A stretch of DNA of 64,000 nucleotides, taken from contig JAGYJP010000001.1 of NCBI GenBank assembly GCA_018402075.1, positions 682,001 through 746,000 of the forward strand, given 5' to 3'. Shown here in pieces: positions 1 through 64,000 of the stretch (positions are counted from its first letter, which is position 1; each line of letters begins with the position of its first letter). The DNA is from Candidatus Nanopelagicales bacterium (GTDB lineage Bacteria; Actinomycetota; Actinomycetes; S36-B12). The notes beneath the pieces are model-generated. The model did not search any database. It was given only the letters and a program-made list of their open reading frames with translations, and was not told the origin of the DNA. Position numbers and translations under genes: made by a program.

Positions 1-136
1 CGCAGTCCTGAACGAATACGGATGGGAATGAGGCCCCACCGCCTGGAACCGTTTGATTGGCTTGGGCAGGGACGGCAACGAGAACTGACGCTGCAACGAC
101 ACCTACCGAAGACAGTACCGCTAAAATACGACGCAC
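1..136 (-). CDS. pstS: Phosphate ABC transporter substrate-binding protein, 5' part only
   Basis: The first 45 codons lie in the window and the gene runs off the left edge. Translation from the GTG at 136 gives a secretory signal peptide (MRRILAVLSSVGVVAASVLV, then an AxA-type site) followed by GGGASFPSVF, the conserved N-terminus of mature PstS. A strong ribosome site (AAGGAGA) sits 5 nt before the GTG. PstS captures phosphate outside the membrane and delivers it to PstC/PstA. Here it is downstream of pstB rather than first in the operon, and has its own PHO-box-like repeat upstream. Confidence 0.88.
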   Translation of the reverse strand, partial: MRRILAVLSSVGVVAASVLVAVPAQANQTVPGGGASFPSVFVQDC

Positions 137-234
137 TGTAATCTCCTTCATTTATTGTGAACTTTTCGATGCTGGTGCATCGGTTCCTGACGGTATGAGG
201 CTCATCTAAAGCGTGTGTGCCATTTGAACGACCA

Positions 235-267
235 GAGTTTGACAAGTAGGTGAACAGTTGGTTGACA
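235..267 (-). promoter_or_regulatory. PHO-box-like direct repeats upstream of pstS
   Basis: Reading the minus strand there are three consecutive 11-bp units, TGTCAACCAAC, TGTTCACCTAC and TTGTCAAACTC; the first two match at 8 of 11 positions. Actinobacterial PhoP boxes are 11-bp direct repeats of the GTTCACC type. The array ends about 100 nt before the pstS start. Register and number of units are uncertain, since a further GTTCA lies just downstream at about 226-230. Confidence 0.5.
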
Positions 268-289
268 AACTCAACATGGTTACCTGCTG

Positions 290-1132
290 TTAACCGAAAC
301 GACCATTGACATAGTCCAATGTGCGTTCGTCTTGGGGATTACTGAAGATTTCAGTGGTTGGCCCCTGTTCAATCACGTGACCCGGCTCGTTTTCAGCTGC
401 TAAAAAGAACGCCGTGGAATCTGATACCCGAACCGCCTGCTGCATGTTGTGGGTAACAATGATGATCGTCATGGACTTTGACAGTTCGGCGATAGTGTCC
501 TCGACCTTCAAAGTTGAAGCCGGGTCAAGTGCCGAGCATGGCTCGTCCATCAGAAGGACACGCGGCTGAACCGCCAGGGCACGCGCAATGACCAATCGCT
601 GAGCCTGGCCACCAGAAAGTTCACCTGCAGCATGATCAAGTCGATCCTTGACCTCTTTCCAGAGCCCTGCCGCCGTAAGGGTTTCCTCCACAATGTCATC
701 GTGATTGGGACGCTTCATGCCCGAGAGTTTCAATCCCGAAAGCACATTCCCTCTAATTGTCATGCTGGGGAATGGATTTGGCTTTTGAAACACCATGCCA
801 ATTTTGAGGCGAATACTTACCGGATCAATTTCCGGGGCGTAAATGTCCTCGCCTTCATATAACACTTCACCGGCAAGTGCCGCGCTGGGAATCAACTCAT
901 GTAGTCGGTTCAAGGTCCGAATATAGGTGGACTTACCGCACCCAGACGGACCAATGAGAGCCGTGACTGAATTTGAAGGGAACTTGATCGAAACTCCCTC
1001 AAGTACCTTGCGGGAACCAAACCACACACTGAGCTCGCGAGATTCCATCTCGATTTTGGCATCAGGAGAGCGTTGACCAAGCTCAGCATCCAAGGTGGCC
1101 GTTGCAGTCTCTTCGAATTCAGCTGTTGACAT
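290..1132 (-). CDS. pstB: Phosphate ABC transporter ATP-binding protein
   Basis: 280 aa ATPase that drives phosphate import through PstC/PstA. Walker [10 protein letters not shown] is at residues 61-69, followed by the Q-loop in VFQKPNPFP, the ABC signature LSGGQAQR, Walker B VLLMDEP and the switch histidine in IVTHN. The VFQKPNPFP string is typical of PstB. The first ~30 residues are an acidic extension absent from most PstB proteins. Start ATG at 1132 has AGGAGAG a few bases upstream, and the gene begins 29 nt after the pstA stop, so it belongs to the pstCAB operon. Confidence 0.96.
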
Positions 1133-1161
1133 GTTGTTCTCTCCTCTAATTAACCATTGAA

Positions 1162-2259
1162 TCAGGACTTAGCAAACTTTCGCGTACCAAAGAAACGGGC
1201 AGCGGTAAAGACAATCGCCACCAAAGCCATCAGGACGAAGGCAGCACCCCACGCACGCGACACCGCAGATGGGAAGGGCAGTGACACATTGAAGAAGATG
1301 AACGTGGGTAGGGAAGCAATCGGGTCACCGAATGGATTCCAGATAGTTTTGTCGTTAGTCAGAGCCGTGAGCAGAAGTGGGGCAGTCTCACCCATGACTC
1401 GGGCAATACCCAAGATCGTGGCCGTAATAATGCCGGTGCGCGCCGCTGGCAAAACAACTCGCATCACGGTTTTCGCTCGGGTGGAACCGAGGGCAAGAGC
1501 GCCCGTGCGCAGATCATCTGGAATGAGTTTCAGAACTTCCTCAGATGTTCGTGCCACCGTGGGCAACATCAAAATAAAGTAGGCCAACGCTCCTGCAAAA
1601 GCACTTTGTGTGATGGCCCCGCTGAGAATGAAAACCGTGAGAATGAAAAGACCCGCAACAACCGATGGAACACCACTCTCGGCCTGAACGAAAAAGCGGA
1701 CCGCATTCGCGCCTTTACCTTTTACCTCAGTGATGTACACAGCGGTCGCAATACCAATTGGCACCGAAATAACCATGGCGATGCCCACAATAAGCACGGT
1801 GCCAAGCAATGCATGCGCAATGCCGCCGTAACCCAATGGTGTGGGTGGACTGATGTACTCATTATTTTGGATGAGGAATGAAAGGCTGAGTGCTTCAAAA
1901 CCTTTGACAACAATGGTGAACAAAATGGAACCCACAATAATGATGCTTAACATGGTGGCGCCAATTGCCAACACAATGATCACGGCATCTGGGGCCGCGT
2001 TCTTCCCACCTACCAGGAGCGCCGCAATGACGGCTGAAATAATCTGCATGGGAAGATAAATGACCACGACGACGATTGCGCCCGGAATTTCCGTGAATGC
2101 ATAAACCACCGCAATAATTAGTAACGGAATCAACGCCGCTAGCGCCGTGACAAGCTTGAACTTCGCAGTGCGGTTAGCCCATGGTCGCAACGGGGATTGC
2201 TTCTTTATTTCCTCTAGTCGAACGCCAGAGTGTTCATACGTGATCGTGTGTTGGCTCAT
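1162..2259 (-). CDS. pstA: Phosphate ABC transporter permease
   Basis: 365 aa integral membrane subunit of the Pst importer. The C-terminal ~230 residues form the ABC-permease domain, with the conserved cytoplasmic EAA-type loop around [18 protein letters not shown] and the PstA feature MGETAPLLL. The N-terminal ~130 residues contain three or four extra predicted membrane segments, making it longer than the usual ~300 aa. Its ATG overlaps the pstC stop by 4 bp (ATGA), indicating translational coupling; pstB follows after 29 nt. Confidence 0.95.
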
Positions 2260-3239
2260 GACTTCAGCTTCCCGGTGCGGTTCACAATGGCGTTGGCGAT
2301 TATGTTGACGATCAAAGTTCCAATAAAGAGAACGAAACCGGATGCAAGCAAGACTTGTAGCTCCTGAGGACCTGCTTCACCGAACTTGGCCACGATCATG
2401 GTGGCAACCGAGCCACCTCCCGAATCGAGAATTCTGAATAGATTGACATCAAAAACAAGTTTCAGGACGAAGTACACGGCCACTGTCTCGCCCAGGGCGC
2501 GCCCCATGCCCAACATGACGCCGCCGACAAGTCCGCCACGGCCGAATGGCAGCGCCACGTACCGGAGCATGGTCCACAGGGAGCAACCCAGTGATTCAGC
2601 CGCGTTCACTAATTCCGGTGGAGTCCGATCAAGAACTTCGCGGGTCACCGCCGTAACAATTGGAATCATCATGATTGCTAGGACCCAGCCGGCAATGAAC
2701 GGTGAACCGATGAAATTGTCGGAGGTGACAGAGAAGAATGGGATCCAACCAAGGTACTGATTGAGTAGTGCGGCCCACTCAACTCCAACGGGCTGGAATA
2801 TATAGAGCGCCCACAGACCAATGATGATTGAGGGAATGGCCGCCATCAGGTCAATGAAGTTCGTCATCCACTTTGCGACGCGGGCGGGGGCCAGGAATAC
2901 CACGAACACGGCTAGAAGCAGAGCGATCGGAACCGATATCACAACGGCAATGAGTGCCAACATAATGGAGCCATAGATCATTCCGAAAATTCCGAACTTG
3001 ACCTCATCGTTCTCATCCATCGCGAAAGTGAATGTCCACTCGGTGGTCGTGAAGAACGCCAGACCCTGAGACTGAATCACCGGAATCATCTGGGTTCCGA
3101 GGAAAATCGCAATCCCGAGAAGCACTGCAAGGGAGGTAAACGCCGCTACCGTCACCGAACGGGTGAAGATTCGGTCGCCTCTATGGAAGGCGGTGGGCTT
3201 GGGTAATCGGCGAGGTTTTTGGTCAAGCCCGGTAGACAT
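2256..3239 (-). CDS. pstC: Phosphate ABC transporter permease
   Basis: 327 aa partner permease of PstA. It carries the PstC-type large extracytoplasmic loop between the first two membrane helices (residues ~60-95), the sequence MAAIPSIIIGLWALY, and the EAA loop NAAESLGCSLWTMLRYVALP followed by GRALGETVAVYFV. It is first in the pst operon and lies 50 nt downstream of three 11-bp PHO-box repeats, so phosphate-starvation control through a PhoP/PhoB-type regulator is likely. The start is the ATG at 3239 and no earlier in-frame start is convincing. Confidence 0.95.
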   Translation of the reverse strand: MSTGLDQKPRRLPKPTAFHRGDRIFTRSVTVAAFTSLAVLLGIAIFLGTQMIPVIQSQGLAFFTTTEWTFTFAMDENDEVKFGIFGMIYGSIMLALIAVVISVPIALLLAVFVVFLAPARVAKWMTNFIDLMAAIPSIIIGLWALYIFQPVGVEWAALLNQYLGWIPFFSVTSDNFIGSPFIAGWVLAIMMIPIVTAVTREVLDRTPPELVNAAESLGCSLWTMLRYVALPFGRGGLVGGVMLGMGRALGETVAVYFVLKLVFDVNLFRILDSGGGSVATMIVAKFGEAGPQELQVLLASGFVLFIGTLIVNIIANAIVNRTGKLKS

Positions 3240-3289
3240 GCGTGAAGTTAAGTAGGTAAACGTTGCCAGATGTCTGGAATTAGACGACC

Positions 3290-3322
3290 AACTGCCGAAC
3301 CTTGTATGAACGGGACATGAAC
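3290..3322 (-). promoter_or_regulatory. PHO box (three 11-bp direct repeats) upstream of pstC
   Basis: On the minus strand, GTTCATGTCCC, GTTCATACAAG and GTTCGGCAGTT follow each other with no gap. They share GTTC at the same phase of an exact 11-bp period, which is the architecture described for PhoP-binding PHO boxes in Streptomyces and relatives. The array ends 50 bp before the pstC ATG. The position, period and target gene agree. Confidence 0.72.
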
Positions 3323-3343
3323 GACCGCGAGCGGCCAGACCTG

Positions 3344-3407
3344 CCCCCTAGGAATTCCGGGTTCTAAGGAACACGGATTTCTAGAGATTACGGGTTTCTA
3401 GGAGTTA
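3344..3407. repeat. Degenerate 16-17 bp tandem repeat with CTAG cores overlapping the modB 3' end
   Basis: Three adjacent units on the plus strand, CGGGTTCTAAGGAACA (3358-3373), CGGATTTCTAGAGATTA (3374-3390) and CGGGTTTCTAGGAGTTA (3391-3407), preceded by a related CCCCCTAGGAATTC. Each unit is a near-palindrome around CTAG/CTAAG. The last unit covers the modB stop codon. The role is unknown; it may be a terminator-like or protein-binding array between the mod and pst operons. Confidence 0.6.
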
Positions 3408-4213
3408 CGAGGCTGGCGCCCCGGCATGTAATACCTGTGTAGTGACACGAGGATTGCTACGGCGACGACCAGAAGCATGATGCTCAACGCCAAGGCACTT
3501 TCGCGATCTGATTCTAAAGCCGTGTACACCGCCAACGGCATAGTTTGTGTGGATCCTTCTAGGTTGCCGGCGAAGGTGATAGTCGCACCAAATTCCCCTA
3601 CTGCTCGAGCCCAGGCAAGAACCGTGCCCGCGACAAGTGCCGGTGCGATTGCGGGCAAGGTGATACTGCGAAATATGCGTGTCGTGGTTGCGCCATCGAC
3701 AGCAGCAGCATCTTCAATATCCCGGTCAACCGAACGAATAGCGCCTTCCACCGTTATCACGAGAAAAGGCAGTGCGACAAATGTGGCGGCAAGTATCACC
3801 CCCGCAATACTGAAGGGAAACTGAAATCCAGTGAGGTCATATATCCATCCACCAACAAATCCTCGACGCCCGAATGCGGATAGCAGGGCAACACCGCTAA
3901 CAACGGGAGGAAGCAGAAGCGGGACGATCACAAGTGCTCGCCACAGACGCGTGAACGGCAGGACATTGCGCGCCAGAAGCCACGCCAAAGGAACTCCTAT
4001 CACAAATGCCAGCCCTGCTGCGGAAACAGATGCAATGAAAGACAGCCGTAATGCTTCTAAAGCAGTTGGTGAACTTGCAATGGAAAAAAAGTTTCCCCAG
4101 GGCGCATCGAAAACGATTGCGAGTAACGGAATTAGTAGAAAAGCAAGTGCAATGCTTCCAGGAATAATCAAACTCGGTGGGCGCTGACCTGCGAGCCTAT
4201 TGCGCGTCATCAC
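3398..4213 (-). CDS. modB: Molybdate ABC transporter permease
   Basis: 271 aa membrane subunit of a molybdate (possibly tungstate) importer. It has about six predicted membrane helices, the EAA loop DAAAVDGATTTRIFRSITLP, and the ModB hallmark GEFGATITFAGN followed by TMPLAVY. It overlaps the upstream modA by 4 bp (ATGA). The stop codon falls inside a short tandem repeat array. No modC ATPase follows: the next gene is pstC, reading the same way but with its own control region. The ATPase must be encoded elsewhere or supplied by another transporter. Confidence 0.93.
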   Translation of the reverse strand: MMTRNRLAGQRPPSLIIPGSIALAFLLIPLLAIVFDAPWGNFFSIASSPTALEALRLSFIASVSAAGLAFVIGVPLAWLLARNVLPFTRLWRALVIVPLLLPPVVSGVALLSAFGRRGFVGGWIYDLTGFQFPFSIAGVILAATFVALPFLVITVEGAIRSVDRDIEDAAAVDGATTTRIFRSITLPAIAPALVAGTVLAWARAVGEFGATITFAGNLEGSTQTMPLAVYTALESDRESALALSIMLLVVAVAILVSLHRYYMPGRQPRNS

Positions 4214-4998
4214 GGTTTACCGAATCCCCATGTCCTCAAAATCGACTGGGCAGATGCCGAATACCGCACGTAGTCAACAAAAGCCTGTGCTGCCTTTTGC
4301 TTGGTTGAGTAAGTAACCGTGGCAATGGGATACCTGGTTGTTATATTTTTCCGCCCAGGGATCGGGATCGCTGTGACGGATCTTCCCGCTGACCTCGCAT
4401 CTGTTGTATAGATGATTCCTGCATCCACTTGATCGGCAATTACTTTGCCGAGCACGGCACGAACATCTAGTTCTTTAGTTACCGGCCTCACCGAAACACT
4501 GTTAATCGAAAATAACCTCCGGGTAGCCAAGCCACAAGGAACCTCAATCGCACACACGGCTGTTAATACATTCGCGGACTCAAGGTCAGTTAAAGTCTTT
4601 ATTCGTGCAGGGTTACCTGCCGGTGTCGCTATCACCATGGTGTTTTTGGCGAAGAGCAAAGGTTTGGGTGAGGCCCAACCGCCACGGATGGCCGTCCACA
4701 TGGTGAGCTCAGATGCAGTTGCTACTACATCAACCGGGGCTCCCGCGCGCAGTTGCTCGATAAGTGAATTGGAACCACCGAAATTGAATCTGACGGATAA
4801 CTTGGGATAGCGATTATTGAAGGCTTGCGCAATAACCGGGAACACTTCGGTGAGAGATGCAGCAGCGGAGACCGTAATCGTTGTTCGGGGAAGTGCTGCC
4901 ACAGCAGGATCCGGTTGATCGCCCGTTGCATGAGTTGCGCTCACGCCCAACATAGGAAGAAGGAATATCGAGAGAAACGAAGTGACAAATAGCTTCAT
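4210..4998 (-). CDS. modA: Molybdate ABC transporter substrate-binding protein
   Basis: 262 aa periplasmic-type binding protein with a cleavable signal peptide (residues ~1-25). It shows the ModA landmarks VSAAASLTEVF, RFNFGGSNSLIEQLRAGAPVD, NTMVIATPAGNP and DAGIIYTTDA. It binds molybdate outside the membrane and passes it to ModB. It overlaps modB and the upstream regulator by 4 bp at each end, so the three genes form one tightly coupled operon. Confidence 0.93.
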   Translation of the reverse strand: MKLFVTSFLSIFLLPMLGVSATHATGDQPDPAVAALPRTTITVSAAASLTEVFPVIAQAFNNRYPKLSVRFNFGGSNSLIEQLRAGAPVDVVATASELTMWTAIRGGWASPKPLLFAKNTMVIATPAGNPARIKTLTDLESANVLTAVCAIEVPCGLATRRLFSINSVSVRPVTKELDVRAVLGKVIADQVDAGIIYTTDARSAGRSVTAIPIPGRKNITTRYPIATVTYSTKQKAAQAFVDYVRYSASAQSILRTWGFGKP

Positions 4999-5387
4999 GT
5001 GTTGGGGGAACCCATTTCAATGACCACATTTGTTGACTTCACCAACGCGGATGCGCGCACTCCTGGCTCGAGCCCCAGATCTTCGGCGGCCTCGCGGCTC
5101 ATCAGGGATATCACTCGGTGTGGACCGCATTGCAATTCAACCAACGCCATGACGCCATCCTTTTCCACCCGCGTCACGATTCCGTCAAAGCGATTGCGCG
5201 CTGAAACTCGAAGATGCGGTAATTCCGGGGCGCTCTCCCGCATGAGCTTCGCAACATCGGCACCCCGGACGGACATGGGGCCCGATCCAGGCACCTCCGG
5301 TAACCGGCCATCGTCAATCCAGCGGCGCACGGTGTCATCGCTGACCCCCAGGAGTTCGGCAGCCTCAGATATCCGCATAGTCGACAT
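4995..5387 (-). CDS. HTH (MerR/excisionase type) - TOBE molybdate-responsive regulator
   Basis: 130 aa two-domain protein. Residues 1-50 form a MerR/excisionase-type helix-turn-helix (ISEAAELLGVSDDTVRRWID). Residues ~60-128 form a TOBE/Mop domain (SARNRFDGIVTRVEKDGV and RVISLMSREAAEDLGL), which binds molybdate in ModE and Mop proteins. As first gene of the mod operon it is likely a molybdate-sensing autoregulator. The ATG at 5387 appears leaderless, because a TATAGT -10 box ends 8 nt upstream. The direction of regulation cannot be read from sequence. Confidence 0.85.
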   Translation of the reverse strand: MSTMRISEAAELLGVSDDTVRRWIDDGRLPEVPGSGPMSVRGADVAKLMRESAPELPHLRVSARNRFDGIVTRVEKDGVMALVELQCGPHRVISLMSREAAEDLGLEPGVRASALVKSTNVVIEMGSPNT

Positions 5388-5395
5388 ACTTAGAC

Positions 5396-5424
5396 ACTAT
5401 ATTCCGCTAATGCGGTGATTTCTA
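5396..5424 (-). promoter_or_regulatory. Probable leaderless promoter and operator of the mod operon
   Basis: On the minus strand, TATAGT (5401-5396) lies 8 nt before the regulator ATG, with TAGAAA 17 bp further upstream as a weak -35. Inside the spacer is the perfect inverted repeat CCGC-ATTA-GCGG (5404-5415), well placed for a repressor. Assignment to the HTH-TOBE protein is inference. Confidence 0.45.
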
Positions 5425-5531
5425 CCCATTTGAGTCGATCATGCGGCTAAAGAACCCGAATCTAGGGAGAGAAATGAGAGGAACGGATCGCGTGGCGGTG
5501 GGGAATTACCAGGTCAAACCCCTATATAAAT

Positions 5532-5800
5532 AGACGAAAGCCCCTCGAAGTATGAGTTCGAGGGGCCTTCGCTTCGGGTCGCCCGCTTATCAACCGATTT
5601 CTCGGGGCCTCGGCACAAATGTTGTTCGCCGCGCTCACACCTAAGTTTCCTCAAGTGCTGACAAAGCTTTCACGCTTCCCTCGAGCTTTTCCTCGCAATT
5701 TGCTCCGTCAACATTTCGGAGCCTCCAGTCTGAACCTTGCGATTCACACTTTCCGCTAACTGCGTTTCCTTGCCCGACTCGCACCTCGCGGTGCAATGAG
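5532..5800 (-). ncRNA. Candidate structured non-coding RNA, family not recognised
   Basis: A ~270-nt gene-free stretch whose minus strand forms a chain of local hairpins, four of them closed by GNRA tetraloops: GCACC-GCGA-GGTGC (5794-5781), TGAATC-GCAA-GGTTCA (5746-5731), CACTTGAG-GAAA-CTTAGGTG (5657-5638, eight pairs including two G-U) and CCGA-GAAA-TCGG (5605-5594). A fifth stem GCTCCG/CGGAGC has a 9-nt loop (5722-5702). It ends in a 10-bp terminator hairpin. Between the stems are repeated purine runs of the GGAAA type. A possible promoter, TTGCAG-18 nt-TAGAAA, precedes it. I could not find the conserved cores of RNase P RNA, tmRNA, SRP RNA, T-box or cobalamin riboswitches. The strand is chosen because GNRA loops and the terminator U-tract both appear on minus. 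Confidence 0.5.
5540..5566 (-). terminator. Rho-independent terminator ending the candidate RNA
   Basis: Perfect 10-bp stem (GCCCCTCGAA with TTCGAGGGGC) and a 7-nt loop. On the minus strand it is followed by TTTCGTCTATTTATA. No protein gene on either strand ends here, which itself argues that a non-coding transcript does. Confidence 0.7.
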
Positions 5801-5944
5801 ATATTTCTACTCCCCTCTGTCCAGTACCTGCAAGTGGTTTTGGAAAATAATTAAGAAAGTTCTGACCCTTTTAACACATGCATTCATTTTCGTCACACTC
5901 GTAACAATTAATCCCAGGAAAAAACCTAATGTGAACACGGTGAG

Positions 5945-7210
5945 ATGATGATTCATGTGAACAGCCTTCGACGTTTAACGCCCGTGTATTTATTGGAGGG
6001 GTCTAACTTCACCTCGGGACTGGGTAACTCCATCATCATGATTACCATTCCCTGGCTTGTCCTAGAGCGCACTGACTCGCCCGCATTTGCTGGATTAGTT
6101 CTGGCACTTTCGGCAATTCCTGCGCTACTCGCATCTCCCCTGAGTGGCTGGATGGTTGATCACATTGGTCGCAGGGCTGTCAGTATTGGCGCAGATTTAC
6201 TTTCGGCAATTTCCGTCATCGCGTTTCCTCTATTTGCAATTCTCTTTGGGCTCAACAACGTGATGATTCTCATTCTGGCTGTGGTGGGAGCAATCTTTGA
6301 CCCAGCCGGTTACACGGCGCGACGAACTCTTTTGACAGATACTGCACAGGCCGCACACATGGATCAGAATCGGCTTAATGGAATTCATGAAGGTGTATTT
6401 GGCATTAGTTGGATCGCGGGGCCTGTGGTGGGTGCGTGGCTCATTGCGGGGGTCGGTGCCATCAATGCCTTCTGGGTAGCAGGGGGACTCTTTCTATTCG
6501 CAGCTGGCAGCCTGGTCTTATTGCGAGTAGGGGATGCTGGGCAGGAAGCCCGTGAGTTGAAAGAGGCAGAGGGTGAACAAGAACACCATGCATTAGTCCG
6601 GGGCTTTGTCATTCTGTGGCAGGACAAATTACTTCGCACCATCACTGTTGCGGTGCTCATCATTGCAATCGTTTATCTGCCCACCGAGTCAATCGTGCTG
6701 CCCACGTACTTCCTCGACCTCAATGAGCCCCGAAGTCTGGGAATTGTGATTGGGGCAATGGCCGCGGGCTCGGCCATTGGCGCTTTCGCCTACGGGTGGA
6801 TTAGTGCCCGAATGTCACAGCGATCACTTATCCGAACGATCTTGATTGGCACAGCAGCGAGCATTCTTCCCATGGCAATTCTTCCGCCGCTGCCCATCCT
6901 GACTGCATCTGCATTCTTCCTTGGATTGTTCTGGGGTCCTTTCAATCCGCTCATGAGCACACTTGTTCAGCAGCGCGTGTCACCCGATGAACAAGGACGG
7001 GTTTTTGGGGCCCAGCTCTCAGCGTTTTACGCAGCCCCACCCTTGGGCATGGTTCTTGTTGGACTGTCGGTGGAGAAATGGGGTGTACAAGGAACATATA
7101 TGGCACTCGCTGCGGCACTGTCCATTACGGCAGTTATTGCGGTATTTGCGCGCGCCATTCGTCAATCGAGTGATGCTGAAACCTTGCAGGAATCAACGCT
7201 TCACAAGTAG
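5945..7210 (+). CDS. Major facilitator superfamily transporter (drug/siderophore exporter type)
   Basis: About 421 aa with 12 predicted membrane helices, two six-helix halves and a central charged cytoplasmic loop (residues ~200-220, AGQEARELKEAEGEQEHH). The MFS loop 2-3 signature is seen as GWMVDHIGRRAVS. The overall pattern resembles MFS_3/EntS-type exporters with broad or siderophore substrates; the substrate is not identifiable. The start is uncertain: ATG 5945, ATG 5948 or GTG 5957 all lack a strong ribosome site. Its 3' end overlaps the convergent small membrane gene by 18 bp. Confidence 0.82.
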   Translation: MMIHVNSLRRLTPVYLLEGSNFTSGLGNSIIMITIPWLVLERTDSPAFAGLVLALSAIPALLASPLSGWMVDHIGRRAVSIGADLLSAISVIAFPLFAILFGLNNVMILILAVVGAIFDPAGYTARRTLLTDTAQAAHMDQNRLNGIHEGVFGISWIAGPVVGAWLIAGVGAINAFWVAGGLFLFAAGSLVLLRVGDAGQEARELKEAEGEQEHHALVRGFVILWQDKLLRTITVAVLIIAIVYLPTESIVLPTYFLDLNEPRSLGIVIGAMAAGSAIGAFAYGWISARMSQRSLIRTILIGTAASILPMAILPPLPILTASAFFLGLFWGPFNPLMSTLVQQRVSPDEQGRVFGAQLSAFYAAPPLGMVLVGLSVEKWGVQGTYMALAAALSITAVIAVFARAIRQSSDAETLQESTLHK

Positions 7211-7603
7211 CACAATATAAGTGCCAAGGAATCCGAGTCCTACCGCCAAATATCCGAATCTCGCAAGGGTCCAATCGGCCGGCATGAACACAGTGAGCAG
7301 GGTCATGGCTCCACCCGCCACGACCATGACCGCTGCGGCACGCCGAACTGATATTTCTGGCGCCGACCTCACCAGCCACATTTGACCACTCAACGCTAAT
7401 AGGGCGGCGCCCATCATGCGAAGTGCCCAGTCAGTCGTTTCCGAGGTTGTGAGCCCAAGAATCCCGCCAAAGAAAGTGGGTAAGGCAATAAGTAGAACCG
7501 CACTAATGAGAAAAACAATGGAACCGGCACCAAGGACTCGACGCAGAAAATACGCCTGATCATGCTTGATGAATACCTGTGCAGATTCTTCATCGATATT
7601 CAT
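7193..7603 (-). CDS. Small four-helix membrane protein of unknown function
   Basis: 136 aa with four predicted membrane segments (residues ~22-45, 57-78, 85-105 and 113-135) and short loops; no catalytic motif is visible. I use the ATG at 7603 because GGAAGAG stands 6 nt upstream; an ATG ten codons earlier lacks such a site. It follows the antiporter gene by 39 nt on the same strand and is probably co-transcribed with it, so a role linked to ion homeostasis is possible but unproven. Confidence 0.7.
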   Translation of the reverse strand: MNIDEESAQVFIKHDQAYFLRRVLGAGSIVFLISAVLLIALPTFFGGILGLTTSETTDWALRMMGAALLALSGQMWLVRSAPEISVRRAAAVMVVAGGAMTLLTVFMPADWTLARFGYLAVGLGFLGTYIVLLVKR

Positions 7604-7642
7604 TTTGCACTCTTCCCACTTTCCATTATGCAATCAACTGAA

Positions 7643-8872
7643 TCAATCAGGTGGTGCATCATTATCCCGAACTCCCAAAGCCTTGGCCACCGGCACCGCG
7701 GTCAAGCCGTACACGAACACCGTTACCGTGATGATGACAAACGCCGCAGGCAAAAGTTTGTCCGCTCCCGGCATCTTTGTTGCCACCAGCGCCGTGGACA
7801 GGCTTGATGCCGTGGCAGCAGCCACAATTCCTCTGGGGTCCATCCACCCGATAAAAGCACGCTCCTTAGTACTCAGGCCTGCTCGCGCCGTGGTGATTGC
7901 AGCAACTATCGGCCTCACAACAATAATGAAAATTATCGATGCTCCGATTGCAGGAAGCACAATTGAGCCGAGAGCAGATGAGGGAACCATAGCTGCAATG
8001 CTGACGAACAACACCCCAATTCCAATTTGAGTTACCGTGTTAAAGAACGGCACTGCATCGTCAAGGCTGGCGTTGAATCGTTTCGCGAGTGGGTGCATGG
8101 CTCCTCCCATTAATAATGCGGCTAAGAGCCCGCTGTCCTCGGCAAGGAAATTCGCAAATCCTGCAGCAAACAACACTGATCCAATAAGTATTTGAGTACC
8201 CATGAACTTGTTTGCGTGTGAAAGCCTGATGCCCAAGACTGCAATGAGAACTCCTGCCATGCCGACCACCACTGCCACCAGCCAACTGGTGAGCAGGCTG
8301 ACAACGGCTTCTAGTGGTCGATCAATATCACTGACTCGAATTACTTGAAAAACCATGACGGCAAAAATGGCACCGATCGGATCAAGCAATGTCCCTTCCC
8401 ACATCAAGATTCCCCGAACCCTTTGCTTTGGCCGGACGAAATTGAGAATGGGTGTGACCACGGTTGGCCCCGAAACAATTAAAATCGCGCCGAGCAGTAT
8501 CGCAATAGGCCACTCAAGCCCGAGCACATAATGGCTAATGAGCGTGCCGGCTGCCCAGGTAATGGGTGCGCCAAACCAAATCAGACGACGGACCACATTT
8601 TTATCAGAACCTCGAAGTGGAATTGTTCCAAGATCCAATCCACCTTGGAACAGAATGACCGCGACAATAAGTTCTACGGCAACGGGGAAGACAGGTCCGA
8701 GAATCTGATCCACCCTCAGATCGGGAGCAACCAGACCGAAGAGGAACCCCGCCGGAAGTAAAAGGATCAGGGTGGGGATACGAAACAAGGGTGCAATGAC
8801 CTGGCATGCGGCTGCAATTCCAAACACCAGAGCAGCGGCGAGCATAATGTCGCCTTGGGATAAATCAGTCAT
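7643..8872 (-). CDS. Cation:proton antiporter (CPA1/NhaP-like)
   Basis: 409 aa with about 12 predicted membrane helices. Family landmarks are the LFQGGLDL segment, SGPTVVTPIL, WEGTLLDPIGAIFAV with its conserved ED-like acidic pair in the core helix, and GWMDPRGIVAAATA near the C-terminus. Such proteins exchange Na+ or K+ for H+ across the cytoplasmic membrane. There is no C-terminal regulatory (TrkA/RCK) domain. It starts with MTDLSQGD at 8872. Confidence 0.88.
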   Translation of the reverse strand: MTDLSQGDIMLAAALVFGIAAACQVIAPLFRIPTLILLLPAGFLFGLVAPDLRVDQILGPVFPVAVELIVAVILFQGGLDLGTIPLRGSDKNVVRRLIWFGAPITWAAGTLISHYVLGLEWPIAILLGAILIVSGPTVVTPILNFVRPKQRVRGILMWEGTLLDPIGAIFAVMVFQVIRVSDIDRPLEAVVSLLTSWLVAVVVGMAGVLIAVLGIRLSHANKFMGTQILIGSVLFAAGFANFLAEDSGLLAALLMGGAMHPLAKRFNASLDDAVPFFNTVTQIGIGVLFVSIAAMVPSSALGSIVLPAIGASIIFIIVVRPIVAAITTARAGLSTKERAFIGWMDPRGIVAAATASSLSTALVATKMPGADKLLPAAFVIITVTVFVYGLTAVPVAKALGVRDNDAPPD

Positions 8873-9008
8873 ATGCGCCCAATCCGGAAAACCGTGAACT
8901 TCAACTGCGCGACTGTACTGCTAACGCACCTAGATCTGGAAACATGTAACCAATTTCAACGAGCAATTCATTCCTGGCCCGACTCAGTGTCGAGTCACAC
9001 ACATTCTT

Positions 9009-9182
9009 CTACTTCGTGTCTTCTTTTCTCACTTCCGAGTCAGAAGAGACGCTTTCCACTCCGTCAGCGACACCCTTGACGGCACCACCGATTCCGTGGC
9101 CCGCAACATTGACAACATCTTCTGCGCCATGCAAGGCATGCTCACCGAGATTCTTGAGTGTGGACTTTTGTTTCTCATTCAT
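9009..9182 (-). CDS. Small glycine-containing stress-type protein
   Basis: 57 aa, MNEKQKSTLKNLGEHAL at the start, a short amphipathic/glycine-zipper-like middle (GHGIGGAVKGVADGV) and a charged tail. The start is the ATG at 9182, with GGAAGGA upstream; the longer reading from 9254 runs through a terminator hairpin and is rejected. It lies downstream of the DUF1269 gene on the same strand but beyond that gene's terminator. The function is unknown. Confidence 0.6.
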   Translation of the reverse strand: MNEKQKSTLKNLGEHALHGAEDVVNVAGHGIGGAVKGVADGVESVSSDSEVRKEDTK

Positions 9183-9233
9183 TGTGGTTGTCCTTCCGCT
9201 CGCGGTACTTTTCACTAAAAATAGAGACTCAAG

Positions 9234-9275
9234 CATTATGGGGGTCACAGCCACTTGGCCGTGACCCCCATAATG
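9234..9275 (-). terminator. Long perfect-arm terminator hairpin
   Basis: A 15-bp perfect inverted repeat (arms CATTATGGGGGTCAC and GTGACCCCCATAATG) plus an inner 4-bp stem. It lies 4 nt beyond the stop of the DUF1269 gene and is followed on the minus strand by a T-rich tract (CTCTATTTTTA). It probably terminates that gene and insulates the small gene downstream. Confidence 0.75.
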
Positions 9276-9278
9276 AAA

Positions 9279-9824
9279 TTACTCGCCTGCGATATTGACA
9301 GCCTTGTCGAGACCCTTTTCGAGGTCCGCGATTGCTGCACTGACATCGCCCTTGTCGATTGCGCGGCTAGCCTTCTTGGTTGCGCGGGAGATTGCTGCAT
9401 CGATATCTGTATCGATTGCATCTACAGCAACTGCGATCATTGCTGCTTCGCCAGCATCCAGGAATTCGCCCAGTTCTTTCATGTCCTTGCGGCTGATGCC
9501 ACCCGAGAAGTGACCAATTGCGCCTGCGACAACACCCACACCTGCTGCACCGCCAACGGAGGCCGCAATAACGGCTACACCAGCTGGTGGGAACACAGCG
9601 CCAATAATTGCACCCGCCACAACACCAACGCCGCCGGCAACTTTGCCAGCATGTGTTGTTTCGTGGACGTGAAGCCGGCCCTTGTCATTCTTTGAGACGA
9701 TTGCTGCGGTGAGATCGCGAATTTCGCCAGCTGCCTTGATGTCCTTGAGGGCTTCAAGATCAGCCATTGCATCTTCCTTCGATGCGTAACTTGCTGCGTA
9801 AAGCATGTAGGTCTTGTCTGACAT
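9279..9824 (-). CDS. DUF1269-type membrane-associated protein
   Basis: 181 aa. The N-terminal ~55 residues look like the DUF1269 fold (YMLYAASYASKEDAMADLEA, and DLTAAIVSKNDKGRLHVHET). It continues with a glycine/alanine-rich hydrophobic hairpin (residues ~60-108, GVVAGAIIGAVFPPAGVAVI) and an Ala/Asp-rich helical C-terminus. The family is common in Actinobacteria and often stress induced, with unknown biochemical role. It has a strong terminator immediately downstream and is divergent from pheA. Confidence 0.78.
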   Translation of the reverse strand: MSDKTYMLYAASYASKEDAMADLEALKDIKAAGEIRDLTAAIVSKNDKGRLHVHETTHAGKVAGGVGVVAGAIIGAVFPPAGVAVIAASVGGAAGVGVVAGAIGHFSGGISRKDMKELGEFLDAGEAAMIAVAVDAIDTDIDAAISRATKKASRAIDKGDVSAAIADLEKGLDKAVNIAGE

Positions 9825-10007
9825 GTGTATTTCCCCTATTTATCTACCTAGAAAGGCGGGATGAATTCCGCGCCTGCGAATACCCTATTTATACCAACAA
9901 GATGACGGATTGCCAAAATTCCATTGGAATCCATCACTCCGGGACTCGGTCAAGTATCAGCCTCACCGGGCTCATTCGCACCTGCCTCTGGCTCTAGGCT
10001 TCGGGTT

Positions 10008-10898
10008 ATGACCCAGGCAGCCACCCCTTCAATCGGGACGCCGAGTGGATCCCCCACCAGGATCGCCTACCAAGGTGAACCCGGCTCGAATTCGGACGCG
10101 GCTTGTCGAAACGTTTACCCCGGTCTAGAAGCCGTGCCGTGTCCCACATTTGAAGATGTTTTTGCCGCCATGGCAGAGGGTCTGGCTGATTTGGCCATGA
10201 TCCCAGTAGAGAATTCAATAGCTGGTCGGGTTGCTGATATTCATCATCTGCTTCCCGATTCGGATCTACACATTATTGGTGAGTACTTCATGCCTATCCA
10301 CTTCCAACTGATGACCGTTCCCGGTGCCAACTTGAATGACATTCGAATCGTGCGCAGTCACGCCCATGCACTGGGTCAGTGCCGCAAGCTCATTCGCGAA
10401 TACGGATGGCGTGCAATCGTGGCAGATGACACAGCGGGTGCTGCGCGCGAAGTTGCTGAATCGGGTGATTCCAGTGTTGCTGCCTTAGCGCCCGCACTCG
10501 CTGCCGAACTCTATGGCTTGGAAATCATCGCAACCGATGTCGAAGACGAACACAACAACACCACCCGATTTCTCACACTGGCTCGTGATAACAAGATTCC
10601 TGCAACAGACTCGGGACCGGTTATTACAAGTTTTGTATTCCGGGTTCGCAACGTACCGGCGGCCTTATACAAAGCCATGGGTGGATTCGCCACCAATGGC
10701 GTGAACATGACTAAGTTGGAGAGTTACCAACTTGGTGGCAGTTTTTCTGCAACACAATTTTATGCGGATGTCGAAGGTCACCCAGAGGATCGACCTCTGC
10801 AATTGGCACTTGAAGAGCTTGCCTTCTACACCGCATATGTTCGAGTGCTCGGTACCTATCCCGCAAGTCCATTTCGCAAAGACCTTTCGCCCAAATAG
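10008..10898 (+). CDS. pheA: Prephenate dehydratase
   Basis: About 296 aa from the chosen ATG. It converts prephenate to phenylpyruvate in phenylalanine synthesis. The catalytic PDT domain (residues ~18-195) shows RIAYQGEPGSNSDAA, PVENSIAGRV and the TRF motif in DEHNNTTRFL. A C-terminal ACT domain (from TSFVFRVRNVPAALYKAM, with the ESY motif in LESYQLGG) gives phenylalanine feedback control. The frame stays open to 9924, but similarity begins near RIAYQGE; the ATG at 10008 has TAGGCT 7 nt upstream and may be leaderless. No chorismate mutase domain is fused. Confidence 0.92.
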   Translation: MTQAATPSIGTPSGSPTRIAYQGEPGSNSDAACRNVYPGLEAVPCPTFEDVFAAMAEGLADLAMIPVENSIAGRVADIHHLLPDSDLHIIGEYFMPIHFQLMTVPGANLNDIRIVRSHAHALGQCRKLIREYGWRAIVADDTAGAAREVAESGDSSVAALAPALAAELYGLEIIATDVEDEHNNTTRFLTLARDNKIPATDSGPVITSFVFRVRNVPAALYKAMGGFATNGVNMTKLESYQLGGSFSATQFYADVEGHPEDRPLQLALEELAFYTAYVRVLGTYPASPFRKDLSPK

Positions 10899-11199
10899 TT
10901 GTCCCCCGAACCAATCACCTTACAAACCACCAATTTCGGCCATGACCCAATTTTCATCCTTGGAAAGTGCGACTATTTGGATAGTCCAAGGAATATCGAA
11001 TACAGGTTCCACGCAGACTGGTGAATTACTAGTACCCACATAACTACTAGTACCTACATAACTACTAGTACATACATAATTACCTACATAATTAACGACC
11101 CAGTAAGCGGCCTCTTTTTCACGACCTAAATGCCGGACCTAAATGAGGGATCTCAACGATTTCGGTGAACACACCCCGCGTGAATGGGAACTACGAATT
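10899..11199. other. Intergenic region downstream of pheA
   Basis: No gene is supported. An imperfect hairpin (CCTTGGA at 10958-10964 pairing with TCCAAGG at 10985-10991, inner stem CTAT-TTGG-ATAG) may end the pheA transcript. It is followed by the 18-bp tandem repeat described separately. Confidence 0.5.
11028..11093. repeat. 18-bp tandem repeat, 3.7 copies
   Basis: Units ACTAGTACCCACATAACT (11028-11045), ACTAGTACCTACATAACT (11046-11063) and ACTAGTACATACATAATT (11064-11081), then a partial ACCTACATAATT. Each unit contains the palindrome ACTAGT. It is AT-rich and non-coding. It could be a minisatellite or a protein-binding array. Confidence 0.85.
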
Positions 11200-11649
11200 T
11201 CATATTGTCATGCGTGGCGAAAAATCCCAAGAAACCACTTCAAGATCGGTGATACAAAAAGCGAGTTCGGTGGAAACTCGGCTCATCAGCCAGGCTTCCA
11301 ATTCCGTTCCTGCCTGCCCATACCGGTGGATTAGTCGCCCGAGAACCTCACCTGCTTCCAAGGAATCTTCAATGACAGTGATGTTTCCGCGACCACGAAC
11401 ACCGCGATAAGGCGGCTGATCCGGTGAAACCTCCCAGCCAATCACAGGATTTTTCATGGCTCGCTTGGCGACAGCAGAATCCCGTTGCGTGGCGCACCAA
11501 ATCGCACCGTCCTTGAATTCAAACCACAATGATTGAACTAGCGGACCACGTTTACTGGAAGTCGCAAGTCGGATCGGAATGACCGTGTCCTGTAGCCATT
11601 GGGTGGTTGCCAGCACATCCCACGGCCCGGACTTGATAATGACCGTCAT
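11200..11649 (-). CDS. Pyridoxamine 5'-phosphate oxidase-like FMN-binding protein
   Basis: 149 aa with the split-barrel pattern of small flavin-binding proteins: IPIRLATSSKRGPLVQSLWF, DGAIWCATQRDSAVAKRAMK, NPVIGWEVSPDQPPYRGVRG and a GRGNITVIED segment. Relatives reduce F420/FMN substrates or bind haem; the cofactor and substrate are not identifiable. The start is uncertain: ATG at 11649 and GTG at 11670 both lack a good ribosome site. It follows the tetR gene on the same strand by about 50 nt. Confidence 0.7.
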   Translation of the reverse strand: MTVIIKSGPWDVLATTQWLQDTVIPIRLATSSKRGPLVQSLWFEFKDGAIWCATQRDSAVAKRAMKNPVIGWEVSPDQPPYRGVRGRGNITVIEDSLEAGEVLGRLIHRYGQAGTELEAWLMSRVSTELAFCITDLEVVSWDFSPRMTI

Positions 11650-11701
11650 GGCCCAAGCCTGCCAGATCACTTCGTAACGGCATCTTTGCCACTGATGAAA
11701 A

Positions 11702-12238
11702 TCAGCGAGTCACACCCGATAGCCAGGTATCAACGACTAACCGCGCAGCTTGCACGTGACCAAGTTCTCCCGCAAAAATTTCATCCCATGCTGCGAATAA
11801 CAGTCCAATATAGGACCCTACGAGCCATCGAGCGGGTTGATCGCCACGCAACAATCCCTGTGCTTGCGTCTGAACAATGTAAATGGCAAGCGGTGTAACG
11901 ACTTCCTCCCAGTGCGTTTCCAGGTCGTTCAATTGACCGGGGACAACACGCAGAAAAGTGGTGCGAGGCCCCAGCGGCATCAAACCCCGAGTGATATCCA
12001 TGATTATTTCATCGAAATTCGCATTACTTTCCGCCGGAATACATTGCATAACCTGGCCGATACGTTGCAGTGCATCCAAGGCAAGTGCTTCTAGCAAGGC
12101 GTCTCGCGTGGGGTACCTGTTGAAAATAGTTGTGCGACTGATCCCTGCCGCATTGGCGATTGTTTGCAAGGTGGCATCCGGTCGCTTGGCCAATACCTCG
12201 GCGGCTGCGTCGAGAATGCGGTCACTTTTGATCACCAT
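11702..12238 (-). CDS. TetR-family transcriptional regulator
   Basis: About 179 aa. The N-terminal helix-turn-helix is clear (RILDAAAEVLAKRPDATLQT, then IANAAGISRTTIFNRYPTRD), followed by a helical ligand-binding domain. The start is the ATG at 12238; a TTG two codons earlier is possible. It is divergent from the DUF418 gene, with only ~46 nt between start codons. It probably represses itself and/or that gene through the repeated ATGTTCA element in between. Confidence 0.88.
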   Translation of the reverse strand: MVIKSDRILDAAAEVLAKRPDATLQTIANAAGISRTTIFNRYPTRDALLEALALDALQRIGQVMQCIPAESNANFDEIIMDITRGLMPLGPRTTFLRVVPGQLNDLETHWEEVVTPLAIYIVQTQAQGLLRGDQPARWLVGSYIGLLFAAWDEIFAGELGHVQAARLVVDTWLSGVTR

Positions 12239-12275
12239 GTTCAAAAGTTAACACGTATGTTCATTTATGTACTAT
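12237..12275. promoter_or_regulatory. Divergent promoter/operator between tetR and the DUF418 gene
   Basis: ATGTTCA occurs twice (12237-12243 and 12257-12263), exactly 20 bp apart, i.e. two helical turns on one face. The second copy lies in the spacer of a plus-strand promoter TTAACA (12248-12253)-16 bp-TACTAT (12270-12275). The ATG at 12285 starts 9 nt after the -10 box, so the downstream mRNA is probably leaderless. TetR-type binding is inferred from the divergent arrangement. Confidence 0.5.
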
Positions 12276-12284
12276 TTTCACCCT

Positions 12285-13430
12285 ATGAACGCAATAATTC
12301 CTCGCGAGGTCCTGCCCGACCGACTCCGAGGCATCGCCCTGTTGGGCATCGTGGTGGTGAACGCAGCCTTCATTGGAATAAGTACCGGCGGATTCACGCA
12401 GGATTCGGTTGAGGGTACGGCGAATCTAGTGACAGCACTGTCGGTCATAGCGTTGGCGGAGGGGAAGTTTTACCTACTCTTCTCATTCCTATTCGGTTAC
12501 AGCGCCGCATTTATCCTGCGCGACAACTCCAAACCCAATCGTCGGCGCTATCTTCGCCGACTCTTTGCACTATTCCTCTTCGGCCTCGCGCACGCTGTCT
12601 TCTTTTTTGTCGGCGACATCCTGATCGCGTACTCGATCCTCGGCTTGCTTCTCCTTGCGATTTCTCGATCTTCAGACAAGGCACTTCGCCGCTGGACAAT
12701 CGTTGCGATCTCCGTTTCAGTTCTGCTTATCCTTGCAATCGCTTCAATCGTCGCAGCGTTCCCCGAGGATTCCGCCAGCCTCACAACCCTCGATAGTGCA
12801 CTAGCAACAGGCACCTTTGCCGAAGCATCCCTCGCACGCTTAGAGACACTACCCCAGGTATTCTTGGTGGTTTTTCTCCTACAAGGACCAATGGCATTCG
12901 CCGCATTCACACTAGGGCTTCGAGCATCACGCATTCGCCTACTTGCGAACCCAGAAACCCACATAACGTTGTGGCGGCGACTAGCCATGTGGGGCTGGGG
13001 AATCGGCTTACCACTGCAGGCAGTTGCGGCGTGGATGCAGGTGAGTGCAATAGCAAACGACAATCAGATGGCACCAATTGGCGCAGCGGGACTGGCACTT
13101 GGATTCATCACCGCACCAATTCTTACCGCCGGTTATATCGGCAGTATCGCGTTTCTCATTGCGCGTAAGCCTCACTTCCTGTCCGTCATGGCACCAGCCG
13201 GGCGCATGTCGTTGACCGTGTACATCGGCGAATCCGCGCTGCTGTCGCTGGTCTTCGCTGGATACGGACTCGGCTACTTCGGTCAATGGGGTGCACTCCC
13301 CGTTGTTCTCACCAGCATTGCTTCGTGGGCATTGCTATCGATCTTCGCATGGTTATGGATGAAGCGATTCAATCAAGGCCCACTCGAGCGCGTTCTTGCA
13401 ATCATCTCCGGAAAGAGGCAACCCGCGTGA
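12285..13430 (+). CDS. DUF418 / YeiB-like membrane protein
   Basis: 381 aa with about nine or ten predicted membrane helices. It has the family start RLRGIALLGIVVVNAAF and the C-terminal DUF418 region (GRMSLTVYIGESALLSLVF, and the Trp-rich end). DUF418 proteins resemble acyltransferase-type membrane proteins but have no proven activity. I place the start at 12285, not the upstream ATG at 12267, because the -10 box of the promoter lies between them. The stop overlaps the GTG of the next gene by 4 bp, coupling it to the fasciclin-domain protein. Confidence 0.82.
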   Translation: MNAIIPREVLPDRLRGIALLGIVVVNAAFIGISTGGFTQDSVEGTANLVTALSVIALAEGKFYLLFSFLFGYSAAFILRDNSKPNRRRYLRRLFALFLFGLAHAVFFFVGDILIAYSILGLLLLAISRSSDKALRRWTIVAISVSVLLILAIASIVAAFPEDSASLTTLDSALATGTFAEASLARLETLPQVFLVVFLLQGPMAFAAFTLGLRASRIRLLANPETHITLWRRLAMWGWGIGLPLQAVAAWMQVSAIANDNQMAPIGAAGLALGFITAPILTAGYIGSIAFLIARKPHFLSVMAPAGRMSLTVYIGESALLSLVFAGYGLGYFGQWGALPVVLTSIASWALLSIFAWLWMKRFNQGPLERVLAIISGKRQPA

Positions 13431-14164
13431 GGTATCCCCTGGTTATTGGTGCCGTCGCAACTACTGCGTTGATGCTGTTTTCCGTGACAACCTCCACCAG
13501 CACGGCTGTTGCTCAAAGCGAAACCGAGTTCGTCTGCGAGAACTCAGGTGCGGGGTTAAGCGCCGTCGATGTCCTGAGAGCTACCGGTGAACACGAAGTA
13601 TTTCTGGACTACTTCAGCGAATACGACCCGGAGGGCTATGCGATCTTGTCCGATCCAGAATTATCGGATAAAACAATTTGGGCTCCCACGGATACTGCAT
13701 TCGAAAAACTTGGGGATGCTCCCGAGAGTGCTTCCCCTGAGGAAATCAAGGCGGTTCTCGGCTACCACATCACTCCCCCGCGGCGCACACCTCAGGGTGA
13801 CTACCCGATCATCACCTTCGAATACCTTGCCGACGGTGGCCAGATCATCCACCAAACTCGAACGGGAATCTTGACCGAATCCGACCAACGGGTCCGCACC
13901 ACGTTTGAAGAAGGTGACGTCTACACCGTGGAAGGCATCCGCCTGGGACCAACAGCGTGGTGCACCCAGGCCGGCTCGATCTTCTCCATTGACACCGTGA
14001 TCACCGACGTGACAACTCCAAGTTGGCTCGAACAGATTCTCGGCCAAGCCATCTACTTGGTGTTCTTCCAATACCCGCTTGTCAGCGCACTCGTCGCGCT
14101 CGGCTTAGTGGTTCTTATTGGATTTCTAATTATTCGAGTGCTACGACGGCGGCGTAGCGCGTAG
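13427..14164 (+). CDS. Membrane-anchored fasciclin (FAS1)-domain protein
   Basis: 245 aa. It has a signal peptide (residues ~1-30, ending in AVAQS) and one FAS1-like domain (residues ~40-170). The FAS1 landmark TIWAPTDTAFEKLG is present, followed by AVLGYHITP. The C-terminus has a membrane helix (LVSALVALGLVVLIGFLII) and the basic tail RVLRRRRSA, so the domain faces outward and is anchored. FAS1 domains mediate adhesion or matrix interactions. The start is the GTG overlapping the previous stop (GTGA); the frame is open further upstream but lies inside the DUF418 gene. Confidence 0.82.
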   Translation: MRYPLVIGAVATTALMLFSVTTSTSTAVAQSETEFVCENSGAGLSAVDVLRATGEHEVFLDYFSEYDPEGYAILSDPELSDKTIWAPTDTAFEKLGDAPESASPEEIKAVLGYHITPPRRTPQGDYPIITFEYLADGGQIIHQTRTGILTESDQRVRTTFEEGDVYTVEGIRLGPTAWCTQAGSIFSIDTVITDVTTPSWLEQILGQAIYLVFFQYPLVSALVALGLVVLIGFLIIRVLRRRRSA

Positions 14165-14168
14165 TGGC

Positions 14169-15947
14169 TCAAGAAGTGGCGAGGACCCTCCTCGTCATCA
14201 CGGGCTCCGGGGCGAACGAAACATGAATAATCGAATCAACGCGAATATCGTGCGAGCGTAGATACTTGCGCACTTGGACAGCTCGCTTCCGTGCGAGCGC
14301 AGCACCATTTCCACTGCGCGGGATTACGCTCGTCAGACCTATTGAGGTCTCTCGTTTAGTGACTAACCACCCGTCAAGTTCGGCCTTCAGCGACTTTGTC
14401 AATTTGGCTGATCGCGGCGCGAAACGAACCGACGGCAACACACGTGTCTTGGCTACCGATACTTCGGCGCTTGTCACAGACACCGCGATCTCTGCCGTAC
14501 TGGATCCTCCAGCGTTCACTGCCGTGATCCGGAACTTGGACTCCTCATGGACCGATAACGGTGCGCCCTCGATCACGCCGCTGGTCGGGTTGATACTTAA
14601 GCCACTTGGCAACGCAGGTTCCACACTGAATCGCGCAGCGCTTCCGGCATTGGCGACAACTCGCACTGCGGCATCGATACCGCGCTGCCACACGAATACA
14701 CCCGGTGGCAACGCGGATAGTGCGGGTGCCACGTCCGCAGGACCTGAGGCCGATGACTCCTGGCCGCCGTTGGTTGTCGGATCAACGCTGGGAGTTGGCG
14801 TCGGTGCACTCAGAACCGAGAATGCGAGGTCCACACTTGTTCGAGCAAAGACTGTCCCACCGGTTACTTGACTGGCGGTGAAGGTATAGCTGGCCGAGGA
14901 CGCCGCACTGGCTGTACCCGAAAGCACCCCGGTGCTGGAATCCAAGGAAAGTCCCGCAGGTAGAGCTGGGGCCACCGACCATTGGTTCGCTGTGGATCCC
15001 GAGCCAAAACCTGCCGCCAGGGTGGTGCTGAACGCACTACCTGCAGTGGCGTCGGGCAGCGCGGTGGTCGTGATATCGATATACCGAATGCTGCCGCTGG
15101 GCGTGCTCCCTCGAGATGCGAGTGTCACAGACCAGTTAAAGATGCCCACGCGCGAAGGCGATGCGAACGACGATCCTCCGCCACCACCGCCTCCCGCTGC
15201 TTCATCAATGCCACCTCCACCACTTGATCCCTTCAAACCCCCGTAGTAGCCCGCTCCGCCTCCACCGCCATCAGCGTTGCAACAGCCGCCCGAGTCCTCG
15301 CCGGAACCACCACCACTGCCCGTTCGACTCAGCGCACTTGCAGGAGTTCCGTTTGAGACCGAACCACCCAAGCCGCCTGCGGCACTAGTAGGCGAGGCAA
15401 TGCTGTCCTCCCCATACGTACCTGCCCCAGGCCCCGCAGCTCCGCCTGCACCTGACGATGGCTGTGTGCCGACTGCCATATTCACCCATCCACCCGCGCC
15501 ACCACCACCTCCTGCGATCAGAACGATGTCATCGTCGATCGCAACGGCACTGGCGCCTCCGCCACCACCACCCGTGCCAGTTGCCCGGGTGTACTTTCCG
15601 CCAGGCCCAATCCCAAAAGCCGACGTCGCGGCAACCGCGGTGCCCGTTGTGGAGTCCTGTCCGTTTTCTCCAAGACCGATGTAGATCGTCTGGCCCGGCG
15701 TTACCGACACCTGTGCGGTGACAGTGAGAGCTAAACCGCCGAGGGCTGGCCCGTCTCCTGCTGCATTACGTCCACCATCACCACCGGAACCGCCGGTGAC
15801 ATTCACTTGCACCACGGACACCCCCGCGGGCACAACCCACAATCCATCCGAGGTGAAGGACTCTTGCGCGGCAAGGGCATGCGGGGCAAAGGCACCGAAG
15901 ATCACAGCGGTCGCCGTCGCAACGCAGGCGGTGGTTCTCAATAACAT
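14169..15947 (-). CDS. Large secreted glycine-rich protein with Ig-like putative domains and OmpA-like end
   Basis: 592 aa. It has a signal peptide (MLLRTTACVATATAVIFGAF to HALAA). Residues ~30-280 are a glycine-rich region with runs such as GGGGGGASAV and a CC pair, resembling glycine-rich PE_PGRS-like or beta-solenoid surface proteins. Two Ig-like putative (He_PIG) domains follow, each with LPAGLSLDSSTGVLSG or LPSGLSINPTSGVIEG, separated by a Pro/Thr linker. The last ~85 residues (RFAPRSAKLTKSLKAELDGW and a later basic segment) resemble an OmpA-like peptidoglycan-binding domain. It is divergent from a response regulator and kinase. The ATG at 15947 is chosen because it begins the signal peptide. 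Confidence 0.78.
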   Translation of the reverse strand: MLLRTTACVATATAVIFGAFAPHALAAQESFTSDGLWVVPAGVSVVQVNVTGGSGGDGGRNAAGDGPALGGLALTVTAQVSVTPGQTIYIGLGENGQDSTTGTAVAATSAFGIGPGGKYTRATGTGGGGGGASAVAIDDDIVLIAGGGGGAGGWVNMAVGTQPSSGAGGAAGPGAGTYGEDSIASPTSAAGGLGGSVSNGTPASALSRTGSGGGSGEDSGGCCNADGGGGGAGYYGGLKGSSGGGGIDEAAGGGGGGGSSFASPSRVGIFNWSVTLASRGSTPSGSIRYIDITTTALPDATAGSAFSTTLAAGFGSGSTANQWSVAPALPAGLSLDSSTGVLSGTASAASSASYTFTASQVTGGTVFARTSVDLAFSVLSAPTPTPSVDPTTNGGQESSASGPADVAPALSALPPGVFVWQRGIDAAVRVVANAGSAARFSVEPALPSGLSINPTSGVIEGAPLSVHEESKFRITAVNAGGSSTAEIAVSVTSAEVSVAKTRVLPSVRFAPRSAKLTKSLKAELDGWLVTKRETSIGLTSVIPRSGNGAALARKRAVQVRKYLRSHDIRVDSIIHVSFAPEPVMTRRVLATS

Positions 15948-16078
15948 GTCAGCACTATCCGCCGAATAGCTGGCAATGACTAGCGCTAAGTCTTGATTCA
16001 CCCATATTGAGGGGTTAGCCCTAGCCCAAACTCAAGAGTCGTGCCACGCATATTCACATTCCGCGACACAATGCTTCT

Positions 16079-16714
16079 ATGCCCATTCGCGTACTAGTGG
16101 TGGATGACGATCAATTTGCTCGCACCGCCATTTCAGCAGCCTTGGCGGGCCAAGGCTTTGATGTTCGTTCCACAGCAGCCGGCGTGGTGGAGACCATGGA
16201 TGTGGACTTGACGGGGATCGATGTTGCTGTCCTCGACCTCGATCTTGGCGAAGGTCCGAACGGGATAGATCTGGGGCACGCGCTTCGACGCCGCCAACCC
16301 AATATGGGTATCGTGATATTGACCTCGTTCAGCGATACACGTCTTCTTGCATCTAGTGTTCGCGATCTCCCACCGAACAGCAGTTACGTTGTTAAACAGT
16401 CGATGAGCGATATCGGGATATTGGTGGAGGCAGTTAAGGCTACCGGCACACACGAGGCAGTTCTCGCAACAATTCCGAAAGTTCCACTCACCGACGCCCA
16501 GATTGAAACCTTGCGACTCGTGGCCTACGGACTCTCAAATAGTGAGATCGCTCGCGTGCGAGTTGTGTCGACAAAATCTGTCGAACAGGCGATCAAGCGC
16601 GCCACCACCGCATTGAATATCAATATCAGCGACGAATCAAATCAGCGCGTTTCCCTGGCGCGTGCCTTCTTCTCCCTCACCGGGGCCACGAGACACACGC
16701 ATGCGAATAGGTGA
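16079..16714 (+). CDS. Response regulator with LuxR-type helix-turn-helix (module 1)
   Basis: 211 aa NarL/FixJ-like regulator. The receiver domain (residues 1-120) has the acidic cluster VLVVDDDQ and the phospho-acceptor region VAVLDLDLG, with a conserved lysine in YVVKQSMSD. The C-terminal helix-turn-helix (residues ~140-200) reads LTDAQIETLRLVAYGLSNSE. CACAAT lies 6 nt before the ATG, suggesting a leaderless transcript. It overlaps the kinase gene by 14 bp. A paralogue at 28816 shares the unusual GxDLGxALRxRxPxxGIVI segment. Confidence 0.88.
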   Translation: MPIRVLVVDDDQFARTAISAALAGQGFDVRSTAAGVVETMDVDLTGIDVAVLDLDLGEGPNGIDLGHALRRRQPNMGIVILTSFSDTRLLASSVRDLPPNSSYVVKQSMSDIGILVEAVKATGTHEAVLATIPKVPLTDAQIETLRLVAYGLSNSEIARVRVVSTKSVEQAIKRATTALNINISDESNQRVSLARAFFSLTGATRHTHANR

Positions 16715-18293
16715 CATCGAAGTCCTTGGGCTGACCCTGCGCCAACTGATCGGCGGCCGGTGGGCTGTCTCCTGGGTGCTCTATCTCATCAATTTGCCAC
16801 TGAACTTTCTCGGGATGAGTTCGCATATTGTCGACGCTCGATCGGCTGATGTTCTCCCGTGGCTGATCGTTTGGGCGATCGGCTACGTGGTTTTCGGAAT
16901 CGTACTGCTAGCCGCCAACCTCACCGTGCTGCGCAACCGTCGAACTATGCCAGTTGCAATCGGAGTGGTTGTGGCGGTCGGAGCAATTGCCGGCGGTTTT
17001 CGTGGACTTACTGTCGGAATCGGGGCCGACCTCGCGGGAATCAGCGCGGGTGACCTAAGTCTGATTGCGGTTCGAATACTTACTGGTACCGCACTTGGAA
17101 TCATGCTTGTCCCACTCGGTGCACTTTTCCTTGCTCTCATCAGTGAGTACAACCGCCAGCGCTCGGCACTCATCGGAGAACTCACGGCGCTCGAAGCAAC
17201 CCGCATGCGCACTGAGGGCGCTTCGGACCTACTTCGTCAAACCCTTATCGAACAACTCGCCGAAAAGATTTCAACTGACTCAGACTCACTTCGAGCTGCC
17301 AGCCATGAAGTGTGGCCAGCGGATTCACCACGGGAACGCGTGCGGTGGGGGAATGTAGTGATGACATCCCTGCTTCACAACCCATTCCCCGGGACTGCCG
17401 TAGCCGTTGTCTGGTCCGTGAGCGCCCTGCTCACCCTCACTGCCGCGATCGGCCCAGTGCGTGGGACCTTGCAAGTAGCCGCTTCTGCACTGGCCATCTG
17501 GTGGATCTTTCGCTTAGCGCGATACTTTATGCCATCAGGGCGGTTGACCGGACTGCTCTGGTTTGTTGTGGTGATGCTTGCCACGATAATCGTGACCGGA
17601 CCCGTAGCCTCCCTCATCTTCGACCCCCGTCCCGTTGGCTCCGGGACAGCTTTGATACTGGCGAATGCATTCTGGCTCCCGCTTTTCACTATCTTGATCA
17701 GCATCTGCATCGGTGCCGTGAGATCCAGCGAAATGGTTTTACACAATCTGCAGACCCGAGTGACTTCGGATGATATCGCTGCTCGCGCAACTGAACAGGA
17801 GATGATCCGCCTTAAGCGAGCGGTAGCCGAGTCTTTACACAGTGTGCAATCGCGGGTCTATGCGGCCCGCGCCCAAGGATCGGGCCAAGCATTCCTGGCG
17901 GACCTCGTGTCCGCCCCCGACGCCTCCCTCAGCCCTGAGGAGATCCTCCAGTCAGTCATCGATCCCTGGGCGAGCCTTATCGAGATTGACGTGCAACTCC
18001 CGTCAATTCCTCTCTCACTCACTGAAGCACGGTCCGTGAAACGTGTGATACAGGAAGGACTAGCTAATGCCTACCGGCACGGGGGAGCTTCTCAGAGTTC
18101 AATTGGTATCGCACGCGAGGCAACCGCTCTGGTAGTCGAGATGATTGACAATGGTGTCGGCAAGGATCCACATTCAAGGCTAGGGCTCGGGTCAGCCATA
18201 CTTGAGGAAGTCAGTGATGGCCAGTGGTCACTTCACACCCTTGAAGATGGGGGCTGCTTGTTGATCGCACGGATAAATTGCCAACTGGACTAA
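16701..18293 (+). CDS. Membrane sensor histidine kinase (module 1)
   Basis: 530 aa. Unusually it has two membrane blocks: about five helices in residues ~10-150, a ~90-residue charged, helical cytoplasmic segment, then four further helices (~235-360). The kinase core follows. The putative phospho-accepting His lies in RAVAESLHSVQSRV. The HATPase_c domain shows the N box EGLANAYRHGG, DNGVGKD and GLGSAILEEV. It is of the HisKA_3/NarX-like class and partners the overlapping LuxR-type regulator. No extracytoplasmic sensor domain is evident, so the signal may be sensed within the membrane. Confidence 0.85.
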   Translation: MRIGDIEVLGLTLRQLIGGRWAVSWVLYLINLPLNFLGMSSHIVDARSADVLPWLIVWAIGYVVFGIVLLAANLTVLRNRRTMPVAIGVVVAVGAIAGGFRGLTVGIGADLAGISAGDLSLIAVRILTGTALGIMLVPLGALFLALISEYNRQRSALIGELTALEATRMRTEGASDLLRQTLIEQLAEKISTDSDSLRAASHEVWPADSPRERVRWGNVVMTSLLHNPFPGTAVAVVWSVSALLTLTAAIGPVRGTLQVAASALAIWWIFRLARYFMPSGRLTGLLWFVVVMLATIIVTGPVASLIFDPRPVGSGTALILANAFWLPLFTILISICIGAVRSSEMVLHNLQTRVTSDDIAARATEQEMIRLKRAVAESLHSVQSRVYAARAQGSGQAFLADLVSAPDASLSPEEILQSVIDPWASLIEIDVQLPSIPLSLTEARSVKRVIQEGLANAYRHGGASQSSIGIAREATALVVEMIDNGVGKDPHSRLGLGSAILEEVSDGQWSLHTLEDGGCLLIARINCQLD

Positions 18294-18352
18294 GCCAGTT
18301 TTAACGTCGAGCAACCGAACCCACACCAATGACGATCCGCGAATGACAAGAT

Positions 18353-18537
18353 ATGACCATGTTCAGAACCGGGATCATTGCAGGTGCTGTCTGTGTGATG
18401 CTGTTTACGGCAGTAGGTGCATCGCCTGCGTCGCTTTTGACGTCTGGCGTTATGTTCCGCCCAAAACCAAAAAAGTTGATGTCACGTTGTCAGGGCCTTC
18501 TGGTCAAAATTGCACAATTAATCTTGCAGCCGACTAA
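18353..18537 (+). CDS. Small secreted protein needing a -1 frameshift, or a frameshifted remnant
   Basis: The ATG at 18353 opens a frame with a signal peptide (MTMFRTGIIAGAVCVMLFTA, then VGASPA). At 18469-18475 the sequence A AAA AAG, the classic -1 slippery heptamer, is in the right phase. A -1 shift there continues as VDVTLSGPSGQNCTINLAAD and stops at 18537, giving 61 aa. Without the shift the frame runs on into the 3' end of the convergent gene, as an implausible basic tail. Either this is programmed frameshifting, a simple one-base indel in a decayed gene, or a sequencing error in the A6 run. Similar sequences in relatives would decide. Confidence 0.45.
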
Positions 18538-19352
18538 AGCCCGGTCACCGCGACGGCAGCCAACAGGACTAGAACCTGCACAACAACGAGCGCAAGAATT
18601 GCATTAAAAATGGCAGTCCGATTACGTGACCATCTGACATAGAGAACTGCACCCGCGAGGGCCACACCAAGTACCACCGGGAACCAAGTACTTGAGGGGT
18701 AACTCTCCACCGCGAGAATGACCGATCCCAAAGTCAGAAGAGTCCAGCACAAGCGTGTTGCGGCAACTTTCCCAATGCTTGTCACAAAACCTTTCACCTC
18801 AGCCGTTTGGTCCATCTCTAAATCCGGCAGGGCATTCGCAACATGAGCACTGACTCCCACGATCGCACACACCGCAGTGAGCCAGATTGCAGGAGCCTGT
18901 CCATTAAGTCCATAAGAAAGAAAGGCGGGAATCGAACCAAAAGCCAACGCATAAGGCAACCACGACCACCAGGTGCGCGAGAGCACGGTGTTGTAAAGCC
19001 ACGCCATGATCAGTGCAAAAACATGCCACGATCCACCGACTACCCCAGCCACAATCCAACTCAATGCACTGGAAACCACCAAAGCAATGACGGCTGCGAT
19101 CCACAACTCCCGCGAGGAGATTCCCATTGCCACGGTTGGTTTATCTAATCGCTGTGACTTCCTATCCAGCGAAGCATCGAAAGCGTCGTTACTCCATCCC
19201 ACAGAGAGTTGACCAACCAACACCACAACGAGGACTCCAGCGAGCGGCCAACCCCTCCACCCCAACCCGGCAGCAAGTAACACAAAAACAACAGTCACAA
19301 CTGCGGTTGGCGCAGCATGACTTGCCTTGAGGAAGCCCTTAAGTCGTGTAAT
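18534..19352 (-). CDS. UbiA-family prenyltransferase
   Basis: About 272 aa, eight to nine predicted membrane helices. The first aspartate motif is NDAFDASLDRKSQRLDKP and the second is NALPDLEMD, both diagnostic for UbiA enzymes that transfer isoprenoid chains to an acceptor. The acceptor cannot be told. A reading from the GTG at 19298 cuts off family-typical residues (LKGFLKASHAAPTAVVTVVF). The frame extends upstream with no ATG, GTG or TTG, but GGAGGTG stands 4 nt before an ATT at 19352. I therefore propose the rare ATT start. The 3' end overlaps the small convergent gene by 4 bp. Confidence 0.8.
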   Translation of the reverse strand: MTRLKGFLKASHAAPTAVVTVVFVLLAAGLGWRGWPLAGVLVVVLVGQLSVGWSNDAFDASLDRKSQRLDKPTVAMGISSRELWIAAVIALVVSSALSWIVAGVVGGSWHVFALIMAWLYNTVLSRTWWSWLPYALAFGSIPAFLSYGLNGQAPAIWLTAVCAIVGVSAHVANALPDLEMDQTAEVKGFVTSIGKVAATRLCWTLLTLGSVILAVESYPSSTWFPVVLGVALAGAVLYVRWSRNRTAIFNAILALVVVQVLVLLAAVAVTGL

Positions 19353-19363
19353 TTTGCACCTCC

Positions 19364-19765
19364 CCAGCCATGAACAGGAGACACATCACTCCACACAAGA
19401 TGGCTGGGTGCCCCCCGTTATAACCGCATCTCCCCGACATGTGAGTCACGATAGTTCACGGGCATGGAAAAAGATTGAAATAGAACTCAGAGCGATTCAC
19501 AGGCCAAGTGGACTGTACGTCACGACTGTGTGAAGCCTTATGAAATTTTGGCGCCATGTGAATTGTTCGTGTCGGTGCTGTGACTGCTGCCACCGGTATC
19601 AGCCGACTAGTCGCACTATCAGTCACCGAGCCCGGAGATCCTTCTGAACCGACAGCTACCTTGGAAATTTTTCAACCAACTCAATTTTATTTAACCCATC
19701 AACTAAAGCACAAGATGCGGGGGTTCGCACAATCGAGAAATACCGGCATGATGCTGCCCGTAGAT
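19364..19765. other. Intergenic region without a recognisable gene
   Basis: About 400 bp between the UbiA-type gene start and the glcD-like stop. An inverted repeat CAGCCAT (19365-19371) / ATGGCTG (19400-19406) lies just upstream of the UbiA ribosome site and could be an operator. A 67-codon plus-strand frame from 19580 has no ribosome site or family resemblance. Nothing else is identified. Confidence 0.5.
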
Positions 19766-21163
19766 TTACCAGCGAGGCAATGATTTGCCTGGATTAAGAA
19801 TTCCCTGCGGATCCCAAGCACTCTTAATTCTGGCATGCAGACCAATGGCAACGTCATCCAATTCACGAGCAAGCGCCTCCCTCTTGAGGTTACCTACTCC
19901 GTGCTCACCAGTGACGGTTCCATCCAGGGCCAATGCAACTTCCAGAATGTCATCGAAGGCAAGCAGTCCTCTGGCGGCTGCCTCCTGATCTCCCCGCTCG
20001 GTCACAATTGTCGGGTGCAGGTTTCCATCACCGGCATGGCCGAAAGTACAGATGGTTACATCCCTGTGCGCAGCAATGTCTTGAATGCGCACCATGGCTT
20101 CAGCAAGATTGGAGCGAGGTACCGCAATATCGTCGAGCAACCAATCACCTTTGGCTTCAATAGCGAGAATGGCCATTCGTCGGGCCCCGAGAAGCATTTC
20201 AGATTCTGCTTTGTCTTCAGATCGGTGAGTAAGACTGGCACCGTGCTGCTCGCAAATCTGCATTAGTCGATCAGCATCGGCCAGTGAACTGCCTAAACCG
20301 GAATCTGTTTGGGCCACGAGAAGGGCCCCTGCACTGGTATCTAGTCCCATTGGGCGCCACTCTTCTACAACCTGAAGAGTTTTTTGATCCATGAGCTCAA
20401 GCATGCTTGGTGTGAGCTCGGACATGATGGCTGAGGAAGCTCGACCTGCGTCAGCGACATTGTCAAAAACTGCAACAGCCGTGGTCGCAGGCGCAGGCAT
20501 GGGGCGTAAGCGCAGCCTTGCCATGGTGACAATTCCCAGCGTGCCACCCGAGCCGACCATAAGCCCTGCTAAGTCATATCCAGCGACTCCTTTAATTGTG
20601 CGTCTACCCAGACGGGTTATCTGCCCGTCAGCCATCACTACTTCAAGCCCTAAAACAGCATCCCTGGTCACGCCGTATTTCACACAACACAATCCCCCCG
20701 CATTGGTGTTGACATTTCCACCAATTGAACAGAAATCCTTACTAGCAGGATCTGGTGCGTACCACATTCCAGAACGCGCAACGTACTCACGTAATTCAGT
20801 ATTGAGAATTCCTGGCTGAGTTTCAACGTACCCGTCATCAACATTCACGGCAAGAACATCGCTCATTCGCTCAACACAGAGAACGAGCGAGCCATCAATT
20901 GCATTACTACCGCCACTAAGCCCCGAGCCGGCACCACGAGGAATGACCGGCACTCGGAACGTGTGGGCCGCCGCCATGACCGCAGATACCTCTTCGGTGG
21001 AGCGGGGAAATACCACTGCGAATGGCTCACCTGCAGCCGAACCAGTTGAGCGATCACGTGAATAGGAGCGCAAAATATCAGGGTCAGTCACAATATCTCG
21101 GTCTTGTAAGACTGCCTCGCAGGCCGCCAACACTGAATCTTCGGGTAACACATCGCAAACCAT
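19766..21163 (-). CDS. FAD-linked 2-hydroxyacid oxidase/dehydrogenase (GlcD type)
   Basis: 465 aa. The PCMH-type FAD-binding domain occupies residues ~45-225 (VIPRGAGSGLSGGSNAIDGS, YAPDPASKDFCSIGGNVNTN, GSGGTLGIVT). The C-terminal FAD-oxidase domain follows, with GHAGDGNLHP, GTVTGEHGVG and NPGKSLP near the end. Relatives oxidise glycolate or D-lactate at the membrane. No GlcE or GlcF partner is present nearby, so a self-contained D-lactate or glycolate dehydrogenase is more likely than a GlcDEF complex. The ATG at 21163 is taken as start. Confidence 0.88.
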   Translation of the reverse strand: MVCDVLPEDSVLAACEAVLQDRDIVTDPDILRSYSRDRSTGSAAGEPFAVVFPRSTEEVSAVMAAAHTFRVPVIPRGAGSGLSGGSNAIDGSLVLCVERMSDVLAVNVDDGYVETQPGILNTELREYVARSGMWYAPDPASKDFCSIGGNVNTNAGGLCCVKYGVTRDAVLGLEVVMADGQITRLGRRTIKGVAGYDLAGLMVGSGGTLGIVTMARLRLRPMPAPATTAVAVFDNVADAGRASSAIMSELTPSMLELMDQKTLQVVEEWRPMGLDTSAGALLVAQTDSGLGSSLADADRLMQICEQHGASLTHRSEDKAESEMLLGARRMAILAIEAKGDWLLDDIAVPRSNLAEAMVRIQDIAAHRDVTICTFGHAGDGNLHPTIVTERGDQEAAARGLLAFDDILEVALALDGTVTGEHGVGNLKREALARELDDVAIGLHARIKSAWDPQGILNPGKSLPRW

Positions 21164-21457
21164 AACGCCACCAGGCCAATGGCGTGCAGACCCTAACCCG
21201 AGTGGCTAAGCCACCATTTGGATTTGTCTGATCGAATAAGTAAATAACAAAGCCATGAGGGGTCAACCGGGCAATGGATAAATTTTTTGGCACTTGCGCA
21301 CCGCATTTATCGCCAGCGGTCTAGTCCACTTAGCGGTCCAGAGATGATCCAAGTGGCAATATTTAACAATGAAAATTTTTCGAATCCGAACGGAAACCAC
21401 ATTGCAAAATGTGGTATTCGGGGGCCGTCACCACCGCAATCGAAATAGACTAAGCCG
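21164..21457. other. Intergenic region with an 8-bp GCAA-loop hairpin
   Basis: No gene is seen. At 21396-21415 there is a perfect hairpin, ACCACATT-GCAA-AATGTGGT, flanked by a further inverted pair CGAAT (21381-21385) and ATTCG (21416-21420). It is not followed by a T-tract, so a terminator is unlikely. It could be an operator or part of a leader of the degraded hydrolase gene downstream. Confidence 0.45.
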
Positions 21458-21700
21458 ATGTCAATAACGGATGTGCGAGTCCAGTCCAACGTCGATGTAC
21501 CCATGAGAGATGGGTGCCAACTCAAGGCAGATATTTACCACCCCGCTACGAGTGAACCAGCGCCTGCGCTGCTTATGCGTCTTCCATATGCAAAGGAACT
21601 TGCCGAGACAAACGTGTACGCGCATCCGGCTTGGTTTGCAGCTCGCGGGTATCTCGTGGCCTTAAAAATTTGCAGGCGTGGAGTTTCACGAGATGGTTAA
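21458..21700 (+). pseudogene. Truncated CocE/NonD-type hydrolase, N-terminal remnant
   Basis: 80 codons whose translation matches the start of X-Pro dipeptidyl-peptidase-like (CocE) hydrolases: VPMRDGCQLKADIYHPA, PALLMRLPYAKE and HPAWFAARGYLVAL. Intact proteins of this family are 500-600 aa and carry a catalytic Ser-Asp-His triad well beyond this point. Here the frame degenerates at the position where the family usually reads QDVRGRG (seen as KICRRGVSRDG) and stops. It is therefore a decayed fragment. Confidence 0.8.
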
Positions 21701-21790
21701 CCCGCTGTCCCACGTTATCGATCACACTTAGTCAGGCCAACAGTCAAGGATTGTTGGCCAGAGCAATGTTTCTCCGCCAAGGAGCAACTA

Positions 21791-21994
21791 ATGAGTAAGT
21801 TGCCAGAGATGGGTGACCCTACACAGGAGGAAGCCGCGCAAAACCGCATCAGGATCGAAAAAATGAACACCCAAACAGGGAGGAGAAACCGAAACTTCAA
21901 GTTCACGGCCAAAAATGAAGGCTTAGATTCCGGACCCACGCATAACGAGCACTTAATAGCACCTTTCAAAGTCAGAGTCACGATTGAGGAGTAA
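21791..21994 (+). CDS. Small hypothetical protein
   Basis: 67 aa, hydrophilic and basic, rich in Asn and Lys/Arg (NRIRIEKMNTQTGRRNRNFK). The ATG has AAGGAG 7 nt upstream, the main reason to consider it real. It resembles no family I know. It ends 19 nt before the 13-bp tandem repeat array upstream of trpB2, and lies next to a pseudogene, so it could also be debris. Confidence 0.4.
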   Translation: MSKLPEMGDPTQEEAAQNRIRIEKMNTQTGRRNRNFKFTAKNEGLDSGPTHNEHLIAPFKVRVTIEE

Positions 21995-22012
21995 TGTGCG
22001 CGTACCGGATCT

Positions 22013-22077
22013 TTCAATTCCAGTGTTCAATGCCAATGTTCAATGCCAATGTTCAATGCCAGTGTTCAATGCCAATG
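22013..22077. repeat. 13-bp tandem repeat, five copies
   Basis: TTCAATTCCAGTG, then TTCAATGCCAATG twice, TTCAATGCCAGTG and TTCAATGCCAATG, with no gaps. The array ends 22 nt before the trpB2 start codon and only a few nt before its ribosome site, so copy number could alter promoter or leader spacing. Confidence 0.88.
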
Positions 22078-22099
22078 TTTCGTGAGAAAGGGATGCCCA

Positions 22100-23476
22100 A
22101 TGGATGACACCGTTCGTCAACACAAGTACGTACTTACCGAAGATCAGATGCCCACCACTTGGTACAACATCATTCCTGACTTGCCGGCACCCCCGCCTCC
22201 ACCTTTGCACCCTGGGCGCTTAGATCCCGTTGGCCCCGAAGATTTGGCGCCGTTATTCCCCATGGAATTAATCATGCAAGAGGTCTCATCGGATCGATTT
22301 ATTGAAATTCCCGGCGGAGTATTAGACGTGTATCGCCAGTGGCGGCCATCACCGTTGTTTCGCGCGCATCGCCTGGAGAAGGCGCTGGGTACCCCCGCAC
22401 GTATTTATTACAAGTACGAAGGTGTTTCACCCGCAGGTTCACACAAGCCGAACACGGCCGTCCCACAGGCCTACTACAACAAGAAGGAAGGCACCAAACT
22501 CCTCACCACTGAAACAGGTGCGGGTCAATGGGGAACTGCACTGTCATTTGCCTGTGCTCTATATGACCTTGAGTGCGAGGTGTGGCAGGTCGGTGCATCT
22601 TTTGACTCAAAGCCGTACCGCCGGCTGATGATTGAAGCATTCGGCGCAAAAGTTCACCGGTCGCCATCGGATGTCACCGAGATCGGTCGACAACTGGCCC
22701 AAGACCCGCGCAATTGGTCAGGCTCCCTGGGCATTGCAATCTCTGAAGCAGTTGAAGTTGCTGCCACCCACGCCGACACCCGCTACGCCCTTGGCTCCGT
22801 TCTCAACCATGTGCTGCTGCATCAAACGATTATCGGTGAGGAAGCCATCTTGCAAATGCAAATGGCCGGCGACACTCCCACCATGATCGTTGGTTGCACC
22901 GGCGGTGGTTCAAACTTCGGCGGGCTCTCATTCCCCTTCATCCGTGAGAAGTTGGCCGGGAAAATCTCGCCACGAATCGTTGCTACCGAACCAACCTCTT
23001 GCCCTTCGCTCACGCGCGGCGAGTACCGATACGACTTCGGTGACACCGCGGGCATGACACCGCTCATGAAGATGCACACACTGGGCCACGATTTCATTCC
23101 AGATCCAATTCACGCAGGTGGTCTGCGCTATCACGGGATGTCACCACTTGTGTCACACATGTATGAATTAGGCATGATGGACGCAGTCGCTGTTCCGCAG
23201 ACCGAATGTTTCGCAGCAGCTATCCAGTTTGCCCGCACCGAGGGAATCGTGCCGGCACCTGAACCAACCCATGCAATTGCGGTCGCTATCCGTGAAGCAC
23301 TCAAGGCCAAGGAAACCGGTGAAGAAACAGTGATTCTGACCGCACTATGCGGGCACGGCCACTTTGACCTACCCGCCTATGACCAGTACCTGCGCGGTGA
23401 GATGACCGATGAAATCTTCTCGGATGCTCGGCTGGCCGAAGCAATGTCAGCCGTGCCAGAGGTTTCATTCCCTTAA
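22100..23476 (+). CDS. Tryptophan synthase beta-like protein, TrpB2 type
   Basis: 458 aa PLP enzyme of the TrpB2 subfamily, which condenses indole (or phosphoserine plus indole in some lineages) to tryptophan without a TrpA partner. It shows YYKYEGVSPAGSHKPNTAV, with the PLP lysine in SHKPN, the phosphate-binding loop GCTGGGSNFGG, and a C-terminal CGHGHFD. The N-terminus (MPTTWYNIIPDLPAPPPPPL) is typical of TrpB2. The start at 22100 is supported by AAAGGG upstream; the frame continues into the tandem repeats, which are not expected to be coding. Confidence 0.9.
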   Translation: MDDTVRQHKYVLTEDQMPTTWYNIIPDLPAPPPPPLHPGRLDPVGPEDLAPLFPMELIMQEVSSDRFIEIPGGVLDVYRQWRPSPLFRAHRLEKALGTPARIYYKYEGVSPAGSHKPNTAVPQAYYNKKEGTKLLTTETGAGQWGTALSFACALYDLECEVWQVGASFDSKPYRRLMIEAFGAKVHRSPSDVTEIGRQLAQDPRNWSGSLGIAISEAVEVAATHADTRYALGSVLNHVLLHQTIIGEEAILQMQMAGDTPTMIVGCTGGGSNFGGLSFPFIREKLAGKISPRIVATEPTSCPSLTRGEYRYDFGDTAGMTPLMKMHTLGHDFIPDPIHAGGLRYHGMSPLVSHMYELGMMDAVAVPQTECFAAAIQFARTEGIVPAPEPTHAIAVAIREALKAKETGEETVILTALCGHGHFDLPAYDQYLRGEMTDEIFSDARLAEAMSAVPEVSFP

Positions 23477-23509
23477 AAGACCGGTTAGTGAAGGTTCTTA
23501 ACCCGCTTT

Positions 23510-24928
23510 TTAAAGGTCCCGAACGATGTCGTCGACTCTGTCCTTCGCATCGCCGAAGAGCATCGCTGAGTTTTCATTGAAGAACAGCGGATTCTGCACA
23601 CCGGCATAGCCCGATGCCATGGAGCGCTTGAACACGATCACGTCATTGGCGTTCCAGACACGCAGCACCGGCATACCGGCAATTGGGCTTCCGGGATCAG
23701 TCTCCGCCGCAGGGTTCACTGTGTCATTCGCACCGATCACGAGCACCACATCGGTGTCTCCGAAATCGTCGTTGATCTCGTCCATCTCGAGCACGATGTC
23801 GTAAGGCACCTTCGCTTCTGCGAGGAGGACATTCATATGACCAGGCAGGCGACCTGCGACCGGGTGAATGCCAAAGCGCACCGTGGTGCCGTTCTCGCGC
23901 AGTTTGCGGGTGAGCTCGGCAACGCCGTATTGCGCCTGAGCAACGGCCATGCCGTAACCCGGTGTGATGATCACTGACTTCGCATTACGCAACATCTCTG
24001 CTGTCTCAGCCGCGGTCACCTCACGGTGGTCGCCGTAGTCCGTGTCCTCAGCTGGCCCAGCTTCGATGCCAAACCCACCGGCAATGACCGAGATGAAAGA
24101 GCGGTTCATCGCCTTGCACATTATGTAGGACAGGTAAGCGCCCGAGGAGCCCACGAGTGCACCGGTAACGATCAGCAGATCATTTCCGAGAAGGAAGCCC
24201 GCGGACGCCGCAGCCCAGCCGGAGTAGCTATTGAGCATTGATACAACCACGGGCATGTCACCGCCACCAATGGAGGCAACCAGGTGCCATCCAAGGGCCA
24301 GAGCGATGACCGTCACCACGATCAGCAGCCAGAGCTCCGGGTTGATGACAAACCACACGGTGAGAACCAGGAAGACAACGAGTGCACCGATGTTCAGAAT
24401 GTTCTTCCCGGGCAGCACGAGTGGATTCGACTTCAGCCGGCCCGACAGTTTGCCGTACGCGACGATTGAGCCGGTGAAAGTCACTGCGCCGATAAAGACA
24501 CCGACAAAGACCTCAACGCTGTGGATTCCGAGAGTTCCTTCCGCGGTGAGCAGGGCAATTTCCTCTGGACTGCCGCCACCCTCAATGAGCAAGTAGCCAT
24601 TCCAGCCCACCAGCACGGCCGCCAGGCCGACAAAGGAGTGCAGGAGTGCGATGAGCTCGGGCATGCCCGTCATCTCGACGACTCGTGCCCGCCACAGGCC
24701 AATGGCAGCGCCGACGACCATGGCTACACCGATCAGGATCAGGCCGAGGGATTCGATATTGCGATCGATAGCAAGAGCGATCGTGGCGACGAGCGCAACT
24801 GCCATACCCGCTATCCCGTAGGTGTTACCCGCCTTGGCGGTCTCATGCTTGGACAGGCCGGCAAGGGCGAGGATGAAGAGCAGTGCGGCAACTAGGAAGG
24901 CTGCCTGTGCGAGGGATTCAATAGACAT
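23510..24928 (-). CDS. pntB: NAD(P)+ transhydrogenase subunit beta
   Basis: 472 aa. The N-terminal ~280 residues hold about eight or nine membrane helices (domain II). The C-terminal ~180 residues are the NADP(H)-binding domain III, with [35 protein letters not shown] and [20 protein letters not shown]. The complex couples proton entry to hydride transfer from NADH to NADP+. It starts 4 nt after the pntA stop and is co-transcribed with it. Confidence 0.95.
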
Positions 24929-24932
24929 GTGC

Positions 24933-26462
24933 TCAACTCCTCGAGAACATTGAGAGCATTCGGCGCGTCACGGCAAAGCCGCCGAACACGTTAATGCTGG
25001 CCACTAGGACTGCGACGAACGCCAAGACCGTGATCGCGGTGTTGCCGTGGCCGATCTGAAGGAGCGCGCCGACGACGATGATGCCTGAGATCGCATTGGT
25101 AACCGACATCAGCGGTGTATGCAATGCGTGATGCACGCTGCCGATCACGTAGTTCCCGATCACGATTGCCAAGACGAAGACAGTGAGGTGCACGCGAAAG
25201 GAGGGAGGCGATGCTGCAACCAGAAGTAGCAAAATCGCGGCGCCAATGCCAACGTAAGTGAATCGACGCGAGGAGCTCATGGGCACCTTGACCGGCGACG
25301 CTTCCACGATCACCTGCTCCGCTGCTGCTTGCGTGGGTGCTGCAGACACCTGCACGGCGGGTGGCGGCCACGTGACCTCGCCATCGCGAGCAACCGTGAT
25401 ACCGCGCTGCACCACGTCGTCCCAGTCGATGACAAGCACGCCATCTTTACCAGGGGTCATGAGCTTCATCAGATTAACGAGGTTGGTGCCGAAGAGTTGC
25501 GATGCCTGCGCCGCAAGGCGCCCCGGCAGATCGGTGTAGCCAATGATCGTGACTCCATTGGCCGTGACCACGACCTCGCCCTTCACCGTGCCCTCAACAT
25601 TGCCACCATTAGCCGCGGCCATGTCGACGATTACGCTGCCGCGCTTCATGCTCGCGACCATCTCGGCGGTAATCAGGATCGGAGCTGCGCGCCCAGGAAT
25701 CAATGCGGTGGTAATGATGATGTCGATTTCCGGGGCCCACTTGGCGTAGAGGGCCGCGGCGCGCGCGTTGTAGTCGTCGGACATTTCCTTGGCGTAGCCG
25801 GTTGACGAAACCTCAACATCGGCGGCTTCAACTTCCAAGTACTTGCCACCGAGGGACACCACCTGGTCGGCAACTTCGGGACGCGGATCAGTGGCGTAGA
25901 CGATTGCGCCCATGCCGCCGGCAGTTCCGATGGCAGCCAGGCCCGCCACACCCACACCGGCCACGAGCACCTTGGCGGGAGGCACCTTGCCGGCCGCCGT
26001 GATCTGCCCGGTGAAGAATCGACCGAAAGCATTTGCCGCCTCGATCACCGCGCGGTATCCCGCGATATTGGCCATTGAGCTCAGGACGTCCAGTGACTGG
26101 GCGCGCGAGATACGCGGTACGGCATCCATGGCCAGCGCGGTGATACGCCGACGCGCCAGATCCGCGACCAGTTCAGGGTTGAGCGCTGGGCTGACCAAGG
26201 AGATGAGGGTCGTGCCTTCGCGGAGTCGATCAAGTTGCGCAGCTGACGGCGCGTTAATCCCGAAGACGATGTCTGCGGTGGCGGCATCTCCGATCGATGC
26301 TCCCGCGGCAACGTATGAATCATCTGAGAATGATGATGCGGCACCTGCGCCTGCTTCGATCACGACGCTGTAACCGAGCTCAATCAGCTTCTCGACGGTG
26401 GTGGGCGTGGCTGCCACCCGGGTCTCCCCGGGAAGTGCCTCTTTGAGGACTCCGATGATCAT
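24933..26462 (-). CDS. pntA: NAD(P)+ transhydrogenase subunit alpha
   Basis: 509 aa single-chain alpha subunit. The NAD(H)-binding domain I (residues ~1-375) resembles alanine dehydrogenase ([52 protein letters not shown]). After a Pro/Ala linker come four membrane helices (~400-505). The ATG at 26462 is preceded by GGGAGTG. A 7-bp GC hairpin lies in the leader 27-45 nt upstream. Confidence 0.95.
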
Positions 26463-26793
26463 TGAACACTCCCAATGTCAAGAGATGAGGGCTGCACGGC
26501 GCAGCCCAAGGCGTCAATATAGTGGTGAGGGCCGTAGTGCACCCACCGAGGGGAATAGGCGAAACCTAGACAATCAGAATCACCACTCGGCCCCACCAGG
26601 AAACGTCACTCTCGCGGAATTTAACCCGAGTAACTTTAGCTGCGCTCCGTCCCACCCAGGACCCACGCAATAGGAGTACCTGACGAAAGCCTCCGTCATT
26701 GCTTGATATGCGATTTCAATCGAATTTCATTGGCTTTGCTGTTCGTTGATGTACGCCATGAATCATCCAGGGCTCAATGGGCTAAGGGCGCAA
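26463..26793. other. Intergenic region upstream of pntA
   Basis: About 330 bp with no gene on either strand that I can support. It contains the hairpin GGGCTGC (26489-26495) / GCAGCCC (26501-26507) in the pntA leader, and TATATT-like sequence just upstream that may be the -10 box. The rest is unassigned and includes the region downstream of the secreted-protein gene. Confidence 0.5.
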
Positions 26794-28254
26794 TTATCGC
26801 TTGCTGTTTACGATCTTTCGCTTGACTGGACCCAGCGCCTTGATCTGCTTCGCACGCAGATCTGAAGCCTGCGCATTTGTCAAGGCACGAATCTGAGTCA
26901 CGCTGAACTTCTTCAACGTAACTGGTTTCATGGCGCGCAAGGAAAGAGCAGGGATTTCCTGAATCTGTGTTGCACTGAAACCACTTCCCTGAGCCGGATT
27001 CAACGCTTTCACCTGCGCCGGGCTCATCACCGCGAACGCGGCCGGCGGCAACGCTGCCAACTCATCCGCAGTGAACCCTTGCACCTGCGTAGGTGTCACG
27101 CCCAGCATGAACTGCACCCGGCTGAGAGCCACTGGTGCAACCGGTGTTTCCGGCGCAGTTGGAGATGACACTGGTGTCACCGGTGTTGCCGGCGCAGCCG
27201 GAGCCGGAGCAGGCCCCGGAGCAGGTGCCGGAGCAGGTGCAGGTGCAGGTGCAGGTGCCGCCGCAACGGTGATGTTGATCGTTGCCGTTGCCGTCGTAGC
27301 CGGATCGGCGTTACCGGTCGCTGTCACGACATAGTTAGCAGCTACAACAGCTACAGTCGGTGTGCCCGAAATCTCACCCGTACCCGAGTTCAAGGACAAA
27401 CCAGTTGGCAATGTTGGAACGACTGTATAGGTGATGACTTCCGAACCAAACGCAACAGCCGTAAAGGTCACCGGCGTGATTGCCGTATTCACCATCGCCG
27501 ACACCGTACCCACAGACGGTGTTATCGCCGGCTCGAACATCCGTACCGGTCTCAAACTCCGGGAGAAATCCTTCTTTGACGTTTCGGTAGACGTCCCCGG
27601 CTGTCCCGTCGGAGCCCCCTGCATGAACACAGCAACAGCTCTAAGAACGTTCGTTCCCTGACTTGATGTGAGGTAAATGTATGCCTCCCCTGCTTGGTTG
27701 GTCGCATACACGCCGGTCAGCAGTGCCCTTTGGTCGTAGAGCGCCAACATCTCATCTCTTGACGGAAGGAACCAATCCGAGAAACCACCAACTGTCTTTG
27801 ACCGCACGTACTCAGCCGCATTATCTGTGCCGGTTGATGTACAACTTGCATCAATAGTTGCAGAGTTCGTCACCCCCGTTCCGATGGCTGTGCCGAGGCC
27901 CGGAATGTTCGCAGTCGAGATTTGGCACCATCGCGCGGTGCCATCCGGCGCGCTCCCATCCCAAGTGTCCGGAGCGGCCTCAAAGAATTTGCCCGTTGAG
28001 TTCCCCGCAGTAGTCGGAGTTATGAAAACAATGCCGCCTCCTGGACCTACGTCCCCGATAGTGGTTGTCGCTTGAGCTGGCCCGGCTATACCGACCGTTA
28101 AACCAGCAACGACAACTGCCATTGCTGAAAGCATGGCCATGAACTTACGAGCGGCTTGTTTCCGCCGCCCTGTCACAGACGCGGCAACCATCACTAGCGC
28201 GGACACGGTGGCTAGGAAAGTTTTTGAACGTACAGACGTTATAACTGACATCAC
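26794..28254 (-). CDS. Secreted DUF1566-like / Ig-like protein with Pro-Ala spacer and C-terminal repeats
   Basis: About 486 aa. The N-terminus contains two hydrophobic stretches; the second (VVVAGLTVGIAGPAQA) looks like the signal peptide, so translation may begin at an internal ATG near residue 39. Residues ~65-240 resemble DUF1566 (VGPGGGIVFI, GGFSDWFLPSRDEMLALYDQ, SLRPVRMF). A He_PIG-type domain follows (LPTGLSLNSGTGEISG). Next are a Pro-Ala spacer (~335-370) and Gln-Ile/Ala-Leu repeats such as FSATQIQEIPALSLRAMKP and FSVTQIRALTNAQASDLRAK. The 4-bp GTGA overlap with the upstream receiver-like ORF suggests coupling. It is the counterpart of the glycine-rich protein of module 1. Confidence 0.78.
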   Translation of the reverse strand: MMSVITSVRSKTFLATVSALVMVAASVTGRRKQAARKFMAMLSAMAVVVAGLTVGIAGPAQATTTIGDVGPGGGIVFITPTTAGNSTGKFFEAAPDTWDGSAPDGTARWCQISTANIPGLGTAIGTGVTNSATIDASCTSTGTDNAAEYVRSKTVGGFSDWFLPSRDEMLALYDQRALLTGVYATNQAGEAYIYLTSSQGTNVLRAVAVFMQGAPTGQPGTSTETSKKDFSRSLRPVRMFEPAITPSVGTVSAMVNTAITPVTFTAVAFGSEVITYTVVPTLPTGLSLNSGTGEISGTPTVAVVAANYVVTATGNADPATTATATINITVAAAPAPAPAPAPAPAPGPAPAPAAPATPVTPVSSPTAPETPVAPVALSRVQFMLGVTPTQVQGFTADELAALPPAAFAVMSPAQVKALNPAQGSGFSATQIQEIPALSLRAMKPVTLKKFSVTQIRALTNAQASDLRAKQIKALGPVKRKIVNSKR

Positions 28255-28565
28255 TGAGTTCCCATCATTGGAGGCGTAGCCCAGTGAGTTGGAGTGCTCA
28301 CCGAGGGTGAAGCCGGGTGCACAAACACGCTATGGGCCATCATGACTTCGGCCTTGGGCACAAATGAGTAGCCGATGCGCCGATCGATACCCGGATCGAT
28401 ACCCGGATCGATGCCGTTGAGGACGTTGCCTCCAACAGCGATGACATCGGTGGGTGGGACGCTGGACAGGCTCACGTTGATCTCCGACTGACCGGCCAAC
28501 GGGTCTCCCATGATCCCGCTCAATGCGGGATCATTCTCGACATAAATCAACGCGGAGGGACTCAC
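28251..28565 (-). pseudogene. Degenerate response-regulator receiver ORF, coupled to the secreted-protein gene
   Basis: 104 codons from a GTG at 28565. The start (ALIYVENDPALSGIMGDPLA) closely matches the opposite-strand regulator at 28816 (RLIYVENDPALLGVMSTILR), also at DNA level. After ~50 residues similarity fades; the phospho-acceptor block is missing and a short repeat GIDPGIDPGID appears. It looks like a decayed inverted duplicate of the receiver domain. However, the frame is intact and its TGA overlaps the next start (GTGA), so it may still be translated as a leader of the downstream gene. Confidence 0.6.
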
Positions 28566-28601
28566 CCGCCCACTTTGACAGGGAATTCACAGTCATCGGC
28601 T

Positions 28602-28623
28602 GGACTTCACATGTGTGAAGTCC
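28602..28623. promoter_or_regulatory. 10-bp-arm palindrome, candidate operator
   Basis: Arms GGACTTCACA and TGTGAAGTCC are perfectly complementary, separated by TG. The core TCACA-2 bp-TGTGA recurs at 28763-28774. The site lies 37 bp upstream of the receiver-like ORF and ~190 bp upstream of the response regulator. It could be an autoregulatory site of that regulator. Confidence 0.55.
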
Positions 28624-28762
28624 GCACGAGCGCGATGCCGCTTATCCCTGGCGCTTATCCCTGCCGCTTTGACTCCATGAATTCGCGCAGTATTACAGCC
28701 TTGAACGACCCCACCAATGCCTTCTCAGGGCGAACCTCGAGCCTGAAAAAGCAAGAGGTGCA

Positions 28763-28774
28763 TCACATATGTGA
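28763..28774. promoter_or_regulatory. Second TCACA-TA-TGTGA palindrome upstream of the response regulator
   Basis: Perfect 12-bp palindrome TCACATATGTGA, flanked by partially symmetric GTGCA/TGTGCA, 41 bp before the ATG of the regulator at 28816. It shares its core with the palindrome at 28602. Confidence 0.5.
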
Positions 28775-28815
28775 ATGTGCATGGGCTGGCGCCTTCAACT
28801 ATGCAAAGGTGCACC

Positions 28816-29490
28816 ATGCGAGCGACCCGCCTTATTTACGTGGAGAACGATCCGGCGCTCCTTGGTGTTATGTCGACCATTCTTCGAACTCAGCCGATGC
28901 TGGACTTGATCCTCGCTTCATCTGATCCACTCGAGGTTCTCGGTTCAGAGTCCGTGGAGCGAGCGGATGTTGCGCTGCTCGACCTAGCGTTGGGTCGAGA
29001 CACCCTCACCGGAATGGATCTAGGAATGGCGCTGCGCAACCGCAATCCCGACATCGGGATCGTGATCCACTCCCAGCACCCCATGAACAATGTGTCAAAG
29101 CAGGTTCCCGAGGCTCAGCGGATGGGTTGGTCGTATCTCGCGAAGTCTGGCACGTTGAAACCCAGCGAACTCACCGATCTCTTGCGGTCAACAGCCCTCG
29201 GCGTGAGCCACGATCGAATGCGTAGCGACGACACCGAAGACGACGATGGTTCCGAGTTACTCATCCAACTCACTCCACGGCAACGGGTAATCATGGGCTT
29301 AGCTTCCCTCGGCATGAGCGCGCCGGAGATTGGTGACCATATAGATCTCAGTCCGGATTCGGTGCGCAAGGACCTGTCCAAGGCGTATCAAACGCTTGTT
29401 CCTGACGGTGGCGCTGGTTCTGATGTTCGTACCAAAGCCGTAATGTCCTATCTTCGATTGATCGATGCCGACGAGTGGCGTGACTCGTGA
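28816..29490 (+). CDS. Response regulator with LuxR-type helix-turn-helix (module 2)
   Basis: 224 aa. The receiver begins RLIYVENDPALLGVM, with an END cluster instead of the usual DD. The phospho-acceptor region is ADVALLDLALG and the conserved lysine is probably in SYLAKSGTLK. The C-terminal helix-turn-helix reads LTPRQRVIMGLASLGMSAPE. The ATG at 28816 has AAAGG upstream; the frame stays open earlier but similarity starts here. Its TGA overlaps the kinase GTG. It is a paralogue of the regulator at 16079. Confidence 0.87.
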   Translation: MRATRLIYVENDPALLGVMSTILRTQPMLDLILASSDPLEVLGSESVERADVALLDLALGRDTLTGMDLGMALRNRNPDIGIVIHSQHPMNNVSKQVPEAQRMGWSYLAKSGTLKPSELTDLLRSTALGVSHDRMRSDDTEDDDGSELLIQLTPRQRVIMGLASLGMSAPEIGDHIDLSPDSVRKDLSKAYQTLVPDGGAGSDVRTKAVMSYLRLIDADEWRDS

Positions 29491-30686
29491 AGTCACCTCG
29501 GCTCAAAAAATCATCTTGGCGAATCTTAGGCCCGTGGCCCCTGCGCCCCGTACTTATCACGGTGACCATGGCGCTGTGGCTATCGGGAATTCGCAACAGT
29601 GAGCGGATCGCGAGCGGCAACTTTGAGATTGCATGGCTGACTGAGGGGACATCCGTATCAGTACTGATCGCGGTCGCGTGTGGTCTGGTCCTGCAGATCG
29701 GTGTTCTGTGGCAGCGGCGTTTCGGTGTTCGAGTGGTGTCCTACGTCGTCTTCGTTCTTCTTGCATCGATAACCATGATCGCGCTTCGAATCATCGTAGG
29801 CGATGTGGACTCCGCAGCCCTGGACAACGTTCCAACGGTCGTGGGAGCTGTCCTGCGTCTGGCCGCAGCCATGTTCCTGATCCTGATCATTACCGGTAGA
29901 GCAGGTGCGAAGTTGGCAAGCCAAGTAGTTCAGACGCAGAGTGCACTCAATCTGGCCCGAGCACAGCAGGGAATCCTGCTGCAAGGGGACGAATTCACTC
30001 GGCGGCAAATTTCCGGTGCCTTGCACGATCGAGTACAAGCTCGTCTGATCGCCGCTTGTCTTCAACTTCAGATGGTCGACGTTAAGAGGCCAGCAGAAAC
30101 TCGACGGACGCTGGATCACACGATCGCGCAGCTCGAGGAGATCCGTTCAGTAGACGTGCGTCGAATTGCGCGTGCCCTCAGCCCGAGTCTCGGCGAAGTG
30201 GATTTGGAATCGGCTCTGGACGAACTAGCGCTGCAATACGAACCGGGTATGAAGTCGACAATCACGGTCGACTCCGTGATTGAGAATAAGGAAACTCGTC
30301 CATCCGCCAACGTGCTGCTGGGTGCCTACCGGATTATCGAGCAAGCGCTGTTGAATTCCGCCGGCCATGGCGCCGCCCGACTGTGTGAGATCAACGTAAG
30401 AGTGGAAGACGACCTACTCGAACTGACGGTGAAAGACGACGGCCGCGGATTTGCGGGCCCACCGGACATGACGGGTTTCGGGTCGACGCTGATGACGACC
30501 TGGGCCAATTCACTCGGCGGCTCTTGGAACTGGCAGCACGGAAAGACGACGGGTGTTGTGCTTTCTGCGCGTCTGGCACTCAAACGAACTGACTTCATGG
30601 AACCCGACGTCACGATGTCCCATCGTTGGGTGGGTAACCAACCCAACAAGACGGGAATCTCGCGGAACACTAAAAAAGGTGCGTAA
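29487..30686 (+). CDS. Membrane sensor histidine kinase (module 2)
   Basis: 399 aa. Four predicted membrane helices in residues ~20-140, then a coiled-coil linker. The HisKA_3-type dimerisation region has the His in RRQISGALHDRVQARL, and the HATPase_c domain shows YRIIEQALLNSAGHG, VKDDGRGF and GFGSTLMTTW. No extracytoplasmic sensor domain is visible. It starts with GTG overlapping the regulator stop by 4 bp. The C-terminal ~30 residues (MEPDVTMSHRW onward) are a non-conserved tail. It partners the module 2 regulator. Confidence 0.86.
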   Translation: MKSPRLKKSSWRILGPWPLRPVLITVTMALWLSGIRNSERIASGNFEIAWLTEGTSVSVLIAVACGLVLQIGVLWQRRFGVRVVSYVVFVLLASITMIALRIIVGDVDSAALDNVPTVVGAVLRLAAAMFLILIITGRAGAKLASQVVQTQSALNLARAQQGILLQGDEFTRRQISGALHDRVQARLIAACLQLQMVDVKRPAETRRTLDHTIAQLEEIRSVDVRRIARALSPSLGEVDLESALDELALQYEPGMKSTITVDSVIENKETRPSANVLLGAYRIIEQALLNSAGHGAARLCEINVRVEDDLLELTVKDDGRGFAGPPDMTGFGSTLMTTWANSLGGSWNWQHGKTTGVVLSARLALKRTDFMEPDVTMSHRWVGNQPNKTGISRNTKKGA

Positions 30687-30762
30687 GGAAGTCCGAGACA
30701 CAACGTTCAGATCCACAGTCATCAGAGAAGGTGTCAAGGATTAGCCGAAACAACACATTTCT

Positions 30763-30810
30763 TTGGAGCCGCCTCGGGGATTTGAACCCCGGACCTACGC
30801 ATTACGAGTG
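30763..30810. repeat. Distal attachment site: 48-bp copy of the tRNA-Thr 3' half
   Basis: Identical over 48 bp to 34251-34298, i.e. the CCA end, T arm and anticodon part of tRNA-Thr. After the match the rest of the tRNA is not preserved. This is the standard trace left by integration of an element into the 3' end of a tRNA gene. Confidence 0.9.
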
Positions 30811-31293
30811 ATTTTTCATCCCCCTATGACGACTCGATGACACAAAATTCCTCACAGATCTAGCACAGGGATGAACGGTCCACCTACACACATGTACGAC
30901 GGTTCAGGTTTTGGATACCGTTTCCTGAATGGTTGCGGGCTATCGAAACTAGGTCGGTATCTTAGTGCTACTTGCTCCAAATGGAGAACAGAGTGTTATC
31001 ACCGGAAAGGAGTGTGGACATCCCAGCGGGAATGAAAATCATCCGCACTCCATTGATCCCCATGTTGCTCGCACATGCGTTGGACGGCCGTCCAAGGATT
31101 GGGTAGGTCCGCGCGGTGACCGCATCAATGTCCGCGGCCGATCAGCGCAAGACCGCCATGCCGACCGGTTTGCGTCAGGTGCTGTTGTCGTGGCACGTTG
31201 GGCCGTAAATGCGCCTCAGGGATGGCGAAGTGGTCGACATGCGGATAGGACGTAAAGGCAAATAAATCTTCTGGCAAGCGTATTCTTTAAGGT
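30811..31293. other. Island left flank without a convincing gene
   Basis: About 480 bp. Frames here are short or lack ribosome sites. A short frame near 31127 (MSAADQRKTAMPTGLRQVLL) stops quickly, and the region looks like the decayed end of earlier island cargo. No integrase motif (R..HxxR..Y) was seen. Confidence 0.45.
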
Positions 31294-31482
31294 GTGGATA
31301 TCCCCTCTATTCCAGATCAAGCACAGCCAAATCCGTCCGCTAGTTCCGAAGACTGGCGTGGAGTGGACATCGCCCAGATTCGACGTCAAATTCAAATGAC
31401 TCCTGCGGAACGTCTTCGTCACATGACGCAAGTAACGAACCAGATGAGACGGATCCAACGAGCTGCGCATCGTGGACGCTGA
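31294..31482 (+). CDS. Small partner protein upstream of nucleotidyltransferase
   Basis: 62 aa from a GTG. An N-terminal disordered part is followed by a helical basic end, MTPAERLRHMTQVTNQMRRI then QRAAHRGR. Such short proteins with a TPxERL motif commonly precede nucleotidyltransferase genes. It overlaps the next gene by 11 bp, indicating coupling. It may act as the partner in an AbiE-like or toxin-antitoxin-like pair; this is inference from arrangement only. Confidence 0.6.
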   Translation: MDIPSIPDQAQPNPSASSEDWRGVDIAQIRRQIQMTPAERLRHMTQVTNQMRRIQRAAHRGR

Positions 31483-32032
31483 GGAAGCCTCGGGTGTTGA
31501 GTTTCTCCCGTGGGAAATCATGCGCATCCTTAATGAAGAAGACGTCCACTACGTGGTCATCGGAGGAATCGCAGCTGTGCTCCACGGATCATCATTGCCA
31601 ACACAAGATGTGGACATTCTTCCGCTTCGTGATGAGGGGAATCTTGATCGGCTTGGCCGAGCCCTCACCCGAATGGGTGCCCAGATCCGAACAACTCAAG
31701 ATCCAATTGCGACACCCATCGACGGACCTTTCCTTAATGCAATGCCGCTCATGTTGAACCTCGTCACAAAGTTCGGGGACCTAGATCTTGCATTCGATCC
31801 CGCAGGGCCCAGGACAGGATTCAATGACTGGAATGCCAACGCCACCGCACTAGATATAGGCGACAACCTCATTGTTCGTGTTGCGGCACTTGCCGATGTC
31901 ATTGATTCGAAAGCGGCGGCAAATCGGTTAAAAGATCAACGCGCACTCCCCTACTTGGAGTCACTGCAAGAGCAACTACGAGACGAGGCTACGCGCGGAT
32001 CAGGTGCAGCAATGCCCGACCCTGAGCCCTAA
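31472..32032 (+). CDS. Nucleotidyltransferase-fold protein (AbiEii/MNT-like)
   Basis: 186 aa from GTG 31472. The N-terminal half has the nucleotidyltransferase pattern VVIGGIAAVLHGSSLPTQDV with the DxD-type DVDILP, then a further acidic strand DLDLAF that could complete the metal site. The C-terminal part is helical and Leu-rich. Such proteins occur in type IV toxin-antitoxin or abortive-infection modules on islands. The overlapping small gene upstream and the location inside a tRNA island fit this, but toxicity is unproven. Confidence 0.7.
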   Translation: MDAEEASGVEFLPWEIMRILNEEDVHYVVIGGIAAVLHGSSLPTQDVDILPLRDEGNLDRLGRALTRMGAQIRTTQDPIATPIDGPFLNAMPLMLNLVTKFGDLDLAFDPAGPRTGFNDWNANATALDIGDNLIVRVAALADVIDSKAAANRLKDQRALPYLESLQEQLRDEATRGSGAAMPDPEP

Positions 32033-32310
32033 GCCCCAAGCGCGCGCAGTAGACAAAACGTGAGTGGGGCTGAAGAGTTCCGGGTGATGCTTGACACGCT
32101 CTGGACTATTCATCACAACGCCTCATGGGTTTTCTCAGCATGCCTGCATGGTGATTCACCCTGTTTCAGTGCATTTCAGTGTGGATTGTTAGACAAAATG
32201 TTAGACAGGTCGTTCAATAATTTCCCGTCGGAAGTGCCAGAGATGGGTGTAAACCGGCGACGCCGTGCCCCCGGACGATCGTTGACGAGTCGAGACGTCA
32301 GGCCACGTCT

Positions 32311-32721
32311 GCAACTGGCCTAATTGCGATCTACGGCAGTCCCACGTACATTCGAATGGACAACGGCACCGAAATGACCTGCAACTCCGAAGCGGACTGG
32401 TGCAGGTTCAGTCCAACCGGGATCATTTTCATCGATCCCGGGTCGCCGTGGCAGAACCCATTCATCGAATCATTTAACGGCAAACTCCGCGATGAACTCT
32501 TAGCCGTGGAGCAGTTCCACACCCTGCTAGAAGCAAAAATAATGGCCAAGGACCACCGTCAGGACTACAACCAGTACCGCCCGCACTCCTCATTAGGCCA
32601 CCTAACACCCAACGAGTTCATGCTAAATTGGCAAACCAACAACCCGGGACTCGACGACACTGGCACACTAACCGGGGGCAGGTCAATGTCCTTCCTTCTG
32701 AGCGAGGAAGAATTACGCTGA
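32311..32721 (+). pseudogene. IS3-family transposase, 3' remnant
   Basis: The frame encodes only the C-terminal part of an rve integrase core: IAIYGSPTYIRMDNGTEMTC with the second catalytic Asp (DNG), GSPWQNPFIESFNGKLRDEL with the catalytic Glu, and YNQYRPHSSLGHLTPNEF. The first Asp, orfA and the 5' half of orfB are missing, and no terminal inverted repeats are recognisable. It is a truncated, inactive insertion-sequence relic. Its stop overlaps the ATG of the ltrA-like gene by one base. Confidence 0.85.
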
Positions 32722-33893
32722 TGAGCGCACCCGACGAGCACCGTCACAATCGAGTGGTCGGGGCCCCGCATGCGGTCACCCCGCTCGAGCTGTTCTTCGA
32801 CCTCGTCTTCGTCTTCGCCCTCACCCAGGTGACGACCCTCCTCGCCGACGACCTCACCTGGCTCGGCATGCTGCGGGGCTTCGCCGTACTGGCGGTGATC
32901 TGGTGGGCGTGGGTTGGCTATTCCTGGCTGACCAACTCGGTACGCATCGACGACGACGTGGTGTCGCGCCTGGTGATCATGATGGCGATGCTCGCCATGC
33001 TCGTGGTCGGGTTGGCGGCGCCCGGGGCCTTCGGCGAGTATGCGCTCCTGTTCGGCGCCGCCTACTTCGTGGTGCGGGTCCTGCACGTCCTGCTGTACGT
33101 GGTCGCGACCCGTGGTGACAGCGATGTGTTCGGTGCGGTGCTGAGGCTCACCCCGGGAATGCTGACGGGGGCGACCTTGATCCTGGCTGCTGGGTTCGTG
33201 TCGCCGGGACCTATTCGGGCCGTGCTGTGGGCACTGGCGATCATCATCGACTTCGGCACGCCGCTGGTGGTGGGCACCTCCGGCTGGAAGGTCGACGCGG
33301 GCCACTTCACCGAGCGGCACGGACTCATCATCATCATTGCGCTGGGCGAATCCGTGGTGGCCCTCGGCGTCAGCGCCGCGGGGGAGGAGCTTTCCGGTGG
33401 AGTCGTGACGGCGGCCGCGCTGGGTGTCGCCGTGGTCTGCGCAATGTGGTGGCTCTACTTCGACGTGGTGGCCGTGGTGGCAGAGCGGGTGCTCGCGTCC
33501 CTGACCGGACGTAAGCAGGCGAGCATGGCGCGTGACTCGTACAGCTACATCCACCTGTTCATGGTGTTCGGCATCGTGCTGGTCGCGCTGGGGCTGGAGA
33601 AGACCCTGCTCGACCTTGACGCGCCCCTGAAGACGATTGTTTCCGTGGCGCTGTTCGGTGGGATGGCTCTGTATCTCGTGGCGCACGTTGCCTTCCGCCT
33701 GCGCAACATTCACACGGTCAACGTTCAAAGACTCGTCGTCGCGGTAATTCTGATCGCGCTGATCCCGGTCGGCTTGCTGCTGCCGGCCCTGACCTCGCTG
33801 GGCATTTTGACCGGGGTCCTCATCGCGCTGGTGACCTACGAGGCGATTCGCTTCCGCGAGAACCGTCACCGCATTCGCTTCGACGAGCACTGA
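32721..33893 (+). CDS. LtrA-like (low temperature requirement A) membrane protein
   Basis: 390 aa, about 11 predicted membrane helices. The family start is clear: VTPLELFFDLVFVFALTQVT. Other LtrA features are ERHGLIIIIALGESVVALG and YSYIHLFMVFGIVLVALGLE. The molecular function of LtrA proteins is not established. The gene is distinctly GC-richer than its surroundings (a sampled 60-bp line is 65% G+C), and sits behind a transposase remnant in the tRNA island, so it is a recent acquisition from a high-GC actinobacterium. The ATG at 32721 is chosen over the frame's upstream extension inside the transposase. Confidence 0.88.
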   Translation: MSAPDEHRHNRVVGAPHAVTPLELFFDLVFVFALTQVTTLLADDLTWLGMLRGFAVLAVIWWAWVGYSWLTNSVRIDDDVVSRLVIMMAMLAMLVVGLAAPGAFGEYALLFGAAYFVVRVLHVLLYVVATRGDSDVFGAVLRLTPGMLTGATLILAAGFVSPGPIRAVLWALAIIIDFGTPLVVGTSGWKVDAGHFTERHGLIIIIALGESVVALGVSAAGEELSGGVVTAAALGVAVVCAMWWLYFDVVAVVAERVLASLTGRKQASMARDSYSYIHLFMVFGIVLVALGLEKTLLDLDAPLKTIVSVALFGGMALYLVAHVAFRLRNIHTVNVQRLVVAVILIALIPVGLLLPALTSLGILTGVLIALVTYEAIRFRENRHRIRFDEH

Positions 33894-34251
33894 AGGTCCC
33901 GGCCCGGTCTGTTTCCCAAGCCTGTCGGGAGTTCGACGGATCCGCCTACATGATCTTCGGCACACCCACGCCACATGGCTCCTATAGGCAGGTGAACACC
34001 TATACGTGGTGGCTGAACGACTCGGACATACAGACCCGCAAACAACCTCACGTATTTACGCACACGTAAGTCCAGATCAGCGATCCGGTGTTGCCAATGT
34101 GTACGCCAGAGTTCGTGATGGAATCCAGTAAGAACTTAATCTGAGATTTATTTGGACAAAAAGTTAGAAGAAAAGTTAGAAAAGGGCATATATCAAAATA
34201 CGGATGGCCCCGGTTTGAGAGGTATTCCCTCACAAACAGGGTCATTTCCAT
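33894..34251. other. Island right flank without a convincing gene
   Basis: About 360 bp between ltrA and the tRNA. This is where an integrase gene is usually found, but neither strand shows one; the minus-strand frame ending at 34048 has no family resemblance. It is AT-rich near 34140-34200. Confidence 0.45.
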
Positions 34252-34326
34252 TGGAGCCGCCTCGGGGATTTGAACCCCGGACCTACGCATTACGAGTGCG
34301 TTGCTCTACCCCTGAGCTAAGGCGGC
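34252..34326 (-). tRNA. tRNA-Thr (anticodon CGT), CCA end encoded
   Basis: 75 nt including CCA. The acceptor stem GCCGCCT pairs with AGGCGGC, the D arm region reads AGCTCAGGGGTAGAGC, the anticodon arm is CGCA-CTCGTAA-TGCG giving anticodon CGT (codon ACG), and the T arm is CCGGG-GTTCAAA-TCCCCG-like. The 3' half is the integration target of the adjacent island. Confidence 0.96.
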
Positions 34327-34400
34327 GTGCTCCTTGTGAGAGCCCGCCTAGACTACTGGTGCTCATGGGTGTTCCATGCGAGGGTAGAGGAGGGTCAGCC

Positions 34401-34853
34401 GTGGCCAAGACAGCATCGAAAAAGGAAAACAAGGATAAGAGCAAAGTTGCACCTACGGCGGCGCCCGTTCCCATTCCCATAATGTTGTGGCAGTCGGAGC
34501 CCGACAACCATGACTATCCGGCAGCGGAGTCGTACCTGTCACTCCTGACCACGGCGGCTCAAGCCAAGAAACTTGTGGAGCAATTAAAAGGTGCACCAAT
34601 AGTCATGCACCCCGCGAAGGACATCTTGCGATCGGCACAGTTGGAACTTTTACCCATGAATGATGCTGCGGTGGTCAGGGACATCACAAAAGTTGCACAG
34701 GGAATGAAACTCTCACCCGTGTTGCTCATGCGTGGGGACTACACAACAGGTGCTCCCCTGGTGATCGCTGATGGCTACCACCGAGTGTGCTCGAGTTATC
34801 ACCTCAGTGAAAATGAACTCATTCCTTGCCGGATTATTGATGGCAACATCTGA
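34401..34853 (+). CDS. ParB/Srx-like domain protein
   Basis: 150 aa from GTG 34401, which has GGAGGG 6 nt upstream; the frame extends upstream through the tRNA and is not coding there. A lysine-rich N-terminus precedes a domain with the ParB/sulfiredoxin-like pattern KLSPVLLMRG and PLVIADGYHRVCSSYHL, followed by IPCRIID. The GYHR motif corresponds to the GxxR nucleotide-binding box of ParB-type proteins. Proteins of this kind are common in Actinobacteria with unknown role. Confidence 0.75.
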   Translation: MAKTASKKENKDKSKVAPTAAPVPIPIMLWQSEPDNHDYPAAESYLSLLTTAAQAKKLVEQLKGAPIVMHPAKDILRSAQLELLPMNDAAVVRDITKVAQGMKLSPVLLMRGDYTTGAPLVIADGYHRVCSSYHLSENELIPCRIIDGNI

Positions 34854-34857
34854 TCTG

Positions 34858-37065
34858 TTAGTGGAAGCGGCGCAGCCGCAGACTGTTCGTCACAACGAAA
34901 ACACTGGAGAAAGCCATGGCCGCGCCTGCGATCATGGGGTTAAGTAGTCCAGCTACGGCAAGTGGGATCGCAGCAACGTTATAAGCAAATGCCCAAAACA
35001 GATTACCTTTGATTGTTGCGAGGGTTTTGCGGGCAAGTTCAATTCCGGTAGCGGCACTGGTCAGGTTGCTGTTCACCAATGTGATGTCACTAGCCTCAAT
35101 GGCAACATCGGTGCCCGAACCCATGGACATTCCGAGGTCAGCCTGAACAAGTGCTGCGGCGTCATTGACGCCGTCGCCGACCATGGCAACCACTTTGCCC
35201 TCGGATTGAAGTTGGGTGATTACTGCAACTTTGTCCTCAGGCATAACTTCGGAATAGACGCGTTTGATTCCCACCTGTTCGGCAATTGATTCAGCGGCGA
35301 GTTTGTTGTCCCCTGTCAGGAGAATTGGGGTCAATCCCAATTCTTTGAATGTGTTTATGGCCTGCTTCGAATCGGTTTTGATTGTGTCGGCAACCGCAAT
35401 GAACCCGAGTACTTGATTACTTTGGGCAACTGCAATTACGGTCATGCCTTGGCTTTGATATTGACCGATCCAAGGGTCGTGAATACTAGTGTTGAGTTGC
35501 TGGGAAATCCACTGTGGGCTGCCAGCAATCGTCGGTTTGCTGTCCACTGTTCCTTGAACACCGCCACCACGAACCGCCAGAAAGTCCGAGACGATTGGGA
35601 TCTCATTGTGTTCTTTGGCTGCGATCACAATTGCATGTGCGATCGGGTGTTCAGATCCTGATTCAATTGCACCCGCAATGCGCATCAGATCAGAATCAGT
35701 TATACCCGGTGCTGGGTGAACTGCGTGCACGGACATTCGACCTGTAGTAACCGTTCCCGTCTTATCAAGAACGATTGTGTTGATTTTTTGGGTGGATTCA
35801 AGAATTTGCGGACCGCGAATCAGGATGCCCAACTGAGCGCCTCTGCCGGTACCCACCATGAGCGCTGTTGGCGTTGCGAGTCCCAAGGCACAGGGACAGG
35901 CAATGATCAACACGGCGACCGCAGCGGTGAAAGCGAAAGTGACATTAGAGTCGATAATCAGCCAACCAATGAGTGTGAGGACCGAAAGAATCAGAACGAA
36001 CGGAACAAATATTGTTGAGATTCGGTCAGCAAGTCGCTGAACAGGAGCCTTTCCTGCCTGAGCCTGCTCGACCATGCGAGTGATTCGCGCCAGAGCGGTG
36101 TCTGCACCTACCGCTGTCGCTTCAATAAGAAGTCTTCCGTTTTCATTCATGGTGGAACCCACAACCACCGATCCTGGATCAACTTCAACTGGAATGGACT
36201 CACCCGTGATCATGCTGGCATCTACCGCCGAGCTTCCTTCAATGACAATGCCATCTGTGGCAATGCGCTCACCTGGGCGAATCACAAAGTGATCACCCAC
36301 TTTGAGGAATTCAATCGGAATGGTTCGCTCCTGGTTGTCTTCCAGAATGGTTACTTCCTTGGCGCCAAGGGATAGGAGTGCCGAAAGAGCCTGACTGCTC
36401 TTTGACTTAGCGCGCACCTCTAAATAGCGACCTAGAAGTAGAAAGACTGTTACCGCACTGGCCACCTCAAAGTAGATCTCACTGGCACCGGCGGTGTGAC
36501 TGGGAAAGAAACTGAACTGCATGCGCATATCTGGCTCACCCGCGGAGCCGAAGATCAATGCGTACAGACTCCAGAGATACGCAGCGGACACACCGAGGGA
36601 GATCAGGGTGTCCATGGTGGTGTTGCCGTGGCGAAGGTTAAGCAGGGTGGCACGGTGAAATGGCCACGCACCCCACAAAACAACGGGAGTCGTAAGAACA
36701 AGGGACACCCACTGCCAGTAATTGAATTGCAGCGGAGGAACCATGGCAAGGAGAACAACGGGGATCGTCAGGATCGTTGAAATGACAAGGCGCAACTTGA
36801 GTGACCGCTCTTCAGAACTGTCAGTCGCCTCACTGGTCACAGCAGCAGCGGTGTAACCGGTGGCCTCAATTGTGCTAATTGCATCTAAGAGTGTCAGATT
36901 CACCGGAAGTTGAATTGTTGCTTTCTCGGTGGAGTAATTGACCGTTGCAATAACGCCCGGAAGTTTGTTGAGTTTCTTTTCCACTCGTGCCGCGCAGGAT
37001 GCACAGGTCATGCCCCCGACGGCTAACTCAACTGTCGTTGGCGTGATATCGGTGCGAGTGGACAT
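34858..37065 (-). CDS. copA: Copper-exporting P1B-type ATPase
   Basis: 735 aa. An N-terminal heavy-metal domain (GGMTCASCAARV, CASC at 21-24) is followed by eight membrane helices with the CPC metal site in IIACPCALGLATPTA. It has the phosphorylation motif DKTGTVTTG, the HP dipeptide in SEHPIAHA and the hinge GDGVNDAAAL. It pumps Cu(I) out of the cytoplasm. It starts 2 nt after copZ and belongs to a csoR-copZ-copA operon. Confidence 0.95.
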   Translation of the reverse strand: MSTRTDITPTTVELAVGGMTCASCAARVEKKLNKLPGVIATVNYSTEKATIQLPVNLTLLDAISTIEATGYTAAAVTSEATDSSEERSLKLRLVISTILTIPVVLLAMVPPLQFNYWQWVSLVLTTPVVLWGAWPFHRATLLNLRHGNTTMDTLISLGVSAAYLWSLYALIFGSAGEPDMRMQFSFFPSHTAGASEIYFEVASAVTVFLLLGRYLEVRAKSKSSQALSALLSLGAKEVTILEDNQERTIPIEFLKVGDHFVIRPGERIATDGIVIEGSSAVDASMITGESIPVEVDPGSVVVGSTMNENGRLLIEATAVGADTALARITRMVEQAQAGKAPVQRLADRISTIFVPFVLILSVLTLIGWLIIDSNVTFAFTAAVAVLIIACPCALGLATPTALMVGTGRGAQLGILIRGPQILESTQKINTIVLDKTGTVTTGRMSVHAVHPAPGITDSDLMRIAGAIESGSEHPIAHAIVIAAKEHNEIPIVSDFLAVRGGGVQGTVDSKPTIAGSPQWISQQLNTSIHDPWIGQYQSQGMTVIAVAQSNQVLGFIAVADTIKTDSKQAINTFKELGLTPILLTGDNKLAAESIAEQVGIKRVYSEVMPEDKVAVITQLQSEGKVVAMVGDGVNDAAALVQADLGMSMGSGTDVAIEASDITLVNSNLTSAATGIELARKTLATIKGNLFWAFAYNVAAIPLAVAGLLNPMIAGAAMAFSSVFVVTNSLRLRRFH

Positions 37066-37067
37066 GA

Positions 37068-37286
37068 CTATGCAGGTGCGATTGTGTAACCGGCTTCTTC
37101 AACGGCCGACTTGATGTCTGCATCGCTGATGTCGTTGTCGGCAACAATGTTCACCGGCGTTGGGGCATCAGTATTTAATGCAATATTCACTCCGGTAACG
37201 CCACTGATTTTATTGAGTTCATCTGTGACAGCGTTGACACAGTGATCACATGTCATACCTTCAACTTTGATATTTTTCTCTGGCAT
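37068..37286 (-). CDS. copZ: Copper chaperone (heavy-metal-associated domain)
   Basis: 72 aa single HMA domain with the metal motif GMTCDHC near the N-terminus and the typical end AGYTI. It delivers Cu(I) to CopA or CsoR. The start at 37286 is supported by GAGGAG upstream; the longer reading from 37385 overlaps csoR and is rejected. Confidence 0.92.
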   Translation of the reverse strand: MPEKNIKVEGMTCDHCVNAVTDELNKISGVTGVNIALNTDAPTPVNIVADNDISDADIKSAVEEAGYTIAPA

Positions 37287-37291
37287 GGTGA

Positions 37292-37576
37292 CTAACTCCT
37301 CACGAGTCGAGCAATAGCTTCCTGGGCTTCTTGAATTTTGTCCTGAGCATTTGAGCCACCTTCGGCCATGGCATCTGCGACACAATGGTTGAGGTGATCC
37401 CCTACTAACACCAGAGCAACCGACTGGAGTGCCTTTGTCGCCGCCGAGACCTGGGTGAGGACATCAATGCAGTAGGTGTCCTGCTCCACCATGCGCTCAA
37501 TGCCACGCACCTGTCCTTCAATGCGCTTAAGTCGCTTGAGCACCGCAACTTTGTCAGCGCTGTAGCCAGGTGTCAT
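37292..37576 (-). CDS. csoR: Copper-sensing transcriptional repressor CsoR
   Basis: 94 aa all-helical DUF156 protein. The Cu(I) ligands are Cys36, His61 and Cys65 (TYCIDVL, GDHLNHCVADA), the same numbering as in M. tuberculosis CsoR. It represses the operon until copper binds. It is first in csoR-copZ-copA; a perfect palindromic operator lies just upstream. Confidence 0.95.
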   Translation of the reverse strand: MTPGYSADKVAVLKRLKRIEGQVRGIERMVEQDTYCIDVLTQVSAATKALQSVALVLVGDHLNHCVADAMAEGGSNAQDKIQEAQEAIARLVRS

Positions 37577-37586
37577 GGGGCTGAAT

Positions 37587-37603
37587 ATACCCCTTAGGGG
37601 TAT
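37587..37603. promoter_or_regulatory. CsoR operator
   Basis: Perfect palindrome ATACCCCT-T-AGGGGTAT, starting 11 bp upstream of the csoR start codon. G/C-tract palindromes flanked by TA/AT are the known binding sites of CsoR-type repressors. It abuts the stop codon of the upstream gene, so the operon promoter must lie within that gene's 3' end. Confidence 0.82.
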
Positions 37604-39129
37604 CAGGAACAGATGGTGGTGGTGCCGGGACTAATCACTCCGCCAAGAAGGAAGGAATCCACCCGAGCCGTGACACACTCACTGCCCTCGAAGTAGCCGG
37701 TGTGGTTGTAACCACCTTGCCACTCGACCACCTCAGCGTTACCTAATCGCTGGGCAAGATCAACACCCCAACGAGCAGGGGTCGCAGGATCAAACTCCGT
37801 TGCCACGATCATGACGGGTGGTGCAGTACCGGCGGTGATTTCCGGATTGGGTCCGGCCTGGTACGGCCATGACCTGCAGGCCAATGCACCCCATGCAAGT
37901 GCTTGGCCGAAAGTTGGCGCACTCACCGACAACTCGCTTGCAAACTCTCGAATCTGGTCAACGGTGTCATCTACAGGTAGATCAAGACATGAGACTGCAT
38001 AAAAAGCATCAGTTGAATTGTCGGTGTACCGGCCATCTGGTGCGCGATTCATGCGACGGTCCACGATTTCCAGTAGTGGATCGGGATCCGAGTCTGTCAT
38101 GGCTGCATTCAGCGCCGGCCGCAATTGAGCAAAATCTGATGCGGGGAAATAAAGGTGAATCAGAATCGAATAGGCGGCAAGACCTTCGGTTAACTCGCGC
38201 CCGCCCCGACCCATCAGCGGCTGGGAATCCAATGCCAGAAGAAAATTTTGCACCTGTTGAACACCTTGATCCACACTCCCGGCCAACGGGCAATCGGGTT
38301 GACCCAAACAATCCTCAACAAAGTATCTAAAGAGCACCTCAAATTCCAATGCTTGCTCACGGATCACTTCAAATTGATCAAGGTACGTGGGGAGAACTCC
38401 ATCAAGGACCATGCGACCAACTCGCTCGGGGAAGATCTGGGAATAGATGGCCGCAATCGCGGTGCCATAACTCTTGCCCACCATGTTCATGACCGGGTCC
38501 CCCACAAGTGCACGGGCAATATCCATATCCCTGGCAACTTCAACGGTGGACATATGTGCAATGAGTGGATTGTCCTGTGCCTCACATGCGGATCCCACAA
38601 CCTCAGAATCCAAAATCAATCGCTGTTCCTCCAATGAGGTGTCCGGTGTGACTTCACCACCGATTAGGAGATCAATCTGTTCATCGGTGAAGCATTCAAT
38701 GGGTTCACTCAGGCCCACACCGCGAGGGTCAACACCCACGACATCAAAAACTTCTCGGATTTGATCGGTGACAATGAAATCAGCTGCCTTGGCATAATCC
38801 ACTGCACTGCCACCCGGGCCGCCAGGATTCACAAAAAGCGAACCGATGGACTCACCTGTGGCACGCACCCGTGTCATGGATAGTGAAATTGTTGCGCCCC
38901 CCGGATCCAAGTAATCACGTGGTACATCAAAAGTGGTGCAATCAGCATTGCCACAATTGCGCCACTCCAACTCCTGTGAATAAAACGCACTTAAATCGGC
39001 GGGAATGGACGATTGAATCGTTGGCGCAGCAGGTGGCGTGGCTGAGGGCGCAGCGCAAGCCGCAAGCATCGCCATGGATGCTAGGGAGGCGAAGATAACT
39101 CGCGATCTGCGTGCACGACCCGGGGGCAT
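37603..39129 (-). CDS. Secreted lipoprotein alpha/beta hydrolase (TAP-like tripeptidyl aminopeptidase)
   Basis: About 508 aa. It has a lipoprotein signal peptide with a lipobox-like LAAC near residue 25. The hydrolase domain shows SLFVNPGGPGGSA, VDPRGVGLSEP and the nucleophile elbow GKSYGT (Ser). The C-terminal TAP region has VMIVATEFDPATP with the catalytic Asp, and GYNHTGYFEGSECV with the His. Relatives cleave N-terminal tripeptides or ester substrates outside the cell. The start at 39129 begins the signal peptide; a longer reading is possible but overlaps the divergent gene. Confidence 0.87.
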   Translation of the reverse strand: MPPGRARRSRVIFASLASMAMLAACAAPSATPPAAPTIQSSIPADLSAFYSQELEWRNCGNADCTTFDVPRDYLDPGGATISLSMTRVRATGESIGSLFVNPGGPGGSAVDYAKAADFIVTDQIREVFDVVGVDPRGVGLSEPIECFTDEQIDLLIGGEVTPDTSLEEQRLILDSEVVGSACEAQDNPLIAHMSTVEVARDMDIARALVGDPVMNMVGKSYGTAIAAIYSQIFPERVGRMVLDGVLPTYLDQFEVIREQALEFEVLFRYFVEDCLGQPDCPLAGSVDQGVQQVQNFLLALDSQPLMGRGGRELTEGLAAYSILIHLYFPASDFAQLRPALNAAMTDSDPDPLLEIVDRRMNRAPDGRYTDNSTDAFYAVSCLDLPVDDTVDQIREFASELSVSAPTFGQALAWGALACRSWPYQAGPNPEITAGTAPPVMIVATEFDPATPARWGVDLAQRLGNAEVVEWQGGYNHTGYFEGSECVTARVDSFLLGGVISPGTTTICS

Positions 39130-39147
39130 ACGGCTTACGGTATATCG

Positions 39148-39933
39148 GTGACCCGACAGCGACCCACCCCGGCAGAAATCGCCACCATGGTGGAACAAGG
39201 ACTGGCACGTGGATTGACTTTGATCGATTCATTCCAGGCGGCCACGGGTAACCGATCACTTACAAAGGTTCACAAGAAGGCTGCGCAAGAACATCGCAAA
39301 AGTCAGCGGGAGTACGCCATCCGGCGCGACTCCATTCGTTTTGGCGCCGTGGGGGGCGCCGGGGTCGCGGTCATAACCGGAGCTGCGGGTGCAATCACCC
39401 TCATTCCCGGATGGTGGGTACTCACCGGAATCGGTGCCGTGACATCTTTTGTGAGTTTTCGAAAGTGGAAGTCAATTGGCCCTGCCCCCCGCGAAAGCGC
39501 ACCGGTGGCACCTGTAAAGGCCCTCCCACGCGGAGCGGTGGGAAAAGAAGATGTCACGCGTTACATCACAGTACGCACTCAAATCCTTCAACTGCATTCC
39601 GGGATTCGCTCAATCCACCCCGATGCTGCAATTGAATTGCGCGCTGCGGACTCCGCCGCTGCACCCGCACTCAACGCATTGGTCGAGCGACTCGCGGTGC
39701 TCCACGAACTCCGAACACAACTACCTAATACTGCAGCGTCCAACACTGCAGAGTCGGCGGCCATTGTCATCAGTGAACGCCTACGCACGGGCTGCGAAAG
39801 TTATGACACGTTGCTTGCGGCTGCCGCCACACTCATGGCTGCGCCCGGTATCGATCGGAACTCTGATCTTCAGTCAGCGGCCCAAGCACTTATTGCATAT
39901 TCATACGGCCTGGAGCGAGCCGCGGATCTTTGA
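39148..39933 (+). CDS. Hypothetical membrane protein with helical C-terminus
   Basis: 261 aa from a GTG. A basic N-terminal ~60 residues precede a hydrophobic hairpin of two helices (~66-102, AVGGAGVAVITGAAGAITLI then WWVLTGIGAVTSFVSF). The C-terminal ~130 residues are an Ala-rich helical domain. No family assigned; the layout recalls actinobacterial PspM-type envelope-stress proteins, but that is weak. It is divergent from the TAP-like gene with 18 nt between starts, and its 3' end overlaps holB by 44 bp in the opposite direction. Confidence 0.65.
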   Translation: MTRQRPTPAEIATMVEQGLARGLTLIDSFQAATGNRSLTKVHKKAAQEHRKSQREYAIRRDSIRFGAVGGAGVAVITGAAGAITLIPGWWVLTGIGAVTSFVSFRKWKSIGPAPRESAPVAPVKALPRGAVGKEDVTRYITVRTQILQLHSGIRSIHPDAAIELRAADSAAAPALNALVERLAVLHELRTQLPNTAASNTAESAAIVISERLRTGCESYDTLLAAAATLMAAPGIDRNSDLQSAAQALIAYSYGLERAADL

Positions 39934-41113
39934 TCGCGATCATGAGTGCTTCCACCGCGAGGAGAGGTGGGGTGTTAGCGCCCACTGATTTACGTGTGTA
40001 CTCAATTGCTTCAAGTATGCGGGTGGAATCCGCGGCGCTCCCCCGCGTTGCTAATTGCTCCAATTGCGGGCGCATTTCTTGATTGATCAACTCCAAGGCA
40101 CTACCCACTTGAATAAGGAGAACATCTCGATACAACCCGAGTAGATCAACAAGAGATCGATCCACTTCATCGCGGATCATGCGCTTTCGCCTGGTTTTTT
40201 GGGTTACCAGCAATTGCTTCTTCGCAGCATCAACTGTCTTCTTCGAAGTTCCGGTAACACGTGTGCCTTCCTCGATACCGAAAGATGCTTTCAATTGTTC
40301 ATCTTCACGTGAGTCGAGGGAATCTGATCTAGTATTTGCCGCCTCGGTCGCAGAAGCGACCAAAGTGCCCGCTGCGCTGACGCAAGATGGGACACCGCGC
40401 AGATTAAACACGGTGCGCAGATCAGACTGTCTGCGAAGTCGCGAGGATTCCTCTAGGGCAAGCCCACGCGCTCGACCAATATGACCCTGCGAGGCACGCG
40501 CTGCAAACGCAGCCATGGCCGGATCAACAGAATATGAATGAATTAATAGATCGCGGACATCTGCGGTGGTCGGCGTGCGCAGTGACAGATGGCGGGTGCG
40601 CGAAATAATCGTGGGCAAAACATCTTCCACACTTGGCGCACATAAAACCCACACTGTGTGTGGTGTGGGTTCTTCCAGACTCTTAAGCAGTGAATCGAAT
40701 GCTTGAACGGTAAGTCGATCCGCGTCTTCCACCACAACAACTCGCCAGGGACTATCAATGGGTGCAAGCGAAGAAAGCCGAACCAGTTCACGCGCATCCT
40801 CGACCCCATAGGACAAACCTGATGGAGTGATGATGTGAACATCGGGGTGACCGCCCACCGGGGCCATGCGACACACCTTGCATTGGCCACACCCATTAAG
40901 TGGACAGACAAGGGCTGCGGCAAAAGCGGTGGCTGCAGTTGACCGCCCCGATCCCGGTGGGCCGGTAATCAACCATGCGTGAGTCATGCCTGGCCCAGCC
41001 TCCCCTTGGCGGATCAACTCAGCATCTGCAACAGCTTTGGTCAAGATGTTCACAGCATCTGGCTGGCCAATAAGCGACTCCCAAATGGGTGTTGGGTCCG
41101 TGATGGTTGTCAT
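39890..41113 (-). CDS. holB: DNA polymerase III subunit delta'
   Basis: 407 aa clamp-loader AAA+ protein. Walker A GPPGSGRST is at residues 51-59, a zinc-binding cluster has Cys at 70, 75, 78 and 81, and the sequence VVVVEDADRLTVQAFDSLLK corresponds to the Walker B/sensor region. The helical collar domain forms the C-terminus. An Arg/Lys-rich insert around residues 290-310 is lineage specific. It overlaps tmk by 4 bp, an order shared with other Actinobacteria. Confidence 0.9.
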   Translation of the reverse strand: MTTITDPTPIWESLIGQPDAVNILTKAVADAELIRQGEAGPGMTHAWLITGPPGSGRSTAATAFAAALVCPLNGCGQCKVCRMAPVGGHPDVHIITPSGLSYGVEDARELVRLSSLAPIDSPWRVVVVEDADRLTVQAFDSLLKSLEEPTPHTVWVLCAPSVEDVLPTIISRTRHLSLRTPTTADVRDLLIHSYSVDPAMAAFAARASQGHIGRARGLALEESSRLRRQSDLRTVFNLRGVPSCVSAAGTLVASATEAANTRSDSLDSREDEQLKASFGIEEGTRVTGTSKKTVDAAKKQLLVTQKTRRKRMIRDEVDRSLVDLLGLYRDVLLIQVGSALELINQEMRPQLEQLATRGSAADSTRILEAIEYTRKSVGANTPPLLAVEALMIAIKDPRLAPGRMNMQ

Positions 41114-41730
41114 GACCGTGAAGATAGTTCCTGATCGACTCGCTCTTGTATTACCTGCGAGACGGAATCTATGTCGCGGGAAGCGTCCACAACCAGGTAA
41201 CTCGAGGGTCGCTGAGCTGCCAGATCGAGGAAAGCCTGGGTGACCGCACGGTGATACTCCAGCGGTTCCGATTCGAGCCGATCATGATTGGTGACTCTGG
41301 TCAGGCTGATCTCTGGATCAATCGTTAACACAATGGTGAGATCGGGCATCAGGTTATTAGTGGCCCACAAACTCAAATTGCGAACCCACTCCACACCCAA
41401 ACCACGGGCAACACCTTGATAGGCCACCGACGAATCAATATAACGATCGCAAATAACAACATCACCACGCTCAAGAGCCGGCCGAATAACGCGATCAACA
41501 TGATCCCCGCGAGCAGCTGCAAATAACAGTGCTTCACTGCGCGGATTGAGCCCAACGTAATCGTGACTGAGAACAAGGTGGCGAATGGCTTCGGCCGCTG
41601 GTGTACCACCGGGTTCACGTGTGCGAACTACCGAGCGACCCTGCTGTTCAAGATAGACACCCAAGATGGCCTCTTGGGTGGACTTACCCACACCCTCGCC
41701 GCCCTCAAATGCAATGAACAACCCCGACAT
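41110..41730 (-). CDS. tmk: Thymidylate kinase
   Basis: 206 aa. P-loop FEGGEGVGKST at residues 8-18, the TMP-binding REPGGTPAAEAIR, and the DRX motif DRYIDSSVAYQG. It phosphorylates dTMP to dTDP. It starts 8 nt after the topA stop and overlaps holB by 4 bp, so the three form one operon. Confidence 0.95.
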   Translation of the reverse strand: MSGLFIAFEGGEGVGKSTQEAILGVYLEQQGRSVVRTREPGGTPAAEAIRHLVLSHDYVGLNPRSEALLFAAARGDHVDRVIRPALERGDVVICDRYIDSSVAYQGVARGLGVEWVRNLSLWATNNLMPDLTIVLTIDPEISLTRVTNHDRLESEPLEYHRAVTQAFLDLAAQRPSSYLVVDASRDIDSVSQVIQERVDQELSSRS

Positions 41731-41738
41731 GCGGCAAT

Positions 41739-44462
41739 CTAACTCGAAACTTCTTCAGCCACCACAAGATCTGCAGCCATGGGCTCGGCTTTTGCCGCAA
41801 CCTTCTTGGTGGCTGTCTTTGTAGCCTTCTTTATTGTTTTCTTGGTTGCTTTTTTGGCGGCTTTCTTGGTTGTCTTCTTCGCAGCACGTTTGACAACCTT
41901 TTTGACAGCAGGACCCTTGGCACGGCGTTCGGCAATTAGGTCAGCAGCACGCTCAAGGCTGACCGACATGGGATCGTCGGCCACACGCAATGTTGCATTT
42001 GTTTCACCATCGGTGACATACGCACCGAAACGGCCCTCTTTCACCACAATGAGTTTGCCCGTTGTGGGATCGGTCCCGACCTCACGCAACGGTCCCGCCG
42101 CCTGGCCGCGCCCACGACGCACCTTGGGTTGGGAGTACAACTGTAACGCTTCTTCAAGAGTTACTTCAAAAATTCGGTCTTCATTATCAAGGGACCGCGA
42201 ATCTTTGCCCCTAAGAAGATATGGGCCGTAACGACCATTTTGTGCGGTGATTTCCTCAGCACTTTCGGGGTCAACACCAACAACGCGCGGCAAGTTCAGT
42301 AAGTCAATTGCCTGTTCCAAAGTCACCGTGCTGGGCTTCATGTAACTAAAGAGCGATGCTGTTCGCGGCTTGGCTGACTTGGGAGCATCTTCGGGAAGCA
42401 CTTCGGACACATACGGGCCGTAGCGGCCAGATTTGGATACGACCATTTGGCCGGTGTCGGGATGATGACCCAACTCACGGTCACCCGATGGCTCCAGGAG
42501 TAACTGCTCAGCCAGTTCCGCCGTGAGTTCATCGGGGGCAACGCTCAAAGGAATATTGGCTCGTTCATCGCCGCGCTCAACATACGCACCGTAGCGGCCA
42601 ACACGCAGTTGAGCATCGGTCCCGCGAATGGGCATGGTGGCAAGACCCCGAGCATCAATGGCACCCAAGTCTTCGGTGAGGTGCTTCACTCCGGGAAATG
42701 GCCCCTGCAGTGAATCGCCACCGAGCCAGAAAGTATTGAGCTGGGTGATTCGATCAGCTTCACCCAGTGCAATCAGATCAAGTTCCTCTTCCATGTTGGC
42801 CGTGAACTTGTAATCAACCAATGCACTGAAGTGTTCTTCCAGTAATCGAACAACGGCGAGAGCCGTGAAACTGGGCACCAACGCGGAGCCCTTTTTCCAC
42901 ACGTATCCACGATCAACAATGGTGGACATGATGGATGCGTATGTGGACGGACGCCCAATTCCCAACTCCTCGAGTTTGGCTACCAGGCTGGCTTCGGTGT
43001 AACGCGCGGGCGGTTTGGTGGTGTGACCCTCGGGATTAAGTTCGGTGACAGATAGCTTTTGTCCCTCAGCCAATGCCGGTAATTCCCGATCCTCTTCATT
43101 GTCCTCGTCGGTGACAATGTCAGCGAGTGCCGCACGAAAACCGGGAAACACAACCACCGTTCCCGTTGCACTGAACTCAGCATCTTTTTTGTCAGAAGTC
43201 GTGGCACCAAGTTTGATCGTGGTGGTGGCCACCTGAGCATTCACCATTTGACTAGCAACGGTGCGCTTCCATATCAATTCATAAAGGAGGAATTCATCGC
43301 CGGTCAGTTCCTTGGCAACATCGCCGGGCGTGCGAAATGAATCGCCTGCGGGGCGAATGGCCTCGTGTGCTTCCTGGGCATTTTTACTCTTATTCGGATA
43401 CGTGCGCACCTGCGGATCCACATATTCAGGGCCATAAAGTTCACGTGCCTGTGTCTTGGCTGCATTAATCGCCTGCTCAGAAAGATTCACCGAGTCAGTA
43501 CGCATATAGGTGATGTAGCCATTTTCATAAAGTCCCTGCGCAACACGCATGGTGCGCTGCGCACCCCAACGAAAACGACCGGATGCTTCCTGCTGCAAAG
43601 TAGAAGTTGTAAAAGGTGCCTTCGGTTTACGCTGACCCGGCTTTTGTACAACCGAGCGCACGGTGAATTCAGCTGAAGTCAACCCAGTGACCAATGCACG
43701 GGCATCGGTTTCATTGAGCAACACAACATCAGGTTTCGTCAGATTGCCATCGGCCCCGAAGTCGCTACCGCTGGCGATTCGCTTGCCATCAAGACTGGAC
43801 AGTTTTGCACCGAACGCCCCTGGAGCGAATACACCTTTAATATCCCAGTAACTCGCAGAGTTAAACGCAATCCGCTCACGTTCCCGATCGACAACAAGTC
43901 GCACGGCAACGGACTGCACCCGCCCTGCGGACTTTGCTTCACGACCAATTTTTTTCCACAGCACTTCGGAGACCGGGTATCCGTAGAGTCGATCAACAAT
44001 TCGACGTGTCTCCTGGGCCTCAACAAGGTTCATGTCTACATCGCGCGGATTGTTCACCGCTTCTTGGATAGCTTCCTTGGTGATTTCATTAAAGACCATG
44101 CGCTTGACCGGAACCTTGGGGCGCAATACCTCCAACAGATGCCAGGAAATTGCCTCACCTTCACGGTCCTCGTCTGTGGCCAGGAGGAGTTCATCGGAGT
44201 CCTTCAAAGCACGCTTGAGTTCAGCGATAGTTGCCTTCTTGGACTCATGAACTACATAAAAGGCCTGATAACCGTCGTCCACATTGACGGCCAACTTGGC
44301 CCACGGCTTCTTTTGCTCTTCTTTGGGAAGGTCGGATTTGCGCGCCGCGAGATCACGAATATGACCGACGGATGCCAGCACGTGGTAGTTCGGGCCGAGG
44401 TAGCCAGCGATCTTCTTTGCCTTGGCCGGCGACTCGACAATTACCAGGGTTTTGTCTGGCAT
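41739..44462 (-). CDS. topA: DNA topoisomerase I
   Basis: 907 aa type IA enzyme that relaxes negative supercoils. The Toprim domain starts TLVIVESPAKAKKIAGYLGP, with acidic residues in LATDEDREGEA (97-99). The catalytic tyrosine is Tyr319 in YITYMRTDS. The C-terminal half carries repeated GRYGPYV-type topoisomerase modules instead of zinc fingers, and ends in a long Lys/Ala tail (KKTTKKAAKKATKKTIKKAT). Both are characteristic of actinobacterial TopA; the tail favours processive DNA binding. Confidence 0.96.
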   Translation of the reverse strand: MPDKTLVIVESPAKAKKIAGYLGPNYHVLASVGHIRDLAARKSDLPKEEQKKPWAKLAVNVDDGYQAFYVVHESKKATIAELKRALKDSDELLLATDEDREGEAISWHLLEVLRPKVPVKRMVFNEITKEAIQEAVNNPRDVDMNLVEAQETRRIVDRLYGYPVSEVLWKKIGREAKSAGRVQSVAVRLVVDRERERIAFNSASYWDIKGVFAPGAFGAKLSSLDGKRIASGSDFGADGNLTKPDVVLLNETDARALVTGLTSAEFTVRSVVQKPGQRKPKAPFTTSTLQQEASGRFRWGAQRTMRVAQGLYENGYITYMRTDSVNLSEQAINAAKTQARELYGPEYVDPQVRTYPNKSKNAQEAHEAIRPAGDSFRTPGDVAKELTGDEFLLYELIWKRTVASQMVNAQVATTTIKLGATTSDKKDAEFSATGTVVVFPGFRAALADIVTDEDNEEDRELPALAEGQKLSVTELNPEGHTTKPPARYTEASLVAKLEELGIGRPSTYASIMSTIVDRGYVWKKGSALVPSFTALAVVRLLEEHFSALVDYKFTANMEEELDLIALGEADRITQLNTFWLGGDSLQGPFPGVKHLTEDLGAIDARGLATMPIRGTDAQLRVGRYGAYVERGDERANIPLSVAPDELTAELAEQLLLEPSGDRELGHHPDTGQMVVSKSGRYGPYVSEVLPEDAPKSAKPRTASLFSYMKPSTVTLEQAIDLLNLPRVVGVDPESAEEITAQNGRYGPYLLRGKDSRSLDNEDRIFEVTLEEALQLYSQPKVRRGRGQAAGPLREVGTDPTTGKLIVVKEGRFGAYVTDGETNATLRVADDPMSVSLERAADLIAERRAKGPAVKKVVKRAAKKTTKKAAKKATKKTIKKATKTATKKVAAKAEPMAADLVVAEEVSS

Positions 44463-44606
44463 GTATTCCTCTCACTCACGATGGTGGTCACCACCGCCAC
44501 GGAGCCTGACGGTAGGACACCTACTTATCGGAAATGAACATTGCCCCCCATTTTCGGCGTTTCCCCTCACGAAAGGTCAGGGAAAGCCACCAGCTTTCGG
44601 GCAAAG

Positions 44607-44638
44607 GGGTGGGGGCCAGGAAATCCTGACCCCCACCC
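44607..44638 (-). terminator. Terminator of hppA
   Basis: Long hairpin: arms GGGTGGGGG and CCCCCACCC with an inner CAGGA/TCCTG stem, 27 nt beyond the hppA stop. A second hairpin, GAAAGC-CACCA-GCTTTC, lies next to it. Confidence 0.8.
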
Positions 44639-44664
44639 GTGATGGATCGAATAATCGATACCGA

Positions 44665-46971
<2,307 letters not shown>

Positions 46972-47084
46972 GAATCTCCTCTATAGCTTTCATTGGCGCA
47001 CACAACTCCCAGCGGAGTCGTGAAACATGAGGGGGAGCCTACCCATGTGGCCGGCAAAATACCCGTGACCTCGCGAAAGTAGTC

Positions 47085-47432
47085 CTAGATCACACCGATA
47101 GCGGATTCATTGGAGGGAAAGATGCTCAGAAAGGTGTCAACCTTGGTGGTCTCCACGACTCGACGAACCTTGGGGACATTAGTCACGAACCGGCACTCAC
47201 TCCCCTTGGCAACTGCGGCTTTATGGCAAGCAATCAGCGCACTCAACCCCGTGGAATCCATGAATGGCACACCGTCAAGATTGACCACAACCACCGGGGT
47301 GGATTCGTTCAGCAAAGGCAGGACCGCCCCTCGGAATACCTCACTTGACGCAATGTCTAGATCTCCGCGGAAGGAGACAATCGGGTACGTATCCCCATTT
47401 GCCCCGTGGAGATCGGCCGTAACCCATTCCAT
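47085..47432 (-). CDS. STAS-domain anti-sigma factor antagonist
   Basis: 115 aa. The single STAS domain shows YPIVSFRGDLDIASSEVFRG and the phosphorylatable serine in PFMDSTGLSALI. Such proteins bind anti-sigma kinases in partner-switching stress or sporulation-like circuits; no cognate kinase or sigma gene is adjacent. The start at 47432 has AAGG upstream. It is divergent from the helicase gene with 43 nt between. Confidence 0.85.
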   Translation of the reverse strand: MEWVTADLHGANGDTYPIVSFRGDLDIASSEVFRGAVLPLLNESTPVVVVNLDGVPFMDSTGLSALIACHKAAVAKGSECRFVTNVPKVRRVVETTKVDTFLSIFPSNESAIGVI

Positions 47433-47475
47433 GGCCCAACCTTGGCATAAATGGGGGTCGGCTCCATGAGTAATT

Positions 47476-49815
47476 GTGAAGAAATTTCCACCTGATACTG
47501 CAAGTGTCAGATCACTCCTCCAAGATGAGCAAGTGCCCACAGATCCGTTCCTTGCCGTTGTGCAGGAGACCGGACAGGAATGTGTGCACCGCGAGGTTAT
47601 CCCGGGGAGCGCAGGAGTCACGAGTGTGTGGCCGGACTGGATCAACCCAGCCTTCATTGAATCGCTCGCAGGTGCCGGCATTGCTGTCCCGTGGTTACAT
47701 CAGGTGGAATTCGCCGAGGCCGCTCACCTTGGCCGGCACTCAATCCTGTCAACGGGAACGGCATCCGGGAAAACAATTGCATTTGCCGCGCCAGCCATCA
47801 CCGCTGCAGTAAATTCCGGCACGGTGCTGTACATCGCACCGACAAAAGCCCTCGCCGCAGATCAACTATCAACAATTACTCAGTGGGACGTTCCGGGAGT
47901 TCGGGCAGCCACCCTCGATGGTGATACTCCTCGCGAGGAACGCCAGTGGATTCGAGCACATGCGAATTACATCCTCACTAACCCGGACATGTTGCATTTC
48001 ACGATTCTTCCCGGGCACCGAAACTGGGCTCGATTCCTTCGGCACCTGCAGTTTGTGGTGATTGATGAAGCACATATATATAGGGGTGTTTTTGGTGCTC
48101 ACGTCGCTTTGATTATCAGGAGGCTGCTTCGTATTGCACATAAGTACGGTGCCAGCCCCACCGTGCTGGCCGCGAGTGCCACCACCGGCGACCCTCGGCT
48201 CACCCTCGAGAAACTCATCGGCCGGCCATGCACCCCGGATTCAGTGTTTTCGGTCAACACCGCAGCCACCCCGCAGCGCACCTTCTATTTTTGGCAGCCC
48301 CCCGAACTTCCCGGTGAATACTCCGGGGCTGGTGCCCGCCGAGGCACCCTGGATGAAGCAGCGCACATTCTGGCCCGTGTGGTTCCCACCGGCCATCAGG
48401 CAGTTGCTTTTGCCCGAAGCCGAAAAGGCGTCGAATATGTTTCGCAAACCACCCAGGATCTTTTGGCGCGGTCAACTGATCACACCGCCCAACCGGATCA
48501 GAGTGTGCGGGCATACCGAGGTGGTTATCTTGCTCATGAACGCAGGGAGTTAGAGCGTGATCTGCGCTCAGGTGCAATTCGTGCCATGGCTGCCACCAAT
48601 GCACTCGAGTTGGGAATTGATATCACCGGCCTTGATGTTGTGATCACGGCCGGGTGGCCGGGGACAAAGGCTTCTTTATGGCAGCAGGTGGGTCGCGCCG
48701 GTCGCGCCGGCGAAGACGCCACTGCCATTTTTATTGCACGTGAAGATCCACTAGATACATATATTGCTCAGCACCCCGAAGTATTTTTCGACACTGGTAT
48801 CGAGGTCTCACTTGCGCACCCCAATAACCCGCACGCACTTGCCCCACACTTGTGCGCCGCAGCTCAGGAGTTGCCATTGACCGAAATCGATCTTGACACC
48901 TGGTTTCCTGAGAATTCGCGTGAGGTGGTGAGCGAACTCGTCAATGCAGAAATGTTGCGGGCTCGCCCCACCGGGTGGTACTGGACAAAGAATGAAAGTG
49001 CAACATCTTTGGCCGACCTTCGCGGTACCGGCGGTGAGGTTGTGCGCGTTGTGGAAGCGGAAACCGGAAGGCTGTGCGGCTATGTGGATCACGCAGCATC
49101 ACATCGCACCGTGCATGAGGGCGCTGTCTACGTTCATCAGGGTGAGACTTTTGTTGTCAATGAACTCGACCTTGACTCCGCGGTTGCTCTGGTAGCAGCA
49201 GAAGATGTTGACTACACAACCTATGCCAGAGAAGTGAGCGATATTCGAGTCACATCAGCACTCTTGAGTCGCCCGGTCACCACAGACGTCACCATTGCCT
49301 GGGGCAATGTTGAAGTGTCCTCGCAAACAGTGGCATTCACCAAACGGCATATATCCGGCGAGAATCTTGGCACCTATCCCCTCGATCTTCCGGTTCGGAC
49401 TTTGCGCACCGATGCCGTGTGGTGGACATTTCCCACCGATCATTTGCCCTTGGATCATGTGGAACTTGCTGGCGCAATTCACGGAGCCGAGCACGCCAGC
49501 ATTGGGATTCTTCCGCTCTTTGCCAGTTGCGACAGATGGGATATCGGCGGAGTTTCTACGGTTCTTCATCAGGACACGGAGCAGACAACCATTTTTATTT
49601 ATGACGGACTCTCCGGTGGTGCAGGTATTTCTGAGTTTGGCTTTCACAACGCCACCCAGTGGATCACAGCGACACTCGATGCTGTTTCGCTGTGTCGGTG
49701 TGAATCTGGATGCCCTTCGTGTATCCAATCACCTAAATGCGGGAACGGGAATGAACCACTGGATAAACGTGGTGCAATTGCAGTGCTCACTCTGCTATTG
49801 GAAAAAGTCGGGTAG
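47476..49815 (+). CDS. DEAD/DEAH helicase with C-terminal DUF1998 (Hrq1/MrfA-like)
   Basis: About 779 aa superfamily 2 helicase. Motif I is TGTASGKT, motif II is VVIDEAHIYRG, and motif VI is QQVGRAGRAGED. The C-terminal DUF1998 region carries the four-Cys cluster CRCESGCPSC with CGNGNEPLDK. Bacterial relatives (MrfA) repair mitomycin-type DNA damage. The start is uncertain: GTG 47476 has no clear ribosome site. The order STAS/helicase/Tad matches mycobacteria. The 3' end overlaps the convergent Tad gene by 29 bp. Confidence 0.87.
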   Translation: MKKFPPDTASVRSLLQDEQVPTDPFLAVVQETGQECVHREVIPGSAGVTSVWPDWINPAFIESLAGAGIAVPWLHQVEFAEAAHLGRHSILSTGTASGKTIAFAAPAITAAVNSGTVLYIAPTKALAADQLSTITQWDVPGVRAATLDGDTPREERQWIRAHANYILTNPDMLHFTILPGHRNWARFLRHLQFVVIDEAHIYRGVFGAHVALIIRRLLRIAHKYGASPTVLAASATTGDPRLTLEKLIGRPCTPDSVFSVNTAATPQRTFYFWQPPELPGEYSGAGARRGTLDEAAHILARVVPTGHQAVAFARSRKGVEYVSQTTQDLLARSTDHTAQPDQSVRAYRGGYLAHERRELERDLRSGAIRAMAATNALELGIDITGLDVVITAGWPGTKASLWQQVGRAGRAGEDATAIFIAREDPLDTYIAQHPEVFFDTGIEVSLAHPNNPHALAPHLCAAAQELPLTEIDLDTWFPENSREVVSELVNAEMLRARPTGWYWTKNESATSLADLRGTGGEVVRVVEAETGRLCGYVDHAASHRTVHEGAVYVHQGETFVVNELDLDSAVALVAAEDVDYTTYAREVSDIRVTSALLSRPVTTDVTIAWGNVEVSSQTVAFTKRHISGENLGTYPLDLPVRTLRTDAVWWTFPTDHLPLDHVELAGAIHGAEHASIGILPLFASCDRWDIGGVSTVLHQDTEQTTIFIYDGLSGGAGISEFGFHNATQWITATLDAVSLCRCESGCPSCIQSPKCGNGNEPLDKRGAIAVLTLLLEKVG

Positions 49816-50158
49816 CTCGGGCACCGACTCTGAGTTGATCAGAAAAGAGATTGAGGATTCCAAGGTCATTTGTGCTTTTCATGACTGCAATGTGGACAAC
49901 GTGATTCTCCACCACGCATGATTCAAGGCTCACTCGGTTGGCGTGCGCAATATTGAGAGCGGCAGCACACGGATCACCGATTGCTTGACCCGCAGACAAC
50001 GCTGCCAAATCAGCAAAGCTCCCCAGATTGGCGCGAGCAATGGCCAATTGCAGTACTGCAATCACAATAAGACCTGCACCCACGAGAAGGGCGCTGAATG
50101 CAATAGCAAGCACCGAAATGCTTCCCCGATCACTGGAGACGCCCGTTATTAACTTCAT
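49787..50158 (-). CDS. TadE-like pilus-associated protein (Rv3654c type)
   Basis: 123 aa. After SSDRGSISVLAIAFSALLVG it has a single N-terminal membrane helix, then a periplasmic-type domain with two Cys (DPCAAA, ESCVVE). The pattern matches the last protein of actinobacterial Tad loci, a pseudopilin-like TadE/TadG relative. The ATG at 50158 begins 1 nt after the tadE stop. Confidence 0.75.
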   Translation of the reverse strand: MKLITGVSSDRGSISVLAIAFSALLVGAGLIVIAVLQLAIARANLGSFADLAALSAGQAIGDPCAAALNIAHANRVSLESCVVENHVVHIAVMKSTNDLGILNLFSDQLRVGARATRLFPIAE

Positions 50159-50159
50159 G

Positions 50160-50597
50160 TCAATAGACCCATTCACGCGGTGCAATGTGCGTTTGTATGA
50201 GCTGGACGGTGGGGAAACTCACTACACCTGACACGACCTCGCCCTGCTTTGATGTGTGCACGGTGACCGTGTCTTCTGACCACTGCAATTCAATTTCTGC
50301 ATGCGGCTCCCTAGCGGAGAAGTTTGCAATGACAGTGTGCGGTTCTGCGCCTCGGGCGAGTTCACGTGCTGCTGTTCGCGTTGCGTCACTTAGTGAAAGT
50401 GTCTGCATTCCCAAACTCAGCAAAGAAATGAAAACAAAAGTGATAGCCAGCAGGATGGGCACCATGAGAGCGGTTTCCAATGTGGCCATGCCACGGTCGC
50501 ATGTGGCCTTCCCGCAGCCCTTTGTGACGAGGGGTGCGCGCGCACCCCAACAACCCGAGGCATGGGTGTCAGGGTGCGCGCCGTGATGCATAAGCAT
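50160..50597 (-). CDS. TadE-like pseudopilin
   Basis: 145 aa. After an unusual ~35-residue N-terminal stretch comes the prepilin-like GMATLETALMVPILL with the Glu at position 5 after the Gly-Met, and a hydrophobic helix. Its ATG shares a base with the flp stop (TAATG), indicating coupled translation. Minor pilins of this type help assemble Flp pili. Confidence 0.75.
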   Translation of the reverse strand: MLMHHGAHPDTHASGCWGARAPLVTKGCGKATCDRGMATLETALMVPILLAITFVFISLLSLGMQTLSLSDATRTAARELARGAEPHTVIANFSAREPHAEIELQWSEDTVTVHTSKQGEVVSGVVSFPTVQLIQTHIAPREWVY

Positions 50598-50788
50598 TAA
50601 CCGAAGAACTTTGAGAGAACACCTGAGATCAGGTTCCAAATAAGGTCTCTCACCGAATCACTGGTGAGCAATTTCAAGAGAACACCACCCAAGCCGGCTA
50701 CTGCCACTGTCCCCACTGCGTACTCGGCGGTAGTGAGCCCGGAATCCTCTTTGATTCGTGCAACAACTTTCGCGGTATTTATTGACAT
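50597..50788 (-). CDS. Flp-type major pilin (DUF4244)
   Basis: 63 aa. A short leader (MSINTAKVVARIKEDSG) precedes the class III prepilin site LTTAEYAVGTVAVAGLGGVL, with Glu at +5 after the Thr-rich start. It is the expected size for the pilus subunit. A very strong ribosome site (AAGGAGG) stands upstream, preceded directly by a 6-bp hairpin, suggesting high expression relative to its neighbours. Confidence 0.85.
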   Translation of the reverse strand: MSINTAKVVARIKEDSGLTTAEYAVGTVAVAGLGGVLLKLLTSDSVRDLIWNLISGVLSKFFG

Positions 50789-50806
50789 GATCTTTTTCCT
50801 CCTTGT

Positions 50807-50823
50807 GCACCGCGGATCGGTGC
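50807..50823 (-). promoter_or_regulatory. Hairpin directly before the flp ribosome site
   Basis: On the minus strand GCACCG-ATCCG-CGGTGC, ending a few bases before ACAAGGAGG. It lies in the 101-nt tadC-flp gap, the longest gap in the Tad operon. It may be an mRNA-processing or stabilising element, or a partial terminator. Two copies of ATACAAACT (plus strand, ~50842-50871) lie further upstream and may mark an internal promoter. Confidence 0.4.
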
Positions 50824-50889
50824 TCAAACAGAGGTTGCTGCATACAAACTGACCTCAACAGATACAAACTCCAAACTGTGAAGCGCATG

Positions 50890-51636
50890 TCACATTCCAA
50901 GGAAGTTTGTGGATGATGCAAGTGAGGCGACTATCGGCACAACGCCCAAGGCAAAGAATGCGGGCAGAAAGCACACTGCCAGCGGAATAACAGCTTTGAC
51001 CCCTGCGCCGCGTGCGGCAGTTTCCACACGACGTCGATGTTCACGACGCAATTCACGTGAGGCGCCTTCTAAAACATCGACAAGTCCGGCCCCAGACTGA
51101 TGGGATCGAGCAATACTGTGGGCGAGCCGACCCAATACCGGGTCATTTATCCATTCGCTCCAGGCTTCCCTGGGATCGGCCCCAAGATCCACCGCTGACA
51201 CCACGCGAGCAAGTACTCCCGCGACGGGACTTTCGGACATGGAATCGCGCACCACCGCAAGTGAATCCCGCATGGTTGCACCCGAGGCCAGCGCCGCGCA
51301 TAGAAGTTCAATCATGACAGGTGAATCACGGGTGAAGGCATCGATGTATTTCTGTTGAGGTTGTACTTCGCGCTTTTTCCACGATCGCAATAACCACAAT
51401 GCGGTACCTGCACCAATAAGTGCGCCAAATATCCCTAAGAATGTCCACCCCACCAATGCGCCACCAAGGAAGCCGACAGCAGTGAGGTGAGTTGACGACA
51501 CTTGTGAGGGAGAATCAGGTGCGCCTTGAATGTCGGATACGCGATCACCCATAACGGTTCGGATTCGCGCTCTACTCTGTCGTTGAGCGAGGATCCAGAC
51601 CGCTGCACCCGCGAACAAAGCACTAATAAGAATCAC
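50890..51636 (-). CDS. tadC: Tad secretion inner-membrane protein (TadC/GspF type)
   Basis: 248 aa type II secretion F-domain protein. N-terminal helices are followed by the cytoplasmic GspF domain (SPVMIELLCAALASGATMRD, GLVDVLEGASRELRREHRRR) and C-terminal helices. I place the start at GTG 51636, which overlaps the tadB stop (GTGA); the open frame extends much further upstream but only as a shadow of tadB and tadA. Confidence 0.82.
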   Translation of the reverse strand: MILISALFAGAAVWILAQRQSRARIRTVMGDRVSDIQGAPDSPSQVSSTHLTAVGFLGGALVGWTFLGIFGALIGAGTALWLLRSWKKREVQPQQKYIDAFTRDSPVMIELLCAALASGATMRDSLAVVRDSMSESPVAGVLARVVSAVDLGADPREAWSEWINDPVLGRLAHSIARSHQSGAGLVDVLEGASRELRREHRRRVETAARGAGVKAVIPLAVCFLPAFFALGVVPIVASLASSTNFLGM

Positions 51637-52334
51637 AGCAGACGCTCCACCCGCGCGGCAATTGCAGTTGTCCACCAGACACCCAATGCGGTCAAGCCAA
51701 TTCCCGAGAACAGTGTTACCCAACCAAGTGGTGAGGAAATCAACCAGGTGAGTGGCTGTGCACCCATGAGGTAGCCCAATCCAATTCCCACCAAAGGAAG
51801 GAAGGCAAGCATTCGAGCGGTGGCTCTGGGACCGGCAAGTTCTGCTTCCAATTGAAATCGAGTTTCTTGTGCTTCTCTGAGGGACTGAGCCAACCGAGAC
51901 ACACTGGTTGCTAGACCTGATCCGGAGTGGATTCCCACCCGCAGGCACGCGTTGAGTTGTCTGAGAGCACCGAGTTGGGGAACTTTTTGTGCGTCGGTGA
52001 GTAAGGCCGCGGCGATATCTCCGTGATGCAGTGCAGCAGCGTAAGTATGTGGCCACACGGATGGAGATCCGCCGGCGACCACAAATGCTTGTGACGGCGT
52101 GGCACCTGCGCGGAGCTCCGCTGCCAAGGCGCCAATTGCTGCGATGCTGTCTTCTCGTAGGGTGCGGAGTCGCTGAGATTTCCCGGAGATTCGAGCCTGG
52201 AATGCTCGCAGGGTGACGGTGAAAGATGTCGATGCAATAGTTGTGGAATTTACAGCGTGAACTCGAGTCGCACCGGGCAGCGGAATAACAAGCCACATTG
52301 CCAGGAATGCCGCCAATGCGGATAGGAAAATCAC
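51633..52334 (-). CDS. tadB: Tad secretion inner-membrane protein (TadB type)
   Basis: 233 aa with two N-terminal and two C-terminal helices around a GspF-like domain (AAIGALAAELRAGATPSQAF, LNACLRVGIHSGSGLATSVS). The start is taken at GTG 52334, overlapping the tadA stop by 4 bp like the next gene pair; an ATG at 52394 would overlap tadA by 64 bp. With TadC it forms the platform for Flp pilus assembly. Confidence 0.82.
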   Translation of the reverse strand: MIFLSALAAFLAMWLVIPLPGATRVHAVNSTTIASTSFTVTLRAFQARISGKSQRLRTLREDSIAAIGALAAELRAGATPSQAFVVAGGSPSVWPHTYAAALHHGDIAAALLTDAQKVPQLGALRQLNACLRVGIHSGSGLATSVSRLAQSLREAQETRFQLEAELAGPRATARMLAFLPLVGIGLGYLMGAQPLTWLISSPLGWVTLFSGIGLTALGVWWTTAIAARVERLL

Positions 52335-53485
52335 CCGCTTTCCCCACGCGATATTCGTCGGCGGAGTTCTTCCCACCCGGAACCGCGCTCCCATGTTGAC
52401 CCGTTCCAGGTGATGGCAGGAATGGTGAATACAAAGCCATCTGGATTTCGTGAGGTCACATGGATACCGAACATGATTCGATTACCCGATGCCAACCTCT
52501 GCACGTGAATGACGGCATCCAGGCCTGCACCCATGAGGGCATGTAAGGCATGGCGATCTAGTCCAGCAGTCAGGCCGAGTGCTTCTAATCGAGTGGGGAC
52601 ATCTGCCGGGCTGTTAGCGTGAACGGTGCCGCAACCACCCTCGTGCCCGGTGTTCAGCGCACTGAGTAGTTCCACAACCTCGGCACCGCGCACTTCGCCA
52701 ACAACTATTCGATTGGGTCGCATGCGCAGTGACGTGCGCACAAGGTCACGCAAAGTAATGGCGCCAGCACCTTCCACGTTTGCCATGCGTGATTGCAAAC
52801 GCACCACATGCGGGTGCATTGGATCCAGCTCAGCTGAATCCTCCACAATCACAATTCGATGCTCACAAGGCACGTGAGCCAGTAATGCACTCAAAACCGT
52901 GGTCTTCCCTGTACCGGTTCCGCCGCTAATCACGAATGCCAACCGACTCTTCATGATAGAAATAAGGAGATCATGTAACTCATTATTGATAGAGCCACGA
53001 ATAAGTAAGTGATCCAAAGTAATTCTTGTTTGGCTCGGAATACGCAGTGATATCGCGGTGCCTGTTGTCGCGATGGGTGCCAGAACACAATGCAGACGGG
53101 TTCCGTCGGGTAACTGGGCGTCCACCATGGGAGAGGCATCGTCTAATCTCCTGCCCGCAATGGACGCCAAGCGTTGGGCAAACTTTCGAAGATCAGATTC
53201 TGATGTGAATTGGATATCGGTTGATTCAAGGCCGTTACCTCGATCCCACCACACCTGCGCAGTTCCATTCACGAGTACATCTGTCACACCTGGTGTGCGG
53301 ATCAGCGGCTGCAGGATTCCTGCTCCATTGAATTCCTGCTCGAGTTCAATAACAAGATGTTCGAGTGCATATTCGCTGAGGACAATTCCTTCAGCATTTA
53401 ATGCTCGCGCGACATGTTCATGGGTCGCCTCCGCACCTTCTTGAACCAATCGGTGACGAACTCGTGCACTTACCGTGGAGAGCAC
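52331..53485 (-). CDS. tadA: Tad/CpaF-type secretion ATPase
   Basis: 384 aa VirB11-like ATPase that powers Flp pilus assembly. Walker A GGTGTGKT is at residues 188-195, the Walker B/Asp box region reads RIVIVEDSAELDP, and the family block GEVRGAEVVELLSALNTGHE is followed by the His box CGTVHANS. The N-terminal domain has TDVLVNGTAQVWWDR. It starts with GTG, 2 nt after the previous stop. Confidence 0.93.
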   Translation of the reverse strand: MLSTVSARVRHRLVQEGAEATHEHVARALNAEGIVLSEYALEHLVIELEQEFNGAGILQPLIRTPGVTDVLVNGTAQVWWDRGNGLESTDIQFTSESDLRKFAQRLASIAGRRLDDASPMVDAQLPDGTRLHCVLAPIATTGTAISLRIPSQTRITLDHLLIRGSINNELHDLLISIMKSRLAFVISGGTGTGKTTVLSALLAHVPCEHRIVIVEDSAELDPMHPHVVRLQSRMANVEGAGAITLRDLVRTSLRMRPNRIVVGEVRGAEVVELLSALNTGHEGGCGTVHANSPADVPTRLEALGLTAGLDRHALHALMGAGLDAVIHVQRLASGNRIMFGIHVTSRNPDGFVFTIPAITWNGSTWERGSGWEELRRRISRGESG

Positions 53486-53487
53486 CG

Positions 53488-54582
53488 TTATGCCACCTTT
53501 GCCGGCTCTGCTTCACGAGACAAGGCCAATAGTTGATCACATACTTGTGAATAGGCATGTGGCATGGATGGGAACTCACCGTCATCAGCACGGGTTGTCA
53601 TGGAGGGAATAAATGGAAGCTCGGTCAGATCCCGTTCCCCCAGCGCACGAGAAATATCATGTACTGATACTCCTTTGTGGTCGGCCGTGACAACATAGTG
53701 TGATTTCCCACCCACTAGGTGTACCCACTCATGCATGCTGGCGCTTGCCGCTACGGACCGCACGTGATTGCGGACAGCAATCACGGATAGGTCTGCTTGA
53801 GAAACAAGTAGCTCGGACGCTGATGTGAGACCTCGGGGAACGTCCACAATCACAAGATCGAATGCCCGCCTTGCCGCATCCACTACGGCAGCAAGAACTT
53901 CAGTTTCAGGGAGATGAATTTTGGCACGACCATAAGAAAGAAAGGATAAACCGTTGAATACAGGAAGGGCATTCACCAAGGTTTCCGCAGCGATACGTCC
54001 GCTCCCCGGATCAATATCAGACCACCGAACCCCTTGCTGTTCTTCTGCTCCCAGGGTGAGATCAAGGCCACCACCGACAGGATCGGTGTCTATGACAACT
54101 GCAGAAACACCCTGGCTCACGGCTCGCAATCCGAGATTAATAGAAAGGGTTGATGCGCCCGCTCCACCAGAACCTGGCATGACCGCAATCAATGGTGATA
54201 GCGGTTCATTCCTGTGGCGTATGTCGGTGAGTGCGTCACGTAGCCAGAACTCAGCAGAAGGCAAACCAACGACGTTGGCTGCACCCAGGGTGACCGCGTG
54301 CTTCCACAACTCACGTTCCCATGCGGTTGTTTCGGGTCCGGGATCGCGATCACAATGAATAATGGCAATTCCACTGCGCCGAGGTAACCGAGCATCACCA
54401 CATTCATTTGCTAGGTCAGAGCCCACAAGAATGTATCTGTATGAACTCCAATCCAGGTGTACCAGAAATGGATTGTCACTTCGGTGTACGGACACTTCCA
54501 TGGAATCGGCGATTTCCTCGACATGGAAAACCAGATCGGAATTTTGAGTAAGTAGAAGGATTTCAGCAGGTTGATTCAACAT
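53488..54582 (-). CDS. Septum site-determining protein Ssd / CpaE-like ATPase
   Basis: 364 aa. An N-terminal ~125-residue receiver-like region precedes a MinD/CpaE-type P-loop domain with the deviant Walker A MPGSGGAGASTL (lacking the usual first Lys), then DTDPVGGGLDL and VIVDVPRGL. CpaE/TadZ proteins localise Tad machinery; the mycobacterial homologue Rv3660c affects septation. The start at 54582 (MLNQPAEILLL) begins the family match; there is no strong ribosome site, so the mRNA may be leaderless. Confidence 0.85.
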   Translation of the reverse strand: MLNQPAEILLLTQNSDLVFHVEEIADSMEVSVHRSDNPFLVHLDWSSYRYILVGSDLANECGDARLPRRSGIAIIHCDRDPGPETTAWERELWKHAVTLGAANVVGLPSAEFWLRDALTDIRHRNEPLSPLIAVMPGSGGAGASTLSINLGLRAVSQGVSAVVIDTDPVGGGLDLTLGAEEQQGVRWSDIDPGSGRIAAETLVNALPVFNGLSFLSYGRAKIHLPETEVLAAVVDAARRAFDLVIVDVPRGLTSASELLVSQADLSVIAVRNHVRSVAASASMHEWVHLVGGKSHYVVTADHKGVSVHDISRALGERDLTELPFIPSMTTRADDGEFPSMPHAYSQVCDQLLALSREAEPAKVA

Positions 54583-54611
54583 GAACACAGCCAAATGGAT
54601 GAGGACACACG

Positions 54612-55478
54612 ATGATAAGCCCTGAGTTGGACCTGTGGAAAACCTTTCTGATGGGCTACCGTGGTCATATGGCAGGTGCAACGGCAGGTAGCACGGGAAT
54701 TGCCGCATTCTTTGATCTGGATAAAACCATTCTGGCCAAATCCAGCTCATTTGTATTTGCCAAGCCCTTTTATAAAGAAGGGCTTATTGGGCGCGCCGAT
54801 GTCATGCGGAGCGCCTACGCGCAGTTCATGTTTCTTACATCCGGCGCCGACCATGATCAAATGGAGTTAATGCGCACATATATGTCGGAACTCGTCACCG
54901 GCTGGGATGTCGCCAAAGTGCAGACAATTGTCAGTGAAACCCTCGACATAATTGTTGACCCGTTGGTCTACCAAGAAGCAGTCGATCTCATTGCCATGCA
55001 TAAAGAACAGGGCCACGACATTATTGTGATTTCGTCGTCAGGCACCGATGTTGTTGAACCCATTGCAGCTCGCCTTGGCGCAGACATTGCAATCGGCACC
55101 CAAGTGGAAATCGTCGACGGCAAGTACACCGGTGAAATTACGTTTTACGCGTATGGTGAGGGCAAAGCGGAAGCCATGCATTCACTTGCGCAGGAACATG
55201 GTTACGACTTAAGTGAGTGTTATGCCTACTCGGATTCACACACCGACATTCCGATGTTGAAAGCGGTGGGGAAGCCATCTGCGGTAAATCCTGATAATGA
55301 ACTCCGCGGCATTGCCAAGGAAAATAATTGGCCGATTCTCGATTTTGCCAAACCTGTCTCTATGCGAGCCAAGACAGAACAACGTCGTGCTGTTGCTGCC
55401 GGAGCTGGAGTCGCAATCGGGGCGGTTGCACTGGGAATCACGTGGTACGCGAAACGGCGCAGTAGCTTGCGCGCTTAA
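54612..55478 (+). CDS. HAD-superfamily hydrolase (SerB/Rv3661-like) with C-terminal membrane helix
   Basis: 288 aa, HAD subfamily IB. The nucleophile motif FFDLDKTIL holds Asp35 and Asp37, motif II is VISSSGTD and motif IV is YAYSDSHTDIPML. A C-terminal helix (AAGAGVAIGAVALGITWY) and a basic tail suggest membrane attachment. The substrate is unknown. AGGA lies before the ATG at 54612; internal ATGs at 54651 and 54669 are alternatives. It is divergent from the Ssd gene, as in mycobacteria. Confidence 0.88.
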   Translation: MISPELDLWKTFLMGYRGHMAGATAGSTGIAAFFDLDKTILAKSSSFVFAKPFYKEGLIGRADVMRSAYAQFMFLTSGADHDQMELMRTYMSELVTGWDVAKVQTIVSETLDIIVDPLVYQEAVDLIAMHKEQGHDIIVISSSGTDVVEPIAARLGADIAIGTQVEIVDGKYTGEITFYAYGEGKAEAMHSLAQEHGYDLSECYAYSDSHTDIPMLKAVGKPSAVNPDNELRGIAKENNWPILDFAKPVSMRAKTEQRRAVAAGAGVAIGAVALGITWYAKRRSSLRA

Positions 55479-55491
55479 TTTTTACTGACAA

Positions 55492-56277
55492 CTAATCTGG
55501 GACGAAAACAGCCCGGGCCCCCAGCCCTACACATGCAGAGAACCATTCAAAGTATTGGGCCACTCCGTCTGGTGTCTGCTGAATATAACCTCGAATTGCT
55601 GAAACATAATTTGTTCGGCCTGTCTCGAACATCCCATTTTCTGGAATTGAGAAATTGGATGGGTCTAACCCACGCGCGGCAAAAACAGTTCGCACTACCG
55701 CGCGGGCAACAAGGCCTGATCCCCAGATAAATGGCCGCAGCCGCATGATCTCCGCGTGTACATAGCCAGCTTCAATAATGGCCGATGCTTGTGTGTTGAC
55801 ACATTGCTTGGACACAGACATCAGCACCGACGGAACAATCGAATAATCAGGGATGGAACCAATGTGTAAAGGATCATCGGAAACATCCACCGATCGAGGG
55901 CGACCAAGTTGATCAGGATCCGAGAATTCCTTTGCCACCAGCAAATGCAGGCCGGTGATCACTTGCAGGGGGGCGGTGAGCCAGGTGTCTGCGAATAATG
56001 GAGCTTGGGCTGTAGCGGCAAGGGTTGCGGACAGCACTTTCCCCATGGGGGAATCTTCAACCCCCGGGAGATCTGCTCCCTCGAGTGCCGCGGAGTCCAT
56101 GGCGCCTCGCGAAATTGATGCCTGTGCAACAGCATTGGCGTTAGCGCGAACATCACGCCGCCACAGCAATGCATCGATGTCTTCGCGTGCGGCCAAGGTT
56201 GCGCGTGTGACGCGTTCAAGATCAGTGAGGTCTCCCAGGGTAAATTCGGATCGGATGCCACCACCGGATTCGACCAT
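55492..56277 (-). CDS. Fic-fold-like protein with degenerate motif (Rv3662c-like position)
   Basis: 261 aa. The middle-to-late part resembles Fic/Doc proteins, but the active-site motif HPFx(D/E)GNGRxxR is seen as RPFIWGSGLVARAVVR. The catalytic His is Arg and the GNGR anion hole is GSGL. AMPylation is therefore unlikely. The N-terminus is helical (LERVTRATLAAREDIDALLW). It lies convergent to the HAD gene and divergent from acs, like the uncharacterised gene at this place in mycobacteria. Confidence 0.7.
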   Translation of the reverse strand: MVESGGGIRSEFTLGDLTDLERVTRATLAAREDIDALLWRRDVRANANAVAQASISRGAMDSAALEGADLPGVEDSPMGKVLSATLAATAQAPLFADTWLTAPLQVITGLHLLVAKEFSDPDQLGRPRSVDVSDDPLHIGSIPDYSIVPSVLMSVSKQCVNTQASAIIEAGYVHAEIMRLRPFIWGSGLVARAVVRTVFAARGLDPSNFSIPENGMFETGRTNYVSAIRGYIQQTPDGVAQYFEWFSACVGLGARAVFVPD

Positions 56278-56465
56278 GGGTCAACGGTATCGAGTCAAAA
56301 CCTGGCACCGAGGTCGACCACACGGATTGCACAAGAGTGGGCAGCAAAGTATGTCAATACGCAGATTCCTCGCGGGTCAATTCTCCAATCAACTGACATT
56401 GGGGCCCGGTTTTGGTTAGGTGGGACTTTCGCACACACATGCAACACTCGAGGAGGAACGGCACC

Positions 56466-58427
56466 ATGCCGGAAGACACCAACGCGACCCTGTCGAACCT
56501 GTTACAGGAGGATCGCCAATTCCCACCCAGTCCGGCTTTTGCAGCGCAAGCTAATGGCAAAGCAAGTCTTTATGATCAGGCCGAAAATGATCGACTGGGG
56601 TTCTGGGCGGAGCAAGCGCGCGATCTCGATTGGGATACCGACTTCACCGAGGTGCTGGACTGGACTAATGCCCCTTTTGCACGGTGGTTCGTGGGTGGGA
56701 AACTCAATGTTGCCTACAACTGCGTTGACCGACACGTTCATGCTGGATTTGGCGATCAGGTTGCCATCCGATTCGAAGGTGAACCTGGTGACCGTCGCGA
56801 TATCACCTACAAGGAACTCATGGCTGAGGTCAGCCAGGCGGCGAATGCGCTCACTGAGTTAGGGGTTGTTGCCGGCGATCGCGTTGCCATTTATCTGCCC
56901 ATGATTCCTGAGGCGATTATTGCCATGCTCGCATGTGCTCGCATCGGTGCAATTCACTCGGTGGTATTTGCTGGATTTAGTGCAGAAGCTTTGCGAAGTC
57001 GCATTGAAGATGCTGATGCAAAACTGGTGATTACGGCCGATGGCCAGAATCGTCGAGGTTCAGCCATGGATCTCAAGAGTGCAGTCGATGAAGCAGTGGA
57101 TGCAAGCCCCGGTGTAGAAAATGTTTTGGTTGTTAAGCGCACCGGAACCGACGTCACTTGGCATGATCGTGACCTCTGGTGGCATGAATTGGTTGGTCGC
57201 CAGTCGACCGAACACACGCCTGAAGCCTTCGATTCGGAAACTCCGTTGTTCATTCTGTATACGTCTGGAACAACAGGTAAGCCAAAAGGTATTTTGCACA
57301 CATCCGGTGGTTACCTAACGCAAGCTGCCTATACCCACAAAATGGTTTTTGATCTCAAGCCTGAAACAGATGTGTATTGGTGCACCGCGGACGTTGGCTG
57401 GGTCACGGGGCACTCTTATATTGTGTACGGCCCACTGGCTAATCGTGTGACCCAAGTTATTTATGAAGGAACACCCGACACCCCGGACAAAGACCGCTGG
57501 TGGGACATTGTTGAAAGACATGGTGTCACCCTGCTCTACACCGCACCCACAGCGATCCGAACATTTATGAAGTGGGGGGATCAATTCCCACAGTCCCATA
57601 ATTTGAGTTCGCTGCGACTCCTTGGCTCCGTGGGTGAACCCATTAACCCAGAGGCATGGATGTGGTACCGCGAAGTGATTGGCGGAAATAACTGTCCAAT
57701 TGTTGACACCTGGTGGCAAACCGAGACCGGTGCCATGATGATTGCGCCTCTTCCCGGCGTCACAGCCTGTAAGCCCGGATCAGCCATGCGGGCGCTACCT
57801 GGAATTGGCATGGCGGTGGTGGATCAGGAAGGAACACCTTTGGGTAATGGCAGTGGTGGCTTTCTGGTCTTGACCCAACCGTGGCCATCAATGTTGCGTG
57901 GGATTTGGGGAGATAACGAACGGTACGTGGAAACCTATTGGTCTCGCTGGCCGCAGTACTACTTTGCCGGCGATGGCGCCAAACTGGACAACGACGGCGC
58001 CATCTGGTTAATGGGTCGCGTGGACGATGTCATGAACGTGTCCGGTCACCGAATATCCACCACCGAAGTGGAATCCGCATTGGTGTCACACCCCGCAGTT
58101 GCAGAGGCGGCGGTCGTCGGTGCAAGTGACCCCACCACAGGGCAGGGAATTGTGGCCTTTGTCATTCTTCGTGGTGGAGTGGAAAACGCCGGCGAACTAA
58201 TCAAGGAACTGCGCAATCACGTGGCACGTGAAATTGGGCCGATTGCAAAGCCCCGCCAAATCATGATTGTTGCCGAACTACCCAAAACTCGTTCCGGAAA
58301 GATTCTGCGGCGTCTACTACAAGATGTTGCGGAGCATCGCGATGTCGGAGACTCAACCACATTGGCCGATCCCGCAGTCATGAAACTGATTTCAGAGGGG
58401 CTTGCGTCTTCCTCCAGCGACGATTAG
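56466..58427 (+). CDS. acs: Acetate-CoA ligase (acetyl-CoA synthetase)
   Basis: 653 aa. It shows the AMP-binding signature YTSGTTGKPKGILHTSGGYL, the WWQTETG motif, the hinge region GRVDDVMNVSGHR and the C-terminal catalytic lysine in PKTRSGKILRR, a site acetylated in many bacteria. It converts acetate, ATP and CoA to acetyl-CoA. The start at 56466 is supported by GAGGAGGAA upstream. Confidence 0.96.
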   Translation: MPEDTNATLSNLLQEDRQFPPSPAFAAQANGKASLYDQAENDRLGFWAEQARDLDWDTDFTEVLDWTNAPFARWFVGGKLNVAYNCVDRHVHAGFGDQVAIRFEGEPGDRRDITYKELMAEVSQAANALTELGVVAGDRVAIYLPMIPEAIIAMLACARIGAIHSVVFAGFSAEALRSRIEDADAKLVITADGQNRRGSAMDLKSAVDEAVDASPGVENVLVVKRTGTDVTWHDRDLWWHELVGRQSTEHTPEAFDSETPLFILYTSGTTGKPKGILHTSGGYLTQAAYTHKMVFDLKPETDVYWCTADVGWVTGHSYIVYGPLANRVTQVIYEGTPDTPDKDRWWDIVERHGVTLLYTAPTAIRTFMKWGDQFPQSHNLSSLRLLGSVGEPINPEAWMWYREVIGGNNCPIVDTWWQTETGAMMIAPLPGVTACKPGSAMRALPGIGMAVVDQEGTPLGNGSGGFLVLTQPWPSMLRGIWGDNERYVETYWSRWPQYYFAGDGAKLDNDGAIWLMGRVDDVMNVSGHRISTTEVESALVSHPAVAEAAVVGASDPTTGQGIVAFVILRGGVENAGELIKELRNHVAREIGPIAKPRQIMIVAELPKTRSGKILRRLLQDVAEHRDVGDSTTLADPAVMKLISEGLASSSSDD

Positions 58428-58447
58428 CGGGGGTGAAGCGCAAGGGT

Positions 58448-58459
58448 CTACATATGTAG
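58448..58459. promoter_or_regulatory. 12-bp palindrome before nhaA
   Basis: CTACATATGTAG is a perfect palindrome immediately upstream of the nhaA start. It may be an operator or overlap the -10 region. Its core resembles the palindrome at 28763-28774, but the similarity is short. Confidence 0.4.
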
Positions 58460-58460
58460 A

Positions 58461-59771
58461 GTGTCCGCTATGGCTGCGAATGAAATTCTTTCCCGACCGT
58501 CATTGGGTCAGCGCGGCTGGCTGCTGAGTCAACTTCGCGATGAAACCGTCGGTGGCGGGATCCTACTTTTTGCTGCTGCCATTGCCCTGGTGTGGGCAAA
58601 CTCTCCTTGGGGAGACAGTTACATCAACATGGTTGCTTTCAAGGTCGGACCTGAAGCACTGGGCCTGAACCTTCCTCTCGGGATCTGGGCTGCTGATGCT
58701 CTCCTCGCAATTTTCTTCTTCGTTGTGGGGTTGGAACTTAAACATGAACTAGTTCTCGGATCGCTCTCCAAACCAGCCCAAGCAATCGTCCCCGCCGCGG
58801 CGGCCATCGGTGGCATGGTTGTTCCGGCGCTCGTGTTTGTTGTCGTCAACGCCACCATGGAAGATGGCTCCCTGCGCGGCTGGGGAATTCCCATGGCCAC
58901 CGACATCGCCTTTGCGCTTGCAGTGTTGGCAGTCTTTGGGCGCAGACTCCCTGTTGCTTTACGCGCTTTCCTACTTACCCTCGCAGTGGTCGATGACCTT
59001 GGTGCGATCACCGTCATCGCCGTGTTTTATTCTGATAAATTCTCCGCGATCTGGTTCGGGTTATTCATTCTTACCCTTGTCGCATACTGGCTCCTGCAGA
59101 AGTACCGTGTCACTAGCCCGTGGTTATACATTCCACTTGTCATTGTTGGTTGGTACTTCTGCTACAAAAGTGGTGTCCACGCCACCGTTGCCGGTGTCGC
59201 ATTTGGTTTCCTCACCAGGGTTCGACCCGATCCTGGCGAAAATGAAGCGCCCGCTGATCGCCTGATACACCGTGTCCATCCCATCAGTGCAGGTTTTGCT
59301 GTTCCAGTGTTTGCCCTCATGGCCGCTGGCGTCGATCTTCGATCCGCTGGCATTGTCGATGCACTTTCAAGCCCACTGTCATTAGGCATCATTCTTGGTT
59401 TGGTGGTGGGCAAGCCCGTGGGGATCCTGGCCATGGCCTGGTTTATGGCCCGCTTCACGCGAGCGAGTTTGGCTCCCGGAATTGCCTGGCGAGATATCTT
59501 CGCCGTGGGGCTGCTTGCAGGAGTGGGATTCACCGTGGCGTTGCTGATTACCGAATTGGGTTACGAAGACAATGCAGATCTCCTGAGTTCAGCCAAGATC
59601 GCGGTTCTGGTTGCCTCGGTGATTGCGGCGGCCATTGCGGCTATTGCCCTTCTCTCCCGAGGCAGGGCGTACGCCGCAATCGCAGCAACGGAGGAAGCTG
59701 ATCTCGATAAGGACGGCATTCCCGATATCTATCAGCAGGGGGACGAAAACAACACCCCCCACGAGCGGTAA
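58461..59771 (+). CDS. nhaA: Na+/H+ antiporter NhaA with C-terminal Ca-binding-like extension
   Basis: 436 aa, about 12 membrane helices. The paired catalytic aspartates are in LTLAVVDDLGAITVIAVFY; other NhaA blocks are FFFVVGLELKHELVLGSL and GIPMATDIAFALAVLAVFG. It exports Na+ in exchange for protons. The last ~30 residues include DLDKDGIPDIYQ, a DxDxDGxxD loop like those of EF-hand or thrombospondin-type calcium sites, an unusual addition. The start may be GTG 58461 or ATG 58470. Confidence 0.93.
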   Translation: MSAMAANEILSRPSLGQRGWLLSQLRDETVGGGILLFAAAIALVWANSPWGDSYINMVAFKVGPEALGLNLPLGIWAADALLAIFFFVVGLELKHELVLGSLSKPAQAIVPAAAAIGGMVVPALVFVVVNATMEDGSLRGWGIPMATDIAFALAVLAVFGRRLPVALRAFLLTLAVVDDLGAITVIAVFYSDKFSAIWFGLFILTLVAYWLLQKYRVTSPWLYIPLVIVGWYFCYKSGVHATVAGVAFGFLTRVRPDPGENEAPADRLIHRVHPISAGFAVPVFALMAAGVDLRSAGIVDALSSPLSLGIILGLVVGKPVGILAMAWFMARFTRASLAPGIAWRDIFAVGLLAGVGFTVALLITELGYEDNADLLSSAKIAVLVASVIAAAIAAIALLSRGRAYAAIAATEEADLDKDGIPDIYQQGDENNTPHER

Positions 59772-59794
59772 CCTCGGGCTCTGGAGGGAGCACC

Positions 59795-60244
59795 ATGTCA
59801 GACCTGAATACAAGTAACGCAGCACAACCGAAGCAGCCTAATTACGCTGGTCAAAAGCAGCCAAGCCTCAAGCAGTTGGTTACCCAAACGTTCTCCGACG
59901 GCAAAAAGTTGCTTTCCGCTCAAGTCAATTTGACCACAACAGAACTTCAGCAGTCCGGTAAGACAATCGGTGCAGTATCGGTCATGGCGCTGATTGCGGT
60001 GTCTTTAGTTTCACTCGGATCGATTTTTCTTTTAATCGCCCTGGCGTATGCCCTCGTCGCTATCGGATTACCCATCTGGGCTGGCTTTCTTATTGTGGCT
60101 GGCGTATTAATTCTTGGTGCTGCGATATTTGGTGGCATCGCATACAAGAAAGGCCAACAAATTACCGGTCCGTCTTTGGCCTCAAAAGAATGGAAGCAAA
60201 CATCTGAATCCCTTGCGCAACTCAATGAGCGCAAACCATTTTGA
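59795..60244 (+). CDS. Actinobacterial holin-superfamily III membrane protein (PF07332)
   Basis: 149 aa. A Gln/Pro-rich N-terminus precedes an amphipathic helix (LVTQTFSDGKKLLSAQVNLT) and two strong membrane helices (~64-90 and ~94-118). This is the pattern of PF07332 proteins, which are not phage lysis genes here but a conserved neighbour of nhaA/marP-type loci in Actinobacteria. GGAGGGAGC precedes the ATG. Function unknown. Confidence 0.85.
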   Translation: MSDLNTSNAAQPKQPNYAGQKQPSLKQLVTQTFSDGKKLLSAQVNLTTTELQQSGKTIGAVSVMALIAVSLVSLGSIFLLIALAYALVAIGLPIWAGFLIVAGVLILGAAIFGGIAYKKGQQITGPSLASKEWKQTSESLAQLNERKPF

Positions 60245-60313
60245 TGTTATGAGTTTGATTTGATATGACGAGTTTGATCTTATGATTTTCACATGGCGAG
60301 TGAACACAAATGA

Positions 60314-61249
60314 ATGAATTTATTCGTGCTCACACCTGAGGAAGCTATTCAACAGGCGGGTCCCTGGAAGCATCGCAATATTGCAGCCAACGGCAGTAGA
60401 TTTCATGTTGCCGAATTGGGAAGTGGAACGCCCGTCCTTCTGCTTCATGGGTTTCCCATGTTTTGGTGGACTTGGCGAAATCAATTGCAGTCACTGGCTC
60501 AGGCAGGTTTTCGGGTAATCGCCATGGATCTGCGCGGCTACGGCGGATCTGACCACCCCCCGCAGGGATATGACCCCACAACATTGGCTCGCGATGCCAT
60601 CGGCCTATTGCGCAGCATGGGCGAGACTCAAAGCTTCGTGGCAGGCCACGGGATAGGCGGCGTCGTCGCGTGGACCATGGCGGCCCAATCCCCCGACTCA
60701 GTACTCGGCGTCGTCGCTGAGTGTTCACCTCACCCAAAAGTTTTGCGAGCCACACTTGCCCGCAGTCGAGGACAACGAGCGGCTCTCTCATTTCTACTGC
60801 GAATGCAGTTCCCATTTATTCCTGAGGCGTATTACAGCAAGAATTCTGCAGCTCGGGTTGGTGATTTTTTGCAGAGATATTCACATAACCCTTCGTGGCT
60901 CACGAGTGACAACAGGTTAATTTTTCAATCGGCATACCGCGCATGGCCCACAGCGCACACGGCGATTGAATTCCAACGTTGGGCACTGCGATCGCTATAC
61001 CGTACCGATGGCCGTCGGTATCAAGAATCCATGTCACGCGCCATTGAGTGCCCCGTTCTAGAAATCGTTGGAGAGAAGGACACCATGGTGATTCCGCGGT
61101 ATGCCGATAGCTCCGGAATGGTGAGTGGTCCATATCAACGAGTAGTAGTGCCCACCGGTCACTATCCACATGAGGAAAACCCTCGCGCATTCACCGAGAT
61201 AGTTGCCAAATGGTTACAGCGCATCTCGCGAGCACAGCAGGAAAACTAA
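60314..61249 (+). CDS. Alpha/beta hydrolase, epoxide-hydrolase-like, with altered nucleophile position
   Basis: 311 aa. The fold is clear: the HGFPMFWWTWR oxyanion region, MDLRGYGGSDHP, VGEKDTMVIP with the acid, and TGHYPHEENP with the His. At the nucleophile elbow the sequence is AGHGIGGVVAW, so residue 113, expected Asp (epoxide hydrolase) or Ser (esterase), is Gly. The position matches mycobacterial ephE (Rv3670). It may be catalytically inactive or use another residue. Confidence 0.83.
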   Translation: MNLFVLTPEEAIQQAGPWKHRNIAANGSRFHVAELGSGTPVLLLHGFPMFWWTWRNQLQSLAQAGFRVIAMDLRGYGGSDHPPQGYDPTTLARDAIGLLRSMGETQSFVAGHGIGGVVAWTMAAQSPDSVLGVVAECSPHPKVLRATLARSRGQRAALSFLLRMQFPFIPEAYYSKNSAARVGDFLQRYSHNPSWLTSDNRLIFQSAYRAWPTAHTAIEFQRWALRSLYRTDGRRYQESMSRAIECPVLEIVGEKDTMVIPRYADSSGMVSGPYQRVVVPTGHYPHEENPRAFTEIVAKWLQRISRAQQEN

Positions 61250-61259
61250 GGGAATCGCC

Positions 61260-61640
61260 ATGCACCTGCGGGATCAGTACGGGCGACCACTGCGTGGAGA
61301 AGAAGCCAAGAAATTAAGTTACCCCCAGGTACCTGATCGTGAAATTATTGATGGTCCTGCTGCATGGAATGAGACCATGCAGTATTTCCGCAAAGGACTG
61401 CCATTTCACATGCATGAGGTGTGCGAGCAAAGGTGGCGGTGTGCACCCAGTGCTGAAGTATTGGCGTGGAAAGCACTTTCACAATGGGGAGCGGCACTCA
61501 CACACGAAGCTCGCGGAAATATCACTGGTGCCCGCGCTGTTGCTTTACGCGCACATGACAATCTCTTGAAAGCAGCCCTCATTCCAGATTACGTGGACCA
61601 AGCAATGGTGAAAGTAAGTCTGCAACGGCTATTGGCGTAG
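61260..61640 (+). CDS. DUF309-family protein
   Basis: 126 aa helical protein with the family core LPFHMHEVCEQRWRCAPSAE and WGAALTHEARGNITGARAVA. The conserved His-Glu and Arg/Gly-Asn suggest a binding site, but the role is unknown. The ATG at 61260 has AAGGGA upstream and begins 10 nt after the hydrolase stop, so they are co-transcribed. The 3' end overlaps marP by 12 bp in the opposite direction. Confidence 0.83.
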   Translation: MHLRDQYGRPLRGEEAKKLSYPQVPDREIIDGPAAWNETMQYFRKGLPFHMHEVCEQRWRCAPSAEVLAWKALSQWGAALTHEARGNITGARAVALRAHDNLLKAALIPDYVDQAMVKVSLQRLLA

Positions 61641-62822
61641 CTCACATGACCCGGTGGAGACAGGTCCATCAGATTCAGTCCAATTTTGTGCAATGTTGAG
61701 CGCTGCTTCAAGTTCCGAATTTGTCAATGCATAGCCAATATCGGAGTCAATGCTGGATCCAAAAACAAGTCCAAGAATTCGTCCCTGGTTGTTGACCAGT
61801 GGTCCACCGCTATTCCCGGAGAGAACACTGGCCCGAAATGCATACACTTGTCGCTGTACGCCAATGTCTCCATAAATATTCTCGCCTCGCGCATCAATGA
61901 CTCCACGCACTCGAGCAGGGGCCGCGGTGAGATTCCCACCACCCGGAAAACCCGCAACAATTGCGTCAGAGCCTTTCGGGGCTACTTTGGTTGCAAATGA
62001 ACCAGCCCGCCCGTCAATTGGTTCGGTTATGACAACAGCAATATCCTTTTCAGGATCAAAATATATGACACTACCTGCCCGTGATTGTTCGACATTGGGT
62101 AACCGAACCTGAAGATCGGTAACACCTGCAACAACATGTGCGTTGGTGATCAATGCTCGATCGCTGATATAAAATCCTGAACCACCAACGATCTGATCAC
62201 ATTGCTCGGCGTCTCCGGTGAGTCGCGCGACAAAGTTTTCCACGACGGGGACAACCTCTGCGACGGACTGGTTAGTTGGAGCGGGGACATCGGTACCGAG
62301 TGACTGACCTAATCCGATCACAATGCGTGGAACACCAGTTTGGCCCACTAAATCACTGACATTGGAGAAAACTGATCGCGCAACGTCGGGAACTAGGGAG
62401 TCCATGGTGGTAAGCACACGGGAATTGGACACCTGTTGCGAGACTGCGCTACTTGGAATGAACGCGAGTACGCTTGCAATCACCCACCCCACGAGCGCAA
62501 ATGCCAATACATTAAGAGCTGCACCAGCAAAATTGTCAACGAATCGCACGGGCCGCCAGGTGATGTAATCCCGCAACTTTCGGCCCACTATGGACAAAAG
62601 AAATTGGCCCAAGATCGCACTGGCAAGAACCACCACAGCCAAAGCAATGTAGGTCAGAGCTCCTGCGGGAACGAATTGATTCACCACACCGGGCAGCCAG
62701 ACAAGGGCCGCAATTCCACCGATGAGGAAGCCCGCGAAACTCAGTGCCCCCGCGACAAATCCCTGCCGCCATCCGGCCCAGGCAAAGACAATGAGTGCTC
62801 CAATCAAGATCCAATCAATCAT
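61629..62822 (-). CDS. MarP-type membrane serine protease (CvpA-like domain + trypsin-like domain)
   Basis: 397 aa. Four N-terminal membrane helices form a CvpA-like domain (residues 1-125). The extracytoplasmic trypsin-like domain has the triad His229 (TNAHVVAG), Asp260 (EKDIAVV) and Ser338 (SGNSGGPL). Cys208 and Cys393 correspond in place to the disulfide known from M. tuberculosis MarP (Rv3671c), which maintains acid resistance through cell-wall hydrolase cleavage. The start is ATG 62822, or GTG 62828 overlapping the Nudix stop. Confidence 0.92.
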   Translation of the reverse strand: MIDWILIGALIVFAWAGWRQGFVAGALSFAGFLIGGIAALVWLPGVVNQFVPAGALTYIALAVVVLASAILGQFLLSIVGRKLRDYITWRPVRFVDNFAGAALNVLAFALVGWVIASVLAFIPSSAVSQQVSNSRVLTTMDSLVPDVARSVFSNVSDLVGQTGVPRIVIGLGQSLGTDVPAPTNQSVAEVVPVVENFVARLTGDAEQCDQIVGGSGFYISDRALITNAHVVAGVTDLQVRLPNVEQSRAGSVIYFDPEKDIAVVITEPIDGRAGSFATKVAPKGSDAIVAGFPGGGNLTAAPARVRGVIDARGENIYGDIGVQRQVYAFRASVLSGNSGGPLVNNQGRILGLVFGSSIDSDIGYALTNSELEAALNIAQNWTESDGPVSTGSCELRQ

Positions 62823-62824
62823 GT

Positions 62825-63511
62825 TCACGGTAAATCCGCCCTCGGACCCGCTGCCGGATCCAGTGGGATTACACGTGACTGATCCCACGGTTCCGCCCAA
62901 CCCGTGAGATCCAGCATGGTAGAAATAAGTCCACCGGTAAATCCCCACACGAGTAAATTCGACACGAAGAACCCATTACCCACGTACCCGGAAGGGTGCG
63001 CAACTTTGACTCGATTGGCCGGGTCAACAAAATGATTAATGGGAATTTGATGCACACTGGCAACTTCCCGAGGATCACCCGGAGCCACGACCGTGGGCTG
63101 TGACCAGTAACCAAGGATCGGTGTGACAACGAAGTCACTTACCGGGATCCATAAATCAGGTAGTTGACCAAAAGCCACGACACCGCGTGGGTCAACCCCC
63201 GTCTCTTCATTGGCTTCTCTCAGGGCGGTGTGCACAACATCGGTGTCGGTGGCATCCACCGCACCGCCCGGGAACGCCGGCTGACCCGAATGCTGAGAGG
63301 AATCGTGTGCACGTTCAATCAACAACAGATCCCGATCGGGACCGAAGAGCATCAGTACCGCAGAGTGGCGGCTCTGTGTTTCTGCTTGGGGTAAAAACGG
63401 CGTAATTCGTTGTGCATCAACACCATCTACCGCTTGTACAACGGGGTGCAACCAATCCGGCACCAGTGCACGAGCTGATTCGTGGACTTCTCCAACGGTC
63501 TTCCACTTCAC
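62825..63511 (-). CDS. Nudix hydrolase, CoA-pyrophosphatase type (Rv3672c-like)
   Basis: 228 aa. The NuCoA signature LLIERAHDSSQHSGQPAFPG runs into the Nudix box GGAVDATDTDVVHTALREAN followed by EETGVD; the first acidic residue of the box is Asp rather than Glu. It probably hydrolyses CoA or related nucleotide diphosphates. It overlaps the thioredoxin-like gene by 4 bp and is followed by marP, as in mycobacteria. Confidence 0.88.
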   Translation of the reverse strand: MKWKTVGEVHESARALVPDWLHPVVQAVDGVDAQRITPFLPQAETQSRHSAVLMLFGPDRDLLLIERAHDSSQHSGQPAFPGGAVDATDTDVVHTALREANEETGVDPRGVVAFGQLPDLWIPVSDFVVTPILGYWSQPTVVAPGDPREVASVHQIPINHFVDPANRVKVAHPSGYVGNGFFVSNLLVWGFTGGLISTMLDLTGWAEPWDQSRVIPLDPAAGPRADLP

Positions 63512-64000
63512 CAGGTAATCCCCAGGTACTCCTGCATGAGTGCTGAGAGTTGTTCCTCCCCCTGAATCTGTCCATCCCAGCGACCGACAATGACACCATC
63601 GGCTCTGACAAAGTACGTGACGGGTGGCCCAGGAATAGTGAGGGGTGCGCGAGTGGAGCCGCTGCGATCCTCCACAGATGGAAAAGTTACGCCCATGTCG
63701 GTAAGTAATTGCAGGGCTGATGAACGATCATCTTCAATATTGACTCCAAGGAACCGCACTTGACCGGAAAGATCATTGGCTGCTTGTGCCAAAAGTGGCA
63801 TCTCAGCGATACACGGAGGGCACCAAGACGACCACACGTTCACCACCATGGGAGTGCCTCGGATGGTGGAGAGGTCAACGGCAGATTCTCCGTCAAGACA
63901 ATTCAAGGTCAGGGTAGGAAGCCCGGGGATAGCTGCATCGGGCGCAAACACTCCTTCAGGACACGGATCCAAATTCGCCGCATTGATTAATTGTGGATCC
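63508..64000 (-). CDS. TlpA-like thioredoxin-fold protein, 5' end beyond the window
   Basis: At least 163 codons; the frame is open to the right edge (DPQLINAANLDPCPEGVFAP precedes the fold), so the N-terminal membrane anchor lies outside. It has the redox motif SSWCPPCIAEMP and the cis-proline region GPPVTYFVRADG. Extracytoplasmic TlpA/ResA proteins reduce disulfides, for example in cytochrome c or cell-wall enzymes. It corresponds in position to Rv3673c. Confidence 0.88.
   Translation of the reverse strand, partial: DPQLINAANLDPCPEGVFAPDAAIPGLPTLTLNCLDGESAVDLSTIRGTPMVVNVWSSWCPPCIAEMPLLAQAANDLSGQVRFLGVNIEDDRSSALQLLTDMGVTFPSVEDRSGSTRAPLTIPGPPVTYFVRADGVIVGRWDGQIQGEEQLSALMQEYLGITW

Follow-up and report, generated by a model that had tools for sequence, protein, structure and literature searches.

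A structured RNA family of an actinobacterial order, with a covarying kissing loop and a terminator loop resembling the tRNA-Met anticodon loop

Background

The described systems closest to the RNA reported here are the RNA polymerase-associated RNAs 6S, Ms1 and CoRP and the thrS operator of Escherichia coli. The Ms1 fold, according to the accessible part of PMC4191392, consists of one long hairpin, with a bubble at its centre, and of two short hairpins at the ends. It has been proposed that each species has one type of RNA polymerase-associated RNA, some of these types being still unknown (PMC11077062, accessible part). The thrS operator binds threonyl-tRNA synthetase (ThrRS) by means of an anticodon-arm mimic, and a Met anticodon-like loop switched it to control by methionyl-tRNA synthetase (MetRS), as stated in the accessible portion of PMC9976931.

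Here, an intergenic stretch of a Candidatus Nanopelagicales genome was analysed; the window, i.e., the whole stretch of DNA considered, was 64,000 nt long. The original prediction for this region was a structured RNA with four independent GNRA-capped stems and its own terminator, which could be 6S/Ms1-like or a new family.

Position of the RNA gene and its neighbours

The RNA is situated on the minus strand between the starts of an MFS gene (5945, plus strand) and a MerR/TOBE regulator gene (5387, minus strand). As predicted, no protein frame was present, ORFs of at least 80 amino acids being absent from 5532-5800. That span had the position right, but its limits were corrected to approximately 5797 at the 5′ end and 5526 at the 3′ end, both placed from the promoter position, the model match and the terminator. 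The covariance model R1 matched the window at 5521-5803 with 176.8 bits, the window sequence being among the members of R1 itself. The features are as follows.

5838-5868, minus strand: AT-rich stretch (GGGTCAGAACTTTCTTAATTATTTTCCAAAA) upstream of the -35, a possible UP element (A+T content, 42 members)
5828-5833, minus strand: -35-like TTGCAG, 18 nt ahead of the -10; all 42 members have T at -29, counted from the aligned RNA start
5803-5809, minus strand: -10 region TAGAAAT; T at -6 in 42 of 42 and A at -5 in 40 of 42
5526-5797, minus strand: predicted whole RNA, approximately 270 nt (promoter position, R1 match and terminator)
5779-5796, minus strand: P1, 5′ hairpin with GCGA tetraloop (folding and covariation)
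5681-5777, minus strand: 5′ domain, long-range P2 (5777-5770 with 5688-5681) and P3 (5764-5757 with 5700-5694), enclosing P4 and P5
5731-5746, minus strand: P4 of the window's subgroup, hairpin with GCAA tetraloop; a shorter hairpin in other subgroups
5701-5722, minus strand: P5 hairpin, loop with the kissing strand AUGUUG (5714-5709)
5575-5680, minus strand: 3′ domain, weaker closing helices P6a/P6b around P7, P8 and P9
5637-5658, minus strand: P7 hairpin, GAAA tetraloop
5613-5629, minus strand: P8 hairpin, loop with the kissing strand CAACAU (5624-5619), complementary to 5714-5709
5593-5606, minus strand: P9 hairpin, GAAA tetraloop
5534-5572, minus strand: P10, terminator hairpin of 16 pairs with the 7-nt loop CUCAUAC at 5556-5550 (conserved pairing and terminator scan)

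The 42 members shared a TTG-like -35, a spacing of 17-18 nt, a TAGAAAT-like -10 and a constant distance to the first hairpin, with an A+T content of 67% at -75 to -40 versus 51% at -40 to -1. A strict sigma-70 consensus scan reported no promoter at the start region of the window; the promoter is proposed because the start region is conserved across the 42 relatives. The RNA indeed has a terminator of its own, but this has 16 pairs (5572-5534), not the 10 bp originally given.

Copies that otherwise diverge share the motif GGGTCAGAACTTT upstream (window 5838-5868, L046, L173 and L239); it may be a binding site for an activator, or a UP element. Clusters of TGTGGA/GTGGAC repeats were seen upstream of the RNA promoter in ten loci (L151, L155, L157-L162, L164 and L166). 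We take these clusters to resemble actinobacterial DnaA boxes; TTATCCACA-like boxes, with one mismatch allowed, were absent from the same ten loci.

Downstream of the RNA, on the minus strand at 3398-5387, are genes for the MerR/TOBE regulator, a substrate-binding protein and a permease, likely a transport operon with molybdate as its predicted substrate. A riboswitch or attenuator acting in cis on this operon would agree with the shared strand, the terminator approximately 147 nt ahead of the TOBE gene start, a matching neighbourhood in L042 and a more remotely similar one in L163. Against it, mod genes were near the RNA in 3 of 90 RNA loci (within 2 kb) and Rfam gave no riboswitch match. A TOBE protein search collected 41 loci, some of them short, of which one showed the RNA; this was L001, the best match (90% protein identity), and the other 40 had no RNA match beyond a 20-nt chance match. 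Moreover, L053 (the second copy of genome G001) points towards a convergent gene, and so do the copies linked to the epimerase. Control of the operon in cis is therefore very improbable. The Molybdate/MOCO riboswitch was rejected on the same counts, same-strand linkage to mod/moco genes being limited to 3 of 90 RNA loci and 1 of 41 TOBE loci.

Neighbours differed among the RNA loci and included MFS, TOBE/mod, epimerase, tgt and other genes. Within 2 kb, a convergent NAD-dependent epimerase-like ORF was downstream in 27 of 90 loci and a tgt-like ORF was on the opposite side in 14 of 90, with Pfam confirmation for one example of each. With such varied neighbours, the RNA is not the leader of a single kind of gene. 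The conserved start region, the terminator and the varied neighbours indicate, at the level of sequence, that the family is the product of a stand-alone gene, and action in trans, not on a neighbouring gene, is very probable.

Fold and covariation

The minus strand of 5525-5810 folded with z = -5.26, which none of 200 shuffles equalled, versus z = -2.07 for the plus strand, equalled or bettered by 7 of 200 shuffles. Four GNRA stems of at least 4 bp each, with loops GCGA, GCAA, GAAA and GAAA, were located on the minus strand of 5532-5800, as predicted. In 5000 dinucleotide shuffles the mean was 0.36 such stems (P approximately 0.001), in agreement with the earlier statement that chance is unlikely. 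The stems had been regarded as independent; instead, they belong to two multi-branch domains. Foldings of the subgroups concurred in P1, P2/P3 around P4 and P5, the hairpins P7, P8 and P9 as a second domain, and the P10 terminator.

Alignment A2 comprised 42 members with aligned stretches of 255-286 nt. Members were found by BLAST and kept if the hairpin core had at most 4 mismatches of 21. Excluded were loci without a body motif or whose hairpin core had more than 4 mismatches, 13 divergent or truncated loci, loci whose 5′ hairpin could not be recognised, one locus with unread bases, exact duplicates, the near-duplicates L061 and L083, and the outlier L088. Covariation, which had been suggested as a check, was strong: 64 of 82 pairs were changed on both sides (0 of 500 shuffles), and 83.1% of cells were paired, versus 72.4% in shuffled alignments and 35-45% with slid partners. 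For the whole structure, none of the 500 shuffles reached any of five pairing measures. Because shuffles ignore kinship, changes were reconstructed on a FastTree tree, giving 131 compensatory branches versus 10-29 with partners slid by 1-3 columns. Pair-breaking branches numbered 182 versus 123-164 with slid partners, which counts against the structure. RNAalifold in its default setting gave 28 pairs only for the mixed alignment, and more with subgroup alignments and the RIBOSUM setting. The existence of the family and its fold are established to the extent that sequence allows.

A covarying kissing loop links the two domains, the P5 loop (pattern [AGU]UG[CU][UA][GA]) pairing with the P8 loop over up to 6 positions. 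The combination is AUGUUG/CAACAU in the window and AUGCUG/CAGCAU, UUGCUG/CAGCAA or GUGC/GCAC in others. In A2, 85.9% of the cells of this helix were paired. Cells paired, cells changed on both sides and covariation score all beat 500 of 500 shuffles, and two of the five shuffle measures were not significant (163/500 and 300/500). On the tree, four compensatory branches over three pairs fell in the kissing helix, versus none with slid partners, together with 8 pair-breaking branches; kissing pair 102/193 was unpaired in 22 of 42 members. Outside A2, the seven full-length model matches of at least 90 bits were held out and read by eye (matches of 59 bits or less were not scored for this feature). 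Six of six kissing pairs were present in L105, L236, L237 and L238, and five of six in L098, L106 and L239; L105 had the combination AUGCUA/UAGCAU, which is absent from A2.

The complex fold, with its kissing loop and multiple GNRA tetraloops, would also suit a putative ribozyme or a trans-acting RNA that binds a small molecule. Such RNAs are hard to reconcile with the few invariant unpaired core nucleotides seen besides the GNRA loops and the terminal loop, and with the strong divergence of the body outside the order; we consider this reading quite improbable.

Distribution among relatives

Conservation in relatives was evident from L001, a Candidatus Nanopelagicales MAG, which has the RNA at the same place with 86% identity over query positions 1-310 of 311. 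DNA of the relative L047 matched 59 of 166 genomes of the order (E ≤ 0.001). Model R1, built from the 42 A2 members, matched 94 of 166 (E ≤ 0.01), many of them in the terminal hairpin only; at least 22 genomes had two or more separate R1 matches, some being hairpin-only. Copies may have escaped these genome searches, in which few candidates are scored for each genome. An RNA of this size, structured and with a long-range kissing loop, is missing from Rfam 15 although its model matched 94 of 166 genomes of one actinobacterial order.

In a phylum-wide sample, R1 matched 3 of 396 genomes, namely G001 itself and two in the hairpin only. When up to 2 mismatches were allowed, the hairpin pattern was found in 38 of 394 genomes of the class (reversed control pattern, 0); 20 of these 38 were not in the search of the order, and some carry recognisable RNAs. 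With up to 3 mismatches, it occurred in 9 of the 27 genomes behind the named loci, and the Nocardioides, Mycobacterium, Mycolicibacterium, Saccharothrix and Naasia genomes among the 27 lacked it.

Two members with small genomes (1.3-1.8 Mb), L248 (G143) and L250 (G152), had weak model scores of approximately 24 bits. Both appear to encode a shortened RNA that has a promoter-like start and, in the loop of its terminator, the sequence CUCAUAC.

Origin from a mobile element was rejected: the exact 21-nt hairpin core was absent from IMG/VR and there was no phage match, L047 had four plasmid matches of 28-39 nt (E 0.08-0.3), and the window stretch had none in plasmids.

Comparison with Rfam and with RNA polymerase-associated RNAs

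The window region had no match in Rfam 15 at gathering score, the only match of the window being a tRNA at 34255-34326, and the RNAs of 20 relatives gave two tRNAs only. Weak matches to BTnc005, ctRNA_pGA1, group-II-D1D4-3, ar7 and HOTTIP_1 fell short of the gathering score and were attributed to chance. The failure to match RNase P or tmRNA cores was well founded, RF00010 and RF00023 each scoring above cut-off elsewhere in all 8 Nanopelagicales genomes, which are relatives.

6S/Ms1-like, if meant as membership, could not be upheld: the 6S and Ms1 models were credible in none of the 8 Nanopelagicales genomes, and R1 was silent at three Ms1 loci (L123, L124 and L127, of Mycolicibacterium, Saccharothrix and Nocardioides). 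RF00013 (6S) gave 0 of 8 at E ≤ 1 and was above cut-off in 4 of 14 control genomes. RF02566 (Ms1) was missing from the matches of the window region at E ≤ 10 and had no match above cut-off in the 8 genomes, with 241.6 bits in the positive control, Mycolicibacterium; weak matches in G004 (E 5e-4) and G008 (E 0.26) were apparently coding DNA. Ms1 was also rejected by synteny, the HAD hydrolase/"inhibition of morphological differentiation" gene not adjoining the RNA. With no Rfam match, conservation in relatives and strong covariation, the other option of the original prediction prevails, and the RNA almost certainly represents a new family. No paper was recognised as describing it in literature searches (including PMC9130861 and PMC6542539, in their accessible parts), most subscription papers being outside their reach.

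Probable Ms1 RNAs were noticed beside the HAD hydrolase gene in L124 (Saccharothrix; 69.5 bits, Rfam cut-off 162) and L127 (Nocardioides; no model match). Motifs resembling ACCCACGCG and GCACGCYTGGTA are common to both and to Mycolicibacterium Ms1, and the Rfam Ms1 model looks too narrow. By mechanical ORF calls, the Ms1-holding gap beside the HAD hydrolase gene was closed or approximately 95 nt in L125, L128 and L130, the 3 readable ones of 5 Nanopelagicales HAD loci.

The RNA could be this lineage's abundant RNA polymerase-associated RNA, with the function of 6S, Ms1 or CoRP but no homology to these; putative binding of RNA polymerase is the chief rival to the tRNA mimicry discussed below. 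Consistent with it are the strong-type start region with an AT-rich upstream stretch, aligned lengths near the approximately 300 nt of Ms1, the 8 genomes without 6S or credible Ms1, the closed or short Ms1-syntenic gap, and the general proposal of one such RNA type per species (PMC11077062, accessible part). It is less consistent with the branched folds and kissing loop found in place of a 6S-like open-promoter bubble, or with multiple copies in some genomes, and it leaves the constant CUCAUAC loop unexplained. We rate it as unlikely.

Terminal loop and its likeness to tRNA-Met

Among the loci collected, 100 distinct hairpins had a loop that differed from CTCATAC at no more than two positions: 93 CUCAUAC, 5 CUCAUGC and 2 UUCAUAC, a constancy inflated by selection, since many loci were fetched by the hairpin pattern and A2 kept those with at most 4 of 21 mismatches. 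The A2 loops were 41 CUCAUAC and one CUCAUGC; the seven held-out members had 5 CUCAUAC and one UUCAUAC, L239 being without the loop. While the stem varies, with five forms of closing pair beneath the loop (AU, UA, UG, CG and GC) in the 100 hairpins, the loop varies only at places 1 (C/U) and 6 (A/G), as expected for Y32 and R37 of a CAU anticodon loop. All 100 hairpins had the form of an anticodon arm (7-nt loop with Y32, U33, anticodon and R37), in a search that favours this loop. Two loci (L153 and L154) had a CUCAUGC-loop hairpin apparently without an RNA body, perhaps a plain terminator between genes.

The inner 15 nt of the RNA hairpin were identical at 14 of 15 positions to the arm CGAACUCAUAAUUCG of tRNA-Met(CAU), versus 11 of 15 for the best tRNA of other identity among those compared. 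The chance of this likeness, approximately 4e-4 (10 of 11 free positions, approximately 45 tRNAs), is a rough estimate, uncorrected for the choice of this comparison after the loop had been seen. tRNA-Met was read in 7 genomes, all relatives of the window genome, and two further tRNA retrievals gave no other tRNA-Met. In six related genomes, a divergent tRNA-Met(CAU) gene with the arm CCGAA-CUCAUAA-UUCGG is approximately 200-410 nt upstream of the RNA; by its sequence we infer an elongator tRNA, and the six neighbourhoods are probably one event. ARAGORN labelled the terminal hairpins of L151 and L168 as tRNA-Met. G066 has CGGA/UCCG as the stem of its tRNA-Met arm, and this stem recurs in one of its two RNA hairpins; the second has the common stem CGAA/UUCG, and the tRNA-Met of G066 matches the common RNA hairpin at 12 of 15 only. 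CAAA/UUUG, CCAA/UUGG and CGAU/AUCG are further variant stems of the RNA hairpin. C38 of the RNA loop differs from A38 in the tRNA-Met genes read.

The same loop could act as the seed of a base-pairing sRNA on GUAUGAG targets, since the 7-mer is single-stranded and nearly constant and both variable positions retain G-U pairing with GUAUGAG. GGAG-N3-8-GTATGAG start sites, however, numbered 10 versus 10 for the reversed control pattern in 6 genomes, with none in G001 or G099, and no gene recurred in the 5 of 10 start-site loci that were translated. Antisense action at start codons was rejected, matches at start-codon sites being no commoner than the control, and the sRNA reading as a whole is rather improbable.

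Proposed function

Mimicry of an anticodon arm may be the point of the CUCAUAC loop, at a little short of an even chance; the loop could instead serve base pairing or a 3′-end binding protein. More fully, and more tentatively, our preferred reading is a stand-alone trans-acting RNA that presents a CAU anticodon-arm mimic, possibly to MetRS, itself a doubtful candidate partner. The body of the RNA would be a scaffold, and the terminal hairpin, as C32-U33-CAU-A37-C38, would imitate the elongator tRNA-Met at its anticodon arm. This hairpin would be bound by a reader of CAU anticodons, MetRS being the first candidate, and the RNA would thereby titrate or regulate the bound protein or sense uncharged tRNA-Met.

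As a speculative and unlikely elaboration, a free-standing RNA would use its own terminator as a decoy of the elongator tRNA-Met anticodon arm, with a stem that tracks the tRNA-Met of its host, and tune MetRS or initiation in trans. If true, it would be a trans-acting counterpart of the thrS operator. Since 8 genomes are without 6S or credible Ms1, the RNA may take their place, or it may be a sign of tRNA mimicry in trans. The kissing loop and the near-constant tRNA-Met-like terminal loop were both unforeseen in the original prediction.

Comparison with known systems

Like Ms1 (RF02566; MTS2823/scr3559), the RNA is an actinobacterial stand-alone RNA of similar length with its own promoter and terminator. 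The two differ in that model matches were obtained neither way, in their neighbours, and in the branched two-domain fold with terminator, which contrasts with the bubbled long hairpin of Ms1. 6S RNA (RF00013) is likewise stand-alone, structured and present in more than one copy in some genomes, whereas the present family is without an open-promoter-like bubble. CoRP RNA of Corynebacterium is also limited to an actinobacterial lineage and flanked by tRNA genes, as the present RNA is near tRNA-Met in six genomes; at 516 nt and reported in Corynebacterium only (PMC11077062, accessible part), CoRP is set apart by its description. With the thrS operator of E. coli, the family shares a hairpin loop imitating an anticodon loop. 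The operator acts in cis as the leader of a synthetase mRNA, whereas the RNA described here is apparently a separate gene with a putative partner (PMC9976931, accessible part, for the operator).
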